Source: an uncultured Kordia sp.
GTDB lineage: Bacteria; Bacteroidota; Bacteroidia; Flavobacteriales; Flavobacteriaceae
Length of the DNA: 64,000 nt
Direction: 5' to 3'
NCBI RefSeq assembly: GCF_947489565.1
Contig: NZ_CANLEA010000011.1
Span: 124,001 to 188,000, forward strand
Every line of letters starts with the position of its first letter. The stretch's first letter is position 1. The notes below the pieces were generated by a model. It saw nothing but the letters and a program-made list of their open reading frames with translations. It was not told the origin of the DNA and did no database searches. A program made the position numbers and the translations under genes. Of the stretch, positions 1 through 64,000 are shown in pieces.

Positions 1-2
1 AT

Positions 3-197
3 TTTCTGAGTTATATTGATGAATTGGATCAAGAATACATCAAGCTAAAAAAAGAATTAAAGCAAGGTGTTAACAATCAAATCATTATAGAAGCAATTAT
101 TAACAATTATAGAAAAAAAATACAAATCATGGAAGATCTGCTACGAAGATCTTATCCTATAAAAAATTCAGTAGACGATGGCGAACTCATTTTATAA
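3..197 (+). CDS. C-terminal end of an unidentified protein (partial)
   Basis: An open frame enters from the left edge and stops with TAA at 195-197, giving 64 residues. The segment is rich in Lys, Glu, Ile and Leu and looks like an alpha-helical or coiled-coil tail. No domain can be named from this fragment. Its last 20 bases overlap the start of the DUF4097-like gene in another frame, which suggests co-transcription. In flavobacteria, genes for DUF4097-like proteins often follow a sigma factor and a small membrane or anti-sigma protein, so this could be the end of such a protein. That is inference from context only. Confidence 0.6.
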   Translation, partial: FLSYIDELDQEYIKLKKELKQGVNNQIIIEAIINNYRKKIQIMEDLLRRSYPIKNSVDDGELIL

Positions 198-1248
198 AAC
201 ATGCTGGTTAGTGGTGTTTTGTTTGCTGTCGTATCAAAGTGCAGTAGCACAACACAAACTCACCAAAGAAATCAAAGAAACGCATGCCTTTAGCAATGAA
301 AGTACACTATACTTAGAAAATAAGTACGGCGACATTTTTGTGAGTGGCTGGGACAAAAATAGCATTGAAATAGTAGTTGATGTAGAAGCCGAAAGTAAAA
401 ATGCTGAAAAAGCGCAAAAATTGTTAGACAGAGTACAGGTTTCTATTGTAGCAAACAACAATCAAATAAAGGCTTTCTCTAAAATTTCGCCCAAAAAAGG
501 TGGTTTTCTTGGAAGATTAGATCCGTTTAAAAACGAGAAAACAAAAATTAACTACACCATTTATCTTCCCAAAGAATCCATGATGGAAGCTTATAATCAA
601 TATGGAGATCTTGTCATATCGGATTGGAACGGAATACTAAAAGCCGATGTTGAACATGGCGATATGCAACTATCAACAGCATTACACAACGCCGATTTAG
701 CTATAAAATCTGGCAAACTCAATGCTGTAAGTTTAGACGATTCACATATCAAAAGCAAAGATGCAACTGTGACAATTCATAGCGGAACTGGACTCAAAAT
801 TGATTCCGATGGTTCGGAAATGACGTTGAATAACATCAAAAATCTAGACATCAACTCAAATAAAGACAATCTAGATATCTTAAAGCTAGAAGGAGTTTCT
901 GGAACGATAAAACACTCCAAAACCTTTCTAAAAAATTTGGGCGGAAAAACAATACTTGATTTGTATTACGGTGAATTGAGAATTTTAAATCACCTCACAA
1001 ATTCACCAGAAATCAATATCGATCAAAAAGAAGCAGAGGTATATATAAATATTTCAGAAACCAATTTTACGTTCAATGCAATGCTTGAACAAGGCGTATT
1101 GCGCATTCCTAAAAAAATGGATAACATAGAAAGTGAAGTCATCAACCGAAAAGACAAAATAAGACGTATAAGCGCTTCTTATGGTGATCAAAACGGACAA
1201 ATTACCTGTAAAGGATACAAAGGCGTCATTATTTTAAAAGAATTATAA
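178..1248 (+). CDS. Exported DUF4097-like (head GIN/adhesin-type) protein
   Basis: A 356-residue protein with an N-terminal signal peptide ending near AVAQ (residue 25). Residues about 40-75 carry the pattern in which a short strand and a YGDI turn are followed by a WD segment, as seen in DUF4097 proteins. The remainder is a run of short strands with regularly spaced Gly and Asp, consistent with a right-handed beta-helix or stacked-strand fold. It probably acts in the periplasm or at the outer membrane; no enzymatic residues are evident. The start codon at 178 lies inside the end of the preceding frame. The beta-barrel gene follows after 24 bp and is probably in the same operon. The family has no established biochemical role. 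Confidence 0.7.
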   Translation: MANSFYKTCWLVVFCLLSYQSAVAQHKLTKEIKETHAFSNESTLYLENKYGDIFVSGWDKNSIEIVVDVEAESKNAEKAQKLLDRVQVSIVANNNQIKAFSKISPKKGGFLGRLDPFKNEKTKINYTIYLPKESMMEAYNQYGDLVISDWNGILKADVEHGDMQLSTALHNADLAIKSGKLNAVSLDDSHIKSKDATVTIHSGTGLKIDSDGSEMTLNNIKNLDINSNKDNLDILKLEGVSGTIKHSKTFLKNLGGKTILDLYYGELRILNHLTNSPEINIDQKEAEVYINISETNFTFNAMLEQGVLRIPKKMDNIESEVINRKDKIRRISASYGDQNGQITCKGYKGVIILKEL

Positions 1249-1272
1249 ACTAACTAAGAAAAAAATATAAAA

Positions 1273-1944
1273 ATGAAGAAGTTAATCACTGCAGTATTCA
1301 CACTTTTCATTTTCAATTCTCTTATTGCACAAACCAATGAAACAGACGAGTATGTCGAATTTGACGATCGTAAAAACATAGTGCATGGAATTTATTTAGG
1401 CGTTACACCACAATACGGAAGAATCTCTGGTGAAAATGCAGGTTTTCTAAATATAAAATTTGCTTATGTAGCTAATAGAAAGGTTGAAATAGGCTTCTCA
1501 GGAACTGTTTTTGGGAGTATACAACCCAACAATACCAACATCTACAGAGGCAATGAAGTATTGTTAGCAGGTGGTTACGGTGGCTTGCATTTAGAACCAA
1601 TTCTTTATGGAAACAGATCCGTAAGTATATCATTTCCTTTAATGATTGGAGGTGGCTTGGCAACAATTCTAGAAAAAAAAGAAGATGGCGAATTTGATGA
1701 ATCACCTCTGGAAAACGATACTGGTGATGATGATTCTTTTTTTATTGCAGAACCTGGTGTAAATATACTTTACAACGTTTCCCGCTTTTTACAAATAGAA
1801 GCAGGATTTCGATATCGCATCTCTGAATCTTTCCGGTTGCCTTACTATGGAAAAGAAAATATCAAAGGGTTTTCTGTTGGTATTGGTTTAAAAATAGGAA
1901 TCTTCAATATGGGAAGAAAGAAAAAAATAAAAGACAAATTTTAG
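1273..1944 (+). CDS. Predicted outer-membrane beta-barrel protein
   Basis: A 223-residue protein with a signal peptide (about residues 1-19, ending LIAQ). It then alternates polar and hydrophobic residues in strand-length stretches rich in Gly, Tyr and Phe, as in small outer-membrane barrels. An acidic loop (about residues 135-155, rich in Glu and Asp) probably faces outward or lies in a long loop. The C-terminus is unusually basic (RKKKIKDK) after the last strand. No specific family is recognised. It lies 24 bp after the DUF4097-like gene, so the two are likely co-expressed and both belong to the envelope. Confidence 0.6.
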   Translation: MKKLITAVFTLFIFNSLIAQTNETDEYVEFDDRKNIVHGIYLGVTPQYGRISGENAGFLNIKFAYVANRKVEIGFSGTVFGSIQPNNTNIYRGNEVLLAGGYGGLHLEPILYGNRSVSISFPLMIGGGLATILEKKEDGEFDESPLENDTGDDDSFFIAEPGVNILYNVSRFLQIEAGFRYRISESFRLPYYGKENIKGFSVGIGLKIGIFNMGRKKKIKDKF

Positions 1945-1973
1945 CTTTTAGGTTAAAAAAAGGCATAAAAAAA

Positions 1974-2001
1974 CCTCGGTAATATTTAGAGATTACCGAG
2001 G
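1974..2001 (-). terminator. Intrinsic terminator-like hairpin reading leftward
   Basis: A perfect 10-bp stem (1974-1983 paired with 1992-2001) encloses an 8-nt loop. On the minus strand the stem is followed directly by seven U residues (the A run at 1967-1973). On the plus strand there is no U tract after the stem. It therefore looks like a terminator for leftward transcription, although no leftward gene is seen upstream of it. Confidence 0.55.
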
Positions 2002-2138
2002 GAAGAAAAACTAGTAAATAGGTTTTGAGATGTATTTTCTTTTTCCCGAATTTTGTGAGACAACTATCGAAATAGTTGCTTTTCTTTTTCATAACAATTC
2101 GTTTCCCATCCTAATTCTTTAGTTCAGTTAAAAAAAAG

Positions 2139-2180
2139 GGCAACAAAGACTTTAGCCTCGATCTCAATAGCTTTGCTGCC
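2139..2180 (-). terminator. Second leftward terminator-like hairpin
   Basis: Arms 2139-2148 and 2171-2180 pair over 10 bp with one G-U pair and a loop of 22 nt. The A run at 2131-2138 would give a U tract on the minus strand. With the hairpin at 1974-2001 it makes two leftward terminator-like structures inside a gene-free gap. Confidence 0.4.
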
Positions 2181-2358
2181 GCTTATTTTCAACTAATAAA
2201 AAACCGACTTAATTGAACTTAATTTGTTTTATGAACGTATTAGAAATGTTAAATTTCTAAGTGATTAATATCTTTTCTATGCTTATTTTGATGATAAAAC
2301 AGGTAACTTTGGAAATACCCTACCAATATTTTAAAAAAAATTTAAAAATAAATTTACG

Positions 2359-2366
2359 TAGTTTTG
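2359..2366 (+). promoter_or_regulatory. Candidate -7 promoter element of the sigma/FecR/TonB genes
   Basis: TAGTTTTG matches the Bacteroidota -7 consensus TAnnTTTG and lies 28 bp before the sigma factor start. No convincing TTG -33 element is seen at the usual spacing. That would suit a promoter read by an alternative sigma factor or one needing an activator, but this is inference. Confidence 0.4.
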
Positions 2367-2394
2367 GAAAACGAAATTAATAACCCAGTAATTA

Positions 2395-2907
2395 ATGACT
2401 TCGGAAGACAAATCTGTTTGCGAATCAAAACACTATGAAAGTATCTTTAATACACATGCCGAAACTCTTCGGAATTTTGTGTATTACAAATGCGGTAGTG
2501 AACAACAAGCTGAAGATATTGTACAAGAAGCTTTCATTAAGCTTTGGAAAAACTGTGCAAAAGTTATTTTCACAAAAGCCAAGTCGTACCTATTCACGGT
2601 AGCAAACAATATGTTTTTAAACGAAGTGGCACATAAAAAAGTAGTTTTAAAGTACAAACAACAAGTAGGGAGCAAAATTTCTAATGAAACGCCTGAATTT
2701 ATATTAAGACAAAAAGAATTTCAAGAAAAGCTACAACGCACCATTGCAAAATTGCCAGAAGGACAACGTGAAGTGTTCTTACTCAACAGAATAGATAAGA
2801 AAACCTATGCGGAAATTGCAGAAATTATAGGGCTTTCTGTAAAAGCTGTAGAGAAGCGAATGCACAAAGCTTTGGTGACATTGAGAAAAGAAATAGGAAA
2901 TATTTAA
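2395..2907 (+). CDS. RNA polymerase ECF-type sigma-70 factor
   Basis: At 170 residues this has the usual ECF length. Region 2 is visible at about residues 15-80, including the AEDIVQEAFIKLW motif (39-51) for core binding and -10 recognition. Region 4 lies at about 115-165, with a helix-turn-helix (TYAEIAEIIGLSVKAVEKR). The next two genes are a FecR-type anti-sigma factor and a TonB receptor with an STN domain. That is the arrangement used by FecI/FecR/FecA-type signalling systems, so this sigma factor probably answers to ligand binding at the receptor. The FecR gene follows after 53 bp. Its regulon cannot be read from the sequence. Confidence 0.92.
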   Translation: MTSEDKSVCESKHYESIFNTHAETLRNFVYYKCGSEQQAEDIVQEAFIKLWKNCAKVIFTKAKSYLFTVANNMFLNEVAHKKVVLKYKQQVGSKISNETPEFILRQKEFQEKLQRTIAKLPEGQREVFLLNRIDKKTYAEIAEIIGLSVKAVEKRMHKALVTLRKEIGNI

Positions 2908-2960
2908 AAAAAAGTAGGGTATTTTACAGAGAAACTGTTTAATAAGCGAATCAAACACAA

Positions 2961-3884
2961 ATGATGGAAGAAAAATATGATGATACGTTCCTAGCAAGAT
3001 GGCTTGCCGACGATCTCACAGAAGAGGAAAAACTCCGTTTTGAAAATTCTGCTGAGCATCAGGACTATCTAAATATCATAGAAAGTGTAGACCTTATGGA
3101 AGCACCTTCTTTTGATAAGAAATCTGTGTTGACTTCAATTCAACAAAAACAACAATTACATACCCCTAAAGTCCGAAAACTACGCACTTCGTGGTTATAT
3201 ACTGCAGCGGCAGCTGTGGTGCTTTTATTTGTTGGTTTCTCATATATGTACTTAAATGCTGATGAAACTTTTGAGACAGGTTTTGGTGAGCAAATTACAG
3301 TAAACTTACCAGATGGTTCTGAAGTGATGCTTAATGCAAAAACAACACTGTCATTCAATGAAAACTCCTGGGATACGGATCGAACGGTTTCACTTGATGG
3401 AGAAGCGTATTTCAAAGTAAAAAAAGGAGAAAAATTTACAGTTGCTACAACTTCTGGAACTGTAGAAGTATTAGGAACTCAATTCAATGTTCTTACGCAT
3501 GATGACACTATTTTTGAAGTAAAATGTCACGAAGGAAAAGTTAAAGCAACATCAAAAGCACAAAAAACTGAAATATTAACACAAGGAAAAGCATTTTCTT
3601 CTATTGAAGGAAAAACTAGTTCTTGGAGCTTCAATACAAACGAACCTAGCTGGAGAAATGACGAAAGCAATTTTAGGGAAATGCCTATAAAATATGTGAT
3701 TGAAGCATTACAAGATCAATACGAAGTACAATTTATTTTCGAAAATATAAGCACTACAGAACGTTTTACGGGAACTTTTTCACACAACAATTTAAAACTT
3801 GCGTTGCGAACAGTTTTTGATCCTATGGAAATTTCATATACTTTTAAGGGCGAAAAAACGGTTATACTCAGAGAAGCGAAATAA
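2961..3884 (+). CDS. FecR-family anti-sigma factor (FecR and DUF4974 domains)
   Basis: A 307-residue inner-membrane protein. The cytoplasmic N-terminus (1-75) contains the RWLADDLT pattern typical of sigma-binding FecR proteins in Bacteroidota. A single transmembrane helix spans about 77-98, a FecR domain lies at about 107-200 (PDGSEVMLNAKTTL onward), and a DUF4974 domain at about 235-305. It should hold the neighbouring ECF sigma factor and release it on a signal from the STN domain of the TonB receptor. Two adjacent ATG codons (2961 and 2964) could both serve as start. The receptor gene begins 57 bp downstream. Confidence 0.92.
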   Translation: MMEEKYDDTFLARWLADDLTEEEKLRFENSAEHQDYLNIIESVDLMEAPSFDKKSVLTSIQQKQQLHTPKVRKLRTSWLYTAAAAVVLLFVGFSYMYLNADETFETGFGEQITVNLPDGSEVMLNAKTTLSFNENSWDTDRTVSLDGEAYFKVKKGEKFTVATTSGTVEVLGTQFNVLTHDDTIFEVKCHEGKVKATSKAQKTEILTQGKAFSSIEGKTSSWSFNTNEPSWRNDESNFREMPIKYVIEALQDQYEVQFIFENISTTERFTGTFSHNNLKLALRTVFDPMEISYTFKGEKTVILREAK

Positions 3885-3941
3885 GAACCTGTCCTTTTTA
3901 CAAAATAAGGATTCGCGAAATGAAGTTTTACAGTTACGTTT

Positions 3942-6542
3942 ATGAGAAGTGTTTTAAGTGTTGTCTTTCTGTTCATCACCTGTTCATTGTTAGCCCAAAA
4001 CAATGGGTCGTTCTCTTTTGAAAAAGAACCACTGAAAAACGTACTTACCGAGGTAGAAGAAGCCTACGATATAAAGTTTTCTTATAAAGCAGAACTTGCC
4101 GAAAATAAAACCATTACATTCACTTTAAAAGAAGTTACCTTAAACACTGTTATTCAGCGTATACAAAAACAAGTACCTATAGTTTTTGAAAAAGTAAATC
4201 ATCGATTTTATATCATCCGAAGTCAAACGCAAGAAGGAAAAATACGAGTTTGTGGTGTTTTGGTCGATGCCAAAAGTCAACTACCAATTGTAGAAGCTTC
4301 AGCAGTCAATATTTCACAAAAAAAAGGAACTGTAACCAATGCAAACGGAAAGTTTGAATTGTTCTTAGCATTTCCAACAGATACCATAGAACTACGTTTC
4401 CTAGGATATAAAACACAACGCCTAACAGCTCAAGAGTTGCAAAAAGATCCGTGTGAAACCATTTTAATGGAAGCAGGTCAGTTTGATCTAGGTACGGTTT
4501 TAATTAGCAACTATCTTACTTCAGGAATCAATAAAAATAACGACGGAGCTTTGTCTCTTTCTCCTTCAAAACTAGGAATACTTCCAGGGTTAACTGAGCC
4601 AGATGTATTACAAAGTATTCAACTATTACCGGGAATTCAAAGTCCAAATGAAACTGCTTCAGGACTCTTTATTCGTGGTGGAACGCCCGATCAAAACTTA
4701 ATTTTGTGGGATGGAATAAAAATGTATCATTCAGGGCACTTTTTTGGGCTAATATCTGCGTTTAATCCGTATGTAATAGAAGAAGTTTCTGTGTACAAAA
4801 GCGGAACTGAAACCCGTTATGGCGATCGTATTTCAGGAGTTATCGACATTCAAACCGATACCAAAGTGCCAGAAAAACTATCAGGAGGATTCGGATTTAA
4901 TATGACGCATGCTGATGCGTATTTAAAAGTACCAATTACTAAAAACCTTGGTGTAATGGTTTCTGCACGTAGAGCATTTACAGATATCTGGGAAACATTT
5001 ACGTATAATAACTTTTCAGATCGTGTATTTCAGAATACGAAAATTACCAAGAGCTCCGAAATTGTAGAAGATGTATTTTCAGAAACAGAAAATAAATTCT
5101 TTTTTACGGATTATACCATAAAACTGATTGCAAAACTCTCAGATAAAGACGAAATCACAGTAAGTAACCTACGTACAAAAAATGAACTCGACTTTATGTC
5201 TGAAGTAGATCTTTTTGAAGAAACCTCCAGAGACCAACTAAGCATAAACAATGATGGTATAAGTGGATTTTGGAAACGACAATGGAATCCTAACTTTTCG
5301 CATACTTTTGATGCGTATTATTCACGATTTGATTTTGACTACTTAGGAACATTTCGAGGCAATATTGTAGGCGCTACAGAACAAGATCAAAAACGAAACA
5401 AAATCAAAGACATTGGGTTTTTATACAATACCGATTGGAAAATAGATGAAAAACGTAGTTTACAATCAGGATATCAATTCTCTTCTAATGAAGTCTCTTT
5501 TGGTTTCTCTGGCTTTAGTGGTACCGAAGAAGGAGTAGAAACGTATAATGTAGGAGAAGAAAGTATTAACAATTCGCATGCACTATTTACGTCGTTTAAA
5601 TACAATAATAAAAATGAGTTGATCATTAACGCAGGTTTGCGAATGAATTATTTTAGTACCGTAGATGCTGCATTCTTTGAACCAAGACTCTATATAGAGA
5701 AAAAATTAAATGATGCTTTTAGTATCAATTTTTCAGGAGAATTAAGACACCAAGCGGTAAGTCAAATATTAGAATTTAATACGATAAACTTCGGATTGGA
5801 AAACCAAGTGTGGGCTCTTGCAAACGGAAATGAATTTCCAGTATTAAAAAGTAGGCAAGTTTCTGCTGGAGTTTTATTCAGCAAAAATGGTTGGCGTATT
5901 GACTTAGATGCCTACCAAAAAAATATTACAGGACTAACATCATTAAACAGAAGTTTTGGTAACACAAGTGTTTTAGAAACCTTTACTGAAGGGAATAGCA
6001 AAATATATGGAGTGGATGTATTGATTGAAAAGAAGGTCAATGATTACCAAACGTGGATGAGTTATTCATTCACAGAAAATGACTTTGAATTTTCACGTAT
6101 CAATAACGGACTATCATTTTCTGGGAATTATGACATTCGTCACTACTTTCGTTGGGCACATTCGTACACCATAAACAACTTTAAATTCTCTCTTGGATGG
6201 AATTACCGAACAGGAACGCCATACACGCCTGTAACGTCTCAAACACAGCCTAACGGTAACTTATTCGTCTTTATTGGAGAAACGAACAGTACGCGCATCC
6301 CAGACTATCATCGTTTGGATTTTTCAGGGACGTATACATTTGATTTTGACAAAAAGAACAATTGGAAAGGAAAAATAGGGTTTTCGTTACTCAATATCTA
6401 CAATCGTAATAACTTGTTAGAACGTTATTATGAAATCAGACCGTTCCTAAACCAAGAAAACAATGTGCAATTTCGTTTAGAAACGGTTGATAAATTCTCT
6501 TTAGGAATGACTCCTAATTTAGTATTTAGAGTGGATTTCTAA
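3942..6542 (+). CDS. TonB-dependent receptor with STN signalling domain
   Basis: An 866-residue outer-membrane receptor. It has a signal peptide (1-19), a secretin/TonB short N-terminal (STN) domain (about 22-95), a carboxypeptidase-regulatory-like beta-sandwich (about 100-180), a plug (about 195-305, with the conserved LFIRGGTPDQNLILWDGI segment) and a 22-strand-type barrel to the end. The STN domain links ligand binding to the FecR protein encoded just upstream. No SusD partner follows, so it is not a classical glycan utilisation pair; the ligand could be a siderophore, peptide or other molecule. The stop codon overlaps by 4 bp the end of a convergent peptide gene, and no terminator is visible there. 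Confidence 0.9.
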   Translation: MRSVLSVVFLFITCSLLAQNNGSFSFEKEPLKNVLTEVEEAYDIKFSYKAELAENKTITFTLKEVTLNTVIQRIQKQVPIVFEKVNHRFYIIRSQTQEGKIRVCGVLVDAKSQLPIVEASAVNISQKKGTVTNANGKFELFLAFPTDTIELRFLGYKTQRLTAQELQKDPCETILMEAGQFDLGTVLISNYLTSGINKNNDGALSLSPSKLGILPGLTEPDVLQSIQLLPGIQSPNETASGLFIRGGTPDQNLILWDGIKMYHSGHFFGLISAFNPYVIEEVSVYKSGTETRYGDRISGVIDIQTDTKVPEKLSGGFGFNMTHADAYLKVPITKNLGVMVSARRAFTDIWETFTYNNFSDRVFQNTKITKSSEIVEDVFSETENKFFFTDYTIKLIAKLSDKDEITVSNLRTKNELDFMSEVDLFEETSRDQLSINNDGISGFWKRQWNPNFSHTFDAYYSRFDFDYLGTFRGNIVGATEQDQKRNKIKDIGFLYNTDWKIDEKRSLQSGYQFSSNEVSFGFSGFSGTEEGVETYNVGEESINNSHALFTSFKYNNKNELIINAGLRMNYFSTVDAAFFEPRLYIEKKLNDAFSINFSGELRHQAVSQILEFNTINFGLENQVWALANGNEFPVLKSRQVSAGVLFSKNGWRIDLDAYQKNITGLTSLNRSFGNTSVLETFTEGNSKIYGVDVLIEKKVNDYQTWMSYSFTENDFEFSRINNGLSFSGNYDIRHYFRWAHSYTINNFKFSLGWNYRTGTPYTPVTSQTQPNGNLFVFIGETNSTRIPDYHRLDFSGTYTFDFDKKNNWKGKIGFSLLNIYNRNNLLERYYEIRPFLNQENNVQFRLETVDKFSLGMTPNLVFRVDF

Positions 6543-6721
6543 TCTTCTTTTTTTGGCTCATCCAAACAAACTGCATTTGGATCTGTTGGATCGTCTGAAC
6601 CTGCAAAATCACAAGAAACACAAGTAATACTAATAGCTTTTCCTCCACCAATTTGATGTGCGTCAAATGAAGAAATAGTTCGTTTATTTAATTGAATCTT
6701 TTTAAATGCTTGTTTTTTCAT
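6539..6721 (-). CDS. Small peptide with class I lanthipeptide-type (L1a) leader
   Basis: A 60-residue protein. Residues 1-27 form a Lys-rich leader with LNKRTIS followed by a Gly-Gly-Gly stretch (25-27), matching the leader pattern seen in Bacteroidota RiPP-like precursors. The putative core (28-60) holds three Cys (34, 37 and 52) among Ser, Thr and Asp. No LanB/LanC-type modification enzyme, radical SAM enzyme or peptidase-containing transporter lies in this window, so if it is modified the enzymes are elsewhere. It ends 4 bp inside the end of the TonB receptor gene in convergent orientation. A similar leader occurs at 24464-24676. The coding call rests on that shared leader; the function is unknown. 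Confidence 0.75.
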   Translation of the reverse strand: MKKQAFKKIQLNKRTISSFDAHQIGGGKAISITCVSCDFAGSDDPTDPNAVCLDEPKKED

Positions 6722-6801
6722 AATGAATTGTTTTAAGTTTCAACTTAAAGTTCATCATCATGAAAAACGTAACCCAAAACAAAAGTTAAAAAATGAAAAA
6801 A

Positions 6802-7962
6802 CTACAAAGGAAGATCTTTTCTGTGTAGCAATCGTGTCAATTTAATAGATAAATCGGTCAATACGATTTTGGCATTTCCGTTGCGTTCTATATGATAAAT
6901 AGCATCTTGCAACTCATTGGTAATATCTAAAATATTATTTCCGTGTACAAAAGGTGCAAATTTTTCTAAAAAGAATCCTTTGGTATGTGGTTCAAAAAAC
7001 ACCAAATCGGTAGCAGTATAATTCTGTAGCAACGCTTGTCTAAAAAGGTTCAGGCAAAAGCCTAAAAACTTCTTCTGAGTTTCACGACCTGTTTTGGCAA
7101 CTTCTTCACTCCAAGAAATTAAATCGCGAATCGCAGTTTTATTTCCTTTTGCTTTGAAAGCAGAACGAACCCATTGCACAAACCAAGTTTCAAACATCAA
7201 ATCTTCTGAATCTTGATGCACCAAATCAACCGCTTTGTTATAATTTCCATTCGCTTGATGTGCAATTTTAGTAGCCTCAGCTTCGGAAACATTCAAATTT
7301 TTAATCAGCGACTCTTTAATGGCTTGTTCACCCAAAGGTGGAAAATGTAGAATTTGACAACGTGAACGAATCGTATTGATAATTTGTTCTTCGTCTTCGG
7401 CAATCAAAATAAACAATGTTTGATTTGGCGGCTCTTCAATCAATTTCAGTAACTTATTTGCCGCAGCCGTATTCATGCGTTCTGCCATCCAAATAACCAT
7501 TACCTTATAACCGCCTTCATATGACTTTAGCGACAGCGATTTTACCACATCGAGCGCTTCATCAACACCAATTTGTCCTTGCTTATTATCAATACCAAGC
7601 ATTTTGTACCAATCAAAAAGATTTCCATACGGTTGCTCTTTGATGAATTGACGCCATTCTTCTAAAAAATGTTTGGACACAGGATGACTTTTCACTTTAT
7701 GATTTCCCGCCACAGGAAAAGCAAAATGCAAATCGGGATGCGAAAGATTGTTCAATTTTAAATTACACGCTTCGTTTCCGCCTGCATTTTCACCATCTAT
7801 ATTTTTACACAACACATATTGCGCGTACGCAACGGCCATAGGTAACGTACCGCAACCTTCGGGACCCACAAAAAGCTGCGCATGCGGAATTCGTCCACGA
7901 TCGGCACTTAAGGTCAAATGTTTCTTAATATGTGTAAGTCCTAAAATATCTTGGAAAAGCAT
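6802..7962 (-). CDS. holB: DNA polymerase III subunit delta' (clamp-loader ATPase-like)
   Basis: A 386-residue protein of the clamp-loader AAA+ family. The N-terminus (MLFQDILGL, then IPHAQLFVGPEGCG) is characteristic. The Walker A region at 33-40 reads GPEGCGTL and lacks the usual Lys, as expected for the non-hydrolysing delta' subunit. The sensor segment (TIRSRCQ) is conserved. It functions in loading the sliding clamp during replication. It is monocistronic on the minus strand. A TAnnTTTG element lies only 5 bp upstream of the start codon, suggesting an almost leaderless transcript. Confidence 0.9.
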   Translation of the reverse strand: MLFQDILGLTHIKKHLTLSADRGRIPHAQLFVGPEGCGTLPMAVAYAQYVLCKNIDGENAGGNEACNLKLNNLSHPDLHFAFPVAGNHKVKSHPVSKHFLEEWRQFIKEQPYGNLFDWYKMLGIDNKQGQIGVDEALDVVKSLSLKSYEGGYKVMVIWMAERMNTAAANKLLKLIEEPPNQTLFILIAEDEEQIINTIRSRCQILHFPPLGEQAIKESLIKNLNVSEAEATKIAHQANGNYNKAVDLVHQDSEDLMFETWFVQWVRSAFKAKGNKTAIRDLISWSEEVAKTGRETQKKFLGFCLNLFRQALLQNYTATDLVFFEPHTKGFFLEKFAPFVHGNNILDITNELQDAIYHIERNGNAKIVLTDLSIKLTRLLHRKDLPL

Positions 7963-7966
7963 GTGG

Positions 7967-7974
7967 CAAATATA
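7967..7974 (-). promoter_or_regulatory. Candidate -7 element of the delta' subunit gene
   Basis: On the minus strand this reads TATATTTG, an exact TAnnTTTG match, ending 4 nt before the ATG at 7962. If used, transcription would start at or very near the start codon. An upstream TTTG lies 25 bp away, slightly beyond the usual spacing. Confidence 0.4.
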
Positions 7975-8041
7975 GGAGTAACCTTTGAATTATAGAACTC
8001 AAAGTATCCAAGAATAAAACTTTTATCAATAGAACGCTATT

Positions 8042-8395
8042 TTAGTTCTTAAAGAGTTCTTTTTGACGAAGCGCTTCTTCAACATTCACAGTTACATACT
8101 TGTGACTATTAAAAAAAGACGTATCAGAAGTTAATTTAATGGTAGCAATCACACTTCCATCTTTCTTTTCATCTACTGAAGTTACGGTAACTTTTGCGCC
8201 TTTAATGTTTTTATAACTCGCAATTCCACCTTTTTTGATAATAAAATTTGCTTTTGGAAAATTGATATGCTTGTAATTATTATTATAAGCTTCACCAATT
8301 GTAAAAACATCTCCTACGTTCACATTGGAGCTTTGCGCATACATAACGCTTGAGAAAAAACTAAAAATAACGGCTAAAAAAAGATACTTTTTCAT
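8042..8395 (-). CDS. Exported protein of unknown function
   Basis: A 117-residue protein when started at the ATG at 8395, which places a clean signal peptide at the N-terminus (residues 1-21, ending MYAQ). The open frame extends upstream to 8494, but the added 33 residues would bury the signal peptide. The mature part is about 96 residues, rich in Lys, Val and Thr, and probably a small beta-sandwich. No family is recognised. It stands alone between the delta' gene (79 bp away) and a divergent DUF2652 gene. Confidence 0.65.
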   Translation of the reverse strand: MKKYLFLAVIFSFFSSVMYAQSSNVNVGDVFTIGEAYNNNYKHINFPKANFIIKKGGIASYKNIKGAKVTVTSVDEKKDGSVIATIKLTSDTSFFNSHKYVTVNVEEALRQKELFKN

Positions 8396-8668
8396 GAGAT
8401 TACATTCAAAATTGATACATACTTCAAAATAATAAAAAATTGCGAAATCAGGAATGAAAGCAGGTAATTTTTTTTGAATCCACATTAAAGGCATACTCTT
8501 TTTAATTTTTCTGCTTTTTCAGATTTAAAACCATCAACACTAGGAATCTTACTCTAAATCAGAAAAGCTTCTAAAAATGTGGAATTAATAGGAGTTTTTG
8601 AAGGATTTGATTAAAAATTACGACAAACTCAATATCTTTATACCAACTCGATCAAAAACACTCTCAAA

Positions 8669-9733
8669 ATGGCAGACAAAGCGCTTCTATTTATACCTGA
8701 CATCTCCGGATTTACCGAATTTGTACAACACACAGCCATTCAACACAGTCGCCATATCATTTCAGAATTATTGGAATTATTGATTGATAACAACATCATA
8801 GGTTTGCAACTAGCAGAAATAGAAGGTGATGCCTTGTTTTTTTACAGAATTGGTGATGTAGATATCAAGCAAATTCGAGAGCAAGTCAAACGAATGTATT
8901 TGGCATTTCATACATATTTAAAACGCTATGAATATGAGAAAATTTGTCAATGTGGCGCCTGCTCTTCGGTATACAATCTTTCTTTAAAATTTATCATTCA
9001 CTACGGCGATATAGAATTCATTTCTGTAAAAGACACCAACAAACCGTATGGGAGTAATGTCATCAAAGTACATCGATTGCTCAAAAACGACGTGCCTATT
9101 CCAGAATACGCTTTATTTACACAAGATGTTGATACAACAACGGTTCAAAATGCAGAACATACATTGCAAGCCAACTACGATTTTGGAGCAATTAACTATG
9201 CATACGAATCGCTTTCTGACTACAAAAGCGAACTTCCTGAAATTTCGCCAATACCAGACAATGTGCCCAAACACAACTTATATAGCACAGAAGCAAGTAT
9301 CAATATGCCAGTGTTAGAACTCTATGAAATCATAAGCAATTTTGATTACCGTTTGTTGTGGGCAAAAGGAATAGACAAAGTAGAATACGAAAAAAACAGA
9401 GTCAATCGAGTAGGAGACAAGCACAAATGTTTAATTGACAAAAAAGCAATCAATCCGACGACAGTCACCAAAAAATCTGCTAAAAATCAATTGGTGTATG
9501 GCGAATCGACAACCGAAGTTCCGTTCACCAAAAAATTGAATGTGTATTATGTCTTAACTCCCGAAAATGATCAAAAAACACGCCTTCGAATTGAGATATT
9601 TGTCGATTTTAAGCCTTTCGGTATCTTACTAAAACGTTTGATGAAAAAAAACTTCAAAAAAGTCGTTCCCGAAAATATAAAAGAACTTATATTGCTTGCT
9701 GATTCAGGATTTAAAACAACAAATAACTCTTAA
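8669..9733 (+). CDS. DUF2652 protein: class III cyclase-like domain plus SRPBCC domain
   Basis: A 354-residue protein. The N-terminal half (about 1-190) is DUF2652 and resembles class III nucleotidyl cyclases. It has DISGFT at 11-16, GDALF at 53-57 and [11 protein letters not shown] at 127-137. Asp11 and Asp54 align with the two metal-binding Asp of those cyclases, and Arg136 with the conserved Arg, but the Asn of the usual VNxAARL motif is Ile132. A Cys cluster (93, 95 and 98) is inserted before the central strands. The C-terminal half (about 205-345) looks like an SRPBCC ligand-binding fold. Activity is unproven. pgk starts 11 bp downstream with GTG, so the two are probably co-transcribed. 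Confidence 0.75.
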
Positions 9734-9744
9734 AAACAATACCA

Positions 9745-10932
9745 GTGAAAACGCTAAACGATTTTAATTTTAAGGATAAAAAAGCATTAATTCGTGTCGA
9801 TTTTAATGTACCGTTAAATGATGAATTTCAAGTAACTGATGATACGCGTATTCGCGCAGCAAAACCAAGCATCATCAAAATATTAGAAGATGGCGGAAGT
9901 TGCGTTTTAATGTCTCACTTAGGAAGACCGAAAGGATTTCAAGAAGAATTTTCATTACGCCACATCGTAGAAGAAGTTTCACAAATTATTGGTGTACAAG
10001 TAAAATTTGCAGGAAACTGTATTGGTGAAGAAGCTGAAAAAGCAGTTGCAGGATTAGAAAATGGCGAAGTTTTACTGTTAGAAAATTTACGTTTTCACGA
10101 AGAAGAAAAATTAGGAGATGAAGCATTTGCGGCAAAACTTGCAAAACATGGAGATGTATATGTAAATGACGCATTCGGAACTGCACACAGAGCACATGCA
10201 TCAACAGCAGTGATTGCACAAAATTTTGCAGATAATAAATGTTTTGGTCTTTTATTAGCGAAAGAAATAGAAAGTATTGCCAAAGTGATGGAAGTAGGAG
10301 AAAAACCAGTAACTGCCGTACTTGGTGGTGCTAAAGTATCTTCAAAAATTACCATTATTGATAATATTTTGGACAAAATAGATCACCTAATTATTGGTGG
10401 TGGAATGACATTTACATTCATAAAAGCACAAGGCGGAAGCATTGGAAACTCTTTGGTAGAAGATGACAAACTGGAATTGGCCAAAGAAATTATGGCAGAA
10501 GCTGCAGCAAAAAATGTAACCATTCATTTGCCTGTAGATTCAGTGATTGCAGATGCTTTTGCAAATGATGCAAACACCAAAGTTGTCGATGTAACACAAA
10601 TTCCTGACGATTGGATGGGACTAGATGCTGGACCCGCAACACAAGCAAAATTTGCTGAGGTTATAGCGCAATCAAAAACCATTCTTTGGAACGGACCTTT
10701 AGGCGTTTTTGAAATGCCAAACTTTGCTAAAGGAACCATTGCTTTGGGGGAAGCTATTGCCGAAGCTACAAAAAGCGGAGCCTTCTCTTTAGTTGGCGGT
10801 GGAGATTCTGTAGCTGCTGTAAAACAGTTTGGTTTTGAACCAAAAGTAAGTTATGTAAGTACAGGTGGTGGCGCCATGTTAGAAAGCTTGGAAGGAAAAA
10901 CATTACCTGGAATTGCTGCGATTTTATCGTAA
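9745..10932 (+). CDS. pgk: Phosphoglycerate kinase
   Basis: At 395 residues this is the normal length. It catalyses the reversible transfer of phosphate from 1,3-bisphosphoglycerate to ADP in glycolysis and gluconeogenesis. Visible motifs are RVDFNVPLN at the N-terminus, the SHLGRPKG substrate segment, the LLENLRFH segment, the [11 protein letters not shown] nucleotide segment and the C-terminal GGGDSVAAV loop. The start is a GTG at 9745, because no ATG precedes the RVDFN motif. A hairpin terminator lies about 110 bp downstream. Confidence 0.97.
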
Positions 10933-10944
10933 CAAAGAATTTAC

Positions 10945-10995
10945 AATTGTCACTTTGAGCATTATCGTAGATACCGAGCGGAGCTCATGAGACGC
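10945..10995. repeat. Possible dispersed intergenic repeat fragment
   Basis: The segment after pgk contains TTGTCACTTTGAGC followed by a short partly self-complementary stretch. It resembles the GTCA-TTTGAGCG-type intergenic repeats seen in many Bacteroidota genomes, but diverged. There is no second copy in this window that I noticed, so this rests on resemblance only. Confidence 0.3.
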
Positions 10996-11040
10996 TTATG
11001 AAATAAGCCATTTTTAATTAGATACTTAAATTGAACATAA

Positions 11041-11068
11041 AAAAATCCTGCAATTATGCGGGATTTTT
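11041..11068. terminator. Intrinsic terminator after pgk
   Basis: A 12-bp stem (11041-11052 with 11057-11068, one G-U pair) has a 4-nt loop and ends in a T run on the plus strand. The A run on the left makes it usable in both directions. It closes the DUF2652-pgk unit. Confidence 0.8.
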
Positions 11069-11169
11069 CGTTTTTAAGAAAACTTAAATTCTAGTTAACC
11101 AGCGTTAAAAATGTTAAAAAAAACGGCTATTTCTTTGCCTAGCTATATTTTTCCGATCAAATAAACTAC

Positions 11170-12852
11170 ATGAAAAAACCACTACTTTTTATAGCATGTT
11201 TGCTATTCATGGTCAGTGCAAAAGCACAGTCTGTAAATGAAAAAGTAAAAATCAAAGAATTTGGACTTATATGGGGATTTTTAAAATACCACCATCCAGA
11301 ACTTTCGGCAGGAAAAAAAGACATTGATGTCGAATTTCTAAATCACTTCCAACAATTAAAAGATATCTCGGATAGAAAAGAATTAAATGCATTCTTTTTG
11401 AATTGGATTCAGAGCTATGGAGAAGTTTCAAACAAAGTCAAAAAACCAAAAGAAGCTTATAAATTCACAAAAAATCTAAACCTAGATTGGATTGAAAATG
11501 GAGCATTTAATCCAGCACTTCAACAAACACTTTTGGCATTGCGCGCCAACGTAAAAAACTGCAAAGGTCACTATGCCAAATTGGAATCACTCACACGTTT
11601 TGTAAGTTTTGATGCCGAAAAAAAGCTAGAAGATTTTTCTCCTAAAAAATTAGCACATAGAATGCTTACACTATTTCGCTTTTGGAATGTGATCAATTAT
11701 TACGATGTCAATAAATATTTAGCAGAGGAAAATTGGAATGATGTTTTAGAAAACTCACTAGATCAATTTCTACATGCACACGACGCCAAAACCTATGACA
11801 AAGCAAAAACGGAACTCATCGCAAAGCTGAACGATTCGCATACCTTTTACATCGGGAAAACCTACGGATATCCGAAATTTAAATACAAAGCTCCTTTTCA
11901 AACTACTTATATCAATGATACACTGGTTATTACAAAATTCTGGAACAAAGAACTTTGTCAAAAAAACGGTGTGCAACTCGGAGGAATGATCACCAAAATA
12001 GAAGGCAAAACGGTCAAAGAATACATAAAAGCAAACTTCAAAACTTTTTACAATCATGCACATGAAAACGCATTGATGTATAGAGCGGAATCAATTGCTT
12101 TATATCAAGAAAATAGAAATGAAATCAACATACGTTATACAAATGCTAACAATGATACAAGTGAATCAAAAACGATTCAATTATTTGACCGAATGGAAGT
12201 TGATAAGCAAAAGGAAAGCCTACCAAAACAAGCGTTTTATGGAAAGAAATTCTATGAAATCACACCTAAAACAGCCTATATCGGATTAGGATACTTAGAA
12301 AAAAACGATTTAAAAAAACTCCTAAAAAAAGCAGCAAAATACGAAGCTGTCATTTTTGACTTGCGAAAATATCCGCAACATGTAGAGCTGCCGAAATTGA
12401 CCAAATGGCTCTATCCAGATAGAAGTAAATTTATCAAAGTATTATTTCCCACAAAAGTGCCTGGTTTAGGAGAATACGATGCGGAAGCGCCTTTAAATTT
12501 TGTGTCAGATCCGTTTTCGGGAGGAAGAAAAAATAAAAACTATTACAAAGGAAAAGTAATCTTACTAGTAAATAAATCGACCATAAGTCAAGCAGAATAC
12601 ATTTCTATGGCCATTCAAAATAGTCCAAACTGTATCACTATTGGAGAAGAAACTTTGGGCGCAGTTATGAATATCACAAGCATTCCTATGCCAGAAGGAG
12701 CAGCCATAAACTTTACGAGTATGGGTGCTTTTTATCCTGATGGAACCAATGTGCAACGAAAAGGAGTAAAAATAGATTATAAAGTAACCCAAATGGCTTC
12801 GCAACCAGAAAGAGATATGATGATGGAGAAAGCCCTTGAAATCTTAGAATAA
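11170..12852 (+). CDS. Exported S41-family peptidase
   Basis: A 560-residue protein with a signal peptide (1-20, ending AKAQ). An N-terminal helical region (20-200) is followed by a segment with NDSHTFY (221-227), typical of S41 peptidases. A PDZ-like region lies around 250-290 and the S41 core at about 365-550. The probable nucleophile is Ser473 in the STISQAE segment, with GEETLGA (493-499) following as in this family. It should act on proteins or peptides in the periplasm. The gene is monocistronic and is followed by a good terminator at 12932-12960. The substrate is unknown. Confidence 0.85.
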   Translation: MKKPLLFIACLLFMVSAKAQSVNEKVKIKEFGLIWGFLKYHHPELSAGKKDIDVEFLNHFQQLKDISDRKELNAFFLNWIQSYGEVSNKVKKPKEAYKFTKNLNLDWIENGAFNPALQQTLLALRANVKNCKGHYAKLESLTRFVSFDAEKKLEDFSPKKLAHRMLTLFRFWNVINYYDVNKYLAEENWNDVLENSLDQFLHAHDAKTYDKAKTELIAKLNDSHTFYIGKTYGYPKFKYKAPFQTTYINDTLVITKFWNKELCQKNGVQLGGMITKIEGKTVKEYIKANFKTFYNHAHENALMYRAESIALYQENRNEINIRYTNANNDTSESKTIQLFDRMEVDKQKESLPKQAFYGKKFYEITPKTAYIGLGYLEKNDLKKLLKKAAKYEAVIFDLRKYPQHVELPKLTKWLYPDRSKFIKVLFPTKVPGLGEYDAEAPLNFVSDPFSGGRKNKNYYKGKVILLVNKSTISQAEYISMAIQNSPNCITIGEETLGAVMNITSIPMPEGAAINFTSMGAFYPDGTNVQRKGVKIDYKVTQMASQPERDMMMEKALEILE

Positions 12853-12931
12853 ATCACTTAACAGCAAGTTTATAGCGAATTTAAAACTTAAATTATTGAG
12901 TAAAATTTCAATAAAAACGAACCCTAAAACC

Positions 12932-12960
12932 AAGTCTAATTCCTGTAGTTAGACTTTTTT
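12932..12960 (+). terminator. Intrinsic terminator of the S41 peptidase gene
   Basis: A perfect 8-bp stem (12932-12939 with 12949-12956) with a 9-nt loop, running into six T residues (12955-12960). Confidence 0.7.
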
Positions 12961-13063
12961 AATATGTGTGAATTTCAAAATTCGAAGAAAAAACACGAAT
13001 TTAGCAGCAATCACGTTTCTACACATAGAAATTTGTATAAAAACGATAAAACGACCTACATAC

Positions 13064-14707
13064 ATGAAATATTTAGTGAGCATTGTATTTTTATTACTGG
13101 CTTCTATAGGAATTGCCCAAGAAGATGAAAAAAAGCCGGAAATAAAAAAACCTGCGTTTAAGATAGTAAAAGACACAATCATTCTTGATGGCAAGAAAAC
13201 CATCATGACGGATACTATTTATCTAGATACGAAAAACGAAATCAAACGTACATTTGATGATGCACTTCCGCAATTGGATAGTACGAAAACGGCTTTGGAA
13301 GGTTTTAATGGACTTAACAAGGTAGATGAAAACTATAAGCTGTTAGACAACAAAATGGCAGCTAAAATTGATAGTTTATGGCTTCGTGAGCTTGGTGGAG
13401 CAGCATTGTTTGATACCATTCACAAAGAAATTTCTGAATTAGAATATGATCCTGTAGTATATCAAGAATTGCCAACAGATACCTTAAAAGCGCGTTTGGC
13501 ACGATTGAATGCAAAAACACCTTTCAATATTGAGTACAATCCGTCGTTGGAAAGTGTGATTCGTAGATTTCTAAAAAGACGTAAAAAATCTATGGAACGA
13601 TTGATGAAAATCAGTCAATATTACTTTCCAATGTTTGAACAAGAATTGGACAATTACAACATTCCATTAGAAGTAAAATATTTAGCCATTGTAGAATCTG
13701 CTTTAAATCCACGAGCGCGTTCACGTGTTGGTGCCACAGGATTATGGCAATTTATGTATCAAACAGGAAAGCAATACGACTTAAATGTGAGTTCGTATGT
13801 GGACGAACGTAGCGATCCTGAAAAATCAACCAAAGCCGCTTGTCAATATTTAGCCAGTTTATACAAAATATTTGGCGATTGGGATTTGGCATTAGCCGCC
13901 TATAATTCAGGACCAGGAAATGTATCAAAAGCTATACGACGCTCTGGCGGATATGTAAATTATTGGAATATTCGTTCAAATTTACCACGCGAAACAGCAG
14001 GATATTTACCAGCATTCTTAGCAACCATGTATATTTTTGAATATGCAGACGAACACGGATTTCAGGTTGAAAAAATAGAAGTGCCGCATTTTGCAACCGA
14101 TACCATTCGTGTAAAACAAATATTGACGTTCGATCAAATTTCAGAAGTCTTAAACGTAAAAGTAGAAGATTTACAATTTTTCAATCCGGCGTATAAACTA
14201 GACATCATTCCACACATAAAAGGAAGAAACTATACATTGCGATTGCCTGTTCAGGAAGTTGGAAAGTTTGTCAACAATGAAGCTGCTATTTATGATTTAG
14301 CAAAAGAAGAACTCGCCAAACGCGAAAAACCATTGCCACAACTTTTTGAAATGGATAAACGTACACGATATCGTGTTCGCCAAGGAGATTATTTAGGGAA
14401 AATTGCAAGACGATTTGGAGTGCGTGTGAGCGACTTAAAACGATGGAATGGACTCCGCTCAAACCGATTGCGAATTGGACAACGCTTAACCGTATATCCT
14501 CGAAAACCTGGTTTTGCGACTAAAAAACCATCCAAAACGAAAAAAAATAATGGAAACGCAAAAACCTATACGGTCAAGTCTGGCGACTCTTTGTGGAGCA
14601 TTGCGCAAAAATTTCCTGGAATTTCTGTGAAAAATATTCAAAAATGGAACGATATTAGTGGGAATAAATTAAAACCTGGAATGAAATTGCGGGTTTCTAA
14701 AAAATAG
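13064..14707 (+). CDS. mltD: Membrane-bound lytic murein transglycosylase D-like, two LysM domains
   Basis: A 547-residue protein from the ATG at 13064; the frame is open 96 bases further upstream, but this start gives a proper signal peptide (MKYLVSIVFLLLASIGIAQ). The SLT (GH23) domain covers about 190-330, with catalytic Glu211 in IVESALNP, the GATGLWQFM motif (223-231) and AAYNSGPGNV (278-287). LysM modules lie at about 435-478 and 501-544. It cleaves peptidoglycan glycan strands to 1,6-anhydro products. Unlike E. coli MltD there is no lipobox, so it may be soluble or loosely bound. A DUF4837 lipoprotein gene follows after 25 bp. Confidence 0.9.
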   Translation: MKYLVSIVFLLLASIGIAQEDEKKPEIKKPAFKIVKDTIILDGKKTIMTDTIYLDTKNEIKRTFDDALPQLDSTKTALEGFNGLNKVDENYKLLDNKMAAKIDSLWLRELGGAALFDTIHKEISELEYDPVVYQELPTDTLKARLARLNAKTPFNIEYNPSLESVIRRFLKRRKKSMERLMKISQYYFPMFEQELDNYNIPLEVKYLAIVESALNPRARSRVGATGLWQFMYQTGKQYDLNVSSYVDERSDPEKSTKAACQYLASLYKIFGDWDLALAAYNSGPGNVSKAIRRSGGYVNYWNIRSNLPRETAGYLPAFLATMYIFEYADEHGFQVEKIEVPHFATDTIRVKQILTFDQISEVLNVKVEDLQFFNPAYKLDIIPHIKGRNYTLRLPVQEVGKFVNNEAAIYDLAKEELAKREKPLPQLFEMDKRTRYRVRQGDYLGKIARRFGVRVSDLKRWNGLRSNRLRIGQRLTVYPRKPGFATKKPSKTKKNNGNAKTYTVKSGDSLWSIAQKFPGISVKNIQKWNDISGNKLKPGMKLRVSKK

Positions 14708-14732
14708 TAAACAATCATAAAACCGATTTGAC

Positions 14733-15719
14733 GTGAAAAAATTATACGTATTTCTATTTGTCTTGGCATTATTTTCAGCATGCGAAGACCCAAAAGATAA
14801 AGATGTGGCAGAACAATATTTGCCAGTATCTTCTGGAACAGTAAACATGATAGCGGTTGTGATGGATAGCGATCAGTGGAAAGGAAGAATAGGTGACAGT
14901 ATTCGTAGCATTTATGGAGTACCAACGGATGGTTTACCTATGGAAGAACCTATTTTTTCACTAAGACATTTAAATCCAGAAGTATTTAAAGGAGCAGTGA
15001 CCAAATACAGAAGTGTTTTAATGGTAAAGGAATCCAAGAAAAAGAAATATAAAATACGTGGAAACATATACGCTAAGCCTCAAAAAATTATCTATGTTTC
15101 AGGAAATGAACAAGAAATTGTAGAGCAGCTAAGCGAAAATGGTAAAAGTTCCATAAAAACGCTTAAAGAAAATGAGCTTATTTCAAAACAGCAATTTATC
15201 CGAAAGTCTATAAATAAAGACAAGGCATTGCAAGAAACATTTGGAATTTCACTCAACATTCCTTCCGTTTATAACATGGTAAAAAAGGAAGACAACTTTG
15301 TTTGGTTTGAGCGAAAAGTGAAAACTGGAACCATGAATATTATTGCCTATACAATGCCACTAGGAAGTATTCCAAAAGACGATACCACGATTGATGCAAT
15401 TATAAAAATGCGCGATTCTATCGGAGAAGCTTATGTGCCAGGAAGAGATCCGGAAACCATGTATATGATTACTGAAAAAGCCTATGCGCCTTATTTATTT
15501 GAAGCTACAGTAGACAATAAATTTGCATTTGAAACCAAAGGAATGTGGGAAGTATATGGCTACCAAATGGCAGGTCCTTTTATCAATTATGTGGTAGAAG
15601 ATAAAGAGCACAATCGTTTAATGGTTATTGAAGGATTTACCTTTGCACCATCGGAAGACAAAAGAGATTTTATGTTTGAAATTGAAGCGATTTTAAAATC
15701 ATTGAAGATTCAGAAGTAA
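14733..15719 (+). CDS. DUF4837 family lipoprotein
   Basis: A 328-residue protein starting with GTG at 14733. The N-terminus is a lipoprotein signal with the lipobox LFSAC, placing the acylated Cys at residue 17. The rest matches the flavobacterial DUF4837 family, with the conserved SSGTVNMIAVVMD and the WxGxIGDSIR-type segments. Function is unknown. The tight linkage to the MltD-like gene (25 bp) suggests a role in the cell envelope. A strong terminator follows 24 bp after the stop. Confidence 0.85.
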   Translation: MKKLYVFLFVLALFSACEDPKDKDVAEQYLPVSSGTVNMIAVVMDSDQWKGRIGDSIRSIYGVPTDGLPMEEPIFSLRHLNPEVFKGAVTKYRSVLMVKESKKKKYKIRGNIYAKPQKIIYVSGNEQEIVEQLSENGKSSIKTLKENELISKQQFIRKSINKDKALQETFGISLNIPSVYNMVKKEDNFVWFERKVKTGTMNIIAYTMPLGSIPKDDTTIDAIIKMRDSIGEAYVPGRDPETMYMITEKAYAPYLFEATVDNKFAFETKGMWEVYGYQMAGPFINYVVEDKEHNRLMVIEGFTFAPSEDKRDFMFEIEAILKSLKIQK

Positions 15720-15743
15720 ATTCTAAAATCATATAAAACACAG

Positions 15744-15778
15744 AAAGCACCTAAGTTTAAAAATTAGGTGCTTTTTTT
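15744..15778. terminator. Bidirectional intrinsic terminator between convergent genes
   Basis: A perfect 11-bp stem (15744-15754 with 15764-15774), a 9-nt loop and T residues at 15772-15778. It serves the DUF4837 gene from the left and could also serve the convergent alcohol dehydrogenase gene from the right. Confidence 0.85.
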
Positions 15779-15798
15779 ATAATTTCTATTGTGAAATA

Positions 15799-16878
15799 TT
15801 AAGGTCGCAATGCAACTTTAAGAGTTCCTGATGAACGGTCACGCATTAAATTATAGCCTTTTTCTGCTTCTGATAAGGGTAAAATATCAGTAAAAATTGC
15901 ACTAGGATCAATAACACCTCTTTCTACCAATGGAAGTAATTTTTTTACATATGCAGCTACATTTACAACACCTGTATGAATCGTAATATTTCTAAACAAG
16001 GCTGATGAATACGGTTGCTCAACAGGTTCATAAAGATGCCCAAATCCTAAAACACTGATCGATGCGCCCGCCTGAGTCATTTCCATACCTTGTGCAATTG
16101 CTATTTTATTACCAACAGTGTCAATCACAGAATTTGCGCCTCGTCCGTCAGTGAGCGATTTTACAAATTCTACAGGATCTTCATTTTTTGAATTCACTAC
16201 ATGTGTTGCTCCAACCGTTTTTGCTAATTCCAATCGGCTTTCATGACGTCCTACAAGAATAATAGTAGATGGGCCAAATAATGTAGCAGCCATTACCGCA
16301 CTTTGACCTACTGCACCATCACCAATAACAACTACAGTTTCTCCAGTCTTAATATTGGCATTTAATGCACCATGATATCCTGTTGCAAAATTGTCTCCTA
16401 ATGGAAGCACTTTTGTATCGTGCTCATCGCCACTTAAACCTTCAGGAAGCTTAAATAGTGACGTATTACCATAAGGAACACGTATAAATTCAGATTGACC
16501 TCCTTGAATATCGTCACCTCCATGCTCAGCAAATAATGGCGTACCAAACAAACCTCCATGTTCGCATGCCGAATGTAAATCACGTTTACAGTAATGACAT
16601 TCTCCATCAATAAACATGGCGGAAGCTACCACACGATCTCCAACTTTTAAACTATGAATATCTTTCCCTACTTGGTCTACAACACCCACAAATTCATGTC
16701 CTATTCGCATGCCTTTAAATAAACCCATTTCAGGTCCGTTTTGGGTAAATTCTAAATCTGCTCCGCAAATACCTGCAAGTGTAATGCGTACAATAACATC
16801 ATCATCTTTTACTAATTGTGGCTTTGGTATATCCACGACTTCAATTTTTGCTCGTTCTTTATAAACTACTGCTTTCAT
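15799..16878 (-). CDS. Zinc-dependent alcohol dehydrogenase (MDR superfamily)
   Basis: A 359-residue enzyme with the MDR layout. Catalytic zinc ligands are Cys38 and His61-Glu62. A structural-zinc lobe at 94-105 has only three Cys (94, 97 and 105); the fourth position is Asp100. The nucleotide-binding GDGAVG motif lies at 186-191. It should oxidise or reduce an alcohol/aldehyde with NAD(P); the substrate cannot be told. It is transcribed leftward from its own promoter. That promoter region is a near-copy of the one before the ZIP gene and carries a perfect TTGAT-N4-ATCAA site. Regulation by the nearby Crp/Fnr-type protein is therefore likely. Confidence 0.88.
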   Translation of the reverse strand: MKAVVYKERAKIEVVDIPKPQLVKDDDVIVRITLAGICGADLEFTQNGPEMGLFKGMRIGHEFVGVVDQVGKDIHSLKVGDRVVASAMFIDGECHYCKRDLHSACEHGGLFGTPLFAEHGGDDIQGGQSEFIRVPYGNTSLFKLPEGLSGDEHDTKVLPLGDNFATGYHGALNANIKTGETVVVIGDGAVGQSAVMAATLFGPSTIILVGRHESRLELAKTVGATHVVNSKNEDPVEFVKSLTDGRGANSVIDTVGNKIAIAQGMEMTQAGASISVLGFGHLYEPVEQPYSSALFRNITIHTGVVNVAAYVKKLLPLVERGVIDPSAIFTDILPLSEAEKGYNLMRDRSSGTLKVALRP

Positions 16879-16947
16879 ATATTTTAATTTTTTTGTTTTT
16901 AATAAGATTAAGGTTTAGTTGAACACAACTATTTGTTACTTAATACT

Positions 16948-17019
16948 ATGGCAAAGTTGGGTTAGATTTAAAGAGATTAAAATGACTAGTGTTAAGAAAA
17001 AAGCTTGATCTATATCAAG
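16948..17019 (-). repeat. Promoter-region copy A (upstream of alcohol dehydrogenase)
   Basis: This 72-bp segment aligns without gaps to 17803-17874 at 59 of 72 positions by my count. Matches cluster at the two ends: the CAACTTTG -7-like element and the 16-bp palindrome. It is a duplicated regulatory region, not part of a coding duplication, since the genes behind the two copies are unrelated. Confidence 0.85.
17004..17019 (-). promoter_or_regulatory. FNR/CRP-type operator, site 1
   Basis: CTTGATCTATATCAAG contains the exact FNR-type consensus TTGAT-N4-ATCAA. Its centre lies 59.5 bp upstream of the end of the CAACTTTG -7-like element (16952-16959, minus strand). That puts the site near -60 to -64 relative to the likely transcription start, a normal activator position. 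The -7-like element differs from TAnnTTTG at its first base, as expected for an activator-dependent promoter. Confidence 0.8.
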
Positions 17020-17032
17020 TTTTTGAAGACAT

Positions 17033-17707
17033 TTAGATAAAATGAGCAACGGAAACACCCAAACAGATCACTACTAGTTTTGATACATTGAACGTATGAC
17101 CTTCACCAGTTTCAAAGAGAATAGTTGTCGCAATATGTAAAAAAATACCAATCACAACGGCATTCACAATATCTATATATTCGGTTGCCAAAACAGTATT
17201 GTTAGATATGTAAGTACCTAAAGGTGTCATTATAGCAAATACGACCAAGAAACCAATAATTTGAACTTTGCTATAGCTAGATTGAAACAAAAATGTAGTT
17301 ATCAATGCCGCTATCGGAATTTTATGAATCAATACACCATACACCATGTCATTATGTTGATGAATAGGAAATCCTTCAAAAAAACTATGAATACAAAGAC
17401 TTATAAATAGTATCCACGGAAACTCATTTCCTTCTGTATGTGTATGCACATGACCATGCTCAACACCTTTAGATAAAAATTCTAAAATAATTTGCAATAA
17501 GATTCCGCACATGATAAAAAGTCCCGTTTGCTTGGCTTCTAAATGATGATACACTTCTGGCAATAAATCAAAAAGTGTTAGTGCTAATAAAAATGCACCA
17601 CTAAACGATAACAATAGCTTAGTGCCTATTGATTTTTGTTTTCTGGTGATCAAAGCAATCATAACACCTATAACGATGGCAATAACTGGAAGTAAATACT
17701 TATTCAT
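17033..17707 (-). CDS. ZIP-family metal transporter
   Basis: A 224-residue protein with about seven to eight hydrophobic helices. The two ZIP signature helices are visible: HSFFEG (107-112) and HKIP (128-131), whose His and Glu residues form the binuclear metal site. A His-rich cytoplasmic loop (HGHVHTH, 84-90) precedes them. It likely moves Zn2+ or another divalent metal into the cytoplasm. The promoter region is a near-copy of that of the zinc alcohol dehydrogenase gene next to it, so both genes should respond to the same signal. A metal importer beside a zinc enzyme may be a functional pairing, but that is inference. Confidence 0.88.
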   Translation of the reverse strand: MNKYLLPVIAIVIGVMIALITRKQKSIGTKLLLSFSGAFLLALTLFDLLPEVYHHLEAKQTGLFIMCGILLQIILEFLSKGVEHGHVHTHTEGNEFPWILFISLCIHSFFEGFPIHQHNDMVYGVLIHKIPIAALITTFLFQSSYSKVQIIGFLVVFAIMTPLGTYISNNTVLATEYIDIVNAVVIGIFLHIATTILFETGEGHTFNVSKLVVICLGVSVAHFI

Positions 17708-17802
17708 GACAATATTAATTGGGTTCTTTTTTTAAAGAATCAGGTTTGGTTGTATTGCACTGATGTTCAAATACACCTTACACTGATTTGTCAATTATTA
17801 AC

Positions 17803-17874
17803 ATGGCAAAGTTGCATCATATATGAAGAGATTTATATGACGTGTGGTAAGAAAAACGCTTGATCTGTATCAAG
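17803..17874 (-). repeat. Promoter-region copy B (upstream of ZIP transporter)
   Basis: This is the partner of 16948-17019, aligning without gaps at 59 of 72 positions. It contains CAACTTTG at 17807-17814 (minus strand) and a perfect FNR-type palindrome at 17859-17874. The 59.5-bp distance between these two elements is identical in both copies. Confidence 0.85.
17859..17874 (-). promoter_or_regulatory. FNR/CRP-type operator, site 2
   Basis: CTTGATCTGTATCAAG matches TTGAT-N4-ATCAA exactly. It differs from site 1 at one central base. It lies upstream of the ZIP gene at the same distance from the -7-like element as site 1. Confidence 0.8.
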
Positions 17875-17882
17875 AAGTAAAA

Positions 17883-17896
17883 TTGATTTGAATCAA
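17883..17896 (-). promoter_or_regulatory. FNR/CRP-type operator, site 3
   Basis: TTGATTTGAATCAA is a third exact TTGAT-N4-ATCAA match. It is centred 23 bp upstream of site 2 (about two helical turns) and lies 8 bp before the stop codon of the Crp/Fnr-type gene. It may add cooperative binding at the ZIP promoter. Confidence 0.7.
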
Positions 17897-17904
17897 CTTT
17901 TTAG

Positions 17905-18480
17905 CTATGAACGCGAACGGATTCTACTTAATGACTCTGGAGAAATTCCTAAATACGATGCTAAGACATACTGCGGAATTCTATTTGCAATTTCAGGATA
18001 TTTAGTAACATATTCCCAATAGCGTTCTTCTGAAGTTTTACTAATATTAGAAACAATTCTTTGATGAGCATAGGAGAACGCTTTTTCCGTGATGTATCTA
18101 AAATATTGACATATCGGATGTATTTTAGAACAGATTTCTTCAACATCTTCATATTTCATTTGCAGGATGATAGAATCTTCAAGTGCTTCCGCAAAATATT
18201 TTGCAGGAGTTCTATGTACATAACTATAAAAGTCTGAAAAAAACCAATCTTCAATACCAATAATTATCGTATGCTCTTTTCCAAGATCATCCAAATAAAA
18301 AACTCTGACTGAACCTTTTACTATATAGTTTTGATATTCTGATACAAATCCAGGTTGAATCACAAATTGCCTTTTCTTTATTCTTGTCGTTTTTAATATT
18401 GAAGTAAACTGCGTTATTTCATCATCTGTTAACTCAACATATCTGGCTATGTTATTCAATATTCCTTTGTATTTGCTCAT
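17905..18480 (-). CDS. Crp/Fnr family transcriptional regulator
   Basis: A 191-residue protein. The N-terminal half (about 15-120) is a cyclic-nucleotide-binding-type jelly roll. The C-terminus is a winged helix ending in the recognition helix SPESLSRIR. Glu182, Ser185 and Arg186 reproduce the E-x2-S-R pattern of E. coli FNR (Glu209, Ser212, Arg213), which reads TTGAT half-sites. There is no N-terminal Cys cluster, so oxygen sensing through an FNR-type Fe-S cluster is unlikely; the ligand is unknown. The gene sits directly upstream of the ZIP and alcohol dehydrogenase genes, whose promoters carry TTGAT-N4-ATCAA sites. It is probably their regulator. Confidence 0.88.
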   Translation of the reverse strand: MSKYKGILNNIARYVELTDDEITQFTSILKTTRIKKRQFVIQPGFVSEYQNYIVKGSVRVFYLDDLGKEHTIIIGIEDWFFSDFYSYVHRTPAKYFAEALEDSIILQMKYEDVEEICSKIHPICQYFRYITEKAFSYAHQRIVSNISKTSEERYWEYVTKYPEIANRIPQYVLASYLGISPESLSRIRSRS

Positions 18481-18630
18481 CGATTTATTTTTTTGATTTT
18501 GCCAATAATATGTTAGTGTGTGATTTTAGCAACTAATTTAGCAAATACTAACCGAATAAAAATAATCTTTCATTCAATCAACTAAAAAACTAAATTGCGT
18601 CTCCAAAAATAATCTTTCAATACAAATTTT

Positions 18631-20757
18631 ATGACGCAACTTCAATACATACAATCACAGCTTTCATTGCCAGAAAAAAGTATTTTGAAAACGATTGAAT
18701 TACTAAATGAAGATTGTACCATTCCTTTCATCTCTCGCTATCGAAAAGAAATGACAGGAAACTTGGATGAAGTGCAAATAGGGCAAATTGTAAAACTAAA
18801 AACGGCTTTCGAAGAGCTAGAAAAACGAAGAGAAGCAATTCTAAAAGCAATTACAGAACAAGATGCGCTAACGCCACAATTACAAGAAAAAATTGCACAA
18901 GCTAAAACCTTGACAGCGTTGGAAGATTTGTATTTACCGTTCAAGAAAAAACGCAAAACCAAAGCGTCAATTGCCAAAGAAAACGGATTGGAACCGTTGG
19001 CTAAAATCATCATGAAGCAGCAACATGAAGACGTTGCATACGCCGCACAGCGATTTGTAAAAGGAGAAGTTGCTTCGGTAGAAAAAGCGATTGAAGGTGC
19101 GCGACATATTATGGCGGAATGGATTAACGAAAACGAATATGTTAGAAACAAAATAAGACGTCTCTATCAACGAAAAGCTACCATAACGACCAAAGTTGTC
19201 AAAACAAAAAAAGACGACGATACAGCGCAGAAATACAAGCAATATTTTGATTGGAGCGAATCGCTTCACAGAGCACCTTCGCACAGATTGCTTGCCATGA
19301 TGCGCGCCGAAAAAGAAGGATTCATCAAACTTAAAGTTGCCGTTGACAAAGAAGAAGCATTAGATAGTATTGACGGTTTAATCATTAAAACGAATATTGA
19401 TTCTTGTACCGATCAGGTTTTTATTGCAATTGAAGATGCCTACAAACGTTTATTATCGCCCGCAATTGTCAATGAAGTCATGAATGATGTAAAAGCGAAG
19501 GCTGACACGACTGCGATTTCAGTTTTTGCCGATAACTTAAAGCAATTATTATTAGGAGCTCCTTTAGGACAAAAACGTGTATTGGCGATTGATCCAGGAT
19601 TTAAATCAGGATGTAAAGTGGTGTGTTTGGATGAAAAAGGCGATTTATTACATAATGAAAATATATATCCGCATCCGCCGCAGCGAAAAACTTCAGAAGC
19701 AGGAAAAAAAATACGTTCGTTGGTGAATGCTTATAAAATTCAAGCGATTGCTATCGGAAATGGAACGGCTTCGCGTGAAACAGAATTCTTTGTAAAAAAG
19801 ATTCAATTTGATCGCGATTTGCAAGTTTTTATTGTGAATGAAGCTGGCGCATCAGTGTATTCTGCGTCTAAAATTGCACGTGCCGAGTTTCCAAATTATG
19901 ATGTTACGGTTCGTGGAGCCGTTTCTATTGGAAGACGACTCAAAGACCCATTGGCAGAATTGGTAAAAATTGACCCGAAAGCGATTGGTGTGGGACAATA
20001 TCAGCATGATGTCGATCAAACAAAACTCAAAGATGAACTCGATACGGTTGTAATGAGTTGTGTAAACGCTGTTGGCGTGAATGTAAATACCGCAAGTAGC
20101 GCTTTGTTGAGTTATGTATCTGGAATTGGTGTGAATTTGGCAGAAAATGTCGTGAAATTCAGAACCGAAAACGGAAAAATTGATTCGCGTAATAGCTTGA
20201 AAAAAGTACCGCGATTAGGTCCAAAAGCGTTTCAGCAAGCTGCTGCATTCTTGCGAATTACAGATGCCAAACATCCATTAGACAATTCGACAGTGCATCC
20301 AGAAAGTTATCATATTGTAGAAAAAATGGCGAAAGATGCTAAGATTTCTGTCGATGAATTAATTGGAAACAAAGCTATTTTAAGCAATATAAAACTTCAA
20401 AACTATTGCACAGAAACCATTGGTTTGCCAACCTTAAACGATATTATCAAAGAATTGGAAAAACCTGGAGTAGATCCGCGAAAAGCAGCCAAACTCTTTG
20501 AATTTGATCCAAATGTAAAAACCATTTCCGATGTAAAAGTAGGCATGTCGTTGCCGGGAATTGTCAACAATATTACCAATTTTGGGTGTTTTGTCGATAT
20601 CGGAATCAAAGAAAGTGGTTTGGTGCACATTTCAAAATTGGCGAACGAATTTATCAGCGATGTCAATGCCGTTGTCAAACTACACCAACATGTCACAGTT
20701 ACTGTTGTTGAGGTAGACGAAGCACGCAAACGAATTCAATTGTCTATGATTGATTAG
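18631..20757 (+). CDS. tex: Tex-family RNA-binding transcription accessory protein
   Basis: A 708-residue protein with the full Tex layout. It has an N-terminal helical region with PFISRYRKE (31-39), a YqgF/RNase H-like domain (about 320-450, with LAIDPGFKSGCK), helix-hairpin-helix segments (about 500-560) and a C-terminal S1 RNA-binding domain (about 635-705). Tex proteins bind nucleic acids and the transcription machinery, and they affect expression and fitness in several bacteria. The gene stands alone. Confidence 0.95.
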   Translation: MTQLQYIQSQLSLPEKSILKTIELLNEDCTIPFISRYRKEMTGNLDEVQIGQIVKLKTAFEELEKRREAILKAITEQDALTPQLQEKIAQAKTLTALEDLYLPFKKKRKTKASIAKENGLEPLAKIIMKQQHEDVAYAAQRFVKGEVASVEKAIEGARHIMAEWINENEYVRNKIRRLYQRKATITTKVVKTKKDDDTAQKYKQYFDWSESLHRAPSHRLLAMMRAEKEGFIKLKVAVDKEEALDSIDGLIIKTNIDSCTDQVFIAIEDAYKRLLSPAIVNEVMNDVKAKADTTAISVFADNLKQLLLGAPLGQKRVLAIDPGFKSGCKVVCLDEKGDLLHNENIYPHPPQRKTSEAGKKIRSLVNAYKIQAIAIGNGTASRETEFFVKKIQFDRDLQVFIVNEAGASVYSASKIARAEFPNYDVTVRGAVSIGRRLKDPLAELVKIDPKAIGVGQYQHDVDQTKLKDELDTVVMSCVNAVGVNVNTASSALLSYVSGIGVNLAENVVKFRTENGKIDSRNSLKKVPRLGPKAFQQAAAFLRITDAKHPLDNSTVHPESYHIVEKMAKDAKISVDELIGNKAILSNIKLQNYCTETIGLPTLNDIIKELEKPGVDPRKAAKLFEFDPNVKTISDVKVGMSLPGIVNNITNFGCFVDIGIKESGLVHISKLANEFISDVNAVVKLHQHVTVTVVEVDEARKRIQLSMID

Positions 20758-20868
20758 ATTGTGTATCGCATAAAGCGGAGTTGAAAACGTAACCATGAAT
20801 GCTTTTTTGAATATATGAAAGCAATTCCCTACGATTGATTACCTTAGCTACCGATCAAAAAAATAAAG

Positions 20869-22659
20869 ATGAAACGGCTGTTTATTTTAAGTTGTCTACT
20901 ATTTTTTTTAACGAGCACTCATACTTTGGGAAATACCACTGTGGGTTTTTTTCAAGATCAAGAAGGTACTTCTGAACTAAAGAAGTTGCCCAAACGTTTG
21001 CATGAAATTACCACTCAAAACGACGAAGCAAAGTTATTAATAGCTGATGCTTACGAATTTCGCAAAAAGGAATTATTTTCAGACGCCATAGAAACCTTAT
21101 TGGAAGCTATTTTATTATTAAAAGAAGAAAATAATGATTTAGATTTAGGCTATTGTTACAATGAAATAGGAGAGATTTATGAAAGTATAAATGATGAAAA
21201 AAGTGCGCTAGATTATTATTCACTATCTGAATTTATTTATAAGAAAACAGAAAAAGTCACACTCACAAAAATTATCAACCTTACCAACTTAGGTGCTATT
21301 TATTCGATATATTCTCGTTTCCCAAAGGCGTTACAGCGACTTTCTAAAGCACAAACATATGCACTGCCATTTCCCGACAAACGTGCTTTATTACAAGTGT
21401 ACACAAATATGTCGCAGCTCTTTATCATCAAAAAAGAGTTTGAAAGTGCTATGAAGTACATGGAAGAAGGACTCAAAGTTGTAGAAACAGATGGTAATTT
21501 TAGCGAAACTAACATTAGAGGAAATCGGATCAATATGGTATCTGCGTATTTGCAGTTTGAAGAAACTGAAAAGGCAGAAGCTTTATTAAAAACGGTTGAT
21601 GAAAACATTGACTATTACGATCATTTGATACGTATTTATTACAATTGGGCGTGTATTTATGTGAATAAGAAACAGTACACGAAAGCACTTTCATATGTAA
21701 AAAAGGCAAGAGAAACTTTAAAAGATGAATCGAGTTCTTATCATGTGGCGTTAAACATGATAGAAGCTGATATATACTTGAAATTGGGAGATCATAAGAA
21801 AGCCATCTCAATTTTAGAAAACACGTTGGATGATGTATTGCGTTTCAAACGTTTGGGACATCAAAAAATCATGTTTTCACTGCTTGCAAAAGCCTATGAA
21901 GAAATAGGTAATCATAAAAAATCGAATGAAGCTTTAGCAGAATATATTGCCATAAACGATAGTATCTACGAATTGGGAAAAGCGAGTGAAGCCTTTTTTT
22001 TAAAAGCCGATTTTGATGCCGAAAAAGCAACGTTTGCACTCGAAAAGAAAGAAGAAGAACTTGCATATATGGAGGAAAAAAGCAATATGCGTTCGCTCTA
22101 CAATACAATTTTAGGAATTAGTTTTATCTTATTATTACTACTGCTAATCCTCGTATTTAAAAAACAACGAAAACTACTTCGGTCAGAACGCAAAACACAA
22201 CTATTAGAAAAAGAAGCGTTGCAACAAACGATTGAGTTTCAGAATAAACAAGTCATTGATTTTTCTCTACACATCAAAGAAAAGAACAAACTCCTACAAA
22301 ACATAAAGAAAAAAATACTTAAAATCTACAAACAAGATGCAAACAACAAACCTTTATTGTCCAATGTATTAAGTTCAATCAATGAAGATATTCGGAAGAA
22401 TGAATCTCAAATTGAATTGTATACCAAAGTACAAGAAAATAATGGCGACTTTCTAGAGAACCTGAGCAAGTTATATCCTGACTTAACAGTGAAAGAAAAA
22501 GAAATTATACTCATGTTACGTTTAGATGCATCTTCCAAACAAATTGCGACGCGCTTACAACTTTCTATCAATAGTGTTGATACGTATCGATCTAAAATTC
22601 GAAACAAAATAAATGTACCAAAGAAGCAAAAACTAAGCGAGTACATTAAAGAAATTTAA
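20869..22659 (+). CDS. TPR protein with transmembrane helix and LuxR-type HTH
   Basis: A 596-residue protein. It has an N-terminal signal sequence (1-20), tetratricopeptide repeats over about 60-380, one transmembrane helix (about 410-430), a coiled coil (about 432-490) and a LuxR-type helix-turn-helix at the C-terminus (about 530-596, with LTVKEKEIILMLRLDASSKQ). The repeats are predicted in the periplasm and the DNA-binding domain in the cytoplasm, so it could carry a signal directly from periplasm to DNA. This TPR-TM-HTH build is frequent in flavobacteria. The target genes are unknown. The T9SS substrate gene 155 bp downstream has its own promoter. Confidence 0.85.
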   Translation: MKRLFILSCLLFFLTSTHTLGNTTVGFFQDQEGTSELKKLPKRLHEITTQNDEAKLLIADAYEFRKKELFSDAIETLLEAILLLKEENNDLDLGYCYNEIGEIYESINDEKSALDYYSLSEFIYKKTEKVTLTKIINLTNLGAIYSIYSRFPKALQRLSKAQTYALPFPDKRALLQVYTNMSQLFIIKKEFESAMKYMEEGLKVVETDGNFSETNIRGNRINMVSAYLQFEETEKAEALLKTVDENIDYYDHLIRIYYNWACIYVNKKQYTKALSYVKKARETLKDESSSYHVALNMIEADIYLKLGDHKKAISILENTLDDVLRFKRLGHQKIMFSLLAKAYEEIGNHKKSNEALAEYIAINDSIYELGKASEAFFLKADFDAEKATFALEKKEEELAYMEEKSNMRSLYNTILGISFILLLLLLILVFKKQRKLLRSERKTQLLEKEALQQTIEFQNKQVIDFSLHIKEKNKLLQNIKKKILKIYKQDANNKPLLSNVLSSINEDIRKNESQIELYTKVQENNGDFLENLSKLYPDLTVKEKEIILMLRLDASSKQIATRLQLSINSVDTYRSKIRNKINVPKKQKLSEYIKEI

Positions 22660-22758
22660 AATCGGTTTTTAAAATTTAAATGTATGAAAATCATCATTTT
22701 AAAAATTTAATTTCAAGAACAAATCAAGGTGTATTTTAGTTTTTGTCAAGGCTAAATA

Positions 22759-22791
22759 TTGGTATTGCTGTACAAAGCAACTTTATATTTG
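22759..22791 (+). promoter_or_regulatory. Candidate Bacteroidota promoter of the T9SS substrate gene
   Basis: TATATTTG at 22784-22791 is an exact TAnnTTTG -7 element. A TTG at 22759-22761 lies 22 bp upstream, within the usual 17-23 spacing. The start codon is 23 bp downstream of the -7 element. Confidence 0.6.
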
Positions 22792-22814
22792 AACCAAACA
22801 AAAACTAACAATTT

Positions 22815-23723
22815 ATGAAACCAAAATTTACAAAAACCAGATTTTCTAATTCCGTAAAAGTACTATCTATTTTCATGTTAATGCTGTGTAGCTTCACTTC
22901 AGTTACAGCACAAACAAATTGTGATAGTTTTGATCAAAACCTTAGCTTTTCATCACGCATTGACGACTGTGGACGCAATGGAGTTGTAAATATTGCTATT
23001 GTTGACGGACAAGCACCATTTAACTTTACAATTGATGATGTAAACTCTAGCTTAACAGCAGCGACTACTACAAACTCAAGATCATTAAACATTGGATTGC
23101 CTCCAGGAACCTATAGAACAACCATTGTGGATGCAAATGGTTGTGAATCTAGCAAAGTATTTAACATTTATGCAAGAAACTTTGTAGTAAGACAATTAGA
23201 CTGTAACACAAACGGATTGCGCCAAGTGCAATTTGCAAACAATAGTAGCAGTTTTTTACCTGTAACAGTTCAAATAGGTTCAGCAAACTTTACATTATCA
23301 AGAGGAACATCAACTACATTTAATGTAGCTGCAGGAACATATACTGCCACAGTATCAAGGCCAGGTTGTGCGCCATACACTGTACGTTTTACGGTAGCAG
23401 CATGCGAAGCAGCAAGAAGCGCAACAACGCAGCAACCAATAGCAAAACGTACTATTACCATTGATGAAGCAGCTACTCTTACGGCTATTGATGTAAAACT
23501 ATATCCAAATCCTTCTGTAAATGAATTGACAATAGATTTAGGAAAAGACAAAGCTACCAGTGCAATTTTATACAATAGCAAAGGAATGGTAGTAAAAGAA
23601 GAAATATTGAATACTGAGAAAACAACAGTAGATACTTCAAAGCTACAAACAGGAGTTTACTTTGTACACTTATTAGATGAAAATGGAGCGGTTATTTTGC
23701 GTGAAAAAATCATTAAAAATTAA
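22815..23723 (+). CDS. Secreted protein with type IX secretion sorting domain
   Basis: A 302-residue protein. It has a long signal peptide (about 1-33, ending VTAQ) and a SprB-like repeat around 50-120, with the pattern PFNFTIDD, LPPGTY and DANGC. A second Cys-bearing beta domain lies at about 125-195, and a C-terminal type A T9SS sorting domain at about 225-302 (VKLYPNPSVNELTI to GVYFVHL). It should cross the outer membrane through the type IX system and be released or surface-anchored. It is monocistronic with its own promoter and terminator. No catalytic domain is seen, so an adhesive or structural role is plausible. Confidence 0.9.
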   Translation: MKPKFTKTRFSNSVKVLSIFMLMLCSFTSVTAQTNCDSFDQNLSFSSRIDDCGRNGVVNIAIVDGQAPFNFTIDDVNSSLTAATTTNSRSLNIGLPPGTYRTTIVDANGCESSKVFNIYARNFVVRQLDCNTNGLRQVQFANNSSSFLPVTVQIGSANFTLSRGTSTTFNVAAGTYTATVSRPGCAPYTVRFTVAACEAARSATTQQPIAKRTITIDEAATLTAIDVKLYPNPSVNELTIDLGKDKATSAILYNSKGMVVKEEILNTEKTTVDTSKLQTGVYFVHLLDENGAVILREKIIKN

Positions 23724-23771
23724 TTCAATTTTTCATTGAGTTAGGTCTAGATTGATTAGCAATTAACTATG

Positions 23772-23808
23772 AAAGTGTCGTTTTTCTCTAAGGAACGGCA
23801 CTTTTTTT
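23772..23808. terminator. Bidirectional intrinsic terminator
   Basis: An 11-bp stem (23772-23782 with 23794-23804, one G-U pair), an 11-nt loop and T residues at 23802-23808. It ends the T9SS substrate gene and lies just after the stop of the convergent lipoprotein gene. Confidence 0.8.
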
Positions 23809-23809
23809 A

Positions 23810-24319
23810 TTAGGCAACACCGTTAATACGCACATTATAAATTTCTTTTGTTGCCAAATTAATTTTTAGGTTGTAATAACAATTTCCTCCATCGGCTACT
23901 TGGTATCTTTTTGTTTTCCACCAAGAACCTTCTAAGTGAGCTGCACAGAAAAAATTAATCCAGACTTCTTTTTCGCCTTTTTCATTAATTACAGGCAAAT
24001 ATTGACGTTTAAAACCTTTGGTTTCTAATTCCAAACCAGACTTTCCATAAGGATCTTCCTTATTATATTGAATACGTGATTCCGCTAGTTTTGCATTGTG
24101 TTCAATTCTCATTTGTTGGAATAATTCCTCTATAAGAATCAACTCTTTATCTGAAAGCGTTGTTTCTGTTGCATTCTCAAAAAGATACGGACGATTTTCA
24201 CTAAACGGTAATATCGTATATTCAGTTTTAGCTAACATAAAATCTTTAACGACAATACATTTCTTTTTACAAGAAAGAAGAAATAATGATACACAAAATA
24301 ACAGGAAATATTTTTTCAT
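23810..24319 (-). CDS. Hypothetical lipoprotein
   Basis: A 169-residue protein from the ATG at 24319; a TTG three codons earlier is less likely. The lipobox LLSC gives an acylated Cys at about residue 17. The mature part is unrecognised. It carries a Trp-rich segment (EGSWWKTKRY) and ends with a conserved-looking YNLKINLATKEIYNVRING strand pair, suggesting a small mixed alpha/beta domain. It stands alone on the minus strand. Its function is unknown. Confidence 0.7.
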   Translation of the reverse strand: MKKYFLLFCVSLFLLSCKKKCIVVKDFMLAKTEYTILPFSENRPYLFENATETTLSDKELILIEELFQQMRIEHNAKLAESRIQYNKEDPYGKSGLELETKGFKRQYLPVINEKGEKEVWINFFCAAHLEGSWWKTKRYQVADGGNCYYNLKINLATKEIYNVRINGVA

Positions 24320-24463
24320 AAGCTTCAATATATAGACGTCAAATAAACAACGCCGAAAACAGCTTCTAAATTACAAAAAATGTCACCTTTTAAATTTCTA
24401 CAGGTTATATGGACAGGAAGAAGTCAAAAATGGTTTCTAAAAACCACCAAAAACTAATTAACC

Positions 24464-24676
24464 ATGAAAAAAAGAAATTTAAAATCACTGAAGCTTAACA
24501 AAAGGGTTATTTCTGATGTAACTACACTTCAAATCGAAGGAGGTTTGCCTCCATCTGATCGTGCGTGTCCATCTCAAATTACATGTAATTCCTGTTTACG
24601 AACTACTTGTTGTGAGTTTCCACCTGTAGGAAATTCGCCATCACCAGCAAGTCCAAGCGCACCTGCAAACGGATAA
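24464..24676 (+). CDS. Cys-rich small peptide with class I lanthipeptide-type (L1a) leader
   Basis: A 70-residue protein. The leader (about 1-27) has the pattern KSLKLNKRVIS ... LQIEGG, like the peptide at 6539-6721. The core (28-70) contains five Cys within 18 residues (about 35-51) together with Ser and Thr, then a Pro/Ser/Ala-rich tail. The composition fits a RiPP precursor. No modification enzyme or dedicated exporter is in the window, so a lanthipeptide product is not shown. It stands alone, with more than 130 bp free upstream and a 12-bp hairpin about 65 bp downstream. Confidence 0.8.
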   Translation: MKKRNLKSLKLNKRVISDVTTLQIEGGLPPSDRACPSQITCNSCLRTTCCEFPPVGNSPSPASPSAPANG

Positions 24677-24739
24677 ACATAATTTTGGTTAGAATTTAAA
24701 AGGCTAGTAAGCTTTAATTTGTTAGTCTTTTGTTTTCCT

Positions 24740-24775
24740 GAAGAATGTATCAATGCCTTATAAGATACATTCTTC
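24740..24775 (+). terminator. Hairpin downstream of the Cys-rich peptide gene
   Basis: A perfect 12-bp stem (24740-24751 with 24764-24775) with a 12-nt loop. There is no clean T run after it on either strand. It could be a transcript-stabilising 3' end or a weak terminator rather than a classical intrinsic terminator. Confidence 0.5.
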
Positions 24776-24897
24776 TTAAGAAAAGACTTTTTAGCAACTA
24801 ATTTTTTCGTTGTTAATTGTTTGAAATTTAATATTCTACTAAAGTGAATGCTGTTTTTATAATACAACCAATTACCTAACGTACTTTTTCATACAGA

Positions 24898-25533
24898 CTA
24901 TTCTTTAAGTAATGAAGTAATATCTTTTTCCATTCCCATCATATAATGTCCGCCCGTACTGACAAAATAGATTCGGTTTTCTTCTCGAAACAAATCGTGT
25001 GGTGCTTTGCCAATATATGTCCATAAACCTCGGTATTTCTTTAATTTTTCCAGCAGATTTAGTGCGTTTTGAGCACTTTCAGGAGTTTTAAAAATATATT
25101 CTTCTACGGTGACTCTAGGATACAAATTTGTAGTTTGTGGCATTGGCTTTGTTCCTTTTAAAAATGACGTTGACATTTGATGCATTTCCTTTTCAAAAAT
25201 GGTAAAATCTATATCCTTATAAACAGTATCTCGTAATTTTATCAAACGTTTCAAACCTCCTAAAAGAATGGTTTTTTTAGCAACTACCGTATCTAAACTT
25301 TTCAGTTGATAGTTGTATTTCAAAGTCGCTAATTGCGTTACTTTTTCTTTTAGTTTTGAAGTTAAATCTATCTGTTTTTCAGTGTCACTTTCGTGAGAAT
25401 TGACGCTTGGCGAAATTGTGTCTTTTACAACTTTTGGTTGTGGTTTTTTGGTAGGAATTGTGGTTGCTTTTTCTTTACAAGCAACAAAAAATCCTAAAAA
25501 AAGAACCAATAAAAAAGCAAAGTATGTTTTCAT
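24898..25533 (-). CDS. Hypothetical lipoprotein
   Basis: A 211-residue protein from the ATG at 25533; an upstream TTG at 25551 is less likely. The signal ends in the lipobox FFVAC, with the acylated Cys at residue 19. A Pro/Lys/Ser-rich linker (20-55) leads to a helical and mixed domain with no recognised family. It follows the esterase gene after 24 bp on the same strand, so it probably belongs to that operon. Its role is unknown. Confidence 0.7.
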   Translation of the reverse strand: MKTYFAFLLVLFLGFFVACKEKATTIPTKKPQPKVVKDTISPSVNSHESDTEKQIDLTSKLKEKVTQLATLKYNYQLKSLDTVVAKKTILLGGLKRLIKLRDTVYKDIDFTIFEKEMHQMSTSFLKGTKPMPQTTNLYPRVTVEEYIFKTPESAQNALNLLEKLKKYRGLWTYIGKAPHDLFREENRIYFVSTGGHYMMGMEKDITSLLKE

Positions 25534-25557
25534 GTTATCAATGTACAACAAAATGAA

Positions 25558-26811
25558 TTACCTTTTTTGTAGACCTTCAAGTTTCTTTTTGTGATAGTTA
25601 GAACCACTTATGGTATACGCTATCCGCACATATTTGATGGCATTTTTAATATCGCCTTGCGAAATATAATAATCTGACATAGAATCATATCCATTTGCAT
25701 TTTTAGGATAAGCTTCTATAAGCATGCTAAGCACTGTAAACGACTTTTTTGGGTCATTATTCATAAACGCATATCCTAAATTATTGAGCAAATCTTCTTC
25801 AGGATGTACTTTGTAACCCATTCGTTTGGAAAGGGTATTATAACGCTCATTAAAAGCATTTTCGACAGCTTCAACGGAAGCCTGAGGATTTCTTAACACA
25901 TCTATAAATTGCCCACTCATTTTATACCAAGAATACAAATAATTCATTCCATCATAGATAGAAATTAACGGAACAGTTCCGTGGTTTTCATTTTCATAAA
26001 ATTGATAGGCAAACTCCAACGTGCTTGAAGGTATTTCGGAAGCAATTTTAGAAAATCTATGTATTGCGCGAAAAGGCTCTGTTCTCTGTGTAGCGTCTTT
26101 TACAAGTACATTGATGTCTTTTTCGGTATCTGGCGGAAACGGATTTGCCATAGAAATAAACAACGATTTGCCACTGTATTTTTTATCAGACAAACGTTCG
26201 GCTAGTTGTGTATTTAAAACTTCATTATCCCACCATAAACTAGGATCAATTGCCATATAATTGGAAAACAATTCAGAATGATTTAAAAGTGTATTCACCA
26301 CAAATAATCCTGCAAATGAATGTCCCACAAGTATTCTATGACTTGTCGTTGGATACTTTTTATCGATATATGGAATTAATTCGTTTGCAATAAAATCAGT
26401 AAATCTTTCTCCGCCACCAGAATCTTTTACCCAATCAGATGCGCCATTAGCTTCTGTTACTTTTGTTGGTGTTAAATCACGGACTCTGTGCTGAGAATTT
26501 TCAATACCAACAACAATCATTTCAGGAATAATGTCTGGTGTTAATTGGTTCAGTACGGCGCAAATAGATAAAAAATGTACGCTGCCATCTAACACATATA
26601 CAACAGGATATTTTTTCGGATGATTTGTAATTGCTTTAGCACTTTCGGGAATTTGAATCCAGACTTGCCTATTTTCTGCAAGAACTTTTGAATAGATAAT
26701 ATCTTTAGTTCCGAGTTGAAATAAATTATTTTGATTGGATTGCGCAGCTGTATAAAAAAAACTTGTGCTTACAAGTATACAGATGATCAACGTATGGATG
26801 CTTTTTTTCAT
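25558..26811 (-). CDS. Exported esterase D/Fes-type alpha/beta hydrolase with C-terminal TPR-like region
   Basis: A 417-residue protein with a signal peptide (1-23, ending TAAQ). The hydrolase domain (about 30-300) contains YPVVYVLDGS (68-77), the nucleophile elbow GHSFAG with Ser165, and a His in NHGTVP late in the domain, as in putative esterases of the EstD/IroE/Fes group. The C-terminal 100 residues look like TPR helices. Possible substrates are acylated sugars or siderophore esters. It is the second of three leftward genes starting at 27720. Confidence 0.85.
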   Translation of the reverse strand: MKKSIHTLIICILVSTSFFYTAAQSNQNNLFQLGTKDIIYSKVLAENRQVWIQIPESAKAITNHPKKYPVVYVLDGSVHFLSICAVLNQLTPDIIPEMIVVGIENSQHRVRDLTPTKVTEANGASDWVKDSGGGERFTDFIANELIPYIDKKYPTTSHRILVGHSFAGLFVVNTLLNHSELFSNYMAIDPSLWWDNEVLNTQLAERLSDKKYSGKSLFISMANPFPPDTEKDINVLVKDATQRTEPFRAIHRFSKIASEIPSSTLEFAYQFYENENHGTVPLISIYDGMNYLYSWYKMSGQFIDVLRNPQASVEAVENAFNERYNTLSKRMGYKVHPEEDLLNNLGYAFMNNDPKKSFTVLSMLIEAYPKNANGYDSMSDYYISQGDIKNAIKYVRIAYTISGSNYHKKKLEGLQKR

Positions 26812-26865
26812 AATAAAGATTGGTAGTGTTTGTAATAGTTTCGCACAAACAATACCAAAATTAAA

Positions 26866-27720
26866 TTATTTTTTCACAGGAAATACATGTTGTAAAAAAT
26901 TAAAAACCAATTCAAAATGTTTTAGTGGCGCTGCATGCGAACCTACAATAGCAATATGTTCTTTATCATATTTGAACTGAAAACGATCCAGTCGTTTCAT
27001 AATTTTGTTGCACATAGGTGTTGTAGGTGCAATTTCGTCTTCGGTGGCAGAAATTAGTAAAATAGGCGCTTGTATTTTTTCAACGGTAATCAAGGCTTTT
27101 TTTTCTGCTTCTTTGTCTTGTAGCATGGCGTTAAAAGCACCGCGTAAATCGCGCTTCATGATAAAAGGTACAGCAGCTTCATTTACAGGAATAAAAGGCA
27201 ATTCAGTTTTATTATACGTCCAAGATGAGGTGGAAAAATGTTGTGTGTTTCCTGGAAATACAGCATGACTTGGAACAATTCCGACAACACAATCAATTTC
27301 ATCATAATAACTAGCGAGCAACAAAGCCAAATCGCCACCACGAGAACCGCCAACAATCGCAATTCGCTCAGTATGTACGAGAGGATGTTCTGTAGCTTTC
27401 ACAATAGCATTGTAAATATCTTCAATGGCAATTTTCTCTAAAACTTTGGGTGTTCCTTTTGCATTAAAATAGCCAATGGCTAAAAACGCATATCCTTTTG
27501 CAAGAAATTGATCTCTCGTTTTTTTCCAATAATCAGAGGTCCAAGCATTTCCGCCTTCCGAACCGCCAAGTCCAACCACTAAAGGTTGATTGTTGCCGTT
27601 TCCAACATATAAAACTGCTTCTGTATTTTTAGTGGAAAGAGTTTCTTGTGCGTAACTTTTTGTAGCAACAAAAAACAGTAATAGAAAAAATATGAATGGT
27701 ACTTTTTTGAATAAAATCAT
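26866..27720 (-). CDS. Exported alpha/beta hydrolase (BAAT/acyl-thioester hydrolase C-terminal type)
   Basis: A 284-residue protein with a signal peptide (about 1-24, ending SYAQ). The nucleophile elbow is GGSRGG with Ser126. The acid (about TEDEIAP) and the His (GSHAAP) follow in the usual order. The closest family by pattern is the C-terminal domain of bile acid-CoA:amino acid N-acyltransferase/acyl-CoA thioesterase. A signal peptide makes CoA substrates unlikely, so a periplasmic ester or peptide bond is more probable. A near-perfect FNR-type site lies 48-61 bp upstream of the start, suggesting control by the adjacent Crp/Fnr gene. Confidence 0.82.
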   Translation of the reverse strand: MILFKKVPFIFFLLLFFVATKSYAQETLSTKNTEAVLYVGNGNNQPLVVGLGGSEGGNAWTSDYWKKTRDQFLAKGYAFLAIGYFNAKGTPKVLEKIAIEDIYNAIVKATEHPLVHTERIAIVGGSRGGDLALLLASYYDEIDCVVGIVPSHAVFPGNTQHFSTSSWTYNKTELPFIPVNEAAVPFIMKRDLRGAFNAMLQDKEAEKKALITVEKIQAPILLISATEDEIAPTTPMCNKIMKRLDRFQFKYDKEHIAIVGSHAAPLKHFELVFNFLQHVFPVKK

Positions 27721-27767
27721 AGTTGTTTGCTTTTAGACAAAGTAACTGTATCATACATTCAAAACAT

Positions 27768-27781
27768 TTGACATAAATCAA
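27768..27781 (-). promoter_or_regulatory. FNR/CRP-type operator upstream of the hydrolase gene
   Basis: TTGACATAAATCAA matches TTGAT-N4-ATCAA at 9 of 10 defined positions. On the minus strand, TTACTTTG (27738-27745) is a one-mismatch -7 element, and the site centre lies 36.5 bp upstream of its end. That places the site near -40 relative to the predicted start, a class II activator position. The site lies between the Crp/Fnr gene and the hydrolase gene. Confidence 0.6.
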
Positions 27782-27785
27782 ATAA

Positions 27786-28406
27786 TCATTTTTCAGCGCG
27801 AATTCTACTCAAAGTTTCCTGCGTAATTCCAATATAAGAAGCGACCATTCCTAGTGGAATGCGATGGTAAATATCGTGGTAAGTTTCACAAAAATGGGCG
27901 TATTTTTCTTTGGCAGAAGCAAAACGCATCGAAGTAATTCGTTCCATCAAATGCCCAAAAATAGTTCCCATAGAAAGTCTAGAATAACGTTCCATCTCAG
28001 GAAAATGATCAAACAAATATACCAAATCGTTTACGTGCAATGAAAAAGCTTCGGTGGTTTCAATGGCGTCAATATAATAGATGTCTTTTTTGCGTTGCAT
28101 AAAACTTCTGGGAGAATTTATCCATTCATTTGTACTGCAAAAATATTCACTCACTTCTTTGCCATCTTTTAAAAAATACGTGCGCAAAATTCCTTTTCGG
28201 ATAAAATAACTTTTGGTGGAAATTTGATCCGCATCTAATACAAGTTCCCCTTTTTTAAATGTAACGACGTGCAATTTATCTTTCAATTCAGCTTTAAGCT
28301 TATCGGAAAGTTTAATGTATTGCTCAAAATGTTCAAATATGTTTTCGGTCGTTTCGATAGGAAATGGTTTATGTGTTTTTTTTGATATCAGTAGTAAAAT
28401 ATGCAA
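27786..28406 (-). CDS. Crp/Fnr family transcriptional regulator (second)
   Basis: A 206-residue protein with a cyclic-nucleotide-binding-type jelly roll (about 25-140) and a C-terminal winged helix ending TQETLSRIR. Glu197, Ser200 and Arg201 again give the E-x2-S-R pattern that reads TTGAT half-sites. No ATG precedes the domain and a stop codon lies two codons upstream, so the start is the TTG at 28406 or a later non-ATG codon. No Fe-S-type Cys cluster is present. It lies 10 bp after a membrane-protein gene and just upstream of the hydrolase operon and its operator. Confidence 0.85.
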   Translation of the reverse strand: MHILLLISKKTHKPFPIETTENIFEHFEQYIKLSDKLKAELKDKLHVVTFKKGELVLDADQISTKSYFIRKGILRTYFLKDGKEVSEYFCSTNEWINSPRSFMQRKKDIYYIDAIETTEAFSLHVNDLVYLFDHFPEMERYSRLSMGTIFGHLMERITSMRFASAKEKYAHFCETYHDIYHRIPLGMVASYIGITQETLSRIRAEK

Positions 28407-28416
28407 AAACTATATA

Positions 28417-28872
28417 CTAATCAGTCTTGTCAATATTGAGTTTTTCATAAATGACTTGCCGCTGAAAACGTTTCTCGCTTTGATACACAATAACACAAAA
28501 CAAAATATACAGTATCATAAAAACAGCAACAATACCTGTATACAACCAAAAACGTTCGTTTTCATATAAATAAAAAAGCTTCCAAGAAAAAAAGCCAAAC
28601 AATAGCACAAATATTCCTGAGAAAAATACTTTTCCATATATATTGGGCTTTGCTTTAATATTGATCAAGTGATGTTGACTGTTAAATGTAAAAATGAAAA
28701 CAGCATACAAACTCGCAGTCCAACTATTCTGTTGCCAAAGTCGAACTTCTCTTTCAGTGCTACTTCCATGTAGTTTTTTATTCTTAAAAAGAAAACACAA
28801 AAAATGCGCCCGAAATGTATCGGGTTTTTCAATGACAATGAGTTGAGCAACTTCTTTTTGGGTAATTTCCAT
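28417..28872 (-). CDS. Hypothetical membrane protein, two transmembrane helices
   Basis: A 151-residue protein. Residues 1-75 are polar to mixed; two hydrophobic helices lie at about 82-102 and 109-132, followed by a short basic tail. No family is recognised. It sits 10 bp upstream of the second Crp/Fnr gene on the same strand, so the two are probably co-transcribed. It might influence the regulator, but this is only a context argument. Confidence 0.65.
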   Translation of the reverse strand: MEITQKEVAQLIVIEKPDTFRAHFLCFLFKNKKLHGSSTEREVRLWQQNSWTASLYAVFIFTFNSQHHLINIKAKPNIYGKVFFSGIFVLLFGFFSWKLFYLYENERFWLYTGIVAVFMILYILFCVIVYQSEKRFQRQVIYEKLNIDKTD

Positions 28873-28908
28873 AGGTTGAATTTCTTCTTCTAAAAAAGTG
28901 AAAGTATA

Positions 28909-29424
28909 TTATTTTAACTGAAAACTCTTAAAAACTGTATTTGCAGTACTGATATAGTTATCATATTGATCCTCTTCACAAGTAAGTGTAAGTACAAAGG
29001 CTTTATTATCTATAACATAATAATGCTGTGCAAATTTTAACTTATAACCATTTTGTTCTCCAAGATAAACAACGCGATGATAGGGATTTGAGCCGCTGGT
29101 AACTCGTTTACTTTCAATAATTTTTCCGTTTTGAATCACCGTTTTTATTTGTTCCTCAGAGATTTCAGTATACGAATCAAGATCCATATTATAACCTGTC
29201 AAATCTTGAATCAATACGTTTATATTTTCTGTAAAAATATCATCCGCTGAACTTAGTTGACTGTATATAATCAAATCTGCTCCAATACTTCCAGAAGTAT
29301 CAATTTTCCAATCACTAGGATACTGTATTGAATATGCGTCTCGAGTTATTGATTTCCATGAGTCTTGTGCATAAATGCTGAAACTAGTGCACACAAACAA
29401 TATAAGTAGCGTTATTTTTTTCAT
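28909..29424 (-). CDS. Exported PsbP/DcrB-like protein
   Basis: A 171-residue protein with a signal peptide (1-19, ending IYAQ). The mature part begins with YSIQYPSDWKID, the characteristic opening of PsbP-like and DcrB/DUF1795 domains, and ends with a TANTVFKSF helix typical of the fold. Proteins of this type are small periplasmic or membrane-associated proteins of unclear role in non-photosynthetic bacteria. It lies downstream of tatA beyond a terminator, so it is probably transcribed separately. Confidence 0.78.
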   Translation of the reverse strand: MKKITLLILFVCTSFSIYAQDSWKSITRDAYSIQYPSDWKIDTSGSIGADLIIYSQLSSADDIFTENINVLIQDLTGYNMDLDSYTEISEEQIKTVIQNGKIIESKRVTSGSNPYHRVVYLGEQNGYKLKFAQHYYVIDNKAFVLTLTCEEDQYDNYISTANTVFKSFQLK

Positions 29425-29481
29425 AATAAAATTGGAATCTTCGTTATAAATCTAAAGCTAGTTCTTTTCTGGTCTAAAAAC

Positions 29482-29513
29482 AAAAAATCCACACTGCTAC
29501 AGTGTGGATTTTT
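29482..29513. terminator. Bidirectional intrinsic terminator after tatA
   Basis: A 13-bp perfect stem (29483-29495 with 29501-29513), a 5-nt loop and an A run on the left that becomes a U tract for leftward transcription. It closes the tatA transcript. Confidence 0.85.
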
Positions 29514-29538
29514 GTATCTTTTATATCTAAAAAGGAAA

Positions 29539-29727
29539 TTATTCTTTTTCTACTTTCTTAGTTTCGTCTTCACCTTTACTTGCATCCTTAAATTCTCTAA
29601 TTCCGCTTCCTAAACCGCGCATTAATTCTGGAATCTTTCTTCCTCCAAACAAAAGTAATACAACAACTACAATTAAGATAATCGAAGTTCCTCCTGGGAT
29701 AGCTAAAAACATATTTAATGACATCAT
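29539..29727 (-). CDS. tatA: Twin-arginine translocase subunit TatA/TatE
   Basis: A 62-residue protein with the TatA build. A short N-terminal transmembrane helix (about 14-29) is followed by the [12 protein letters not shown] hinge, an amphipathic helix (about 33-48) and a charged tail. It forms the pore-type component that exports folded proteins. It is a single-gene transcript with its own promoter and terminator; tatB and tatC homologues are not in the window. The start has two ATG codons in tandem (29727 and 29724). Confidence 0.95.
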
Positions 29728-29747
29728 AATGTTTGTTATTTAAGTTA

Positions 29748-29755
29748 CAAAGGTA
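29748..29755 (-). promoter_or_regulatory. Candidate -7 element of tatA
   Basis: On the minus strand this reads TACCTTTG, an exact TAnnTTTG match, 20 bp before the tatA start. Confidence 0.5.
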
Positions 29756-29831
29756 AAAATAAATAGATACTTAGCATTAAAGAAGCATAAAAAAAACACT
29801 TCAATACAATTTATTCCTAATATTTTTCTTT

Positions 29832-29839
29832 TAAGTTTG
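29832..29839 (+). promoter_or_regulatory. Candidate -7 element of the M23 peptidase gene
   Basis: TAAGTTTG is an exact TAnnTTTG match, 17 bp before the start at 29857. It is arranged divergently from the tatA promoter, so the two share a 130-bp control region. Confidence 0.5.
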
Positions 29840-29856
29840 TAACGCAGAAAATAATC

Positions 29857-30729
29857 ATGGCAAAAGAAAATCGAAAAAAACGACAACTCAAAAAGAAGCT
29901 TTTGCACAAGTATCGTTTGGTTATTCTCAATGAAGATACTTTTGAAGAGCGTATTTCTTTTAAACTCACACGCTTAAATGTATTTGTATTAGTTACATTT
30001 TCTGCTATCATGCTCATTGTATTAACCACTTTTTTAATTGCGTTTACTTCCTTGCGGGAATATATTCCGGGATATTCGTCTACGGCATTAAAGCAAAAAG
30101 CGATTCATTTGAATGAAAAAATTGATTCCTTAGAACAAATTGCACGTAGAGATTCTATTTACTTAAAATCGATTCGTGATGTCCTTACGGGAGAAGTGAA
30201 AAGCAAAAGCATAAATAAAGATTCCTTATTTAAGTCGTTTGAAGCAGATCCTGATCAGGTAAGCTTAGCGCCAAACAAGCAAGATTCTTTATTGCGTGAA
30301 GAAGTAGCACAGGAAGACAAATACAATTTGTTTGAAACAGCGACATCCAAAGTCAATTTTAAATTGTTTCCGCCTGTAAAAGGAGAAGTATCTCAAAAAT
30401 ACAACGCCAAAGAAAAACATTTTGCAGTAGATGTGGTAGTGCCCAAAGATACGCCTGTAAAAGCAACTGCTGACGGAATGGTTATTTTTGCCGAATGGAC
30501 TGCCGAAACAGGATATGTAATTATCATTGAACATTCAAACAATTTGATATCGGTTTACAAGCATAATGCGTCCTTAACCAAACAACAAGGTGATTTGGTA
30601 CGCGTAGGAGAAGTGGTTGCCAAAGTAGGAAATACAGGAGAATTAACCACAGGACCACATTTACATTTTGAACTCTGGAGCGAAGGATATTCCATTGATC
30701 CAGAATCATTTATAGATTTTAAACCCTAA
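29857..30729 (+). CDS. M23-family metallopeptidase, membrane-anchored
   Basis: A 290-residue protein. It has a basic N-terminus (1-40), one transmembrane helix (about 42-64), a coiled-coil linker (about 75-115) and an LytM/M23 domain (about 165-285). Zinc ligands are visible as His188 and Asp192 (HFAVD) and His270 in HLHFE, with His268 as the catalytic partner. It should cut peptidoglycan cross-links or regulate an amidase, in the periplasm near the inner membrane. The full zinc set suggests an active enzyme. The GH3-family gene follows after 51 bp. Confidence 0.92.
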   Translation: MAKENRKKRQLKKKLLHKYRLVILNEDTFEERISFKLTRLNVFVLVTFSAIMLIVLTTFLIAFTSLREYIPGYSSTALKQKAIHLNEKIDSLEQIARRDSIYLKSIRDVLTGEVKSKSINKDSLFKSFEADPDQVSLAPNKQDSLLREEVAQEDKYNLFETATSKVNFKLFPPVKGEVSQKYNAKEKHFAVDVVVPKDTPVKATADGMVIFAEWTAETGYVIIIEHSNNLISVYKHNASLTKQQGDLVRVGEVVAKVGNTGELTTGPHLHFELWSEGYSIDPESFIDFKP

Positions 30730-30780
30730 AGTCAATACAAAATATACATCTGATTTTAATTTAAGAAAGGAAACACACAG

Positions 30781-32280
30781 ATGAAATCAATCAAAGCCAT
30801 TTTAGCAAAACCTTTTGCAAAGCACATTCGAAAAAAAGTGTCAAAATGGGCAAATAATCCAATAGAAACGCAAGAAAAAGTCTTTAAAAAACTCATTAAA
30901 GAAGCAGCGAATACTGAATTTGGGAAAGATCACGATTTTAAAAACATTCAGTCACATGATGATTTTGTAAAACGTGTTCCCATTCGCGATTACGAAGCGT
31001 TACGATCGTATGTAGATAGAGTTGTCGCAGGAGAAAAAGATATTCTTTGGAAAGGAAAACCGGTATATTTTGCCAAAACTTCAGGAACCACTTCTGGTGC
31101 CAAGTACATTCCCATTACCAAAGAATCGATGCCAACACATGTAGAAGCTGCTCGAAATGCCATCTTGCTTTATATTGCTGAAACTGGAAATGCAGACTTT
31201 GTAGACGGAAAAATGATCTTTTTGCAAGGAAGTCCTGTATTGCAAGAAAAAAACGGTGTAAAACTCGGAAGACTTTCCGGAATTGTTGCGCATTATGTAC
31301 CAGGCTATCTTCAAAAAAACAGAATGCCAAGCTGGGAAACCAATTGCATCGAAGATTGGGAAACCAAAGTAGAAGCCATTGTCGATGAAACCTTGGACGA
31401 AAAAATGGCAATTATCAGCGGAATTCCTTCGTGGGTTCAAATGTATTTTGAGCGAATAGAAGAACGAACTGGCAAAAAAATAGGCGAAGTTTTCCCAGAT
31501 TTCAATCTCTTTATTTTTGGCGGAGTCAACTTTGAGCCGTATCGCAATAAGTTTGAAAATCTAATTGGAAGAAAAGTAGATAGCATCGAATTATATCCTG
31601 CTAGTGAAGGGTTTTTTGCCTTTCAAGACGAGCAAAATGACAAAGGAATGTTGTTGCAACTGAATTCGGGTATCTTTTATGAATTCGTCAAAGCAGACAA
31701 TTTTTTTGATGAAAATCCGACGCGAATCACCATAAAAGATGTAGAAGTAGGTGTAAATTATGTCATGATTATCTCTACCAATGCAGGACTGTGGAGTTAT
31801 AATATTGGCGATACTGTGGAGTTTACTTCTGTAAAACCTTATAAAGTTATTGTTTCTGGACGTATCAAACATTTTATTTCGGCTTTTGGCGAACATGTCA
31901 TCGGAAAAGAAGTGGAACAAGCACTCAACGATGCTTTGCAAGATGCTGGCGCAAGCATCAATGAATTTACAGTCGCACCGCAAATCAATCCAGCAGTAGG
32001 TTTACCTTATCATGAATGGTTTATTGAATTTGAAAAAGCGCCAGAAAACATAGAAAAATTTGCAGCAACTATTGATGCTTCATTGCAGCAACAAAACAGT
32101 TATTATTTTGATTTAATAGAAGGGAAAGTTTTAAAACGATTACAAATTACCCAAATTCAAAAAGACGGCTTTCAAAACTATATGAAATCGATAGGAAAAT
32201 TGGGTGGACAAAATAAAATTCCTAGATTGTCAAACGATAGAAAAATCGCTGAAATACTAACGAATCATAAAAAAGCTTAG
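30781..32280 (+). CDS. GH3-type acyl-adenylate-forming family protein
   Basis: A 499-residue protein matching the GH3 auxin-responsive promoter family by its N-terminal FAKTSGTTSGAKYIP segment (an adenylate-forming P-loop-like motif, about residues 98-112), the PASEGFFAF region and a GEHVIGKEVE segment late in the domain. Plant GH3 enzymes join amino acids to acyl acids. Bacterial homologues are widespread in Bacteroidota and their substrate is unknown. It may be co-transcribed with the M23 gene. The DUF6909 gene follows with its own -7 element. Confidence 0.88.
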   Translation: MKSIKAILAKPFAKHIRKKVSKWANNPIETQEKVFKKLIKEAANTEFGKDHDFKNIQSHDDFVKRVPIRDYEALRSYVDRVVAGEKDILWKGKPVYFAKTSGTTSGAKYIPITKESMPTHVEAARNAILLYIAETGNADFVDGKMIFLQGSPVLQEKNGVKLGRLSGIVAHYVPGYLQKNRMPSWETNCIEDWETKVEAIVDETLDEKMAIISGIPSWVQMYFERIEERTGKKIGEVFPDFNLFIFGGVNFEPYRNKFENLIGRKVDSIELYPASEGFFAFQDEQNDKGMLLQLNSGIFYEFVKADNFFDENPTRITIKDVEVGVNYVMIISTNAGLWSYNIGDTVEFTSVKPYKVIVSGRIKHFISAFGEHVIGKEVEQALNDALQDAGASINEFTVAPQINPAVGLPYHEWFIEFEKAPENIEKFAATIDASLQQQNSYYFDLIEGKVLKRLQITQIQKDGFQNYMKSIGKLGGQNKIPRLSNDRKIAEILTNHKKA

Positions 32281-32298
32281 AAATATCAAATTAACTTG

Positions 32299-32306
32299 TA
32301 TTTTTG
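32299..32306 (+). promoter_or_regulatory. Candidate -7 element of the DUF6909 gene
   Basis: TATTTTTG is an exact TAnnTTTG match placed 16 bp before the ATG at 32323, in the short gap after the GH3-family gene. No clear -33 TTG was found. Confidence 0.45.
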
Positions 32307-32322
32307 TGCGGAAAAACCATTT

Positions 32323-34017
32323 ATGAGTAACATCAGAGTACACGAAAGAACGAGAGCGCAAGAATCTTCGGGAGCCATTGAACGTTTGTATATTACCATG
32401 AGACATTTATTTAATCGTGGCTTTTACAAACCTATGGGAGTTTCTGGGGAAACATTGCGACAGTCTTTACTATTGTTACGTCCCGAAATATATGGCTCAG
32501 TAGCTGAAGACAAGGCAGAAATTAACGGTTTACTATACGTAATTGATCGTTTGCCTATTGGTATAGAAGAATGCCGTTTTATCAATTTAACTTCTGATGA
32601 AGGCTTCAAAAATTCGCATTTCGAAGTCATAATTCCACCCAAAAGACGTAGAAATTGTTACCGAATCGATAAAGAGCAAATGAACATCGAAATTACGCGA
32701 GGTCGCTCTGAAATCTATGATATTCTAACACACTTGACGTTTTTATTTATAGAATCACACAAAATAAGTGATCGTGTTCTTATTGGTGAAGATGGAGAAA
32801 CCATTCGCGATTGGGAAAAATTAGAACAAGCAGTCTGTAAAAAGAAAAAATTAAGTTTAGCCGAACGTGAAATTGCTATTACGCACACCGCGAATATTTT
32901 AGGCAGAACTTTTGAAGAAATTTTACATGCCCATAAAACGTTTTCTACGAAAGAAAATCCAGAACGCTTTTTAAATATCATTTATTGGTTAGGAAAATTG
33001 GCCATAGATGAAGTAGTTTTGGGACAAAAAAGAACCATTACGTTTAGTCCTGTATTGCGTGAACGCTTAGGACATCATATTCACGGAGAAGTTTGGGCAA
33101 ATAATATTAAAAAAGTACTTAAAGACAATAAACTGTTGCATAGACCTATTCATATCATTAGTGCCAATATGCACAGTGTGATGAACTCTATATTTGCACC
33201 AAAACTATTGCAAAAAGAACTCAATACTACCGATGAATTTGATATTTTTGAAGCCTTAAGTGCCTCAGGAAAAAATACACTTAGAAATAAAGTAGAAAAA
33301 GAAGCGTTGAAGAAGGGAATGATTTATATCAAAGATGAATCGGGAACAAACATCAACGTGCAAATCTTTGATACGTCTAAAATAGATTTTAGCAAAACAA
33401 GTTATTCGTGTTGTGCTACAAATGATGATGAAAAACCAGTATTGTTTGTCATGGATTATGCTTTTGGAGAACAAGCCTATGAAACCATAGACGAGTTTTT
33501 AAAGCCATATACTAGCGCAGACAAAACAGAAAAAGAATACCTAAATGTGGCGTCAATTTCCATTATGGGAAAAGCGGGAATTTTAGAAGGAGGAAAAGGA
33601 GACATTATGATTCCGTCGGCACACATTTTTGAAGGAACAGCAGATAACTATCCTTTTAAAAATGAACTGGAAAAAGAAGATTTGGAAGGTCATGGATTGG
33701 AAGTATTTGAAGGTTCTATGATTACCGTATTAGGAACGTCTTTGCAAAACAAAGACATTTTAAAATTCTTCCACGATTCTACTTGGAATGTCATTGGACT
33801 CGAAATGGAAGGAGCACATTATCAAAAAGCCATTCAATCGGCTTCTAAGATACGAGGAAGTATCTCTGAAAATGTAAAAGTAAGATATGCGTATTATGCA
33901 TCTGATAATCCGCTAGAAACAGGAAGTACATTGGCTTCTGGAGGATTAGGAACAACAGGTGTAAAACCAACATATTTAATAACAAGAAAAATATTAGAAC
34001 AACTATTTAACAACTAA
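32323..34017 (+). CDS. DUF6909 family protein with nucleoside phosphorylase-like C-terminal half
   Basis: A 564-residue protein from the ATG at 32323; a TTG at 32296 would add only nine residues spanning the -7 element. The N-terminal half (about 1-270) is helical and unrecognised beyond DUF6909. The C-terminal half contains VMDYAFGEQAYE (377-388) and EMEG (494-497). The second is the hallmark of purine nucleoside phosphorylase/MTAN/AMP nucleosidase enzymes, and a TGVKPTYL segment follows. An N-glycosidase or phosphorylase activity is possible but inferred. The Wzz-like gene begins 10 bp downstream, so this gene may share a transcript with the glycan locus. Confidence 0.8.
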   Translation: MSNIRVHERTRAQESSGAIERLYITMRHLFNRGFYKPMGVSGETLRQSLLLLRPEIYGSVAEDKAEINGLLYVIDRLPIGIEECRFINLTSDEGFKNSHFEVIIPPKRRRNCYRIDKEQMNIEITRGRSEIYDILTHLTFLFIESHKISDRVLIGEDGETIRDWEKLEQAVCKKKKLSLAEREIAITHTANILGRTFEEILHAHKTFSTKENPERFLNIIYWLGKLAIDEVVLGQKRTITFSPVLRERLGHHIHGEVWANNIKKVLKDNKLLHRPIHIISANMHSVMNSIFAPKLLQKELNTTDEFDIFEALSASGKNTLRNKVEKEALKKGMIYIKDESGTNINVQIFDTSKIDFSKTSYSCCATNDDEKPVLFVMDYAFGEQAYETIDEFLKPYTSADKTEKEYLNVASISIMGKAGILEGGKGDIMIPSAHIFEGTADNYPFKNELEKEDLEGHGLEVFEGSMITVLGTSLQNKDILKFFHDSTWNVIGLEMEGAHYQKAIQSASKIRGSISENVKVRYAYYASDNPLETGSTLASGGLGTTGVKPTYLITRKILEQLFNN

Positions 34018-34027
34018 TAACGAGAAT

Positions 34028-35122
34028 ATGAGCGAAAATAACCAAAATGTGCTGCCTGAAAAACCACCACAAACTGGCAATGAGATAGATCTGAAAGAGC
34101 TCTTCAGAATGATAGGAAGTGCTTTTAACAGACTCTTTTTATTTATAAGAAATATACTTTTATTCCTACTAGACTTATTAATAAGAGCCTTAATTATAGT
34201 TAGGGTACATATCGTAAAATTTGTGATTGTAGGGTTTTTAAGTATTGTTATTGGCTGGTTTATTGACTCTAGAAAAGAGGCGGTATATGGCTCAAGTATG
34301 TATGTGCAAACAAACTACGGAAGTACACGTCAACTATACTCTAATGTTAAATATTATCAAGGACTTGTAGAAGAAGGAGATAGTACAAAATTAGCAAGTC
34401 TTTTTAACATCACTAAAGATCAAGCAGGAGGTTTACGTGGATTTGTAATAGAGCCAGATGTGACAGATAATGGAATGCTGAAAGCATATAATGAATTTAT
34501 GAAAACGGCTGATACTACATTTGTTTTAAGAGAAATTGACTTTGACAAGTTTAAACGAAATGTAAGCCCATTAGATTTTTCTGTACATCAAGTTTCTGTT
34601 TATTCGGCTGATAAAGATGTTATTCCTACGCTACAAAACCCAATTATTACCGAAAATATAGAAAACTTTCATATCAAGAGACAAAAAGAAATCAATTTAG
34701 AGAGTCTTGAAAAACAGGCAGAAGCACTTGCAAAGCAATTGGTAAATATTGATTCGTTAGGAAAAGCATATAAGGAAATATTATTGCAAGAACCTGTAAA
34801 AGAAACAGCAGGAAAAGCTTCAAATACTTATATTCAACTGGCTGCAAATAACGAAAGAAAAACAAAAGAAATTGAGTTATTAGCTGTAAACGAAAAGCTT
34901 GCGAATAGAATTCTTGAAATCAATAGACAAAAAGAATTAGAAAAAGAAACGATTAATGTATTGAGTGATTTTTCTCCTGGAGCAAGGATTAGATCTTTCT
35001 ACGATAAATATCTATACAGAATTCCAATGGTAACAATTTCATTGTTATTAATGTTTATCTTATTGAGAGAATTAAATAAATATTTAAATACATACGCTGA
35101 TAACAAACGATCGAATGCCTAA
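34028..35122 (+). CDS. Wzz-like polysaccharide co-polymerase (predicted)
   Basis: A 364-residue membrane protein. The cytoplasmic N-terminus (1-33) is followed by a long hydrophobic, Arg-punctuated region (about 34-82), which may hold one or two helices. A large extracytoplasmic domain follows, with a coiled coil at about 215-315, and then a final transmembrane helix (about 330-349). This topology matches chain-length regulators, although the usual Pro-rich motif before the second helix is not clear. No tyrosine kinase domain is attached. It opens the glycan locus and overlaps rfbB by 8 bp. The assignment rests on topology and context. Confidence 0.6.
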   Translation: MSENNQNVLPEKPPQTGNEIDLKELFRMIGSAFNRLFLFIRNILLFLLDLLIRALIIVRVHIVKFVIVGFLSIVIGWFIDSRKEAVYGSSMYVQTNYGSTRQLYSNVKYYQGLVEEGDSTKLASLFNITKDQAGGLRGFVIEPDVTDNGMLKAYNEFMKTADTTFVLREIDFDKFKRNVSPLDFSVHQVSVYSADKDVIPTLQNPIITENIENFHIKRQKEINLESLEKQAEALAKQLVNIDSLGKAYKEILLQEPVKETAGKASNTYIQLAANNERKTKEIELLAVNEKLANRILEINRQKELEKETINVLSDFSPGARIRSFYDKYLYRIPMVTISLLLMFILLRELNKYLNTYADNKRSNA

Positions 35123-36134
35123 AAATGCTATACTTATTACTGGTGGAGCTGGATTTATAGGAGCAAACTATATTCCGTATTTCTTGGAACAACACCAAGA
35201 CACAATTGTTGTGAATATTGATAAGCTTACGTATGCTGGCGACTTAAGTAATTTGGTAGAAATAAGCAATCATGAAAACTATAAGTTTGTACAAGGTGAT
35301 ATTTGCGATAGAAGTTTGATAGAGAAGCTTTTTGAAACGTATGATTTTAAAGGAGTCATTCATTTTGCTGCAGAATCACATGTAGACAATTCTATCAAAA
35401 ATCCAGATGCATTCATACAAACGAATATCTTTGGAACATTTAACTTATTAGATGTAGCCAAAAAATCGTGGATGGATGGTCCAAACCAAGTGAAAGCTGG
35501 CTATGAAGCGTGCAGATTTCATCACATTTCAACCGATGAGGTATATGGAACCTTAGGCGAAACAGGATTGTTTACAGAAGATACATCGTACGCACCAAAC
35601 AGTCCGTACAGTGCTTCCAAAGCATCGTCTGATTTTATTGTGCGCAGTTACTTTCATACCTATGGAATGAATGTGGTAACGACAAATTGTTCAAACAATT
35701 ATGGACCAAAACAACATGATGAAAAACTAATTCCAACCATCATACGTAAAGCAATTACAGGAGAAAATATTCCTATTTACGGTGACGGAATGAATATTCG
35801 CGATTGGTTGTATGTATTAGATCATTGCAAAGGAATTCATCTCGTATACCAAACAGGAAAAGTAGGTGAAACTTATAATGTTGGAGGAAGAAATGAGCGT
35901 ACCAATGTGTATATTGCAAATACAATATGTGAGTTATTGGACAAATTACGTCCAAAAGAAACTTCATATAAAGAGCAAATTTCCTTTGTAACCGATAGAC
36001 CAGGACACGATTTTCGCTATGCAATTGATGCTAATAAGTTAGAAAATGAACTTGGTTGGAAAGCGGAGGAAACTTTTGAATCGGGCATTTTAAAAACCAT
36101 TGAATGGTATTTGAATAAATACGAAACGAAATAA
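35115..36134 (+). CDS. rfbB: dTDP-glucose 4,6-dehydratase
   Basis: A 339-residue SDR enzyme with the NAD-binding GGAGFIGANY motif at the N-terminus, HFAAESHVDNS (about 87-97), ISTDEVYG, and the YSASKA active-site Tyr/Lys. It converts dTDP-glucose to dTDP-4-keto-6-deoxyglucose, the second step of dTDP-L-rhamnose synthesis. It overlaps the Wzz-like gene by 8 bp and is followed by rfbA after 7 bp, so translational coupling is likely. Confidence 0.96.
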   Translation: MPKNAILITGGAGFIGANYIPYFLEQHQDTIVVNIDKLTYAGDLSNLVEISNHENYKFVQGDICDRSLIEKLFETYDFKGVIHFAAESHVDNSIKNPDAFIQTNIFGTFNLLDVAKKSWMDGPNQVKAGYEACRFHHISTDEVYGTLGETGLFTEDTSYAPNSPYSASKASSDFIVRSYFHTYGMNVVTTNCSNNYGPKQHDEKLIPTIIRKAITGENIPIYGDGMNIRDWLYVLDHCKGIHLVYQTGKVGETYNVGGRNERTNVYIANTICELLDKLRPKETSYKEQISFVTDRPGHDFRYAIDANKLENELGWKAEETFESGILKTIEWYLNKYETK

Positions 36135-36141
36135 TATATAA

Positions 36142-36999
36142 ATGAAAGGAATAGTATTAGCAGGAGGATCAGGAACACGATTGCATCCACTTACCTTAGC
36201 CGTAAGCAAGCAATTGATGCCTGTGTATGACAAACCGATGATATACTATCCCGTTTCAACTTTAATTAGTGCAGGAATTCGAGAAATACTCATTATTTCT
36301 ACACCACAAGATTTACCATTATTCCAAAAATTACTGGGCGATGGTAAAAAATTTGGTTGCGAATTTCACTATGAAGTACAAGAAGCGCCAAACGGATTGG
36401 CAGAAGCTTTCATCATTGGAGAAGCCTTTATTGGCGACGACAAAGTTGCGTTAATTTTGGGTGATAATATATTTTATGGCTCAGGTTTAGCAGACTTATT
36501 ACAAGCAAATAACGATCCGCAAGGAGGAATCATTTACGCATATCATGTACACGACCCGGAACGTTATGGAGTCGTAGAATTTGATGAAAATGGCAATGCA
36601 ATTTCTATTGAAGAAAAACCAGCACAGCCAAAATCAAACTATGCAGTTCCTGGGATCTATTTTTATGACAATGAAGTGGTTGAAATTGCCAAAAACATTC
36701 AGCCAAGTGGAAGAGGAGAACTCGAAATAACCGATGTAAATCGTGTATATTTAGAAAAAGGAAAACTAAGTGTAAGTATTCTAGACAGAGGAACGGCTTG
36801 GTTAGATACCGGAACATTCAACTCATTAATGCAAGCATCGCAATTTGTACAAGTCATTGAAGAACGTCAAGGACTCAAAATTGGTGCTATTGAAGAAGCT
36901 GCATATCGAATGGGATTCATTAGCAAAAAACAATTGGATGAATTGGCGGCGCCATTATTAAAAAGTGGGTACGGAAAACATCTATTAGAAATACAATAA
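36142..36999 (+). CDS. rfbA: Glucose-1-phosphate thymidylyltransferase
   Basis: A 285-residue nucleotidyltransferase with the activation loop [11 protein letters not shown] (8-18), [11 protein letters not shown] and ILGDNIFYG. It joins glucose-1-phosphate and dTTP to make dTDP-glucose, the first step of the rhamnose pathway. It sits between rfbB and rfbC with gaps of under 10 bp. Confidence 0.97.
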
Positions 37000-37008
37000 A
37001 AAAACGTC

Positions 37009-37542
37009 TTGAACATAACACACACACCATTAGCAGACTGTTTTGTCATAGAACCTCAAGTATTTGGGGATTCTAGAGGAAGCTTTATGGAAAGTTACAA
37101 CGAACAAAAATTTCCAGCAAACGTTCATTTTGTACAAGACAATCAATCCATATCTCAAAAAGGTGTGTTGCGCGGATTGCACTTTCAAAAAGGAGCGCAT
37201 GCACAAGCAAAACTAGTGCGTGTAATTCGTGGAGAAGTATTGGATGTAGCCGTTGATATAAGACCAGATTCTAAAACCTTCGGACAGCATTTTTCGATCA
37301 TTCTGAACGCTGAAAACAATAAACAACTCTTTGTGCCGAGAGGATTTGCACATGGTTTTGCAGTATTGCAAGACGATACAATATTTGCGTATAAATGTGA
37401 TAACTTTTACAACAAAGAAGCGGAATCAGGAATTATTTATAACGATCCAGACATTGCTGTTGATTGGATGTTACAAGAAAATGAAATCATACTTTCCGAT
37501 AAAGACAAACTGCTTTCAAATCTGAAATCATTATCGCTATGA
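37009..37542 (+). CDS. rfbC: dTDP-4-dehydrorhamnose 3,5-epimerase
   Basis: A 177-residue cupin enzyme with the RGLHFQ motif (55-60), the KLVRVIRGEVLDVAVDIR strand pair and FVPRGFAHGF (108-117), all typical of RmlC. It epimerises C3 and C5 of dTDP-4-keto-6-deoxyglucose. No ATG fits; the start is a TTG at 37009, which gives the normal N-terminus. Its stop overlaps the rfbD start by 4 bp. Confidence 0.95.
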   Translation: MNITHTPLADCFVIEPQVFGDSRGSFMESYNEQKFPANVHFVQDNQSISQKGVLRGLHFQKGAHAQAKLVRVIRGEVLDVAVDIRPDSKTFGQHFSIILNAENNKQLFVPRGFAHGFAVLQDDTIFAYKCDNFYNKEAESGIIYNDPDIAVDWMLQENEIILSDKDKLLSNLKSLSL

Positions 37543-38393
37543 AAACGGTTTTAGTTACGGGCGCCAATGGTCAATTAGGACAATGTATTCAAAAGATACA
37601 ACAGCAACATCCAAACATCAACTTTCACTTTAAATCCTCTAAGGAATTAAACATTACAGACACAGTTTCAGTACAAGACTATTTTTCAAATCATACTTTT
37701 GATTACTGTGTAAATTGTGCTGCCTATACCAATGTAGAATTGGCCGAAAGCGAAGAAGACAAAGCTTATTTAGTAAATGCAGAAGCTGCTAAAAATTTAG
37801 CGAAAGCCTGTGCTGACAATAATGTGACTTTACTTCATATTTCTACAGACTATGTGTTTGATGGCACCAAAACATCGCCGTATGTAGAAACAGACACTAC
37901 AAATCCGATTAGTGTATATGGCGCATCTAAACTAAAAGGCGAAGAAAACATTCAAGCAGTTACAGAAAAGTACTTTATCATCCGTACCTCTTGGTTATAT
38001 GCTGAATTTGGAAAAAACTTTTACAAGACTATTCTGCGAAAAGCAGCAGAAAAAGCAAACCTAACCATTACTACAGAACAAAAAGGAACACCGACAAACG
38101 CAAATGATTTGGCGGAATTGCTTCTACACATAATAAATACAGAAAATACACAGTACGGAATCTATCACTTTAGCAACGAAGGAGAAGCTACTTGGTACGA
38201 TTTTACCAAAGAAATTATTCAAAATTTAAATTTGGCGGAAGCGGACCAACCTTCGTTAAAAAGTGTGGATAGCTATAAAACCAAAGCCGCACGTCCCAAA
38301 AACAGTGTTTTAGACAAAACGAAAGTCCGTGGTATGATAATGACGATCCCATGGCAAGAAAGTCTCCGTAATTTGATGCAAAATCACTTATAA
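37539..38393 (+). CDS. rfbD: dTDP-4-dehydrorhamnose reductase
   Basis: A 284-residue SDR enzyme with a GANGQLG nucleotide motif (8-14), STDYVFDG (102-109) and the active-site Tyr127-Lys131. It makes dTDP-L-rhamnose, completing the four-gene set rfbBACD. It overlaps rfbC by 4 bp and is followed directly by cysQ. Confidence 0.95.
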   Translation: MKTVLVTGANGQLGQCIQKIQQQHPNINFHFKSSKELNITDTVSVQDYFSNHTFDYCVNCAAYTNVELAESEEDKAYLVNAEAAKNLAKACADNNVTLLHISTDYVFDGTKTSPYVETDTTNPISVYGASKLKGEENIQAVTEKYFIIRTSWLYAEFGKNFYKTILRKAAEKANLTITTEQKGTPTNANDLAELLLHIINTENTQYGIYHFSNEGEATWYDFTKEIIQNLNLAEADQPSLKSVDSYKTKAARPKNSVLDKTKVRGMIMTIPWQESLRNLMQNHL

Positions 38394-38397
38394 CTTG

Positions 38398-39195
38398 ATG
38401 AACAACTACCTACATACCGCTATAAAAGCTGCTGTTGATGCAGGTGCGATTATTATGAATATCTATGAAAATCAAATCGTAGATGTTGAACGAAAAACGG
38501 ACGATTCTCCCGTAACTATCGCAGACAAAAAAGCCGATATATACATTCAAAATGCTTTACAAAGTACAGGAATTCCAGTATTAAGTGAAGAAGGCGAACA
38601 CGCAAACTATGAAGTTCGTAAAAATTGGCAAAAATGCTGGATTGTAGATCCACTTGATGGCACCAAACAATTTATCAGTCGAAATGGCGAATTTACTGTC
38701 AATATTGCGTTGGTAGAAAACGGCATCTCATTATTAGGTGTCATTTATATTCCTGTCACAAAATCGTTATATTTTGCGATAACAGAAGAAAAAAAAGCAT
38801 TCAAAATAGAATTAGAAGCACATACAATTACCGAAAGTATGCTGCAAAATGCTGTTGAAATATTTGCAACTCCAGAAAATGATGTAGTTACAATAGCATC
38901 AAGTCATTTCTCTAAAAATCAAGATGTGTTAGAACTCATCGATACGCTTGACACAGAAGGAAAAGAGATCAACTTAATCAAAGCAGGAAGTTCGTTAAAA
39001 TTTTGCTTAATGGCAGAAGGAAAAGCGTCATACTATCCGCGTTGTGCACCAACAATGGAATGGGACACGGCAGCAGGACACGCTATTTGTAATGCTGTTG
39101 GACTTGAAGTATATTCTCTAGAAACCAACAAACCCCTAAAATACAACAAAGAAAATCTACTAAATCCGTGGTTTCTTGTTAGAAAAATAGGATAA
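38398..39195 (+). CDS. cysQ: 3'(2'),5'-bisphosphate nucleotidase (CysQ type)
   Basis: A 265-residue inositol monophosphatase-fold enzyme. SEEG (about 61-64), the metal-binding DPLDGTK segment and the later WDTAAGHAI segment are all visible. It dephosphorylates 3'-phosphoadenosine 5'-phosphate, a by-product of sulfate transfer. I chose the ATG at 38398 over a TTG three bases earlier. It lies 4 bp after rfbD. No cysC, cysD, cysN or sulfotransferase gene is in the window, so a link to glycan sulfation is only suggestive. Confidence 0.9.
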   Translation: MNNYLHTAIKAAVDAGAIIMNIYENQIVDVERKTDDSPVTIADKKADIYIQNALQSTGIPVLSEEGEHANYEVRKNWQKCWIVDPLDGTKQFISRNGEFTVNIALVENGISLLGVIYIPVTKSLYFAITEEKKAFKIELEAHTITESMLQNAVEIFATPENDVVTIASSHFSKNQDVLELIDTLDTEGKEINLIKAGSSLKFCLMAEGKASYYPRCAPTMEWDTAAGHAICNAVGLEVYSLETNKPLKYNKENLLNPWFLVRKIG

Positions 39196-39200
39196 AATAA

Positions 39201-39239
39201 AAGGGGATAAAACCCTTTCCAAAAAGGGTATTTCCCCTT
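39201..39239 (+). terminator. Imperfect hairpin after cysQ
   Basis: The arms 39201-39218 and 39223-39239 are largely complementary (AAGGGG paired with CCCCTT and CCCTTT with AAAGGG) with an internal mismatch. T-rich sequence follows. It probably ends or attenuates the rfb-cysQ transcript. Confidence 0.5.
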
Positions 39240-39275
39240 AAAATTCATTTATTTCCTAGAATTAAAATTTATAGC

Positions 39276-39283
39276 TAGTTTTG
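39276..39283 (+). promoter_or_regulatory. Candidate internal promoter (-7 element) before the wbpP-like gene
   Basis: TAGTTTTG matches TAnnTTTG exactly, 17 bp before the ATG at 39301. With the hairpin just upstream, it divides the glycan locus into a rhamnose unit and a uronic acid unit. The same octamer precedes the sigma factor at 2395. Confidence 0.55.
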
Positions 39284-39300
39284 CAGCGAATAATAGCAAC

Positions 39301-40296
39301 ATGTATCAAGAAGCATATCACCAAGAAGACCTCAATAATTACTGTTTTTTAATCACTGGCGGCGCAGGATTCATAGGATCCAATTTAGTAGAATATCTAT
39401 TAAAACACAGCGCCAAAAAAGTACGTGTATTAGATAACTTAGCTACAGGTTTTAAACATAATATTGAGGAATTTGAGTCAAACCCAAATTTCGAATTTGT
39501 ATTAGGTGATATTAGAGACTTGGAAACGTGTAAGAAAGCTGTCGACGGAATGGACTTTGTATTGCATCAAGCTGCCTTAGGTTCAGTGCCACGTTCCTTT
39601 AACGATCCTATTTCGTCCAATGAAGTAAACATTGCAGGTTTCTTAAACATGTTAGTCGCTTCGCGTGATGCAGGTGTAAAACGAATGGTATATGCAGCTT
39701 CTTCAAGTACGTATGGCGATAGCAAAGCATTACCAAAACAAGAAGAAATTATTGGGAAACCTTTATCTCCGTATGCAATTACGAAATATGTAAACGAATT
39801 GTATGCAGATAACTTCTCTACAAACTTTGACTTTCATACGGTAGGACTGCGTTATTTCAACGTTTTTGGACCAAAACAAAACGTAAAAGGTGCATATGCA
39901 GCCGTAATTCCATTATTTTTCAATGCAGGAATACATAACACAAAAGTAACAATCAATGGTGATGGAAATCAAACCAGAGATTTTACTTTTATAGAGAATG
40001 TAGTGCAAGCAAATATAAAAGCAGCATTATCAGAAATTACAAAACATGAAGTAGTCAATGTTGCCGTTGGCGATCGTATTAGTGTGAATGATTTGTGGAA
40101 TAATATCAAAGAAATTACGCAAAGTACAATAGAAGCATCTCATGGAGAAAGCAGGATAGGAGATGTGCGCGATTCATTGGCCGATATTTCAAAAGCAAAA
40201 ACACTATTGCAATACAATCCTACATATACAGTTCGTGATGGTTTGTCCATTACGTACGACTTTTTTAAAAAGCAATCTTTAACAAATGACAAATAA
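39301..40296 (+). CDS. wbpP: UDP-N-acetylglucosamine 4-epimerase (WbpP type)
   Basis: A 331-residue SDR enzyme with GGAGFIGSN (20-28), LHQAALGSVPRS, AASSSTYGD and SPYAITKYVNELYAD. This arrangement resembles Pseudomonas WbpP closely. It interconverts UDP-GlcNAc (or UDP-GlcNAcA) and its galacto epimer. It overlaps by 11 bp the next gene, a WbpO/TviB-type dehydrogenase, the usual partner for making UDP-GalNAcA. Its own promoter precedes it. Confidence 0.9.
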   Translation: MYQEAYHQEDLNNYCFLITGGAGFIGSNLVEYLLKHSAKKVRVLDNLATGFKHNIEEFESNPNFEFVLGDIRDLETCKKAVDGMDFVLHQAALGSVPRSFNDPISSNEVNIAGFLNMLVASRDAGVKRMVYAASSSTYGDSKALPKQEEIIGKPLSPYAITKYVNELYADNFSTNFDFHTVGLRYFNVFGPKQNVKGAYAAVIPLFFNAGIHNTKVTINGDGNQTRDFTFIENVVQANIKAALSEITKHEVVNVAVGDRISVNDLWNNIKEITQSTIEASHGESRIGDVRDSLADISKAKTLLQYNPTYTVRDGLSITYDFFKKQSLTNDK

Positions 40297-41545
40297 GGTA
40301 ATCTCCATAATAGGTTTAGGATATGTTGGATTGCCCTTAGCGGTTGAATTCAGTAAAAAAGGATATCAAGTCATCGGATTTGATATCAATGAAGCTAGAA
40401 TTCAAGAGCTACAACAAGGAGAAGATCATACGCTTGAAGTTAGCAAAGAAGAACTACAAGAAGCTTCCACCTTACAATACACAAACAAAGCGGAAGCCAT
40501 TGCGCAAGCAAATGTGTATATCGTAACTGTTCCAACACCGATTACCGAACATAAATTTCCAGACCTAACACCGTTAGAAGCTGCTTCAAACTTAGTTGGC
40601 GCTGTGTTGGCAAAAGGAGATATTGTCATTTATGAATCAACAGTATTTCCAGGATGTACAGAGGAAGTTTGTGTGCCAATCTTAGAAGCACAAAGTAATT
40701 TGGTGTTTAATTCAGATTTTTTCTGCGGATATTCTCCTGAAAGAATCAATCCGGGAGACAAAAAACACAGAGTCAGCAATATTGTCAAAGTAACTTCGGG
40801 AAGCACGCCTGAAATTGCAGAAATCATTGATGAGCTTTACAAAAGTATCATAACGGTTGGTACGTTCAAAGCATCTTCCATCAAAGTAGCGGAAGCTGCC
40901 AAAGTCATTGAAAATTCGCAACGCGATATCAACATTGCGTTTGTCAACGAATTAGCCTTAATCTTTGGGAAATTAGGTATTGATACACATGAAGTATTAG
41001 AAGCTGCAGGAACCAAATGGAACTTCTTACCGTTTACGCCAGGATTGGTTGGTGGACATTGCATTGGTGTAGATCCGTATTACTTAACACACAAAGCAAA
41101 AAGTGTAGGATACATTCCACAAGTCATCTTAGCAGGAAGAAAAATAAACGATAACATGGGCAAATACATCGCAGAACGCGTGGTAAAACTCATGATTAAA
41201 CAAGAAAAACTAATCAAAGGTGCAAAAGTGACCATATTAGGTATCACGTTTAAAGAAAATTGCCCAGACATTAGAAATACACGAGTGATTGACATTGTGC
41301 ATGAACTCACAGAATATGGGATTGAAGTTGAGGTGTTTGACGACAACGTAGATACATCACAAGTAAAGAAAGAATACAATATTGACTTGGTGTCTTCTAT
41401 TTCAAAAGACACTAGAGCGATTATTTTGGCAGTTGCACATAAAAGTTTCAATAAAATTGACGTAACTCCCTTTTTTAAAGCAGGATGTATTATTTTTGAC
41501 GCGAAAAATTTCTTCCCAAAACCAATCGTAACAGAGAGATTATAG
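40286..41545 (+). CDS. wbpO: UDP-N-acetyl-hexosamine 6-dehydrogenase (WbpO/TviB type)
   Basis: A 419-residue nucleotide-sugar dehydrogenase. GLGYVGLP (10-17) binds NAD, and the catalytic Cys259 sits in GGHCIGVDPYYL. GYSPERINPGDKKH (148-161) is typical of the TviB/WbpO subgroup as opposed to WecC. It oxidises C6 of UDP-GlcNAc or UDP-GalNAc in two steps. Together with the overlapping WbpP-type epimerase it should supply UDP-GalNAcA. Confidence 0.9.
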   Translation: MTNKVISIIGLGYVGLPLAVEFSKKGYQVIGFDINEARIQELQQGEDHTLEVSKEELQEASTLQYTNKAEAIAQANVYIVTVPTPITEHKFPDLTPLEAASNLVGAVLAKGDIVIYESTVFPGCTEEVCVPILEAQSNLVFNSDFFCGYSPERINPGDKKHRVSNIVKVTSGSTPEIAEIIDELYKSIITVGTFKASSIKVAEAAKVIENSQRDINIAFVNELALIFGKLGIDTHEVLEAAGTKWNFLPFTPGLVGGHCIGVDPYYLTHKAKSVGYIPQVILAGRKINDNMGKYIAERVVKLMIKQEKLIKGAKVTILGITFKENCPDIRNTRVIDIVHELTEYGIEVEVFDDNVDTSQVKKEYNIDLVSSISKDTRAIILAVAHKSFNKIDVTPFFKAGCIIFDAKNFFPKPIVTERL

Positions 41546-41586
41546 CCGTAAGAACAATAAAGTAAACAAAGAACAAAAACAAACTG

Positions 41587-42714
41587 ATGAAAAAAAACCT
41601 AATTGTATTTGGTACACGACCAGAAGCTATTAAAATGGCACCGCTGGTAAAGGAATTTTTAAAACACCAAGACACTTTTGAAACAAAAGTTTGTATCACG
41701 GCACAGCATAGAGAAATGCTGGATCAGGTACTTTCATTTTTTGAAATAACTCCAGACTATGATTTGGACTTGATGAAGCCTAATCAGAATTTATATGGTT
41801 TAACAGCAGATATCATCACGAACTTAAAGCCTGTATTGGAAGATTTTCAACCAGACTATGTATATGTTCATGGAGATACAACTACGACAATGGCAACAAG
41901 TATTGCAGCGTTTTATTCGGGTGCAAAAGTATGTCACGTAGAAGCAGGATTGCGTACTTTTAACAAAAGATCGCCTTTCCCAGAAGAAATCAACAGATGT
42001 GTTACAGGAAGTATCTGTGACTATCACTTTTCGCCAACAGAAACTTCAAAGCAAAATCTGCTTAACGAAAATGTTGCAGATGAAAATATATTAATTACAG
42101 GAAATACCGTGATTGATGCCTTGCATTTTAGTGCGGACAAAGTAAAATCAGACGGATTCCAAGACCAAGAAATTGAAGACGTAAAAGGAGTTTTAGACAC
42201 TTCTAAACGATTAATTTTAGTAACTGGTCACCGTAGAGAAAATCACGGACAAGGATTTATCAACATTTGCACGGCTTTAAAGCAAATTGCAACCGATCAT
42301 CCTGATACACAAATTATTTATCCTGTACACTTAAATCCAAACGTACAAAAGCCTGTATATGAATTATTAGCAGACATAGATAACGTGAATTTAATAAAAC
42401 CGTTATCATATCCTGCATTTGTATGGTTAATGGATAAATCGAGCTTAATTATTACAGATAGTGGTGGTGTGCAAGAAGAAGCACCAAGTTTAGGAAAACC
42501 AGTATTGGTAATGCGTGATACTACAGAGCGACCAGAAGCTGTAGACGCAGGAACCGTATTATTGGTGGGAACAAATACCGAAAAAATTATCAGTGAAGCT
42601 AACAAATTACTAACAGACGAATCTGCTTATCACAAAATGAGTAAACTACACAATCCTTACGGAGACGGAACTGCTTGTGATAAGATCGTTAAATACATGT
42701 CAAAATTACAATAA
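41587..42714 (+). CDS. wecB: UDP-N-acetylglucosamine 2-epimerase (non-hydrolysing)
   Basis: A 375-residue enzyme of the GT-B-like epimerase fold, with GTRPEAIKMAPL at the N-terminus, YVHGDTTTT, HVEAGLRTF and the C-terminal SGGVQEEAPSLGKPVLVMR segment. It makes UDP-ManNAc. It is followed after 5 bp by wecC, which oxidises the product to UDP-ManNAcA. Confidence 0.96.
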   Translation: MKKNLIVFGTRPEAIKMAPLVKEFLKHQDTFETKVCITAQHREMLDQVLSFFEITPDYDLDLMKPNQNLYGLTADIITNLKPVLEDFQPDYVYVHGDTTTTMATSIAAFYSGAKVCHVEAGLRTFNKRSPFPEEINRCVTGSICDYHFSPTETSKQNLLNENVADENILITGNTVIDALHFSADKVKSDGFQDQEIEDVKGVLDTSKRLILVTGHRRENHGQGFINICTALKQIATDHPDTQIIYPVHLNPNVQKPVYELLADIDNVNLIKPLSYPAFVWLMDKSSLIITDSGGVQEEAPSLGKPVLVMRDTTERPEAVDAGTVLLVGTNTEKIISEANKLLTDESAYHKMSKLHNPYGDGTACDKIVKYMSKLQ

Positions 42715-42719
42715 GAATC

Positions 42720-43925
42720 ATGGGAAGTAACAAACCAAGTGTTGTGATGGTAGGTCTAGGATATATTGGACTTCCTACCGCAGCGTTAATTGCAAGTAGA
42801 GAAATTAAAGTAACAGGAGTTGATATTCATCAACATGTTGTAGATACAATAAACAAAGGAGAAATCCACATCGTAGAACCAGACTTAGATGGTTTGGTAC
42901 ACAAAGTAGTAAAAGATGGATACCTAACAGCAAGTACATCGCCAGTAGAAGCAGATGTATATTTAATTGCTGTGCCAACACCATTTAAAGGCGATTATGA
43001 GCCAGATATCTCATACGTAGAATCAGCAACAAGAGCTTTATTACCAACGTTAAAAGAAGGTGCATTGGTTATTGTAGAATCTACAAGTCCTGTAGGAACT
43101 ACTGAAAAAATGCAAGCAGTTATTGAAGCTGAACGTCCAGAATTGATTGGAAAAATATACATGGCATACTGTCCAGAACGTGTATTGCCAGGAAATGTAA
43201 TTTACGAATTAGAGCACAACGATAGAGCTATTGGTGGAATCAACCCTGAGTCTACTGAAAAAGCAGTTGAATTTTACAGACACTTTGTAAAAGGAACCTT
43301 GCACAAAACCAACTCTAGAACAGCAGAAATGTGTAAGTTGGTTGAAAACTCATCAAGAGACGTTCAAATTGCCTTTGCAAATGAGCTTTCTATGATTTGT
43401 GATGAAGCAGAAATCAATGTTTGGGAATTGATCAACTTAGCCAACAAGCATCCGCGTGTAAACATTTTACAACCGGGAACAGGAGTTGGTGGACACTGTA
43501 TCGCAGTAGATCCATGGTTTATTGTTTCTGAATTTCCAGAGCAAGCGAAAATCATTCGTTCGGCAAGAGAAATCAACAATTACAAAACAGAATGGGCTAT
43601 TGAAAAAGTAAAAAGTACGGCGTTACAATTTAAGATAGACAATGGTAGAGACGCTAAAATCGCTTGTATGGGATTGGCTTTCAAACCAAATATTGACGAT
43701 TTACGTGAATCTCCAGCATTACAAGTAGTAGCTACTTTAGTAAATGATGGTTTCAACGTATTGGCAGTTGAGCCAAATATTAAGTCGCACAACAAATATG
43801 AAATTTACGATAGGGAAGATGCTATAGAACAAGCAGATATTATTGTATATTTGGTTGCGCATAGAGAGTTTGCTAATTCTGAAAGAGTAAAGCAAACACT
43901 AGATTTTTGTGGAATTTATAAATAA
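42720..43925 (+). CDS. wecC: UDP-N-acetyl-D-mannosamine dehydrogenase
   Basis: A 401-residue nucleotide-sugar dehydrogenase with GLGYIGLPTA (12-21), CPERVLPGN (151-159) and the catalytic Cys260 in GVGGHCIAVDPWF. The PERVLPG segment is typical of the WecC/UDP-ManNAc group and differs from the neighbouring TviB-type enzyme. It oxidises UDP-ManNAc to UDP-ManNAcA. It forms a tight pair with wecB. Confidence 0.95.
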   Translation: MGSNKPSVVMVGLGYIGLPTAALIASREIKVTGVDIHQHVVDTINKGEIHIVEPDLDGLVHKVVKDGYLTASTSPVEADVYLIAVPTPFKGDYEPDISYVESATRALLPTLKEGALVIVESTSPVGTTEKMQAVIEAERPELIGKIYMAYCPERVLPGNVIYELEHNDRAIGGINPESTEKAVEFYRHFVKGTLHKTNSRTAEMCKLVENSSRDVQIAFANELSMICDEAEINVWELINLANKHPRVNILQPGTGVGGHCIAVDPWFIVSEFPEQAKIIRSAREINNYKTEWAIEKVKSTALQFKIDNGRDAKIACMGLAFKPNIDDLRESPALQVVATLVNDGFNVLAVEPNIKSHNKYEIYDREDAIEQADIIVYLVAHREFANSERVKQTLDFCGIYK

Positions 43926-43942
43926 AACATAAGAACGTAATT

Positions 43943-44515
43943 ATGAGAAAAGTATTAGTAGTAGCCTTAGGTCTTTTTCTGATTGCATGTGGATCAGACG
44001 AAAAAAAGAAAAATGGGGAAGAGCCTAAGCAGGAAGAAACTAAAAAACCGGAAGTAAAAAAGCCAACAGAAAAAGAATTGGCAATTATGGCACTTCCTGA
44101 AATTTCGAAGCTTTCTGCGGAACCATTAATCATTCGTGAAGATGTACATGAATTCTCGGAAGATATTCAATTTGAAGAAGTTGGAGTGGTAAAAGGAAGC
44201 GCTGAAGGAACACATAGTTTTCTTTTTTATGTAGGAGATGATACAAACTTAGAAGCACTATCTCAGTACACATTAGCAGTAATGCTATATCCAGAAAACC
44301 CTAAAGAACTGGCTAAAAAAGACCAGAAAAAAGGATTTATGGTAAAAAGTACCAAATGTAAAGTAATGAGAGAAGGAAAATATCCTGTAGTAGTGTTTGC
44401 GGATTATCCTGCTAATGTTACCAAAGTGAAGGAAGTAAAAGCATATTTATACACCAAGGATGGAATTTTAAATCCTAAAAAGCAAAAGTTACTTATTAAA
44501 AACTTTTCTTTATAA
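43943..44515 (+). CDS. Hypothetical lipoprotein in the glycan locus
   Basis: A 190-residue protein with the lipobox FLIAC, giving an acylated Cys at residue 16. A low-complexity Lys/Glu/Pro linker follows (about 20-50), then a domain of about 135 residues without a recognised family. It lies 17 bp after wecC and is followed by a hairpin, so it ends this sub-operon. Because it is membrane-anchored, it may assist export or assembly of the glycan; this is inference. Confidence 0.7.
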   Translation: MRKVLVVALGLFLIACGSDEKKKNGEEPKQEETKKPEVKKPTEKELAIMALPEISKLSAEPLIIREDVHEFSEDIQFEEVGVVKGSAEGTHSFLFYVGDDTNLEALSQYTLAVMLYPENPKELAKKDQKKGFMVKSTKCKVMREGKYPVVVFADYPANVTKVKEVKAYLYTKDGILNPKKQKLLIKNFSL

Positions 44516-44532
44516 TTCAAAACAATACATGC

Positions 44533-44570
44533 TAAAGGTCTTTTTGGAATCCTATCCAAAGAGACCTTTA
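44533..44570 (+). terminator. Hairpin between glycan sub-operons
   Basis: Arms 44533-44548 and 44555-44570 pair over about 16 bp with one mismatch. The downstream sequence has only a short T run. It may reduce, rather than stop, read-through into the polymerase genes. Confidence 0.55.
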
Positions 44571-44604
44571 TCGCATACATTCATATATAAGACTTAAAAA
44601 AAGG

Positions 44605-45789
44605 ATGCAAAAAATATTTAGTAATCTTATATCTAACAAAAGCTTAGCTATTTTTACTGCGCTCCTTTTTTTCTTTAACTTCTTGTCCAAACTTTTAAAA
44701 GAAATCTTTTCCGTAAGGATTCCACTCTATCCAAGTACCATTTTAAAATTATCGGCAGTAGCACTGCTTTTTATTTATTTTGTCATGTACTTGCGAAAAA
44801 AGAAGTTTGCATGGTATATTTATGGACTTCTCATCGTATTTGGAGTTGATCTTTTAATAAAAATATTTCAAGAAGTTCCCAATCAAGTCATTTACAACCG
44901 ATCGTATTATTTTTTTAAAGGAATCTTCTTTTTTCTGCTGATTATCGGAATCAAAGATTTAGGAAAAAAAGAACTTGAAAAGCCTATCAATGTCTTGCTT
45001 TTCATAGGAAAGTTCAATCTAATGCTCATTTTACTAGGTGCATTGTTTGATATCAATCTTTTCAAATCCTATCCGCATACAGATCGTTTCGGTTTTAATG
45101 GAATTATGGCCGAACCTGGTATCAGTACCTATCTGTACATGTTACTAGCTATAATTTCCTATTTGCGTTATCGCTATCAAAATTACAGCTATTGGACAAC
45201 GGTATTTATGCTCATTGCCATTGTGTTTTTGGGAACAAAATCGGGTTATTTATTTATCGGAATATTGATCTTTATTCACATTTTATATCTGCTAAAAAAA
45301 TTACAATATCAAATATCGTTCATTGCTATCTTGCTAATATCCGGGTTTGTATTGAAAGATAAACTCATTCAACTTGCAATCAATTCGTTCAACTTTGGAA
45401 CCTATTTGTATGAAAAACATGGACTCTTAACGTTCATTACCTCAAAGAGAGATTTGCTACTACAAGATACCATTGCATACATCAGCGAAAACTGGTCGGC
45501 TTTGCAATACGTTATTGGTGGAATGGATTTCAGAATGCATCGCGTAGAATTTGAATTTATAGACATTTTCCTCTTTTTTGGAATGATAGGTATTTGCTTG
45601 TACTTATTAGTATTAAAGAAAGTATTCTTAGCCAACAAACCAAAAACGCTATATGTAGTATTATTTTTAGTCGTATTATTTGTGTGTTCTCTTGGCGGAA
45701 ACCTGTTCTTCTCCACTACAAATTCTTTTTGTTTTGTAGTTGTCTTTTTATATTTAAGTAAAAGTGTATCAACCACAAATAAGCTATAA
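44605..45789 (+). CDS. Polytopic membrane protein, probable Wzy-type polymerase
   Basis: A 394-residue protein with about ten to twelve hydrophobic helices and a larger loop between late helices (about 285-315). The build matches O-antigen polymerase or ligase-like proteins, which have little sequence conservation. A flippase and glycosyltransferases follow, which fits a Wzx/Wzy pathway. The next gene (8 bp away) is also ligase-like. Which one polymerises and which one transfers the glycan cannot be decided from sequence. Confidence 0.65.
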   Translation: MQKIFSNLISNKSLAIFTALLFFFNFLSKLLKEIFSVRIPLYPSTILKLSAVALLFIYFVMYLRKKKFAWYIYGLLIVFGVDLLIKIFQEVPNQVIYNRSYYFFKGIFFFLLIIGIKDLGKKELEKPINVLLFIGKFNLMLILLGALFDINLFKSYPHTDRFGFNGIMAEPGISTYLYMLLAIISYLRYRYQNYSYWTTVFMLIAIVFLGTKSGYLFIGILIFIHILYLLKKLQYQISFIAILLISGFVLKDKLIQLAINSFNFGTYLYEKHGLLTFITSKRDLLLQDTIAYISENWSALQYVIGGMDFRMHRVEFEFIDIFLFFGMIGICLYLLVLKKVFLANKPKTLYVVLFLVVLFVCSLGGNLFFSTTNSFCFVVVFLYLSKSVSTTNKL

Positions 45790-45797
45790 TTTTATAC

Positions 45798-47051
45798 ATG
45801 AAAGCTGCAATTCAAAACTATTTCAAAGAGAAAAACACGCTGAACGATTACATCGTTTTATTGCTCATAGCCTTTGCATTTGTAATGAATGTGAGCGAAA
45901 AGATTTCTACACTATTATTGGTGGCACTTTTTGCACTCAGCATATTCAACATCAAAAAACTCAACCTTAAAAAGCTAAAACCTTTAAGTGTATTGCTGAT
46001 TCTATTCAGTATTTACATTTTTACTCATTTTTTGGTAGATGAAGTCATTTCTATCAAAACCATTGAAAAACGGTTTTCATTAGTGGCAGTTCCTATTATA
46101 TTTTCGGTGGTTCACATAGACAAAAAAACGTTTTACGCCATATGTAAATTCTTTGTATTTGGTGTGGTTTTAGGATGTGTTCTAAACTTTATAGAGCCTT
46201 TTATCAACGATTTTAATTGGAGCACATTTGAATTCCTAGAAATAGAGGACAAAAAGAAAATAGTTTTCAAAGGAAGCAAACATTGGATGAATCACTTTTA
46301 TTCCATTCACTTTCCAAACTTCATGGATCGTTCTTACTATGGCGTGTACTTATGTTTGGCTATTGCGCTTGTATGGTATGTGCTGCGTTGGAAAATGCTT
46401 CACAAATTACTGCTGATTTTATTTTTTGTCATCAACATATTTCTATCCAACAGTTTAATAGGAATCTTAGGTTTAGGAGTCATCTTATTTTTTGTCATCC
46501 TACAAGCTAAAAAGCCATACATTTTATTGTTATTTCCGTTATTCTTCATCGTAGCGATGTTCATTTCGCCAAGATTTTCAGAATATGTATCGCAAACCTG
46601 GAAATATATCAATGAACCTGAGTCCATTCCTAAAGACTTCTTACGATTCCGATGGGAAATGTGGAAAGGTTCGTATCAACTCGTTTGCGAAAATCCTTTA
46701 TGGGGCTACGGAAAAGAAGGCTTTGACATTGCTTTTAACGCACGAATGCATGAAAATGTAGGTTGGAGTTACAACATCTTAGATAAGGTAGGATTCAATT
46801 CGCACAATCAATATTTGCAAGTATTTGGAGAAGCAGGAGTTTTTGGTTTTCTTGCATACTTGGCAGTATTAATAACCTATGTGATTACGATTATACGTCA
46901 ACATTCAAAATACAAATATTTAAAATATTCATTCATAGCATTAATATTTATTTTTTCTGTTTCTGAAACGGTATTAAATCGATATGTAGGAATTTCATTT
47001 TTCACGTTCTTTTATTGTTTTTTCTCAGTAAAATCAAACGAAGAAGCCTAA
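45798..47051 (+). CDS. O-antigen ligase/polymerase family protein
   Basis: A 417-residue protein with about ten to twelve transmembrane helices. The periplasmic loop (about 275-355) carries RFRWEMWKGSYQLVCENPLWGYG followed by SHNQYLQVFGEAGVFGF. This is the WaaL/Wzy_C signature with Arg, His and Asn. It could ligate the finished glycan to a lipid or protein acceptor, or polymerise repeats. It follows the other polymerase-like gene by 8 bp. Confidence 0.82.
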   Translation: MKAAIQNYFKEKNTLNDYIVLLLIAFAFVMNVSEKISTLLLVALFALSIFNIKKLNLKKLKPLSVLLILFSIYIFTHFLVDEVISIKTIEKRFSLVAVPIIFSVVHIDKKTFYAICKFFVFGVVLGCVLNFIEPFINDFNWSTFEFLEIEDKKKIVFKGSKHWMNHFYSIHFPNFMDRSYYGVYLCLAIALVWYVLRWKMLHKLLLILFFVINIFLSNSLIGILGLGVILFFVILQAKKPYILLLFPLFFIVAMFISPRFSEYVSQTWKYINEPESIPKDFLRFRWEMWKGSYQLVCENPLWGYGKEGFDIAFNARMHENVGWSYNILDKVGFNSHNQYLQVFGEAGVFGFLAYLAVLITYVITIIRQHSKYKYLKYSFIALIFIFSVSETVLNRYVGISFFTFFYCFFSVKSNEEA

Positions 47052-47084
47052 AATTACTACATTTGCTAAAAATTTTTAAAAGTA

Positions 47085-47636
47085 GTGAAGAACAACGTCA
47101 TTCTTAAAATAATGATCCTCTTAACCAAGAACATGGATATTTTTCAAGTTCGTGGTTTGCGAGGTATACGATGGTTTTTTTATAGAAAATATTACGCTGC
47201 TCCGAAACTATACGTAGATAGTGGTGTCGATATCTCTTCTGCACACAGAAACAGTAATGCTAGTTTTGAAGGTACAGGAAAAATAAACCTTGGAAAAGGA
47301 GTATATATCGACTACTCTGGAGGCGTGAAAATAGGACACGCAGTTGCCATCTCATCAGGAGCTAAAATATTTACACACAATCATGATGTGAATGGTAAAT
47401 TTAAAAATTGGCAAAAAAATGGTATTACCTATTCTGATGTAGTTATTGAAGACTATGTATGGGTTGGATCTGATGCACTTATTATGCCATCAGTAAAACG
47501 TTTGGGAGAAGGTTGTATCATAGGCTCAGGAGCTATTGTTACAAAAGATACAGAACCTTATGGAATCTATGTTGGAAATCCAGCGAAAAAGATTGCCATG
47601 AGAAATGTGGAGGAACTCAATGAACAGAATTCTTAA
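47085..47636 (+). CDS. Hexapeptide-repeat acyltransferase
   Basis: A 183-residue left-handed beta-helix protein with hexapeptide repeats over about 55-165. The active-site region FTHNHDVNG (about 100-108) is typical of the Maa/WbbJ-type O-acetyltransferases. The start is a GTG at 47085; an ATG nine codons later is possible. It probably acetylates a sugar of the repeat unit. It overlaps the flippase gene by 17 bp. Confidence 0.82.
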   Translation: MKNNVILKIMILLTKNMDIFQVRGLRGIRWFFYRKYYAAPKLYVDSGVDISSAHRNSNASFEGTGKINLGKGVYIDYSGGVKIGHAVAISSGAKIFTHNHDVNGKFKNWQKNGITYSDVVIEDYVWVGSDALIMPSVKRLGEGCIIGSGAIVTKDTEPYGIYVGNPAKKIAMRNVEELNEQNS

Positions 47637-48819
47637 AATTTTACCGTCACTAGCGCTGTACGGATTAGGACTCGCTAGTTTTTTCTTTTTAGATATTTAC
47701 ATATCAACTGCTGATTATAGTAAAGAATTTATAAGCCAATGGGCATTTTATAAATCCAGTATCTTTATTCTCGGTGGTTTCTGTATTTTAGGTTTTGATC
47801 AGGTAATGGTTCGCGAACCTAAATTGCATTTCTACATCAAGAAAAAGTTCTTATTTCAATCATTCTTACTGAGTGTTATTGGAACGACACTCGTGTGGAT
47901 TTTTTATCCCATAGAAAGAATCTGGTTATTCTTCATCATACTCAACCTATTTTCAATTACTGTTTTTCTATCCGGAATTTTTAGAGCCAATCAAAAATAT
48001 ACCATAGCACAATTGGCTACCAACGGTTGGAAAATAGTATTGGTGATCATTTTCTTTTTAGTGGCTCAAAAACAAATGCTTAGCTTTTTAGGAATCAGTC
48101 TTGCTGTTATTTGTCTTACGCTCATCGTAATCTATACAAATCTATACAGAGCTCCTGAAAAAGATGCGGTTGCATTAAAATACGAAGATTACCGAAAAAC
48201 TGGAGTCGCATTTTTTCTTCATAACATGACGCTTACAAGTGCGGTGTATGGAGAACAATTTATAATTAACCTCTACGGAAACGATGCTATTTCGTCAGAG
48301 TTGTTTATGTACTTTGCCATCTTTAGTCCAATCATACTAAGTGCCAACGGATTTATTGGATTTATTATCGGACCAAAACTAAGAGCCAAAGAAACTGTAA
48401 CCAGAAAAGATTACAACTCATTACAATTGAAGCTTATCATCTTTGCGATTGTAATGGCAACAATATCTTTTGTAGTAGGTATATTTTTATTAGATAGATT
48501 CAAAAATGTTTCGTTTAGCGAAATAAACTTATGGCTAACCTTAGCTGTATTAATAACGTGTATGATTCGAACGGTATACACAACATCTTCGCTATACTTG
48601 GGAGTTTTTGCAAGTAACAAACATCTATACAAAACGGCCGGACTCAACTGGAGCGTTTTAATAGCATATATAATTTTAATTTTAGTAGTACTAATCACAG
48701 GTATGGACACAAATGTCTTAGTTGTTGGAATTGCAGGCTTAACAGCATTGCATTGGACAATGCGTTTGATCATTTCTCATACCTACGCCATTAAGTTTTT
48801 TGACAATGAAAAACATTAA
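47620..48819 (+). CDS. Wzx-like polysaccharide flippase
   Basis: A 399-residue protein with about twelve hydrophobic helices and the pattern of polysaccharide transporters (a Tyr/Gly-rich first helix, conserved Phe-Gln-Asp early, and short loops). It should flip the undecaprenyl-linked repeat unit. It is the only flippase candidate in the window. I chose the ATG at 47620, which follows a GGAGG-like stretch and starts directly with the first helix. The ATG at 47605 adds five residues. Confidence 0.75.
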   Translation: MNRILKILPSLALYGLGLASFFFLDIYISTADYSKEFISQWAFYKSSIFILGGFCILGFDQVMVREPKLHFYIKKKFLFQSFLLSVIGTTLVWIFYPIERIWLFFIILNLFSITVFLSGIFRANQKYTIAQLATNGWKIVLVIIFFLVAQKQMLSFLGISLAVICLTLIVIYTNLYRAPEKDAVALKYEDYRKTGVAFFLHNMTLTSAVYGEQFIINLYGNDAISSELFMYFAIFSPIILSANGFIGFIIGPKLRAKETVTRKDYNSLQLKLIIFAIVMATISFVVGIFLLDRFKNVSFSEINLWLTLAVLITCMIRTVYTTSSLYLGVFASNKHLYKTAGLNWSVLIAYIILILVVLITGMDTNVLVVGIAGLTALHWTMRLIISHTYAIKFFDNEKH

Positions 48820-49933
48820 GATAGTTGCACCACTTTCTTCGTTATCGGAACGAACTCGTTTGTATAAACTTACCTTGTTTTTGCATGACGAATTGGGATA
48901 CAAAAATATAAGCCATGTTGGATGGGAACGAATTCCTGGTGAACGAGAAGAAAAGCGATTTGACTTTGAAATTGACAAAAAAATTATTCTTAAAGGTGGC
49001 GGATACGGAACAGGAAAAGTAAAATGGTTGTATTTCATGTGGATGATAAAAACCTTCTTTTACTGTTTTAAATTTGGAAAAAACGATATCGTTTGGGCAC
49101 TAGGTTTTGAAAGTGCATTTCCAGTAATGCTAGCTTCTAAAATTAAAAGATTCAAAGTTGTATTTGATGATGCTGATCGTTTTTCGATGCTCTTCAAATT
49201 TCCGTCAATTATTGATAAAATACTTAAGTTTTTAGAGAAGAAAACTTCGCGCAATGTAACCTATCATGTAGTGCCTGGTGACGCTCGATATCAATTTGAA
49301 TCGAAGAAATTTTATGTATTAAAAAATACACCGAGCGAAAGTCAATTAGAAAAAGCCAAACAAATCAGTGAGAATTTAGAAAAACCTGCTAGCTTTGTCA
49401 TAAATATTAACGGTTGGCTTGGATCAGGTCGTGGAATGAATGAAGCGTTAATGCTTGTAAATCGACTAGAAAAAGAAGATCTAAAAGTATTGCTCATAGG
49501 AAAGCTAGATTGTGATGCTGCAAATCAATTGGCAGAACACAAAAATGTAATATACAGAGGCAAACTATCAAACGCTGAAACGCTGGCAAACTATTTTATA
49601 TCTGATTTGGTACTTACGTATTACGATCCAAAATTAGAGATCAATCAATATGCTGAATCTAATAAATGGGGAGATGCTATCAAAACAGGAATAGGCATCA
49701 TTGTAAATGAAGAAGTAAAGTCGGCAAAATTTATAAAAGAAAACAACCTTGGAATTATTGTTCCTTACAATGATATAGATGCATTAGTGAATGAAGTTCA
49801 GAAACTATTGACAGATACATCTAAACTAGTAGAATTGAAATCGAATGCGAAACAATATTCGTATATTATGCCGTATTATGAAGATCAATTAAAAGAACTT
49901 TTTAAAAAAATAAACAATGAAGAAACCAGGTAA
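48806..49933 (+). CDS. Probable GT4-like glycosyltransferase
   Basis: A 375-residue protein with the two-domain GT-B pattern. The N-terminal half has VWALGFESAFPVMLASKIKR-type segments near 92-112. The C-terminal half has a phosphate-binding-like NGWLGSGRGMNEAL region and a final helix pair typical of family 4. Motif conservation is weak, and the EX7E motif is not clear. It should transfer one sugar of the repeat unit in the cytoplasm. The ATG at 48806 overlaps the flippase gene by 14 bp. Confidence 0.7.
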   Translation: MKNIKIVAPLSSLSERTRLYKLTLFLHDELGYKNISHVGWERIPGEREEKRFDFEIDKKIILKGGGYGTGKVKWLYFMWMIKTFFYCFKFGKNDIVWALGFESAFPVMLASKIKRFKVVFDDADRFSMLFKFPSIIDKILKFLEKKTSRNVTYHVVPGDARYQFESKKFYVLKNTPSESQLEKAKQISENLEKPASFVININGWLGSGRGMNEALMLVNRLEKEDLKVLLIGKLDCDAANQLAEHKNVIYRGKLSNAETLANYFISDLVLTYYDPKLEINQYAESNKWGDAIKTGIGIIVNEEVKSAKFIKENNLGIIVPYNDIDALVNEVQKLLTDTSKLVELKSNAKQYSYIMPYYEDQLKELFKKINNEETR

Positions 49934-50447
49934 ATTAGAAAAAATATATTTCTTCATCTTGGTAAAGATGGTTTCCAATTTTAGTCCAAGAAGAGCGACC
50001 AATATTCAGTATAAATTCTTCAAAAAATGGGGAATGAAGTTTAATGGAAAACCGAACTACATTTCTTCAAAAATTTGGTTTGATGGAACTGACTACAGCT
50101 TAATTTCTATAGGAAAAGAAGCTACTATGTCTAGTTATATCCGTGTATTAACACACGATTGGTCTCCGCACACTGTAGCAAAAGCATTTGACATTCCACA
50201 ACCAAAACCTTTAGGAATTTTAAAAGGAGTTGAAATTGGTGATTTTGCCTTTGTAGGTACAGGAACCATACTCATGCCTGGTTGTAAAATTGGAAAAGGC
50301 TGCATCATCGGTGCAGGAACTGTAGTAAGAGGTAATATTCCTGACTTTAGTATTTACATAGGAAGTCCAGGGAAAATTGTAGGTGACTCAAGAAAATTTT
50401 TAAAATCAAAATTTCCAGAGGTAGATATTCCTGGATTTAACGAGTAG
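49917..50447 (+). CDS. Hexapeptide-repeat acyltransferase
   Basis: A 176-residue beta-helix acyltransferase. Hexapeptide repeats run over about 60-155, with the LTHDW active-site region (about 78-82) and a C-terminal IYIGSPGKIV. It differs from the acyltransferase at 47085-47636, so the glycan probably carries two kinds of acyl decoration. It overlaps the preceding glycosyltransferase gene by 17 bp. Confidence 0.82.
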   Translation: MKKPGKLEKIYFFILVKMVSNFSPRRATNIQYKFFKKWGMKFNGKPNYISSKIWFDGTDYSLISIGKEATMSSYIRVLTHDWSPHTVAKAFDIPQPKPLGILKGVEIGDFAFVGTGTILMPGCKIGKGCIIGAGTVVRGNIPDFSIYIGSPGKIVGDSRKFLKSKFPEVDIPGFNE

Positions 50448-50456
50448 GGAAATAAC

Positions 50457-51806
50457 GTGATTATATTCTTAGCAATATTATTAATCTTGGTATTAGGCTT
50501 TACGGCCTATTTTATCATTCAAAGAGGGATTGGAGCAATTTATTCTAATCCTCTTGTTTTGGGTACACTATTCTTTGGTATCATTCACTTGCTATTGCCC
50601 TTAATGCAGATAAACTCTGATTATTTTCGATATCAGGAGGAATACAGCATCATCACCATACTAGTTTCCATCATACTTGTCGTTGTTGGACAATTGGTCT
50701 TCATGGTCTTTTTCTCCAGATTCAAATTGGATTACTATCAAGTATTCAAAGACGTAAAAGGACGAAACAAAGAGGTTCGAAGAATCTTAAACATAAACAT
50801 ATTTATTTTCTTAGTAGGAGCTTATTTCTCCTATAAAAACTTATCTGTAATTCTTTCTATCGGAGTTACCGAATATCTAAGAGACCGTATCAGTCACGGA
50901 CAAGGAAAAGGAATACAAATATTATTTGCACACTGGTCTTACCTTTCTGCATTTATATTTATCTTCTGTTACTTTTTAGCAACAAGGAAAAAACTCAAAC
51001 GAAGAGCACTTTTCTTTACCATAATTTCTATCCTTGTAAGTGTTACGTATTATACGCTTAACAGTAACAGAAACTCCATATTTACCATGTTACTCATTAT
51101 TGGCGGCGCTTGGCTCATCAATAATAAAATGCTCAATACCAAACTAAATAAAAAGCAAGCAAAAATAATAGGAGCAATCTCTTTTGCGCTGATCATTGCA
51201 TTTACATTGTTCTTTAATATTGGAAAAGAACGCTATGCTTTATATGCGTCTAGACATAAAGAGTTCAAATACTCATTGGTAAAATCGCTCAATGGAGCTT
51301 TTGGAAATCATGAAAATATCATGTGGCTTCTTGAAAACGATCATGAAAAACTATGGGGACAAACTTACGTAGCAGGATTTACCAACCTTGTTCCTAGAAG
51401 TATGTGGCCAAACAAACCCTTAGGAGCAGGACCAAAATTAAAAAACTTTATTGATCCAGGTAGTTATGTAATTGGAGGACAAAGAAACTCATCATTGACT
51501 ACAGGATTTTTTACCGAGCTGCAAATGAATTATGGCGTCGTAGGAATGGTTGCTTTTCCAATAGGAATTGCAATTCTCATTGGCTTCCTGTTGAAACGAT
51601 TAAACAGGTCAAAATACATCATTGTCAGAATGACCTCGTTCTTTACCGCCATCATGTTTGCAACCATGTTTTATTACGCAGAATTTCTTGGGTTTTACTC
51701 AAGATTCTTCATATCAATAATACCATTTTTCATCATATACTTCTTTGTAGGTATACGATTCAAATTAAAAAAATCTAATACTAAATTAAATACAATATCT
51801 TCATGA
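50457..51806 (+). CDS. O-antigen polymerase (Wzy-type)
   Basis: A 449-residue protein with about twelve transmembrane helices, starting with GTG at 50457. The segment RSMWPNKPLGAGPKL, followed by a Gly-rich loop and TTGFFTELQMNYGVVG, is typical of oligosaccharide repeat-unit polymerases of the O-antigen polymerase family. It is the third polymerase or ligase-like protein in the locus and the best Wzy candidate. It overlaps the next gene by 4 bp. Confidence 0.82.
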   Translation: MIIFLAILLILVLGFTAYFIIQRGIGAIYSNPLVLGTLFFGIIHLLLPLMQINSDYFRYQEEYSIITILVSIILVVVGQLVFMVFFSRFKLDYYQVFKDVKGRNKEVRRILNINIFIFLVGAYFSYKNLSVILSIGVTEYLRDRISHGQGKGIQILFAHWSYLSAFIFIFCYFLATRKKLKRRALFFTIISILVSVTYYTLNSNRNSIFTMLLIIGGAWLINNKMLNTKLNKKQAKIIGAISFALIIAFTLFFNIGKERYALYASRHKEFKYSLVKSLNGAFGNHENIMWLLENDHEKLWGQTYVAGFTNLVPRSMWPNKPLGAGPKLKNFIDPGSYVIGGQRNSSLTTGFFTELQMNYGVVGMVAFPIGIAILIGFLLKRLNRSKYIIVRMTSFFTAIMFATMFYYAEFLGFYSRFFISIIPFFIIYFFVGIRFKLKKSNTKLNTISS

Positions 51807-53929
51807 AACAAATATTACAGTCTTTTAAAACTGGAGTTACTGAATTAGCAGAACTACCGGCTCCAAAGGTAAAAGGAGGTCAGGTGCTCATTCAAACGAC
51901 TAGAAGTTTAGTTTCACTAGGAACGGAAAGAATGCTAGTTGAATTTGGAAAAGCTTCCCTTATCCAAAAGGCAAGACAGCAACCAGATAAAGTGAAAATG
52001 GTATTGGATAAAATCAAATCTGAAGGATTAATGCCAACGCTAGAAGCTGTTTTTAGCAAACTAGAGCAACCATTACCATTAGGATATTGTAATGTAGGTA
52101 AAGTGATCGATGTAGGTGCTGGCGTTACAGATTTTAAAGTAGGAGATAGAGTTGTTTCTAATGGACAACATGCAGAATTTGTTTCTGTACCTAAAAACTT
52201 AGTCGCACACATTCCAGACAATATTAGTGATGAAGAAGCTGTATTTGCTGTCATTGGATCTATTGGTTTGCAAGGAATTCGCTTAACAAAACCAACATTA
52301 GGAGAAACTATTGTTGTAGTCGGATTAGGTTTGGTAGGATTATTAACTGCCGAAATGTTAGTCGCAAACGGTTGTAATGTAATTGGATACGATCTTGATG
52401 ATAACAAAGTAGCCATTGCCAATAGCAAAGGAATTACGGCGTTCAATCCGATAAAAGGAAACGATCCTGTAAACTTTGTAATGAATGCTACAAATCAAGT
52501 AGGAGCAGATGCGGTAATCATTACAGCTTCTGCAAAAAATAATGCAATCATCAAAGATGCGGCAAATATGAGCCGTAAACGAGGTAGAATTGTATTGGTA
52601 GGAATCATAGGACTTAATATCTCTAGACCAGATTTCTATGAAAAAGAATTAAGCTTCCAAGTATCTTGTTCATACGGACCAGGAAGATACGATGACGAAT
52701 ACGAATTTAATGGAAAAGATTACCCGTTACCATTTGTACGTTGGACAGAAAAGCGAAACTTTGAAGCGGTTTTAAACCTGATTTCTACAGGAAAATTAAA
52801 AGTACAAGAGTTAATCTCTGAAGTAGTTGACTTAGAAGACTACGATAAAATATATGGCTCTATAGGAAGCTCAAAATCTATTGCTTCATTAATCAAATAT
52901 AAAGAAGGAGATAGAGTTCCTAACAGAAAGCTAAAAGTAAACGAAAAAACATTTGGTGGTTCTAAAAGTACCATAGGAATCATTGGTGCTGGAAACTTCA
53001 CAAAAATGACGTTGCTTCCTGCATTAAAAGGTTCTGCAGCCGATTTAAAATATGTGGCTTCTTCAGGAGGCGTAAATGGAACTGGACTTGCCAAGAAACA
53101 CAATATTGAATACAGTGTTACTGACTACAAAGAAATGTTGACAGATGACAATGTAAATATGGTGATGATTACCACGCGTCCAAACCAGCACGTACCAATG
53201 GTATTAGACGTATTGAAACATGACAAGCATGTATTCGTTGAAAAACCATTAGCAATCAATCCAGAAGGATTACAAGCAGTTATTGATGCTTACAATGCAA
53301 AGGACAATACGAAATCAATCACAGTTGGATTTAACAGACGTTTTTCTCCGCATATTGAAAAAATGAAAAGCTTAGTAGGAAACAATGTGTTGAATGTAGT
53401 TGCGACTATGAACGCAGGACATATTCCGTATGATACTTGGTTCCATGACATGGATGTTAACGGCGGAAGAATTATTGCAGAAGGAGTACACTATATTGAT
53501 TTAATCTCGTACTTAACAGGAAGCAAGGTAAAATCTGTAATGATGAATGCAATGGGCGAAAATCCAGCAGAAAATACAGATAATGCAAGTATCCTATTAA
53601 AATACGAAAACGGATCAACAGGTGTTGTAAACTACTTCTCAAACGGAGCTAAAAGTTACTCTAAAGAACGTTTAGAAGTATACTTTAACAACAGTACGCT
53701 TATCATGGATAATTTCAGAGAAACCAAAGGATACAACATCAAAGGTTTCAAAAAAATGAAAACAAAGCTAAACAAAGGACATAAAAATCAGTTCAGTAAA
53801 TTGATGACCTTTTTAAATGAAGGTGGCGATCCAATAATGCCATTTGAAGATGTGATAAATGCTACCAAAGCTAGTTTTGCGGCTATAGAAAGTCTTAAAA
53901 CAAAGCAATGGGTCAACGTGACAGAATAA
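51803..53929 (+). CDS. Bi-domain oxidoreductase: MDR dehydrogenase fused to Gfo/Idh/MocA
   Basis: A 708-residue fusion. The N-terminal zinc-type medium-chain dehydrogenase domain covers about 1-345, with its GLGLVG nucleotide motif. A C-terminal Gfo/Idh/MocA domain covers about 385-700, with GIIGAGNFTKM near 390 and EKPLAI near 480. Such fusions occur in polysaccharide clusters and are presumed to modify a nucleotide sugar in two linked redox steps. The substrate is not known. It overlaps the polymerase gene by 4 bp. Confidence 0.88.
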   Translation: MKQILQSFKTGVTELAELPAPKVKGGQVLIQTTRSLVSLGTERMLVEFGKASLIQKARQQPDKVKMVLDKIKSEGLMPTLEAVFSKLEQPLPLGYCNVGKVIDVGAGVTDFKVGDRVVSNGQHAEFVSVPKNLVAHIPDNISDEEAVFAVIGSIGLQGIRLTKPTLGETIVVVGLGLVGLLTAEMLVANGCNVIGYDLDDNKVAIANSKGITAFNPIKGNDPVNFVMNATNQVGADAVIITASAKNNAIIKDAANMSRKRGRIVLVGIIGLNISRPDFYEKELSFQVSCSYGPGRYDDEYEFNGKDYPLPFVRWTEKRNFEAVLNLISTGKLKVQELISEVVDLEDYDKIYGSIGSSKSIASLIKYKEGDRVPNRKLKVNEKTFGGSKSTIGIIGAGNFTKMTLLPALKGSAADLKYVASSGGVNGTGLAKKHNIEYSVTDYKEMLTDDNVNMVMITTRPNQHVPMVLDVLKHDKHVFVEKPLAINPEGLQAVIDAYNAKDNTKSITVGFNRRFSPHIEKMKSLVGNNVLNVVATMNAGHIPYDTWFHDMDVNGGRIIAEGVHYIDLISYLTGSKVKSVMMNAMGENPAENTDNASILLKYENGSTGVVNYFSNGAKSYSKERLEVYFNNSTLIMDNFRETKGYNIKGFKKMKTKLNKGHKNQFSKLMTFLNEGGDPIMPFEDVINATKASFAAIESLKTKQWVNVTE

Positions 53930-53932
53930 GCC

Positions 53933-54964
53933 ATGAATCTTGAGAGAATAAAAAAACTACCAAGCTCGGAAGTTGTACACTATTATAGTGGAAATGATAT
54001 TATTACGAGTAAATTTAATAAGGTAAAAGTAAAATACAACAACTACAATTGTACGGTAAAATTACCATCGGGACTTGTAGAAAATGTGTTTGGACTTTTC
54101 CGTTTGTCTAGACGTGCGTTGCGATTAGACAAATGCAATGTATTTACATCAGGAAAATTTTTAGTACTTATCAGAAAGTACAAAGTGTATAGTTACAATC
54201 TTGAAACCAACGAACTCAAAGAAACGCTGACACTAAAAAACTGTAGAAACATATTGCATCAATCCTTATGTACTAACAAACAAGGAGAATTGTTTTTTGG
54301 TGAATATGGAAACAACGGTGATCGTAAACCTGTAAATGTGTATAAAAGTACCGATAACGGACAATCGTGGGAAGTGATCTATCAATTCAAAGCAGGAGAA
54401 ATAAAACACATTCACGGTTGCTATTACGATAAGTATGAAGATAAAATATGGACGCTTACGGGCGATTTTGAAAACGAGAATATCGTAATGAAATCGGATG
54501 CCAATTTTACAGATCCTGAGCGAATTGGTGACGGAAGTCAAACCTATCGTACGGTAAGTATCATTTTCCAAAAAGATGCGGTACATTGGATTATGGATTC
54601 TCCGATTGAAAGAAGCTATCATTATGAAATGGATAGAAAGTCGTATGAAATCACTAAAAAAGAAGGCTTTCCTGGACCAGTTTGGTATGTAAAAGAACTA
54701 TCGGATGGTTATTTTATGGCAGCTTCTAGTGTAGAAATTGGCGATGGTGTATTTGACAATTATGCACACTTATTTGTTTCAAAAGATTTAGAAACTTGGA
54801 CAGAACTTGCCAAATTTAAAAAAGACATATTACCAATGCGCTACTTTAAATGGGGCGTTATTGCCTTTGCAGATGGCGAACAAAGCAGTGATAGCTTTCC
54901 GCTATTCTTTGAAGCGCTCAACAAAGTAGATGGAAAATCGTATACATACAAGATCAATGACTGA
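53933..54964 (+). CDS. Asp-box (BNR-type) beta-propeller protein of unknown role
   Basis: A 343-residue protein without signal peptide. It contains an Asp-box repeat (STDNGQSWE, about 140-148) and weaker repeats later, indicating a sialidase-type beta-propeller. The catalytic Arg triad of true sialidases is not evident. It lies 3 bp after the bi-domain oxidoreductase and overlaps the next gene by 8 bp, so it is part of the same operon. It may bind or modify a glycan intermediate in the cytoplasm. Confidence 0.65.
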   Translation: MNLERIKKLPSSEVVHYYSGNDIITSKFNKVKVKYNNYNCTVKLPSGLVENVFGLFRLSRRALRLDKCNVFTSGKFLVLIRKYKVYSYNLETNELKETLTLKNCRNILHQSLCTNKQGELFFGEYGNNGDRKPVNVYKSTDNGQSWEVIYQFKAGEIKHIHGCYYDKYEDKIWTLTGDFENENIVMKSDANFTDPERIGDGSQTYRTVSIIFQKDAVHWIMDSPIERSYHYEMDRKSYEITKKEGFPGPVWYVKELSDGYFMAASSVEIGDGVFDNYAHLFVSKDLETWTELAKFKKDILPMRYFKWGVIAFADGEQSSDSFPLFFEALNKVDGKSYTYKIND

Positions 54965-55484
54965 TACATTATTCTCAAAACTTGCAGCACATCAAGCAAA
55001 TCTGAAAAAAAATCAGGCGCAGCTCGCATATTGCAATGAAGCTTTCCATACAAAAATTGGATACAACGATATTGTATGTAAAAATACGGCTTCAACCAAT
55101 GCAACATTGCCAAAATACAAATACTTCAAAACCATTACACTTGAAGACATTGTAAACTTGCGAGCAAATTTGGATGCTACGAATAAAGACCATCTATTTT
55201 GGTGCAAAAAAATATACCGTTTCTTAGAATTCCGATTAAGTAGTATTGAAGAACGTATTCAAAAAAACTACGCAAAAAAGGAAGAAAGAATCACGTTTAT
55301 TCAAAATGTAGTAACACTATTGTTAGAATATTATACTGTTACAAACGACAGTCGCTACTTAAGTCTTGCGTTAAAAATATTGCGAAAAAAACCGCTTGCA
55401 AAACAAGGCTTTCTCAATAGTCAATGCAATGTGCAATATTCGTACAACATTGTAGTAGTACACAAGTTAATCAAGAATTTATAA
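54957..55484 (+). CDS. Hypothetical protein in glycan locus
   Basis: A 175-residue protein from the ATG at 54957 (another ATG lies 27 bp upstream). It is mostly helical, rich in Lys, Asn and Leu, with no signal peptide or transmembrane helix. No family is recognised. It overlaps the propeller gene by 8 bp and is followed by a formyltransferase after 10 bp. It may be an accessory factor for either neighbour. Confidence 0.6.
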   Translation: MTDTLFSKLAAHQANLKKNQAQLAYCNEAFHTKIGYNDIVCKNTASTNATLPKYKYFKTITLEDIVNLRANLDATNKDHLFWCKKIYRFLEFRLSSIEERIQKNYAKKEERITFIQNVVTLLLEYYTVTNDSRYLSLALKILRKKPLAKQGFLNSQCNVQYSYNIVVVHKLIKNL

Positions 55485-55494
55485 AACGATCAAG

Positions 55495-56298
55495 ATGCAA
55501 AAAAAAGTTGCTTTAATCTCTCCAAATCCAGCAAGTTTATATTCTACATCGGTGAGTGAATTATTGATGCGAAATGATGTAAAAATTGAGGTGGTTTTTG
55601 TGAAAAAATTTACCCTATCAAGGTTTAAAGATGAATTTTCTAGAGACGGCGTACGTCTATTGAAAAAAATCTGGAAAAAACTCGTGCTAAAAAACAAAGC
55701 GTACGACGCATTTGCGAATATAGAAACGATCGTTGACTACCGAAAGAAACAAAACATTACGCTAAAAAACATCAAAGAACTAGAAGCTAAAGGTGTTGAA
55801 GTATGTTTTGTAGATGACCTAAACAGCAAACTTGTAGAAAACAAACTCAAAGAAAAACAAGTAGATGTTACGGTATTTACTGGCGGCGGATTAATCCGAA
55901 AAAATATTTTGGACAATGCTGGTGCTGGTGTACTAAACTGTCACATGGGAAAACTGCCAGAATATCGAGGAATGGATGTGGTAGAATGGCCTGTATTCAA
56001 AAAAGACCTTGACAATATAGGTTTCACGGTGCATTTTATGGACAAAGGTGTCGATACAGGAGATATCTTAAAGGTATTTGATGTAAAACTCATCGAAAAC
56101 GAAACCATAAAATCATTACGAGCACGTTTTGAGCCTATCATGACGCAAAGCTTTGTAGAAACCATCATAGGTTTCTTAAAAGGAGAAATAGAGCGCAAAC
56201 CGCAAGCAGAAGAAGACGGAAGACAATATTACATTATAGACAAACATCTCAATGAAATTGGCGACCAATACTTACAGCAGCAGACACGATCAAAATAA
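55495..56298 (+). CDS. Sugar N-formyltransferase-like protein
   Basis: A 267-residue protein with a formyl transferase core (about 100-240). The catalytic triad Asn148, His150 and Asp187 is complete (NCHMGKLPEYRG and VDTGDIL). It should move a formyl group from N10-formyltetrahydrofolate to an amino sugar or amino acid. The N-terminal 95 residues are unlike standard formyltransferases. It is one of two formyltransferases in this locus. Confidence 0.82.
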   Translation: MQKKVALISPNPASLYSTSVSELLMRNDVKIEVVFVKKFTLSRFKDEFSRDGVRLLKKIWKKLVLKNKAYDAFANIETIVDYRKKQNITLKNIKELEAKGVEVCFVDDLNSKLVENKLKEKQVDVTVFTGGGLIRKNILDNAGAGVLNCHMGKLPEYRGMDVVEWPVFKKDLDNIGFTVHFMDKGVDTGDILKVFDVKLIENETIKSLRARFEPIMTQSFVETIIGFLKGEIERKPQAEEDGRQYYIIDKHLNEIGDQYLQQQTRSK

Positions 56299-56325
56299 GA
56301 GCATAAAACACAAAAATAAATACCG

Positions 56326-58203
56326 ATGATTCAAAAAATAAAAAGGATAGGCAACTTTATCTCAAACATGGGTGCACGCTACCTTTTTTTTAGAATCTTT
56401 TATACGATAAAATCAAAACTCGGCTGGCAGAAAAAAGTATTTCCAACAAATCCCAAGGAGAAAAAATACATTTCTTTAGAAGATTGGAAAAACAACTTGC
56501 CGCCATTTTTCTTTTACGGAAAAGACATTCCAAACCTACCAAAACAAAAAGAAGAAGCACTTGTAAAAACCTATGAGGAAATTCAAAAAGGAATCTTTAC
56601 CTTCTTCAATAAAACCAAAATAAAACTTGGAAAAGAATACAATTGGTTAGTCAATCCATCTACAGGATATCGTTACAACATTAACAAACACTGGTCTGAA
56701 GTAGAAGACTTATCCAAAGAAGCTGGCGACATCAAATACGTATGGGAAAAAGCACGTTTCTCGTACATATACGATTTAGTTCGTTATGACTATCATTTTG
56801 AAGACGATCAATCGGAATTTGTATTTTCTGAAATAGAAGACTTCATCGAAAAAAATCCAATCAATCAAGGACCTAACTACAAATGTAGCCAAGAAGCAAG
56901 TCTGCGCATCATGAACTGGATGTTTGCACTATACTATTACAAAGATTCGCCCAACCTAACAGATGCGTTATTTCAAAAAATAATGCACAACATCTACTGG
57001 AAACTACATCACATATATCACAACATTAATTTCTCGCGTATCACAGTGCGTAACAATCACGCCATTACCGAAACTTTAATGTTATACCTTTCGGCAAAAC
57101 TCTTTCCGTTTATGCCTAATGTAGAAAAGTGGAGTAAAAAAGGGAAAAAATGGTTCGAGCAAGAAATCGCCTATCAAATCTATGAAGATGGTACCTTTTT
57201 GCAATTCTCGATGAACTATCATAGAGTCGTTATTCAATTATTTACTTTGGGAATTCAGTTGGCAAAACTCAACAATGAAAAATTTAGTGATGTAGTCTAC
57301 GATCGCGCTCAAAAATCACTCGATTTTCTAGATGCTTGTACAGATCCGATCACAGGAAAACTGCCAAACTACGGTTCTAACGATGGTGCACTATTCTTCA
57401 AGCTTACAGATGATGATTACCGATTATACCGATCGCAACTAGACGATTTGCGTGCCGTTTTACACGGATACACACATTTTGAATCCAATAGTGTGCTTTG
57501 GTATGGAATTCAGCCTAAAAAACAACCGCAAGAAGCATTGCCAGAAATTAGCACGTTTGAAAAAAGCGGGTATTACATTTCGCAAGATGGAAATACAAAA
57601 ACATTTATTCGTTGCGGTGTTCACAAAGACAGACCTTTTCAATCAGACAATTTACATTTAGATATTTGGGTAAATGGAATCAACTACCTAAGAGATACAG
57701 GTTCATATAAATACAATGCAGGCTTAGACGATGTCAACTATTTCAACGGCGCAGAAGGTCATAATACGGTGAGTGTTGACAAAGCAGATCAAATGCTAAA
57801 AGGCGGACGATTCATATGGTTTTATTGGGTGAACAAAGCAAAAGCGAGCCTGAAAAAAGAAAACGACACGTATAAATTTGAAGGAACAATTCACGCGTTC
57901 AAACAGCTTGGAAACAACATACAACACACGCGAAAAGTAACCAAACCTCAAGGAAAAAATACCTGGGAAGTTACCGATACCATTCAAAACAAAGGAAACA
58001 GAAAAATATACCAATACTGGCACTTACATCCCGATCATGTAGATGCTATTGAAATCACCACAACCGACGAAAATGGGAATCCTATAGAACCGTTAACAGA
58101 AGAAAAATGGTTTTCTGGGTATTATGGTGTAAAAGAAAAGGCAATAAGGCTTACATTTGCAAGCGAAAAGAATGTGTTTAACACTACAATACGTATCAAA
58201 TAA
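56326..58203 (+). CDS. Heparinase II/III family protein
   Basis: A 625-residue protein with an N-terminal alpha/alpha-toroid (about 70-370, with a RNNHAITE segment around 244-251) and a C-terminal heparinase II/III beta-sandwich (about 400-615). Relatives of this type are found inside polysaccharide biosynthesis clusters. They may trim or turn over the acidic glycan they accompany. No signal peptide is clear, which is odd for a lyase acting on exported glycan. GalNAcA- or ManNAcA-containing glycan from this locus is a candidate substrate. Confidence 0.85.
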   Translation: MIQKIKRIGNFISNMGARYLFFRIFYTIKSKLGWQKKVFPTNPKEKKYISLEDWKNNLPPFFFYGKDIPNLPKQKEEALVKTYEEIQKGIFTFFNKTKIKLGKEYNWLVNPSTGYRYNINKHWSEVEDLSKEAGDIKYVWEKARFSYIYDLVRYDYHFEDDQSEFVFSEIEDFIEKNPINQGPNYKCSQEASLRIMNWMFALYYYKDSPNLTDALFQKIMHNIYWKLHHIYHNINFSRITVRNNHAITETLMLYLSAKLFPFMPNVEKWSKKGKKWFEQEIAYQIYEDGTFLQFSMNYHRVVIQLFTLGIQLAKLNNEKFSDVVYDRAQKSLDFLDACTDPITGKLPNYGSNDGALFFKLTDDDYRLYRSQLDDLRAVLHGYTHFESNSVLWYGIQPKKQPQEALPEISTFEKSGYYISQDGNTKTFIRCGVHKDRPFQSDNLHLDIWVNGINYLRDTGSYKYNAGLDDVNYFNGAEGHNTVSVDKADQMLKGGRFIWFYWVNKAKASLKKENDTYKFEGTIHAFKQLGNNIQHTRKVTKPQGKNTWEVTDTIQNKGNRKIYQYWHLHPDHVDAIEITTTDENGNPIEPLTEEKWFSGYYGVKEKAIRLTFASEKNVFNTTIRIK

Positions 58204-58206
58204 CAG

Positions 58207-59448
58207 ATGAGAATATTACTAATTCATCAGTATTTCTTAGAAAAAGGAGATGGCGGCGGATCGCGTTTTAACGAAATGACGCAAGTATGGGCAAATCAAG
58301 GTCATGACATTACGGTGCTTGCAGGAATGGTGCACTATGCCACCGGAAAAAAAGCAGATCGTTACAAAGGAAAATTTACCTTCAAAGACGAACAATTCTA
58401 TGAAAAAGTAGATGTTGTACGTTGTCATGTATCCGAAAGCTACAATGTAAGTTTTCTAGGAAGACTATGGGCGTATTTCTCTTTTGTGTTCTCTAGTATC
58501 TATGCAGGATTATTTAAAGCAAAAGGAAAATATGATGTCATTGTAGTGACATCACCACCGTTATTTGTGGGAATTACAGCGTATATTTTGTCCAAATTAA
58601 AACGCACACCATTTGTCTTTGAAATTAGAGACTTATGGCCAGAATCAGCAATTGACACAGGCGTTTTAAAAAGTGGCATCATGATAAAATTTGCCTATTG
58701 GTTTGAAAAATTCATCTACAAAAGAGCAAAATTAATCAATGTATTAACGCCAGCGTTTCGAGACAAACTCATTCAAAACAAAAAAGTACCTGCCGAAAAA
58801 ATAATCTTCATTCCAAATGCTGCCGATTTTACCTTGGCAGAAAAAGTACAAGAAAACTTTGATGCTGCTGCTTTTAAAGAAGAATTAGGTTTAAAAGACA
58901 AATTTGTCATTACCTACGTAGGTGCGCATGGTGTGGCAAATCATTTAATTCAATTGGTAGAAGCCGCAGAAAAACTCACAGATACCAACATTGTCTTTCA
59001 ACTCATTGGCGCCGGAATGCGTAAAGAATCTTTAATAGAAGAAGCAAAAAAGCGAAATCTATCCAATGTTATCTTCAGAGATCCTGTATCCAAACAAGAA
59101 GTATTCAAATACATACTTGCTTCCGATGCTGGAGCTTCTGTACTCAAAAAAGTAGATACCTTTAAAACCATTTATTCAAACAAAACGTTTGATTATATGT
59201 CGTGCAAACGCCCAATTTTATTAGCAATTGATGGTGTATCGCGCGAATTGGTAAACGATGCAAAATGCGGAGTCTATGTAGAACCAGAAAACAGTGATGA
59301 CATCGTAAGAGGAGCAAAAGAATTAGCGAGTAAAAGTGCTGCCGAAATTCAACAAATGGGTGAAGATGGTTATGCACATGCAAAAACACATTTTGACAGA
59401 GAACTTCTGGCGAAAACCTATGTAGAAAAAATCAACACAATTCTATAA
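58207..59448 (+). CDS. Family 4 glycosyltransferase (WbuB-like)
   Basis: A 413-residue GT-B enzyme. The N-terminus has QYFLEKGDGGGSRFNE, and the middle has FEIRDLWPESAIDTG, typical of the WbuB group. In the C-terminal half, the final nucleotide-binding region has the FDYMSCKRPIL segment. WbuB-type enzymes transfer N-acetyl-amino sugars to lipid-linked intermediates. Four bases separate it from the phosphoglycosyltransferase gene. Confidence 0.9.
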   Translation: MRILLIHQYFLEKGDGGGSRFNEMTQVWANQGHDITVLAGMVHYATGKKADRYKGKFTFKDEQFYEKVDVVRCHVSESYNVSFLGRLWAYFSFVFSSIYAGLFKAKGKYDVIVVTSPPLFVGITAYILSKLKRTPFVFEIRDLWPESAIDTGVLKSGIMIKFAYWFEKFIYKRAKLINVLTPAFRDKLIQNKKVPAEKIIFIPNAADFTLAEKVQENFDAAAFKEELGLKDKFVITYVGAHGVANHLIQLVEAAEKLTDTNIVFQLIGAGMRKESLIEEAKKRNLSNVIFRDPVSKQEVFKYILASDAGASVLKKVDTFKTIYSNKTFDYMSCKRPILLAIDGVSRELVNDAKCGVYVEPENSDDIVRGAKELASKSAAEIQQMGEDGYAHAKTHFDRELLAKTYVEKINTIL

Positions 59449-59452
59449 AATC

Positions 59453-60037
59453 ATGTATAGAAGCATCATAAAAAGATTTTTCGACTTCCTAGTATCAGCA
59501 ATCATTTGTCTACTACTAGTACCAGTATTTATCATTGTATACATTGCGGTAAAGCTAGACTCTAAAGGAAGTTTCTTCTTCTTTCAAGAACGATTGGGGA
59601 AAAATGGAAAAACCTTCAAAGTGTTCAAAATAAGAACGATGACCGATAAACCTAGAGAAACGAGTCAAGAAATTCTTAGAGGAAATGCAGAAGTTACCAA
59701 AGTTGGAGCCATCTTACGCAGACTAAAAATAGACGAATTACCACAGATTATCAACATTCTAAAAGGCGATATGTCATTTGTTGGACCTAGACCGTGTATG
59801 CCAGCTTTGCAAGAAGAATTCAATGAAGATGGTAGAGAAAGAATCAAAATAAGTCCAGGATTAACGGGACTTGCGCAAACCAATGGAAACATATATCTTT
59901 CTTGGCCAGAACGTTGGAAATACGATAGATACTATGTAGAAAATGTAAACTTTCTACTAGATGTAAAAATCCTTTTCAAAACAGTACTTATTGTTTTTAT
60001 GGGAGAAGAAAAATTCTTAAAAAAACCAGATGCATAA
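59453..60037 (+). CDS. Initiating phosphoglycosyltransferase (PglC/bacterial sugar transferase), copy 1
   Basis: A 194-residue monotopic sugar transferase with an N-terminal re-entrant hydrophobic helix (about 9-33), FKVFKIRTM (55-63), the DE dyad in KIDELPQI (about 92-99), VGPRPCMP, and PGLTGLAQ. It transfers a phospho-sugar from a UDP-sugar to undecaprenyl phosphate, starting the glycan. It overlaps the following formyltransferase gene by 8 bp. Confidence 0.92.
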   Translation: MYRSIIKRFFDFLVSAIICLLLVPVFIIVYIAVKLDSKGSFFFFQERLGKNGKTFKVFKIRTMTDKPRETSQEILRGNAEVTKVGAILRRLKIDELPQIINILKGDMSFVGPRPCMPALQEEFNEDGRERIKISPGLTGLAQTNGNIYLSWPERWKYDRYYVENVNFLLDVKILFKTVLIVFMGEEKFLKKPDA

Positions 60038-60983
60038 CATACTTGTCATAGGAGCTGTACAAACAACCGCAGTCACAATTGAAAAACTAGTGGAGCATCA
60101 ATTCAATATTGTTGGTGTATTAGGACACGAACCTAAAAATGCAGCACGTGTTTCAGGTTTGTCAGATTTAAGATCCGTTGCAGCAAAACATAACTTAGAC
60201 TTCCGAGCTTTCAAAGGAATCAATCATGAAACACATGTAAATTGGGCAACTGAGAAAAAACCAGACATCATTTTTGCAGTTGGTTTTTCACAATTATTAC
60301 ACGATGTATGGTTGCAAATGCCAACATTGGGTTGTATTGGGTTTCATCCTACCAAACTTCCAAAAGGTAGAGGAAGAGCGCCAATTGCTTGGGTTACTTT
60401 AGAAAAAGAAATGGGATCAGCAAGTTTTTTCCTCATGGGGAAAGGTGCCGATGATGGTCCAATATTTTCGCAATCACTCTTTGAAGTCGAAGAAAATGAC
60501 GATGCAGGAAGTGTAGAAGAAAAAATAAGAATTCACATTCACAAAGCGTTAGATAATTGGCTGCCAGAGCTAAAAAAAGGACATTGGAATCCAGAACCGC
60601 AAGATTATTCTTTGGCAAGTTGGTACGGAAAAAGAGGTCCAGAAGATGGTTGGATCAATTGGAATAATACGGCAAACTATCTTAACAGACTCATCAAAGC
60701 AAGCAGCGCGCCGCATCCGGGAGCATATTCGTACTTTAAAGATGACAAAATCATCATATGGAAGTCGCAAATAGAAAATGACATCAATATCAAAGGTGTT
60801 GTGGGACGTGTACTTTTAATAGATGAAGAAAAAGGACACTTAATACAATGTGGAGAAGGATTGCTTTGGATTCAACAAACAGAACTCGAATCTGATGCAG
60901 AACTAAAAGTAGGAGACAAGCTAGGATACAATATAGAAGACGAAATATACAAGATCAAAAAAGGGTTGAAAAATGAAGAATAA
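60030..60983 (+). CDS. Atypical formyltransferase (ArnA/Fmt-type fold)
   Basis: A 317-residue protein with a formyltransferase core (about 1-190) and a C-terminal OB-like domain (about 205-310) as in methionyl-tRNA formyltransferase and ArnA. The core shows GFHPTKLPKGRGRAP (104-118) and ADDGPIF (140-146). His106 and Asp142 of the catalytic triad are kept, but the Asn position is Gly104. It overlaps a PIG-L deacetylase gene by 11 bp. The likely substrate is an amino sugar freed by that deacetylase. Confidence 0.82.
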   Translation: MHNILVIGAVQTTAVTIEKLVEHQFNIVGVLGHEPKNAARVSGLSDLRSVAAKHNLDFRAFKGINHETHVNWATEKKPDIIFAVGFSQLLHDVWLQMPTLGCIGFHPTKLPKGRGRAPIAWVTLEKEMGSASFFLMGKGADDGPIFSQSLFEVEENDDAGSVEEKIRIHIHKALDNWLPELKKGHWNPEPQDYSLASWYGKRGPEDGWINWNNTANYLNRLIKASSAPHPGAYSYFKDDKIIIWKSQIENDINIKGVVGRVLLIDEEKGHLIQCGEGLLWIQQTELESDAELKVGDKLGYNIEDEIYKIKKGLKNEE

Positions 60984-61650
60984 AATTATAGTGGTAGCAC
61001 CACACGCCGATGATGAAATTATAGGTTGTGGCGGAACTATTGCCAAAGCAATCAGTCAAGGAGACGAAGTATATATTATCATAGCAACCAATGCCAATGT
61101 TGGTGCGCCAGAATTATTCAATGAAGAAGCCATTACAAAAGTTCGCGGAGAAGCCTTAAAAGCACACGAATATTTGGGTGTTACAAAAACATTTTTCTTA
61201 GACTTTCCTGCGCCAGCATTGAATGCTTTTCCAGAATATAAAGTTTCTGTGGCGCTTTCTAAAATATTCAACGAAGTACAACCAAACATCTTGTATTTGC
61301 CGCATCCAGGTGATTTACATCAAGATCACAAAGCAGTATATCGCGCAAGTTTGGTCGCAGCCAGACCGCAAGGAGCATATACTATAGAACAAATTTACTG
61401 TTACGAAACACTATCCGAAACAGAATGGGCGCCGTACCAAGAAAAAGCATTCATACCAAACATGTTTAATGACATATCAGATTTCTTTGAGCAAAAACTA
61501 GAAGCAATGCGATTCTTTAAATCGCAAATCAAAGAATTTCCACACACACGATCTACAGAAACTTTTGAAGCATTAGCAAAATTCAGAGGCGCAACAGTTG
61601 GTGTAAAAAGAGCGGAAAGCTTTATTGTAGAAAGGATTATTACCAAATAA
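60973..61650 (+). CDS. PIG-L/LmbE-family deacetylase
   Basis: A 225-residue zinc-dependent deacetylase with PHADDE (10-15) and PHPGDLHQDHK (about 112-122), the metal-binding motifs of the family. Relatives remove the acetyl group from GlcNAc on lipids, cofactors or glycans. The overlap with the formyltransferase gene suggests that deacetylation prepares an amine for formylation. Confidence 0.92.
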   Translation: MKNKIIVVAPHADDEIIGCGGTIAKAISQGDEVYIIIATNANVGAPELFNEEAITKVRGEALKAHEYLGVTKTFFLDFPAPALNAFPEYKVSVALSKIFNEVQPNILYLPHPGDLHQDHKAVYRASLVAARPQGAYTIEQIYCYETLSETEWAPYQEKAFIPNMFNDISDFFEQKLEAMRFFKSQIKEFPHTRSTETFEALAKFRGATVGVKRAESFIVERIITK

Positions 61651-61668
61651 ACTATAAAGCTATATGTA

Positions 61669-62223
61669 ATGATTGGAAAACGTATTTTTGACGTAGTACT
61701 TTCTTTCGTATTACTCGTAATACTGTTTTTGCCTATCTGCATACTGTGGATAGTAACCTCAATATCATTTCAGTCAAATGGATTCTTTCTGCAAACCAGA
61801 ATAGGACAACATGGCAAACCATTTACCATATACAAATACAAAACACTTTTTGAAAGCTCACAAAAAACCTCAAAATGGGGCGCATTTCTGCGGAAAACTA
61901 AAATTGACGAATTACCACAGCTAATCAACATTCTCAAAGGGAACATGAGTTTTGTAGGGCCACGACCAGATGTGCCAGGCTATTACGATATACTTGAAGG
62001 AGAAAATAGAAAAATACTCAAGCTAAAACCAGGAATTACTTCTGAAGCAGCGTTAAAATACATAAGCGAAGAACAATTACTAGCTTCACAAGAAAATCCA
62101 AAACAATACAATGATCAGGTAATTTTCCCTGATAAAATTAAAATGAACCTATATTACTATCACACTAGAAGTTTTTTAGTAGATTTGAAAATACTATTAA
62201 AAACAATACAAAAACTAGTCTGA
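61669..62223 (+). CDS. Initiating phosphoglycosyltransferase, copy 2 (PglC-like)
   Basis: A 184-residue monotopic sugar transferase with an N-terminal hydrophobic helix (about 7-31), YKYKTLFE where the first copy has FKIRTM, the DE dyad in KIDELPQL (about 80-87), and VGPRPD. It shares the fold with the gene at 59453-60037 but is clearly diverged. The next two genes are PglD- and PglE-like, so it may start a glycan with a bacillosamine-type sugar. Confidence 0.9.
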
Positions 62224-62275
62224 TTCCTAGAAATTAACACTAAAAACCCAGCAACTACGTTAAAATTTACAAGAA

Positions 62276-62887
62276 ATGAGTAACATCTGTCTATTTGGCG
62301 CAAGCGGACATGGAAAAGTGGTCAAAGATGTGGCAACAAGCACAAATATTGTGGTGGAAGCCTTTGTTGACGATTATCCAAAAAGTGAATTTCTTCATGA
62401 AATTCCAGTTGTGACATCTGCGGAAATGGCAACATATGCTGGAAACAAATTTCTAATCAGTATTGGGAACAATAAAATTCGTAAAGTAATTAGTCAAAAA
62501 CTAAAAACCGACTTTACAACGCTCATTCACAAAACAGCAATTATTTCTCCGTCGGCAACGATTGAAGAAGGCACGGTTGTGATGAACGGCACCAACATCA
62601 ATGCAGATGCTACAATAGGAAAGCATGTAATTATCAATACTGCAGCAGTGATAGAACACGATTGCAATATTGGTGATTTTGCGCATATTTCGCCAAATGC
62701 AACCATTACAGGAAATGTGAGTATTGGCGAAGGTTCACACATTGGTGCAGGCGCAATTGTCATTCCGAACATAAAAATTGGAAAATGGGCAACCATTGGT
62801 GCAGGCGCAGTAATTATAAAGGATATTCCTGACTATGCAGTTGTTGTAGGAAATCCAGGAATAATAAAAAAGTACAACAAAGAATAA
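62276..62887 (+). CDS. pglD: PglD/NeuD-type sugar O- or N-acetyltransferase
   Basis: A 203-residue protein. The N-terminal nucleotide-sugar-binding region (LFGASGHGKVVKDVA, about 6-20) is followed by a left-handed beta-helix with hexapeptide repeats (about 90-195). The catalytic His lies in NTAAVIEHDC (about 121-130). PglD acetylates the 4-amino group of the sugar made by PglE, yielding UDP-diNAc-bacillosamine. The next gene encodes a PglE-like aminotransferase. Confidence 0.88.
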   Translation: MSNICLFGASGHGKVVKDVATSTNIVVEAFVDDYPKSEFLHEIPVVTSAEMATYAGNKFLISIGNNKIRKVISQKLKTDFTTLIHKTAIISPSATIEEGTVVMNGTNINADATIGKHVIINTAAVIEHDCNIGDFAHISPNATITGNVSIGEGSHIGAGAIVIPNIKIGKWATIGAGAVIIKDIPDYAVVVGNPGIIKKYNKE

Positions 62888-62889
62888 CT

Positions 62890-64000
62890 ATGAACTCAAG
62901 AATTTGGCTTTCATCTCCGCATATGGGCGGAAACGAATTAAAATACATTCACGAAGCATTTGACACCAATTGGATTGCTCCATTAGGACCTAATGTAACA
63001 GGATTTGAAGATGATTTAAAGCAATTTCTAAATACTCAAAAAGAAGTTGGCGCATTGGCTTCCGGAACAGCCGCAATTCACTTAGGATTGATTCTAGCAG
63101 GTGTAACGGCCGGTGATGAAGTTATTTGTCAGAGTATGACTTTTTCCGCTTCCGCGAATCCGATTCTGTATCAAGGAGCAACACCTGTATTTATTGATAG
63201 TGAACCAGAAACATGGAACATGTGTCCCAATCATTTAGAAGCCGCTATTAAGGATAGAATCGCCAAAGGAAAAAAACCGAAAGCAATCATTCCTGTCCAC
63301 TTATACGGAATGCCCGCAAAAATTGATGAAATTGTAGCCATTGCAAACAAATATGAAATTGCCATCATAGAAGATGCCGCAGAATCATTAGGCTCAACGT
63401 ATAAAGGACAAAACTGTGGAACTTTCGGGGAATATGCAGCTTTATCATTCAATGGAAACAAAATCATTACAACTTCTGGCGGTGGCGCTATTGTGTGCAA
63501 TGATGATGAAGCCAAAAAGAAAGCGATCTTTTTAGCAACACAAGCTAGAGACAATGCACCACACTATCAACATTCGGAAATTGGATACAATTATCGCATG
63601 AGTAATATTGTTGCGGGAATTGGAAGAGGACAAATGGAAGTTTTAGAAAAACACATTGGACTTCGAAGAGATATGAATGCATTCTACAAAGAAATTTTCA
63701 AAGATGTAGAAGCCGTAACCGTATTTGAAGAACCAAATGACGACTATTTCTCAAACCATTGGTTAAGTTGTATTACAGTCGATGAAAGCAAAGCCAACTT
63801 TACGCGCGAAGAGTTGCGTTTGGCATTATGGGAAGACAATATTGAGTCCAGACCACTTTGGAAACCCATGCATTTACAGCCAATCTTTGAAAAATACCCG
63901 TATTACGGAACAAATGTTTGTGAAAATTTATTCAACACAGGTCTGTGTTTACCATCAGGATCGAACCTAACAACACAAGAAAAAGAACGTATTGCACAAC
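62890..64000 (+). CDS. pglE: DegT/DnrJ/EryC1/StrS-family aminotransferase (PglE-like), cut by window edge
   Basis: The frame opens with ATG at 62890, 2 bp after the PglD-like gene, and runs off the window, giving 370 residues. It is a PLP-dependent sugar aminotransferase. The PLP-binding Lys191 sits in SFNGNKIITTSGGG, with EDAAE (161-165) holding the pyridine nitrogen. Together with PglD it should convert UDP-4-keto-6-deoxy-GlcNAc to a 4-amino and then 4-acetamido sugar. The required 4,6-dehydratase (PglF) is not in the window and may lie just beyond it. Confidence 0.9.
   Translation, partial: MNSRIWLSSPHMGGNELKYIHEAFDTNWIAPLGPNVTGFEDDLKQFLNTQKEVGALASGTAAIHLGLILAGVTAGDEVICQSMTFSASANPILYQGATPVFIDSEPETWNMCPNHLEAAIKDRIAKGKKPKAIIPVHLYGMPAKIDEIVAIANKYEIAIIEDAAESLGSTYKGQNCGTFGEYAALSFNGNKIITTSGGGAIVCNDDEAKKKAIFLATQARDNAPHYQHSEIGYNYRMSNIVAGIGRGQMEVLEKHIGLRRDMNAFYKEIFKDVEAVTVFEEPNDDYFSNHWLSCITVDESKANFTREELRLALWEDNIESRPLWKPMHLQPIFEKYPYYGTNVCENLFNTGLCLPSGSNLTTQEKERIAQ

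Follow-up and report, generated by a model that had tools for sequence, protein, structure and literature searches.

The window analysed here, a stretch of 64,000 nucleotides from an uncultured Kordia sp., contains two neighbouring genes of unrelated kinds that are preceded by almost the same promoter. This raises the question of why the two genes share it, and which protein reads the palindromic sites it contains.

Genes of the locus

Three genes, all on the minus strand, form the locus. The first (17905..18480) encodes a CRP/Fnr-type regulator of 191 aa with the recognition helix SPESLSR. Its N-terminal cNMP-binding-type domain (PF00027, 30.9 bits, cut-off 27.5) assigns it to the CRP/FNR superfamily. 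No HTH family model matched its C-terminal region, where the helix PESLSR is present and alignment with 3dn7 is seen; the latter is the best solved relative of the regulator (E 2e-35, residues 5-190). The second gene (17033..17707) encodes a ZIP-family metal transporter of 224 aa (PF02535, 58.8 bits, cut-off 35.1) and the third (15799..16878) an MDR-family zinc-type alcohol dehydrogenase of 359 aa, in which both PF08240 (ADH_N) and PF00107 (ADH_zinc_N) score above their cut-offs. Compared with the NCBIfam models, the dehydrogenase reached no cut-off, the best match being the L-threonine dehydrogenase model (155.8 against 380).

The palindromes had been called FNR-type in the preliminary description of this DNA. 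Taken as oxygen sensing, the term does not fit the adjoining regulator. The entire protein contains two cysteines, so that the set of four which holds the 4Fe-4S cluster of FNR is absent, and it scores 19.5 bits against the NCBIfam Fnr model, where the cut-off is 228; an oxygen-sensing FNR was rejected on these two grounds. The score against the NCBIfam CRP equivalog is 21.9 bits (cut-off 266). Judged by its sequence, the regulator is therefore neither an FNR, given its cysteines, nor a CRP, given its family score. One of its cysteines, Cys117, is shared by 25 of the 26 relatives with at least 44% identity.

Architecture of the two promoters

The regions 16948-17019 and 17803-17874 are identical at 59 of 72 positions without gaps, exactly as described earlier. 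The three exact TTGAT-N4-ATCAA palindromes reported with them, at 17005-17018, 17860-17873 and 17883-17896, were verified as well; two lie between the regulator and the ZIP gene and one between the ZIP gene and the dehydrogenase gene. The window contains a fourth exact match at 42820 (four against 0.46 expected), and the whole genome of 6.42 Mb contains 60, the 14-mer by itself being not rare. A palindrome followed by AACTTTG 35-60 bp on is found only at the two window places in the genome, and the reversed-pattern control gave none. The spacing of 59.5 bp given previously is correct in both promoters when measured between the centre of the palindrome and the far end of CAACTTTG, and the first T of TTTG is reached after 56.5 bp. 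Between palindrome and CAACTTTG, 33 of the 45 spacer positions match.

The ZIP promoter contains the fuller set of sites. Its distal dyad TTGATTCAAATCAA (17883..17896, an exact palindrome, unstranded) is located 8 bp past the regulator stop codon, with its centre at a predicted -87.5. The proximal dyad TTGATACAGATCAA (17860..17873, exact, unstranded) has its centre at a predicted -64.5, and a degenerate half-site TTACCACACGTCAT (17837..17850, minus strand) occupies the -41.5 register 23 bp from it. The -7 box CAACTTTG follows at 17807..17814 (minus strand), its TTTG lying 56.5 bp from the proximal dyad centre. The dehydrogenase promoter is without the distal dyad and consists of the proximal dyad TTGATATAGATCAA (17005..17018, exact, unstranded; predicted centre -64.5), the degenerate half-site TTAACACTAGTCAT (16982..16995, minus strand) in the -41.5 register and the -7 box CAACTTTG (16952..16959, minus strand), the span of the box being taken from the available part of PMC9723704. 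From these boxes, transcription is predicted to start near 17802 for the ZIP gene and near 16947 for the dehydrogenase gene.

The step from distal to proximal dyad is thus 23 bp, and a half-site of the form TTAacACAnnTCAT stands another 23 bp on. The half-sites do not figure in the preliminary description; within them, ACAnnTCAT is conserved in at least 80% of the 15 promoters compared. In the window, only a half-site occupies the place of a class II dyad at -41.5, a register that is itself predicted from the -7 box, and both boxes CAACTTTG are without the TA of the TAnnTTTG consensus. Among the loci examined, the array of the window cassette is the fullest, with two dyads and one half-site.

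A further dyad, TGTTAATAATTGACA (17789..17803, minus strand), lies over the predicted ZIP start; its pattern has one match in the genome, and the reversed-pattern control also one. A start-site dyad of the type TGTCAATAATTGACA is exact in seven of ten loci of the regulator's own clade (L123, L124, L125, L013, L018, L020 and L024) and near-exact in the window ZIP promoter. The related TGTCAATATTGACA is seen behind the sister regulators L157, L139 and L142, whose upstream operators differ. A different protein may recognise the start-site dyad.

The same promoter in other genera

A scan of named genomes with the ZIP protein yielded 80 loci. Eight of these hold the regulator (75-82% identity), and all eight also hold the dehydrogenase; Dokdonia, Aquimarina, Psychroserpens, Croceitalea, Allomuricauda and Winogradskyella are among them. 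Three more loci (L014, L022 and L048) carry the dehydrogenase without the regulator in the DNA covered, the dehydrogenase of L014 being cut by the locus start, and in L019 the locus covers just the first 75 dehydrogenase residues. Across the 11 loci in which it stands beside the ZIP gene, the dehydrogenase is 91-95% identical. Set against the 75-82% of the regulator, this is an unusual degree of conservation for several genera, and it may reflect either strong constraint or transfer.

Gene order is variable among the eight loci. Five have the regulator, the dehydrogenase, a Lumazine_bd_2 gene and the ZIP gene in this order (Pfam names of neighbour genes are taken from cluster members), and L012 has the same order without the Lumazine_bd_2 gene. 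In L021 the regulator is followed by a peroxiredoxin-cluster gene, another gene, the dehydrogenase and the ZIP gene, while in L019 the ZIP gene comes first and is followed by the regulator, a peroxiredoxin-cluster gene, another gene and the dehydrogenase. The two-dyad array is present behind the regulator in all eight. It begins 2-7 bp past the stop codon in seven loci and about 116 bp past it in L019. In the own clade, the distal dyad keeps its register (predicted -87.5) in 10 of 10 scored loci.

Searched strictly, the two-dyad array occurs in four of 397 family genomes, at one place in each, and reversed-pattern controls gave none. These four are exactly the genomes with a regulator of at least 75% identity, the next best having 70%. 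Since the loci are orthologous, this co-occurrence is best read from the sequences as linkage of one orthologous locus and not as four independent events. The palindrome with AACTTTG is found in eight of 59 other genomes. Three of these eight belong to the ten examined from the genus of the window strain; each has a single match, the spacers are unlike, and the remaining seven congeneric genomes gave no match. Taken together, the comparison indicates that several Flavobacteriaceae genera share a conserved promoter placed behind an orthologous regulator, and that the dehydrogenase and ZIP genes are likewise found in its vicinity.

The preliminary description had taken the two window promoters for a local duplication. 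Over 96 aligned positions the two copies share 74 with each other, and 76 and 80 with the peroxiredoxin promoter of Aquimarina aggregata (L019). Because the copies are no closer to each other than to this promoter, a recent local duplication seems unlikely from the alignment.

Three observations were made alongside. L019 contains a second copy of the promoter (3701-4000) before its separate ZIP gene, after what appears by eye to be a decayed regulator-gene tail, which would be consistent with joint copying of the promoter and the end of the gene. A ZIP protein of 66% identity is encoded on a small circular Pontimicrobium plasmid record (L011, NZ_CP157200.1, 6997 bp), which also carries peptidase E, serine hydrolase and hemolysin III family genes. 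Many Winogradskyella loci have palindromes some 234-243 bp ahead of the ZIP gene, which were considered as conserved sites and proved a false lead; in an alignment of 22 loci they lie inside a codon-like conserved stretch, by eye the end of an upstream gene.

Registers relative to the -7 box

We collected 97 related regulators together with the DNA behind their genes (99 before a length and identity filter, two being dropped for low identity). The sources were a search at E <=1e-40 and the loci reached via the ZIP gene, so that the own clade is over-represented; near-identical rows were dropped and five matches, on G328, G378, G393, G340 and G388, were left out. Candidate dyads were 14-mers of the form TTRA-N6-TYAA, chosen after viewing the rows, and were scored by match and symmetry to a maximum of 15. 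A score of at least 14 within 60 bp of the stop codon was reached by 49 of the 97 regulators, against a mean of 0.46 (maximum 2) in 50 sets of dinucleotide shuffles scored with the same form. The 76 regulators with a score of at least 13 were used for all counts of letters and registers, and in 17 of them the dyad overlaps the regulator stop codon. The 21 under 13 comprise L019, seven other ES-x-SR, six K-EFLSK, three EFLSK and three EFLS-x rows and one K-EFFSK row. L019 was missed by the scan as its array is too distant from the stop.

In 68 of these 76 loci, TTTG starts 33.5, 56.5 or 79.5 bp after the dyad centre. The counts at the three distances are 17, 42 and 11, and the other distances between 20 and 140 bp average 0.46 and never exceed 4. 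This supports the part of the earlier interpretation that places the sites ahead of the -7 box, at a distance that recurs. Most loci use a single register. Regulators with the helix K-EFLSK have it at 56.5 bp in 31 of 32 cases, and the own-clade distal dyads are at 79.5 bp in 10 of 10. The right half-site recurs at +23 bp in nine of 15 loci of the EFLSK type and in three of 32 K-EFLSK loci, the latter no more than at +28 and +29.

In Flavobacterium psychrophilum, mapped starts place the TAnnTTTG box between -12 and -5 (PMC9723704, in whose main text a term search gave no mention of Crp or Fnr). Applied to the TTTG distances, this mapped flavobacterial span would turn 33.5, 56.5 and 79.5 bp into registers of -41.5, -64.5 and -87.5. 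The first of these registers is where class II sites of CRP and FNR are centred in E. coli.

Operator letters and the recognition helix

The letters of the dyad behind the gene vary with the recognition helix of the regulator. In general ES-x-SR goes with TTGA(T/C), P/A-EFLSK with TTGAAC and K-EFLSK with TTAA(A/T)C, and exceptions exist. Among the scored loci, own-clade ES-x-SR regulators have TTGA[TC] in 10 of 10, and those of another ES-x-SR clade in eight of 10, the remaining two having TTAA. EFLSK-type regulators with P, A or T before the E have TTGAA in 13 of 15 (on one arm only in six of the 13) and TTAA in two. TTAA is present in all 32 K-EFLSK loci, in five of five with EFLS-A/T/V/Y and in the single K-EFLSR locus, and the three T-EFLSR loci have hybrid sites. 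Position 181 is E in 96 of the 97 regulators. The helix positions that change, which we tentatively take to be 180, 182 and 185 of CRP, go with letters 3 and 5 of the half-site. On this association, the adjoining CRP/Fnr-type gene with the matching helix, to which the preliminary description had pointed, is the likely reader of the window sites.

The other ES-x-SR subgroup appears to follow the letter rule only in part. At any score, the best site is of the G type in nearly half of its rows (8/17) and not in the other nine. Examined post hoc, an RTCAA half-site stands at the -41.5 register in 10 of the 17 (other offsets: mean 0.20, maximum 4); in three of these cases the facing half is TAACC or TAACA and not TTGA.

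A tree of the 97 rows was built by a quick method with the helix residues removed, SH-aLRT support and midpoint rooting. The own ES-x-SR clade (11 rows, support 99) groups with the EFLSK-type rows (20 rows, 99), and the other ES-x-SR clade (17 rows, 99) is placed apart from it. Within the 34 rows with TTGA-type sites, R as end residue and the letters TTGA[TC] change three times each, together in three of three independent pairs; with three pairs p is 0.25, too few for significance. The pairing of K before E with TTAA offered one change and a single pair, in which the operator moved in the same direction in 0.2 on average; nine of 43 rows without K also have TTAA. On this tree the K-before-E/TTAA part of the rule is not independently supported. 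The helix/operator covariation rests on few independent switches, of which three matched ones have been seen so far.

Paralogues in the same genome

CRP/Fnr-type proteins are numerous in flavobacteria, the window genome having 19 cNMP-binding matches (18 above the cut-off) with the window regulator included, and 18 (17 above the cut-off) besides it. Fifteen of these paralogues match a profile of the regulators and six of the 15 have a dyad behind their own gene according to a script (L167, L168, L239, two genes in L241, and L244), three of the dyads overlapping the stop codon. L169 and L246 have similar dyads by eye. A paralogue with the helix SQETLSR has the dyad TTGATCTAGATCAA behind its gene, one with TPETLSR has TTGATTTGAATCAA overlapping its stop codon, and one with TPEYLSE has CTTAAGATACCTTAAG behind its gene. 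The dyads of the SQETLSR and TPETLSR paralogues match the window palindromes and are placed at the -41.5 register.

Genome-wide, the -64.5 register is found at three places, two in the window and one inside an apparent response-regulator gene, and the -41.5 register at five, of which three are behind CRP/Fnr paralogues, one is in a coding frame and one is intergenic; as background, spacings of 10-40 give 62 matches over 31 spacings. The lone intergenic dyad (L251:1501-1544, C7:213339), in the -41.5 register, has no frame of at least 100 aa in its direction. Array and register may contribute as much as the letters to specificity between paralogues.

Proposed mechanism and alternatives

We consider it probable that the regulator is a dimeric CRP/Fnr-type activator of the promoter that immediately follows its own gene, working through phased dyads. 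The dimer would read TTGA(T/C)-N4-(A/G)TCAA dyads through its ES-x-SR helix, at full dyads near -87.5 and -64.5 and a half-site at -41.5 in steps of 23 bp in the ZIP promoter, and at a dyad at -64.5 and a half-site at -41.5 in the dehydrogenase promoter. Stacked along the DNA, it would recruit RNA polymerase to a promoter with the -7 box CAACTTTG. The array would be an old conserved promoter that has stayed with the regulator, dehydrogenase and ZIP genes through reshuffling, and the window strain would carry it before both target genes. Position, spacing, conservation and helix association can be read from the sequences, while binding by the regulator, activation rather than repression, and the start sites are inferred.

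Other explanations have to be weighed against this one. The sites could be bound in the cell mainly by one or more other CRP/Fnr paralogues, the linked regulator being one of many inputs. The 18 other cNMP-binding matches, 17 of them above the cut-off, speak for this, as do the paralogues at C5 and C15, each of which combines an ETLSR helix with an exact TTGATN4ATCAA dyad behind its gene; however, those dyads are at -41.5, and within the 397 genomes the phased array is confined to the four with the linked regulator, so we regard this explanation as rather unlikely. The same two paralogues bear on the self-contained regulon that had been proposed for this locus, which is likely and, with 18 other cNMP-binding matches and two ETLSR helices paired with the same palindrome, unproven. 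That the regulator acts as a repressor or in a dual manner, with the start-site dyad of the TGTCAATAATTGACA type as the main control and a second protein as its reader, would agree with the frequent exact copies of this dyad in the own clade, with the near-exact copy in the ZIP promoter and with the presence of TGTCAATATTGACA behind the sister regulators L157, L139 and L142. Yet the dyad is decayed in the dehydrogenase promoter, L012 and L021 and was not seen in the 31 K-EFLSK loci listed, and CRP/Fnr proteins bound at -41.5 or farther upstream act as activators, which makes this possibility unlikely. A recent duplication of the promoter in the window strain, without further meaning, draws on the 59/72 identity of the two copies and is very improbable given the occurrence of the same promoter in several genera and the equal or greater closeness of the copies to the L019 promoter.

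The signal sensed by the proposed activator is a matter of guesswork. A metal importer and a zinc enzyme had been suggested as the common theme, which the relatives do not support: in two of the eight related loci it is a peroxiredoxin-cluster gene that follows the regulator promoter, and peroxiredoxin and short-chain dehydrogenase genes adjoin sister regulators. The neighbourhoods of the kin contain AhpC-TSA, short-chain dehydrogenase, nitroreductase (in L014, before a ZIP gene with this promoter type), Lumazine_bd_2, polyketide-cyclase-type and DoxX-like genes (DoxX at 22.2 bits, below its cut-off of 23.6), and to judge from these annotations they look more like redox or electrophile defence than like a metal and zinc theme. 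Because the Fe-S cysteine set is absent, Cys117 is near-invariant and peroxiredoxin and dehydrogenase genes are neighbours of the kin, a thiol/redox or electrophile signal is our favoured guess. A zinc signal is possible, for which only the gene pair of the window speaks.

For the family as a whole, our opinion inclines slightly towards Flavobacteriaceae having many short CRP/Fnr-type regulators, each of which would serve mainly as a local switch for the promoter after its gene, with operators behind the stop codon in one of three registers (-41.5, -64.5 and -87.5, in steps of 23 bp) and letters that follow helix positions 180, 182 and 185 in a readable code.

Comparison with known systems

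Few flavobacterial transcription factors are known to have assigned targets. With the operator in a fixed position just after the gene, set distances to the -7 box and a rule linking helix and operator, targets could be assigned from sequence for many of these regulators. The covariation of helix and operator points to which protein may read which site and hints at a recognition code, and the family would offer matched protein/DNA pairs from nature on which changes of recognition-helix specificity could be examined. In the literature on Bacteroidota, with most subscription journals outside the scope, we found no description of this promoter, spacing or code, nor of the subfamily, of operators behind the regulator gene or of operator variation with position 185.

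The sites of FNR and DNR (TTGATnnnnATCAA and CTTGATnnnnATCAAG) have the same dyad as the window, and the regulator helix has the E-x-x-S-R residues of FNR. The DNR motif CTTGATnnnnATCAAG, as given in the available text of PMC1274295, fits both proximal window sites. Unlike FNR, the window regulator lacks the FNR cysteine set, and unlike DNR and NnrR, its sites have no denitrification or hcp genes among the neighbours identified in the window and in the kin loci. It differs from both FNR and DNR in being a protein of 191 aa with an array of 23-bp steps and likely one or two target promoters by its own gene. The solved structure 3dn7 (PDB, a cyclic nucleotide binding regulatory protein) is of similar length and aligned over residues 5-190; its helix is PEYLSE, unlike SPESLSR of the window.

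For LacI regulators, a recognition code of local regulation has been derived from regulators acting on their neighbourhood (PMC2978694, in the part available). The present regulators belong to another family, and here the operator comes after the regulator gene, overlapping its stop codon in the 17 of 76 loci mentioned above. A 2025 survey of the CRP/FNR DNA-binding domain reports, in its accessible portion, that the base contacts 180, 181 and 185 are conserved family-wide (PMC12531629). In HcpR, DNR and NnrR, CRP positions 180 and 181 correlate with motif bases 3 and 6 (PMC1274295, same text). The helix and operator pairs described here suggest the same principle of co-evolution, with position 181 a near-constant E and the changes falling at what we take for 180, 182 and 185.
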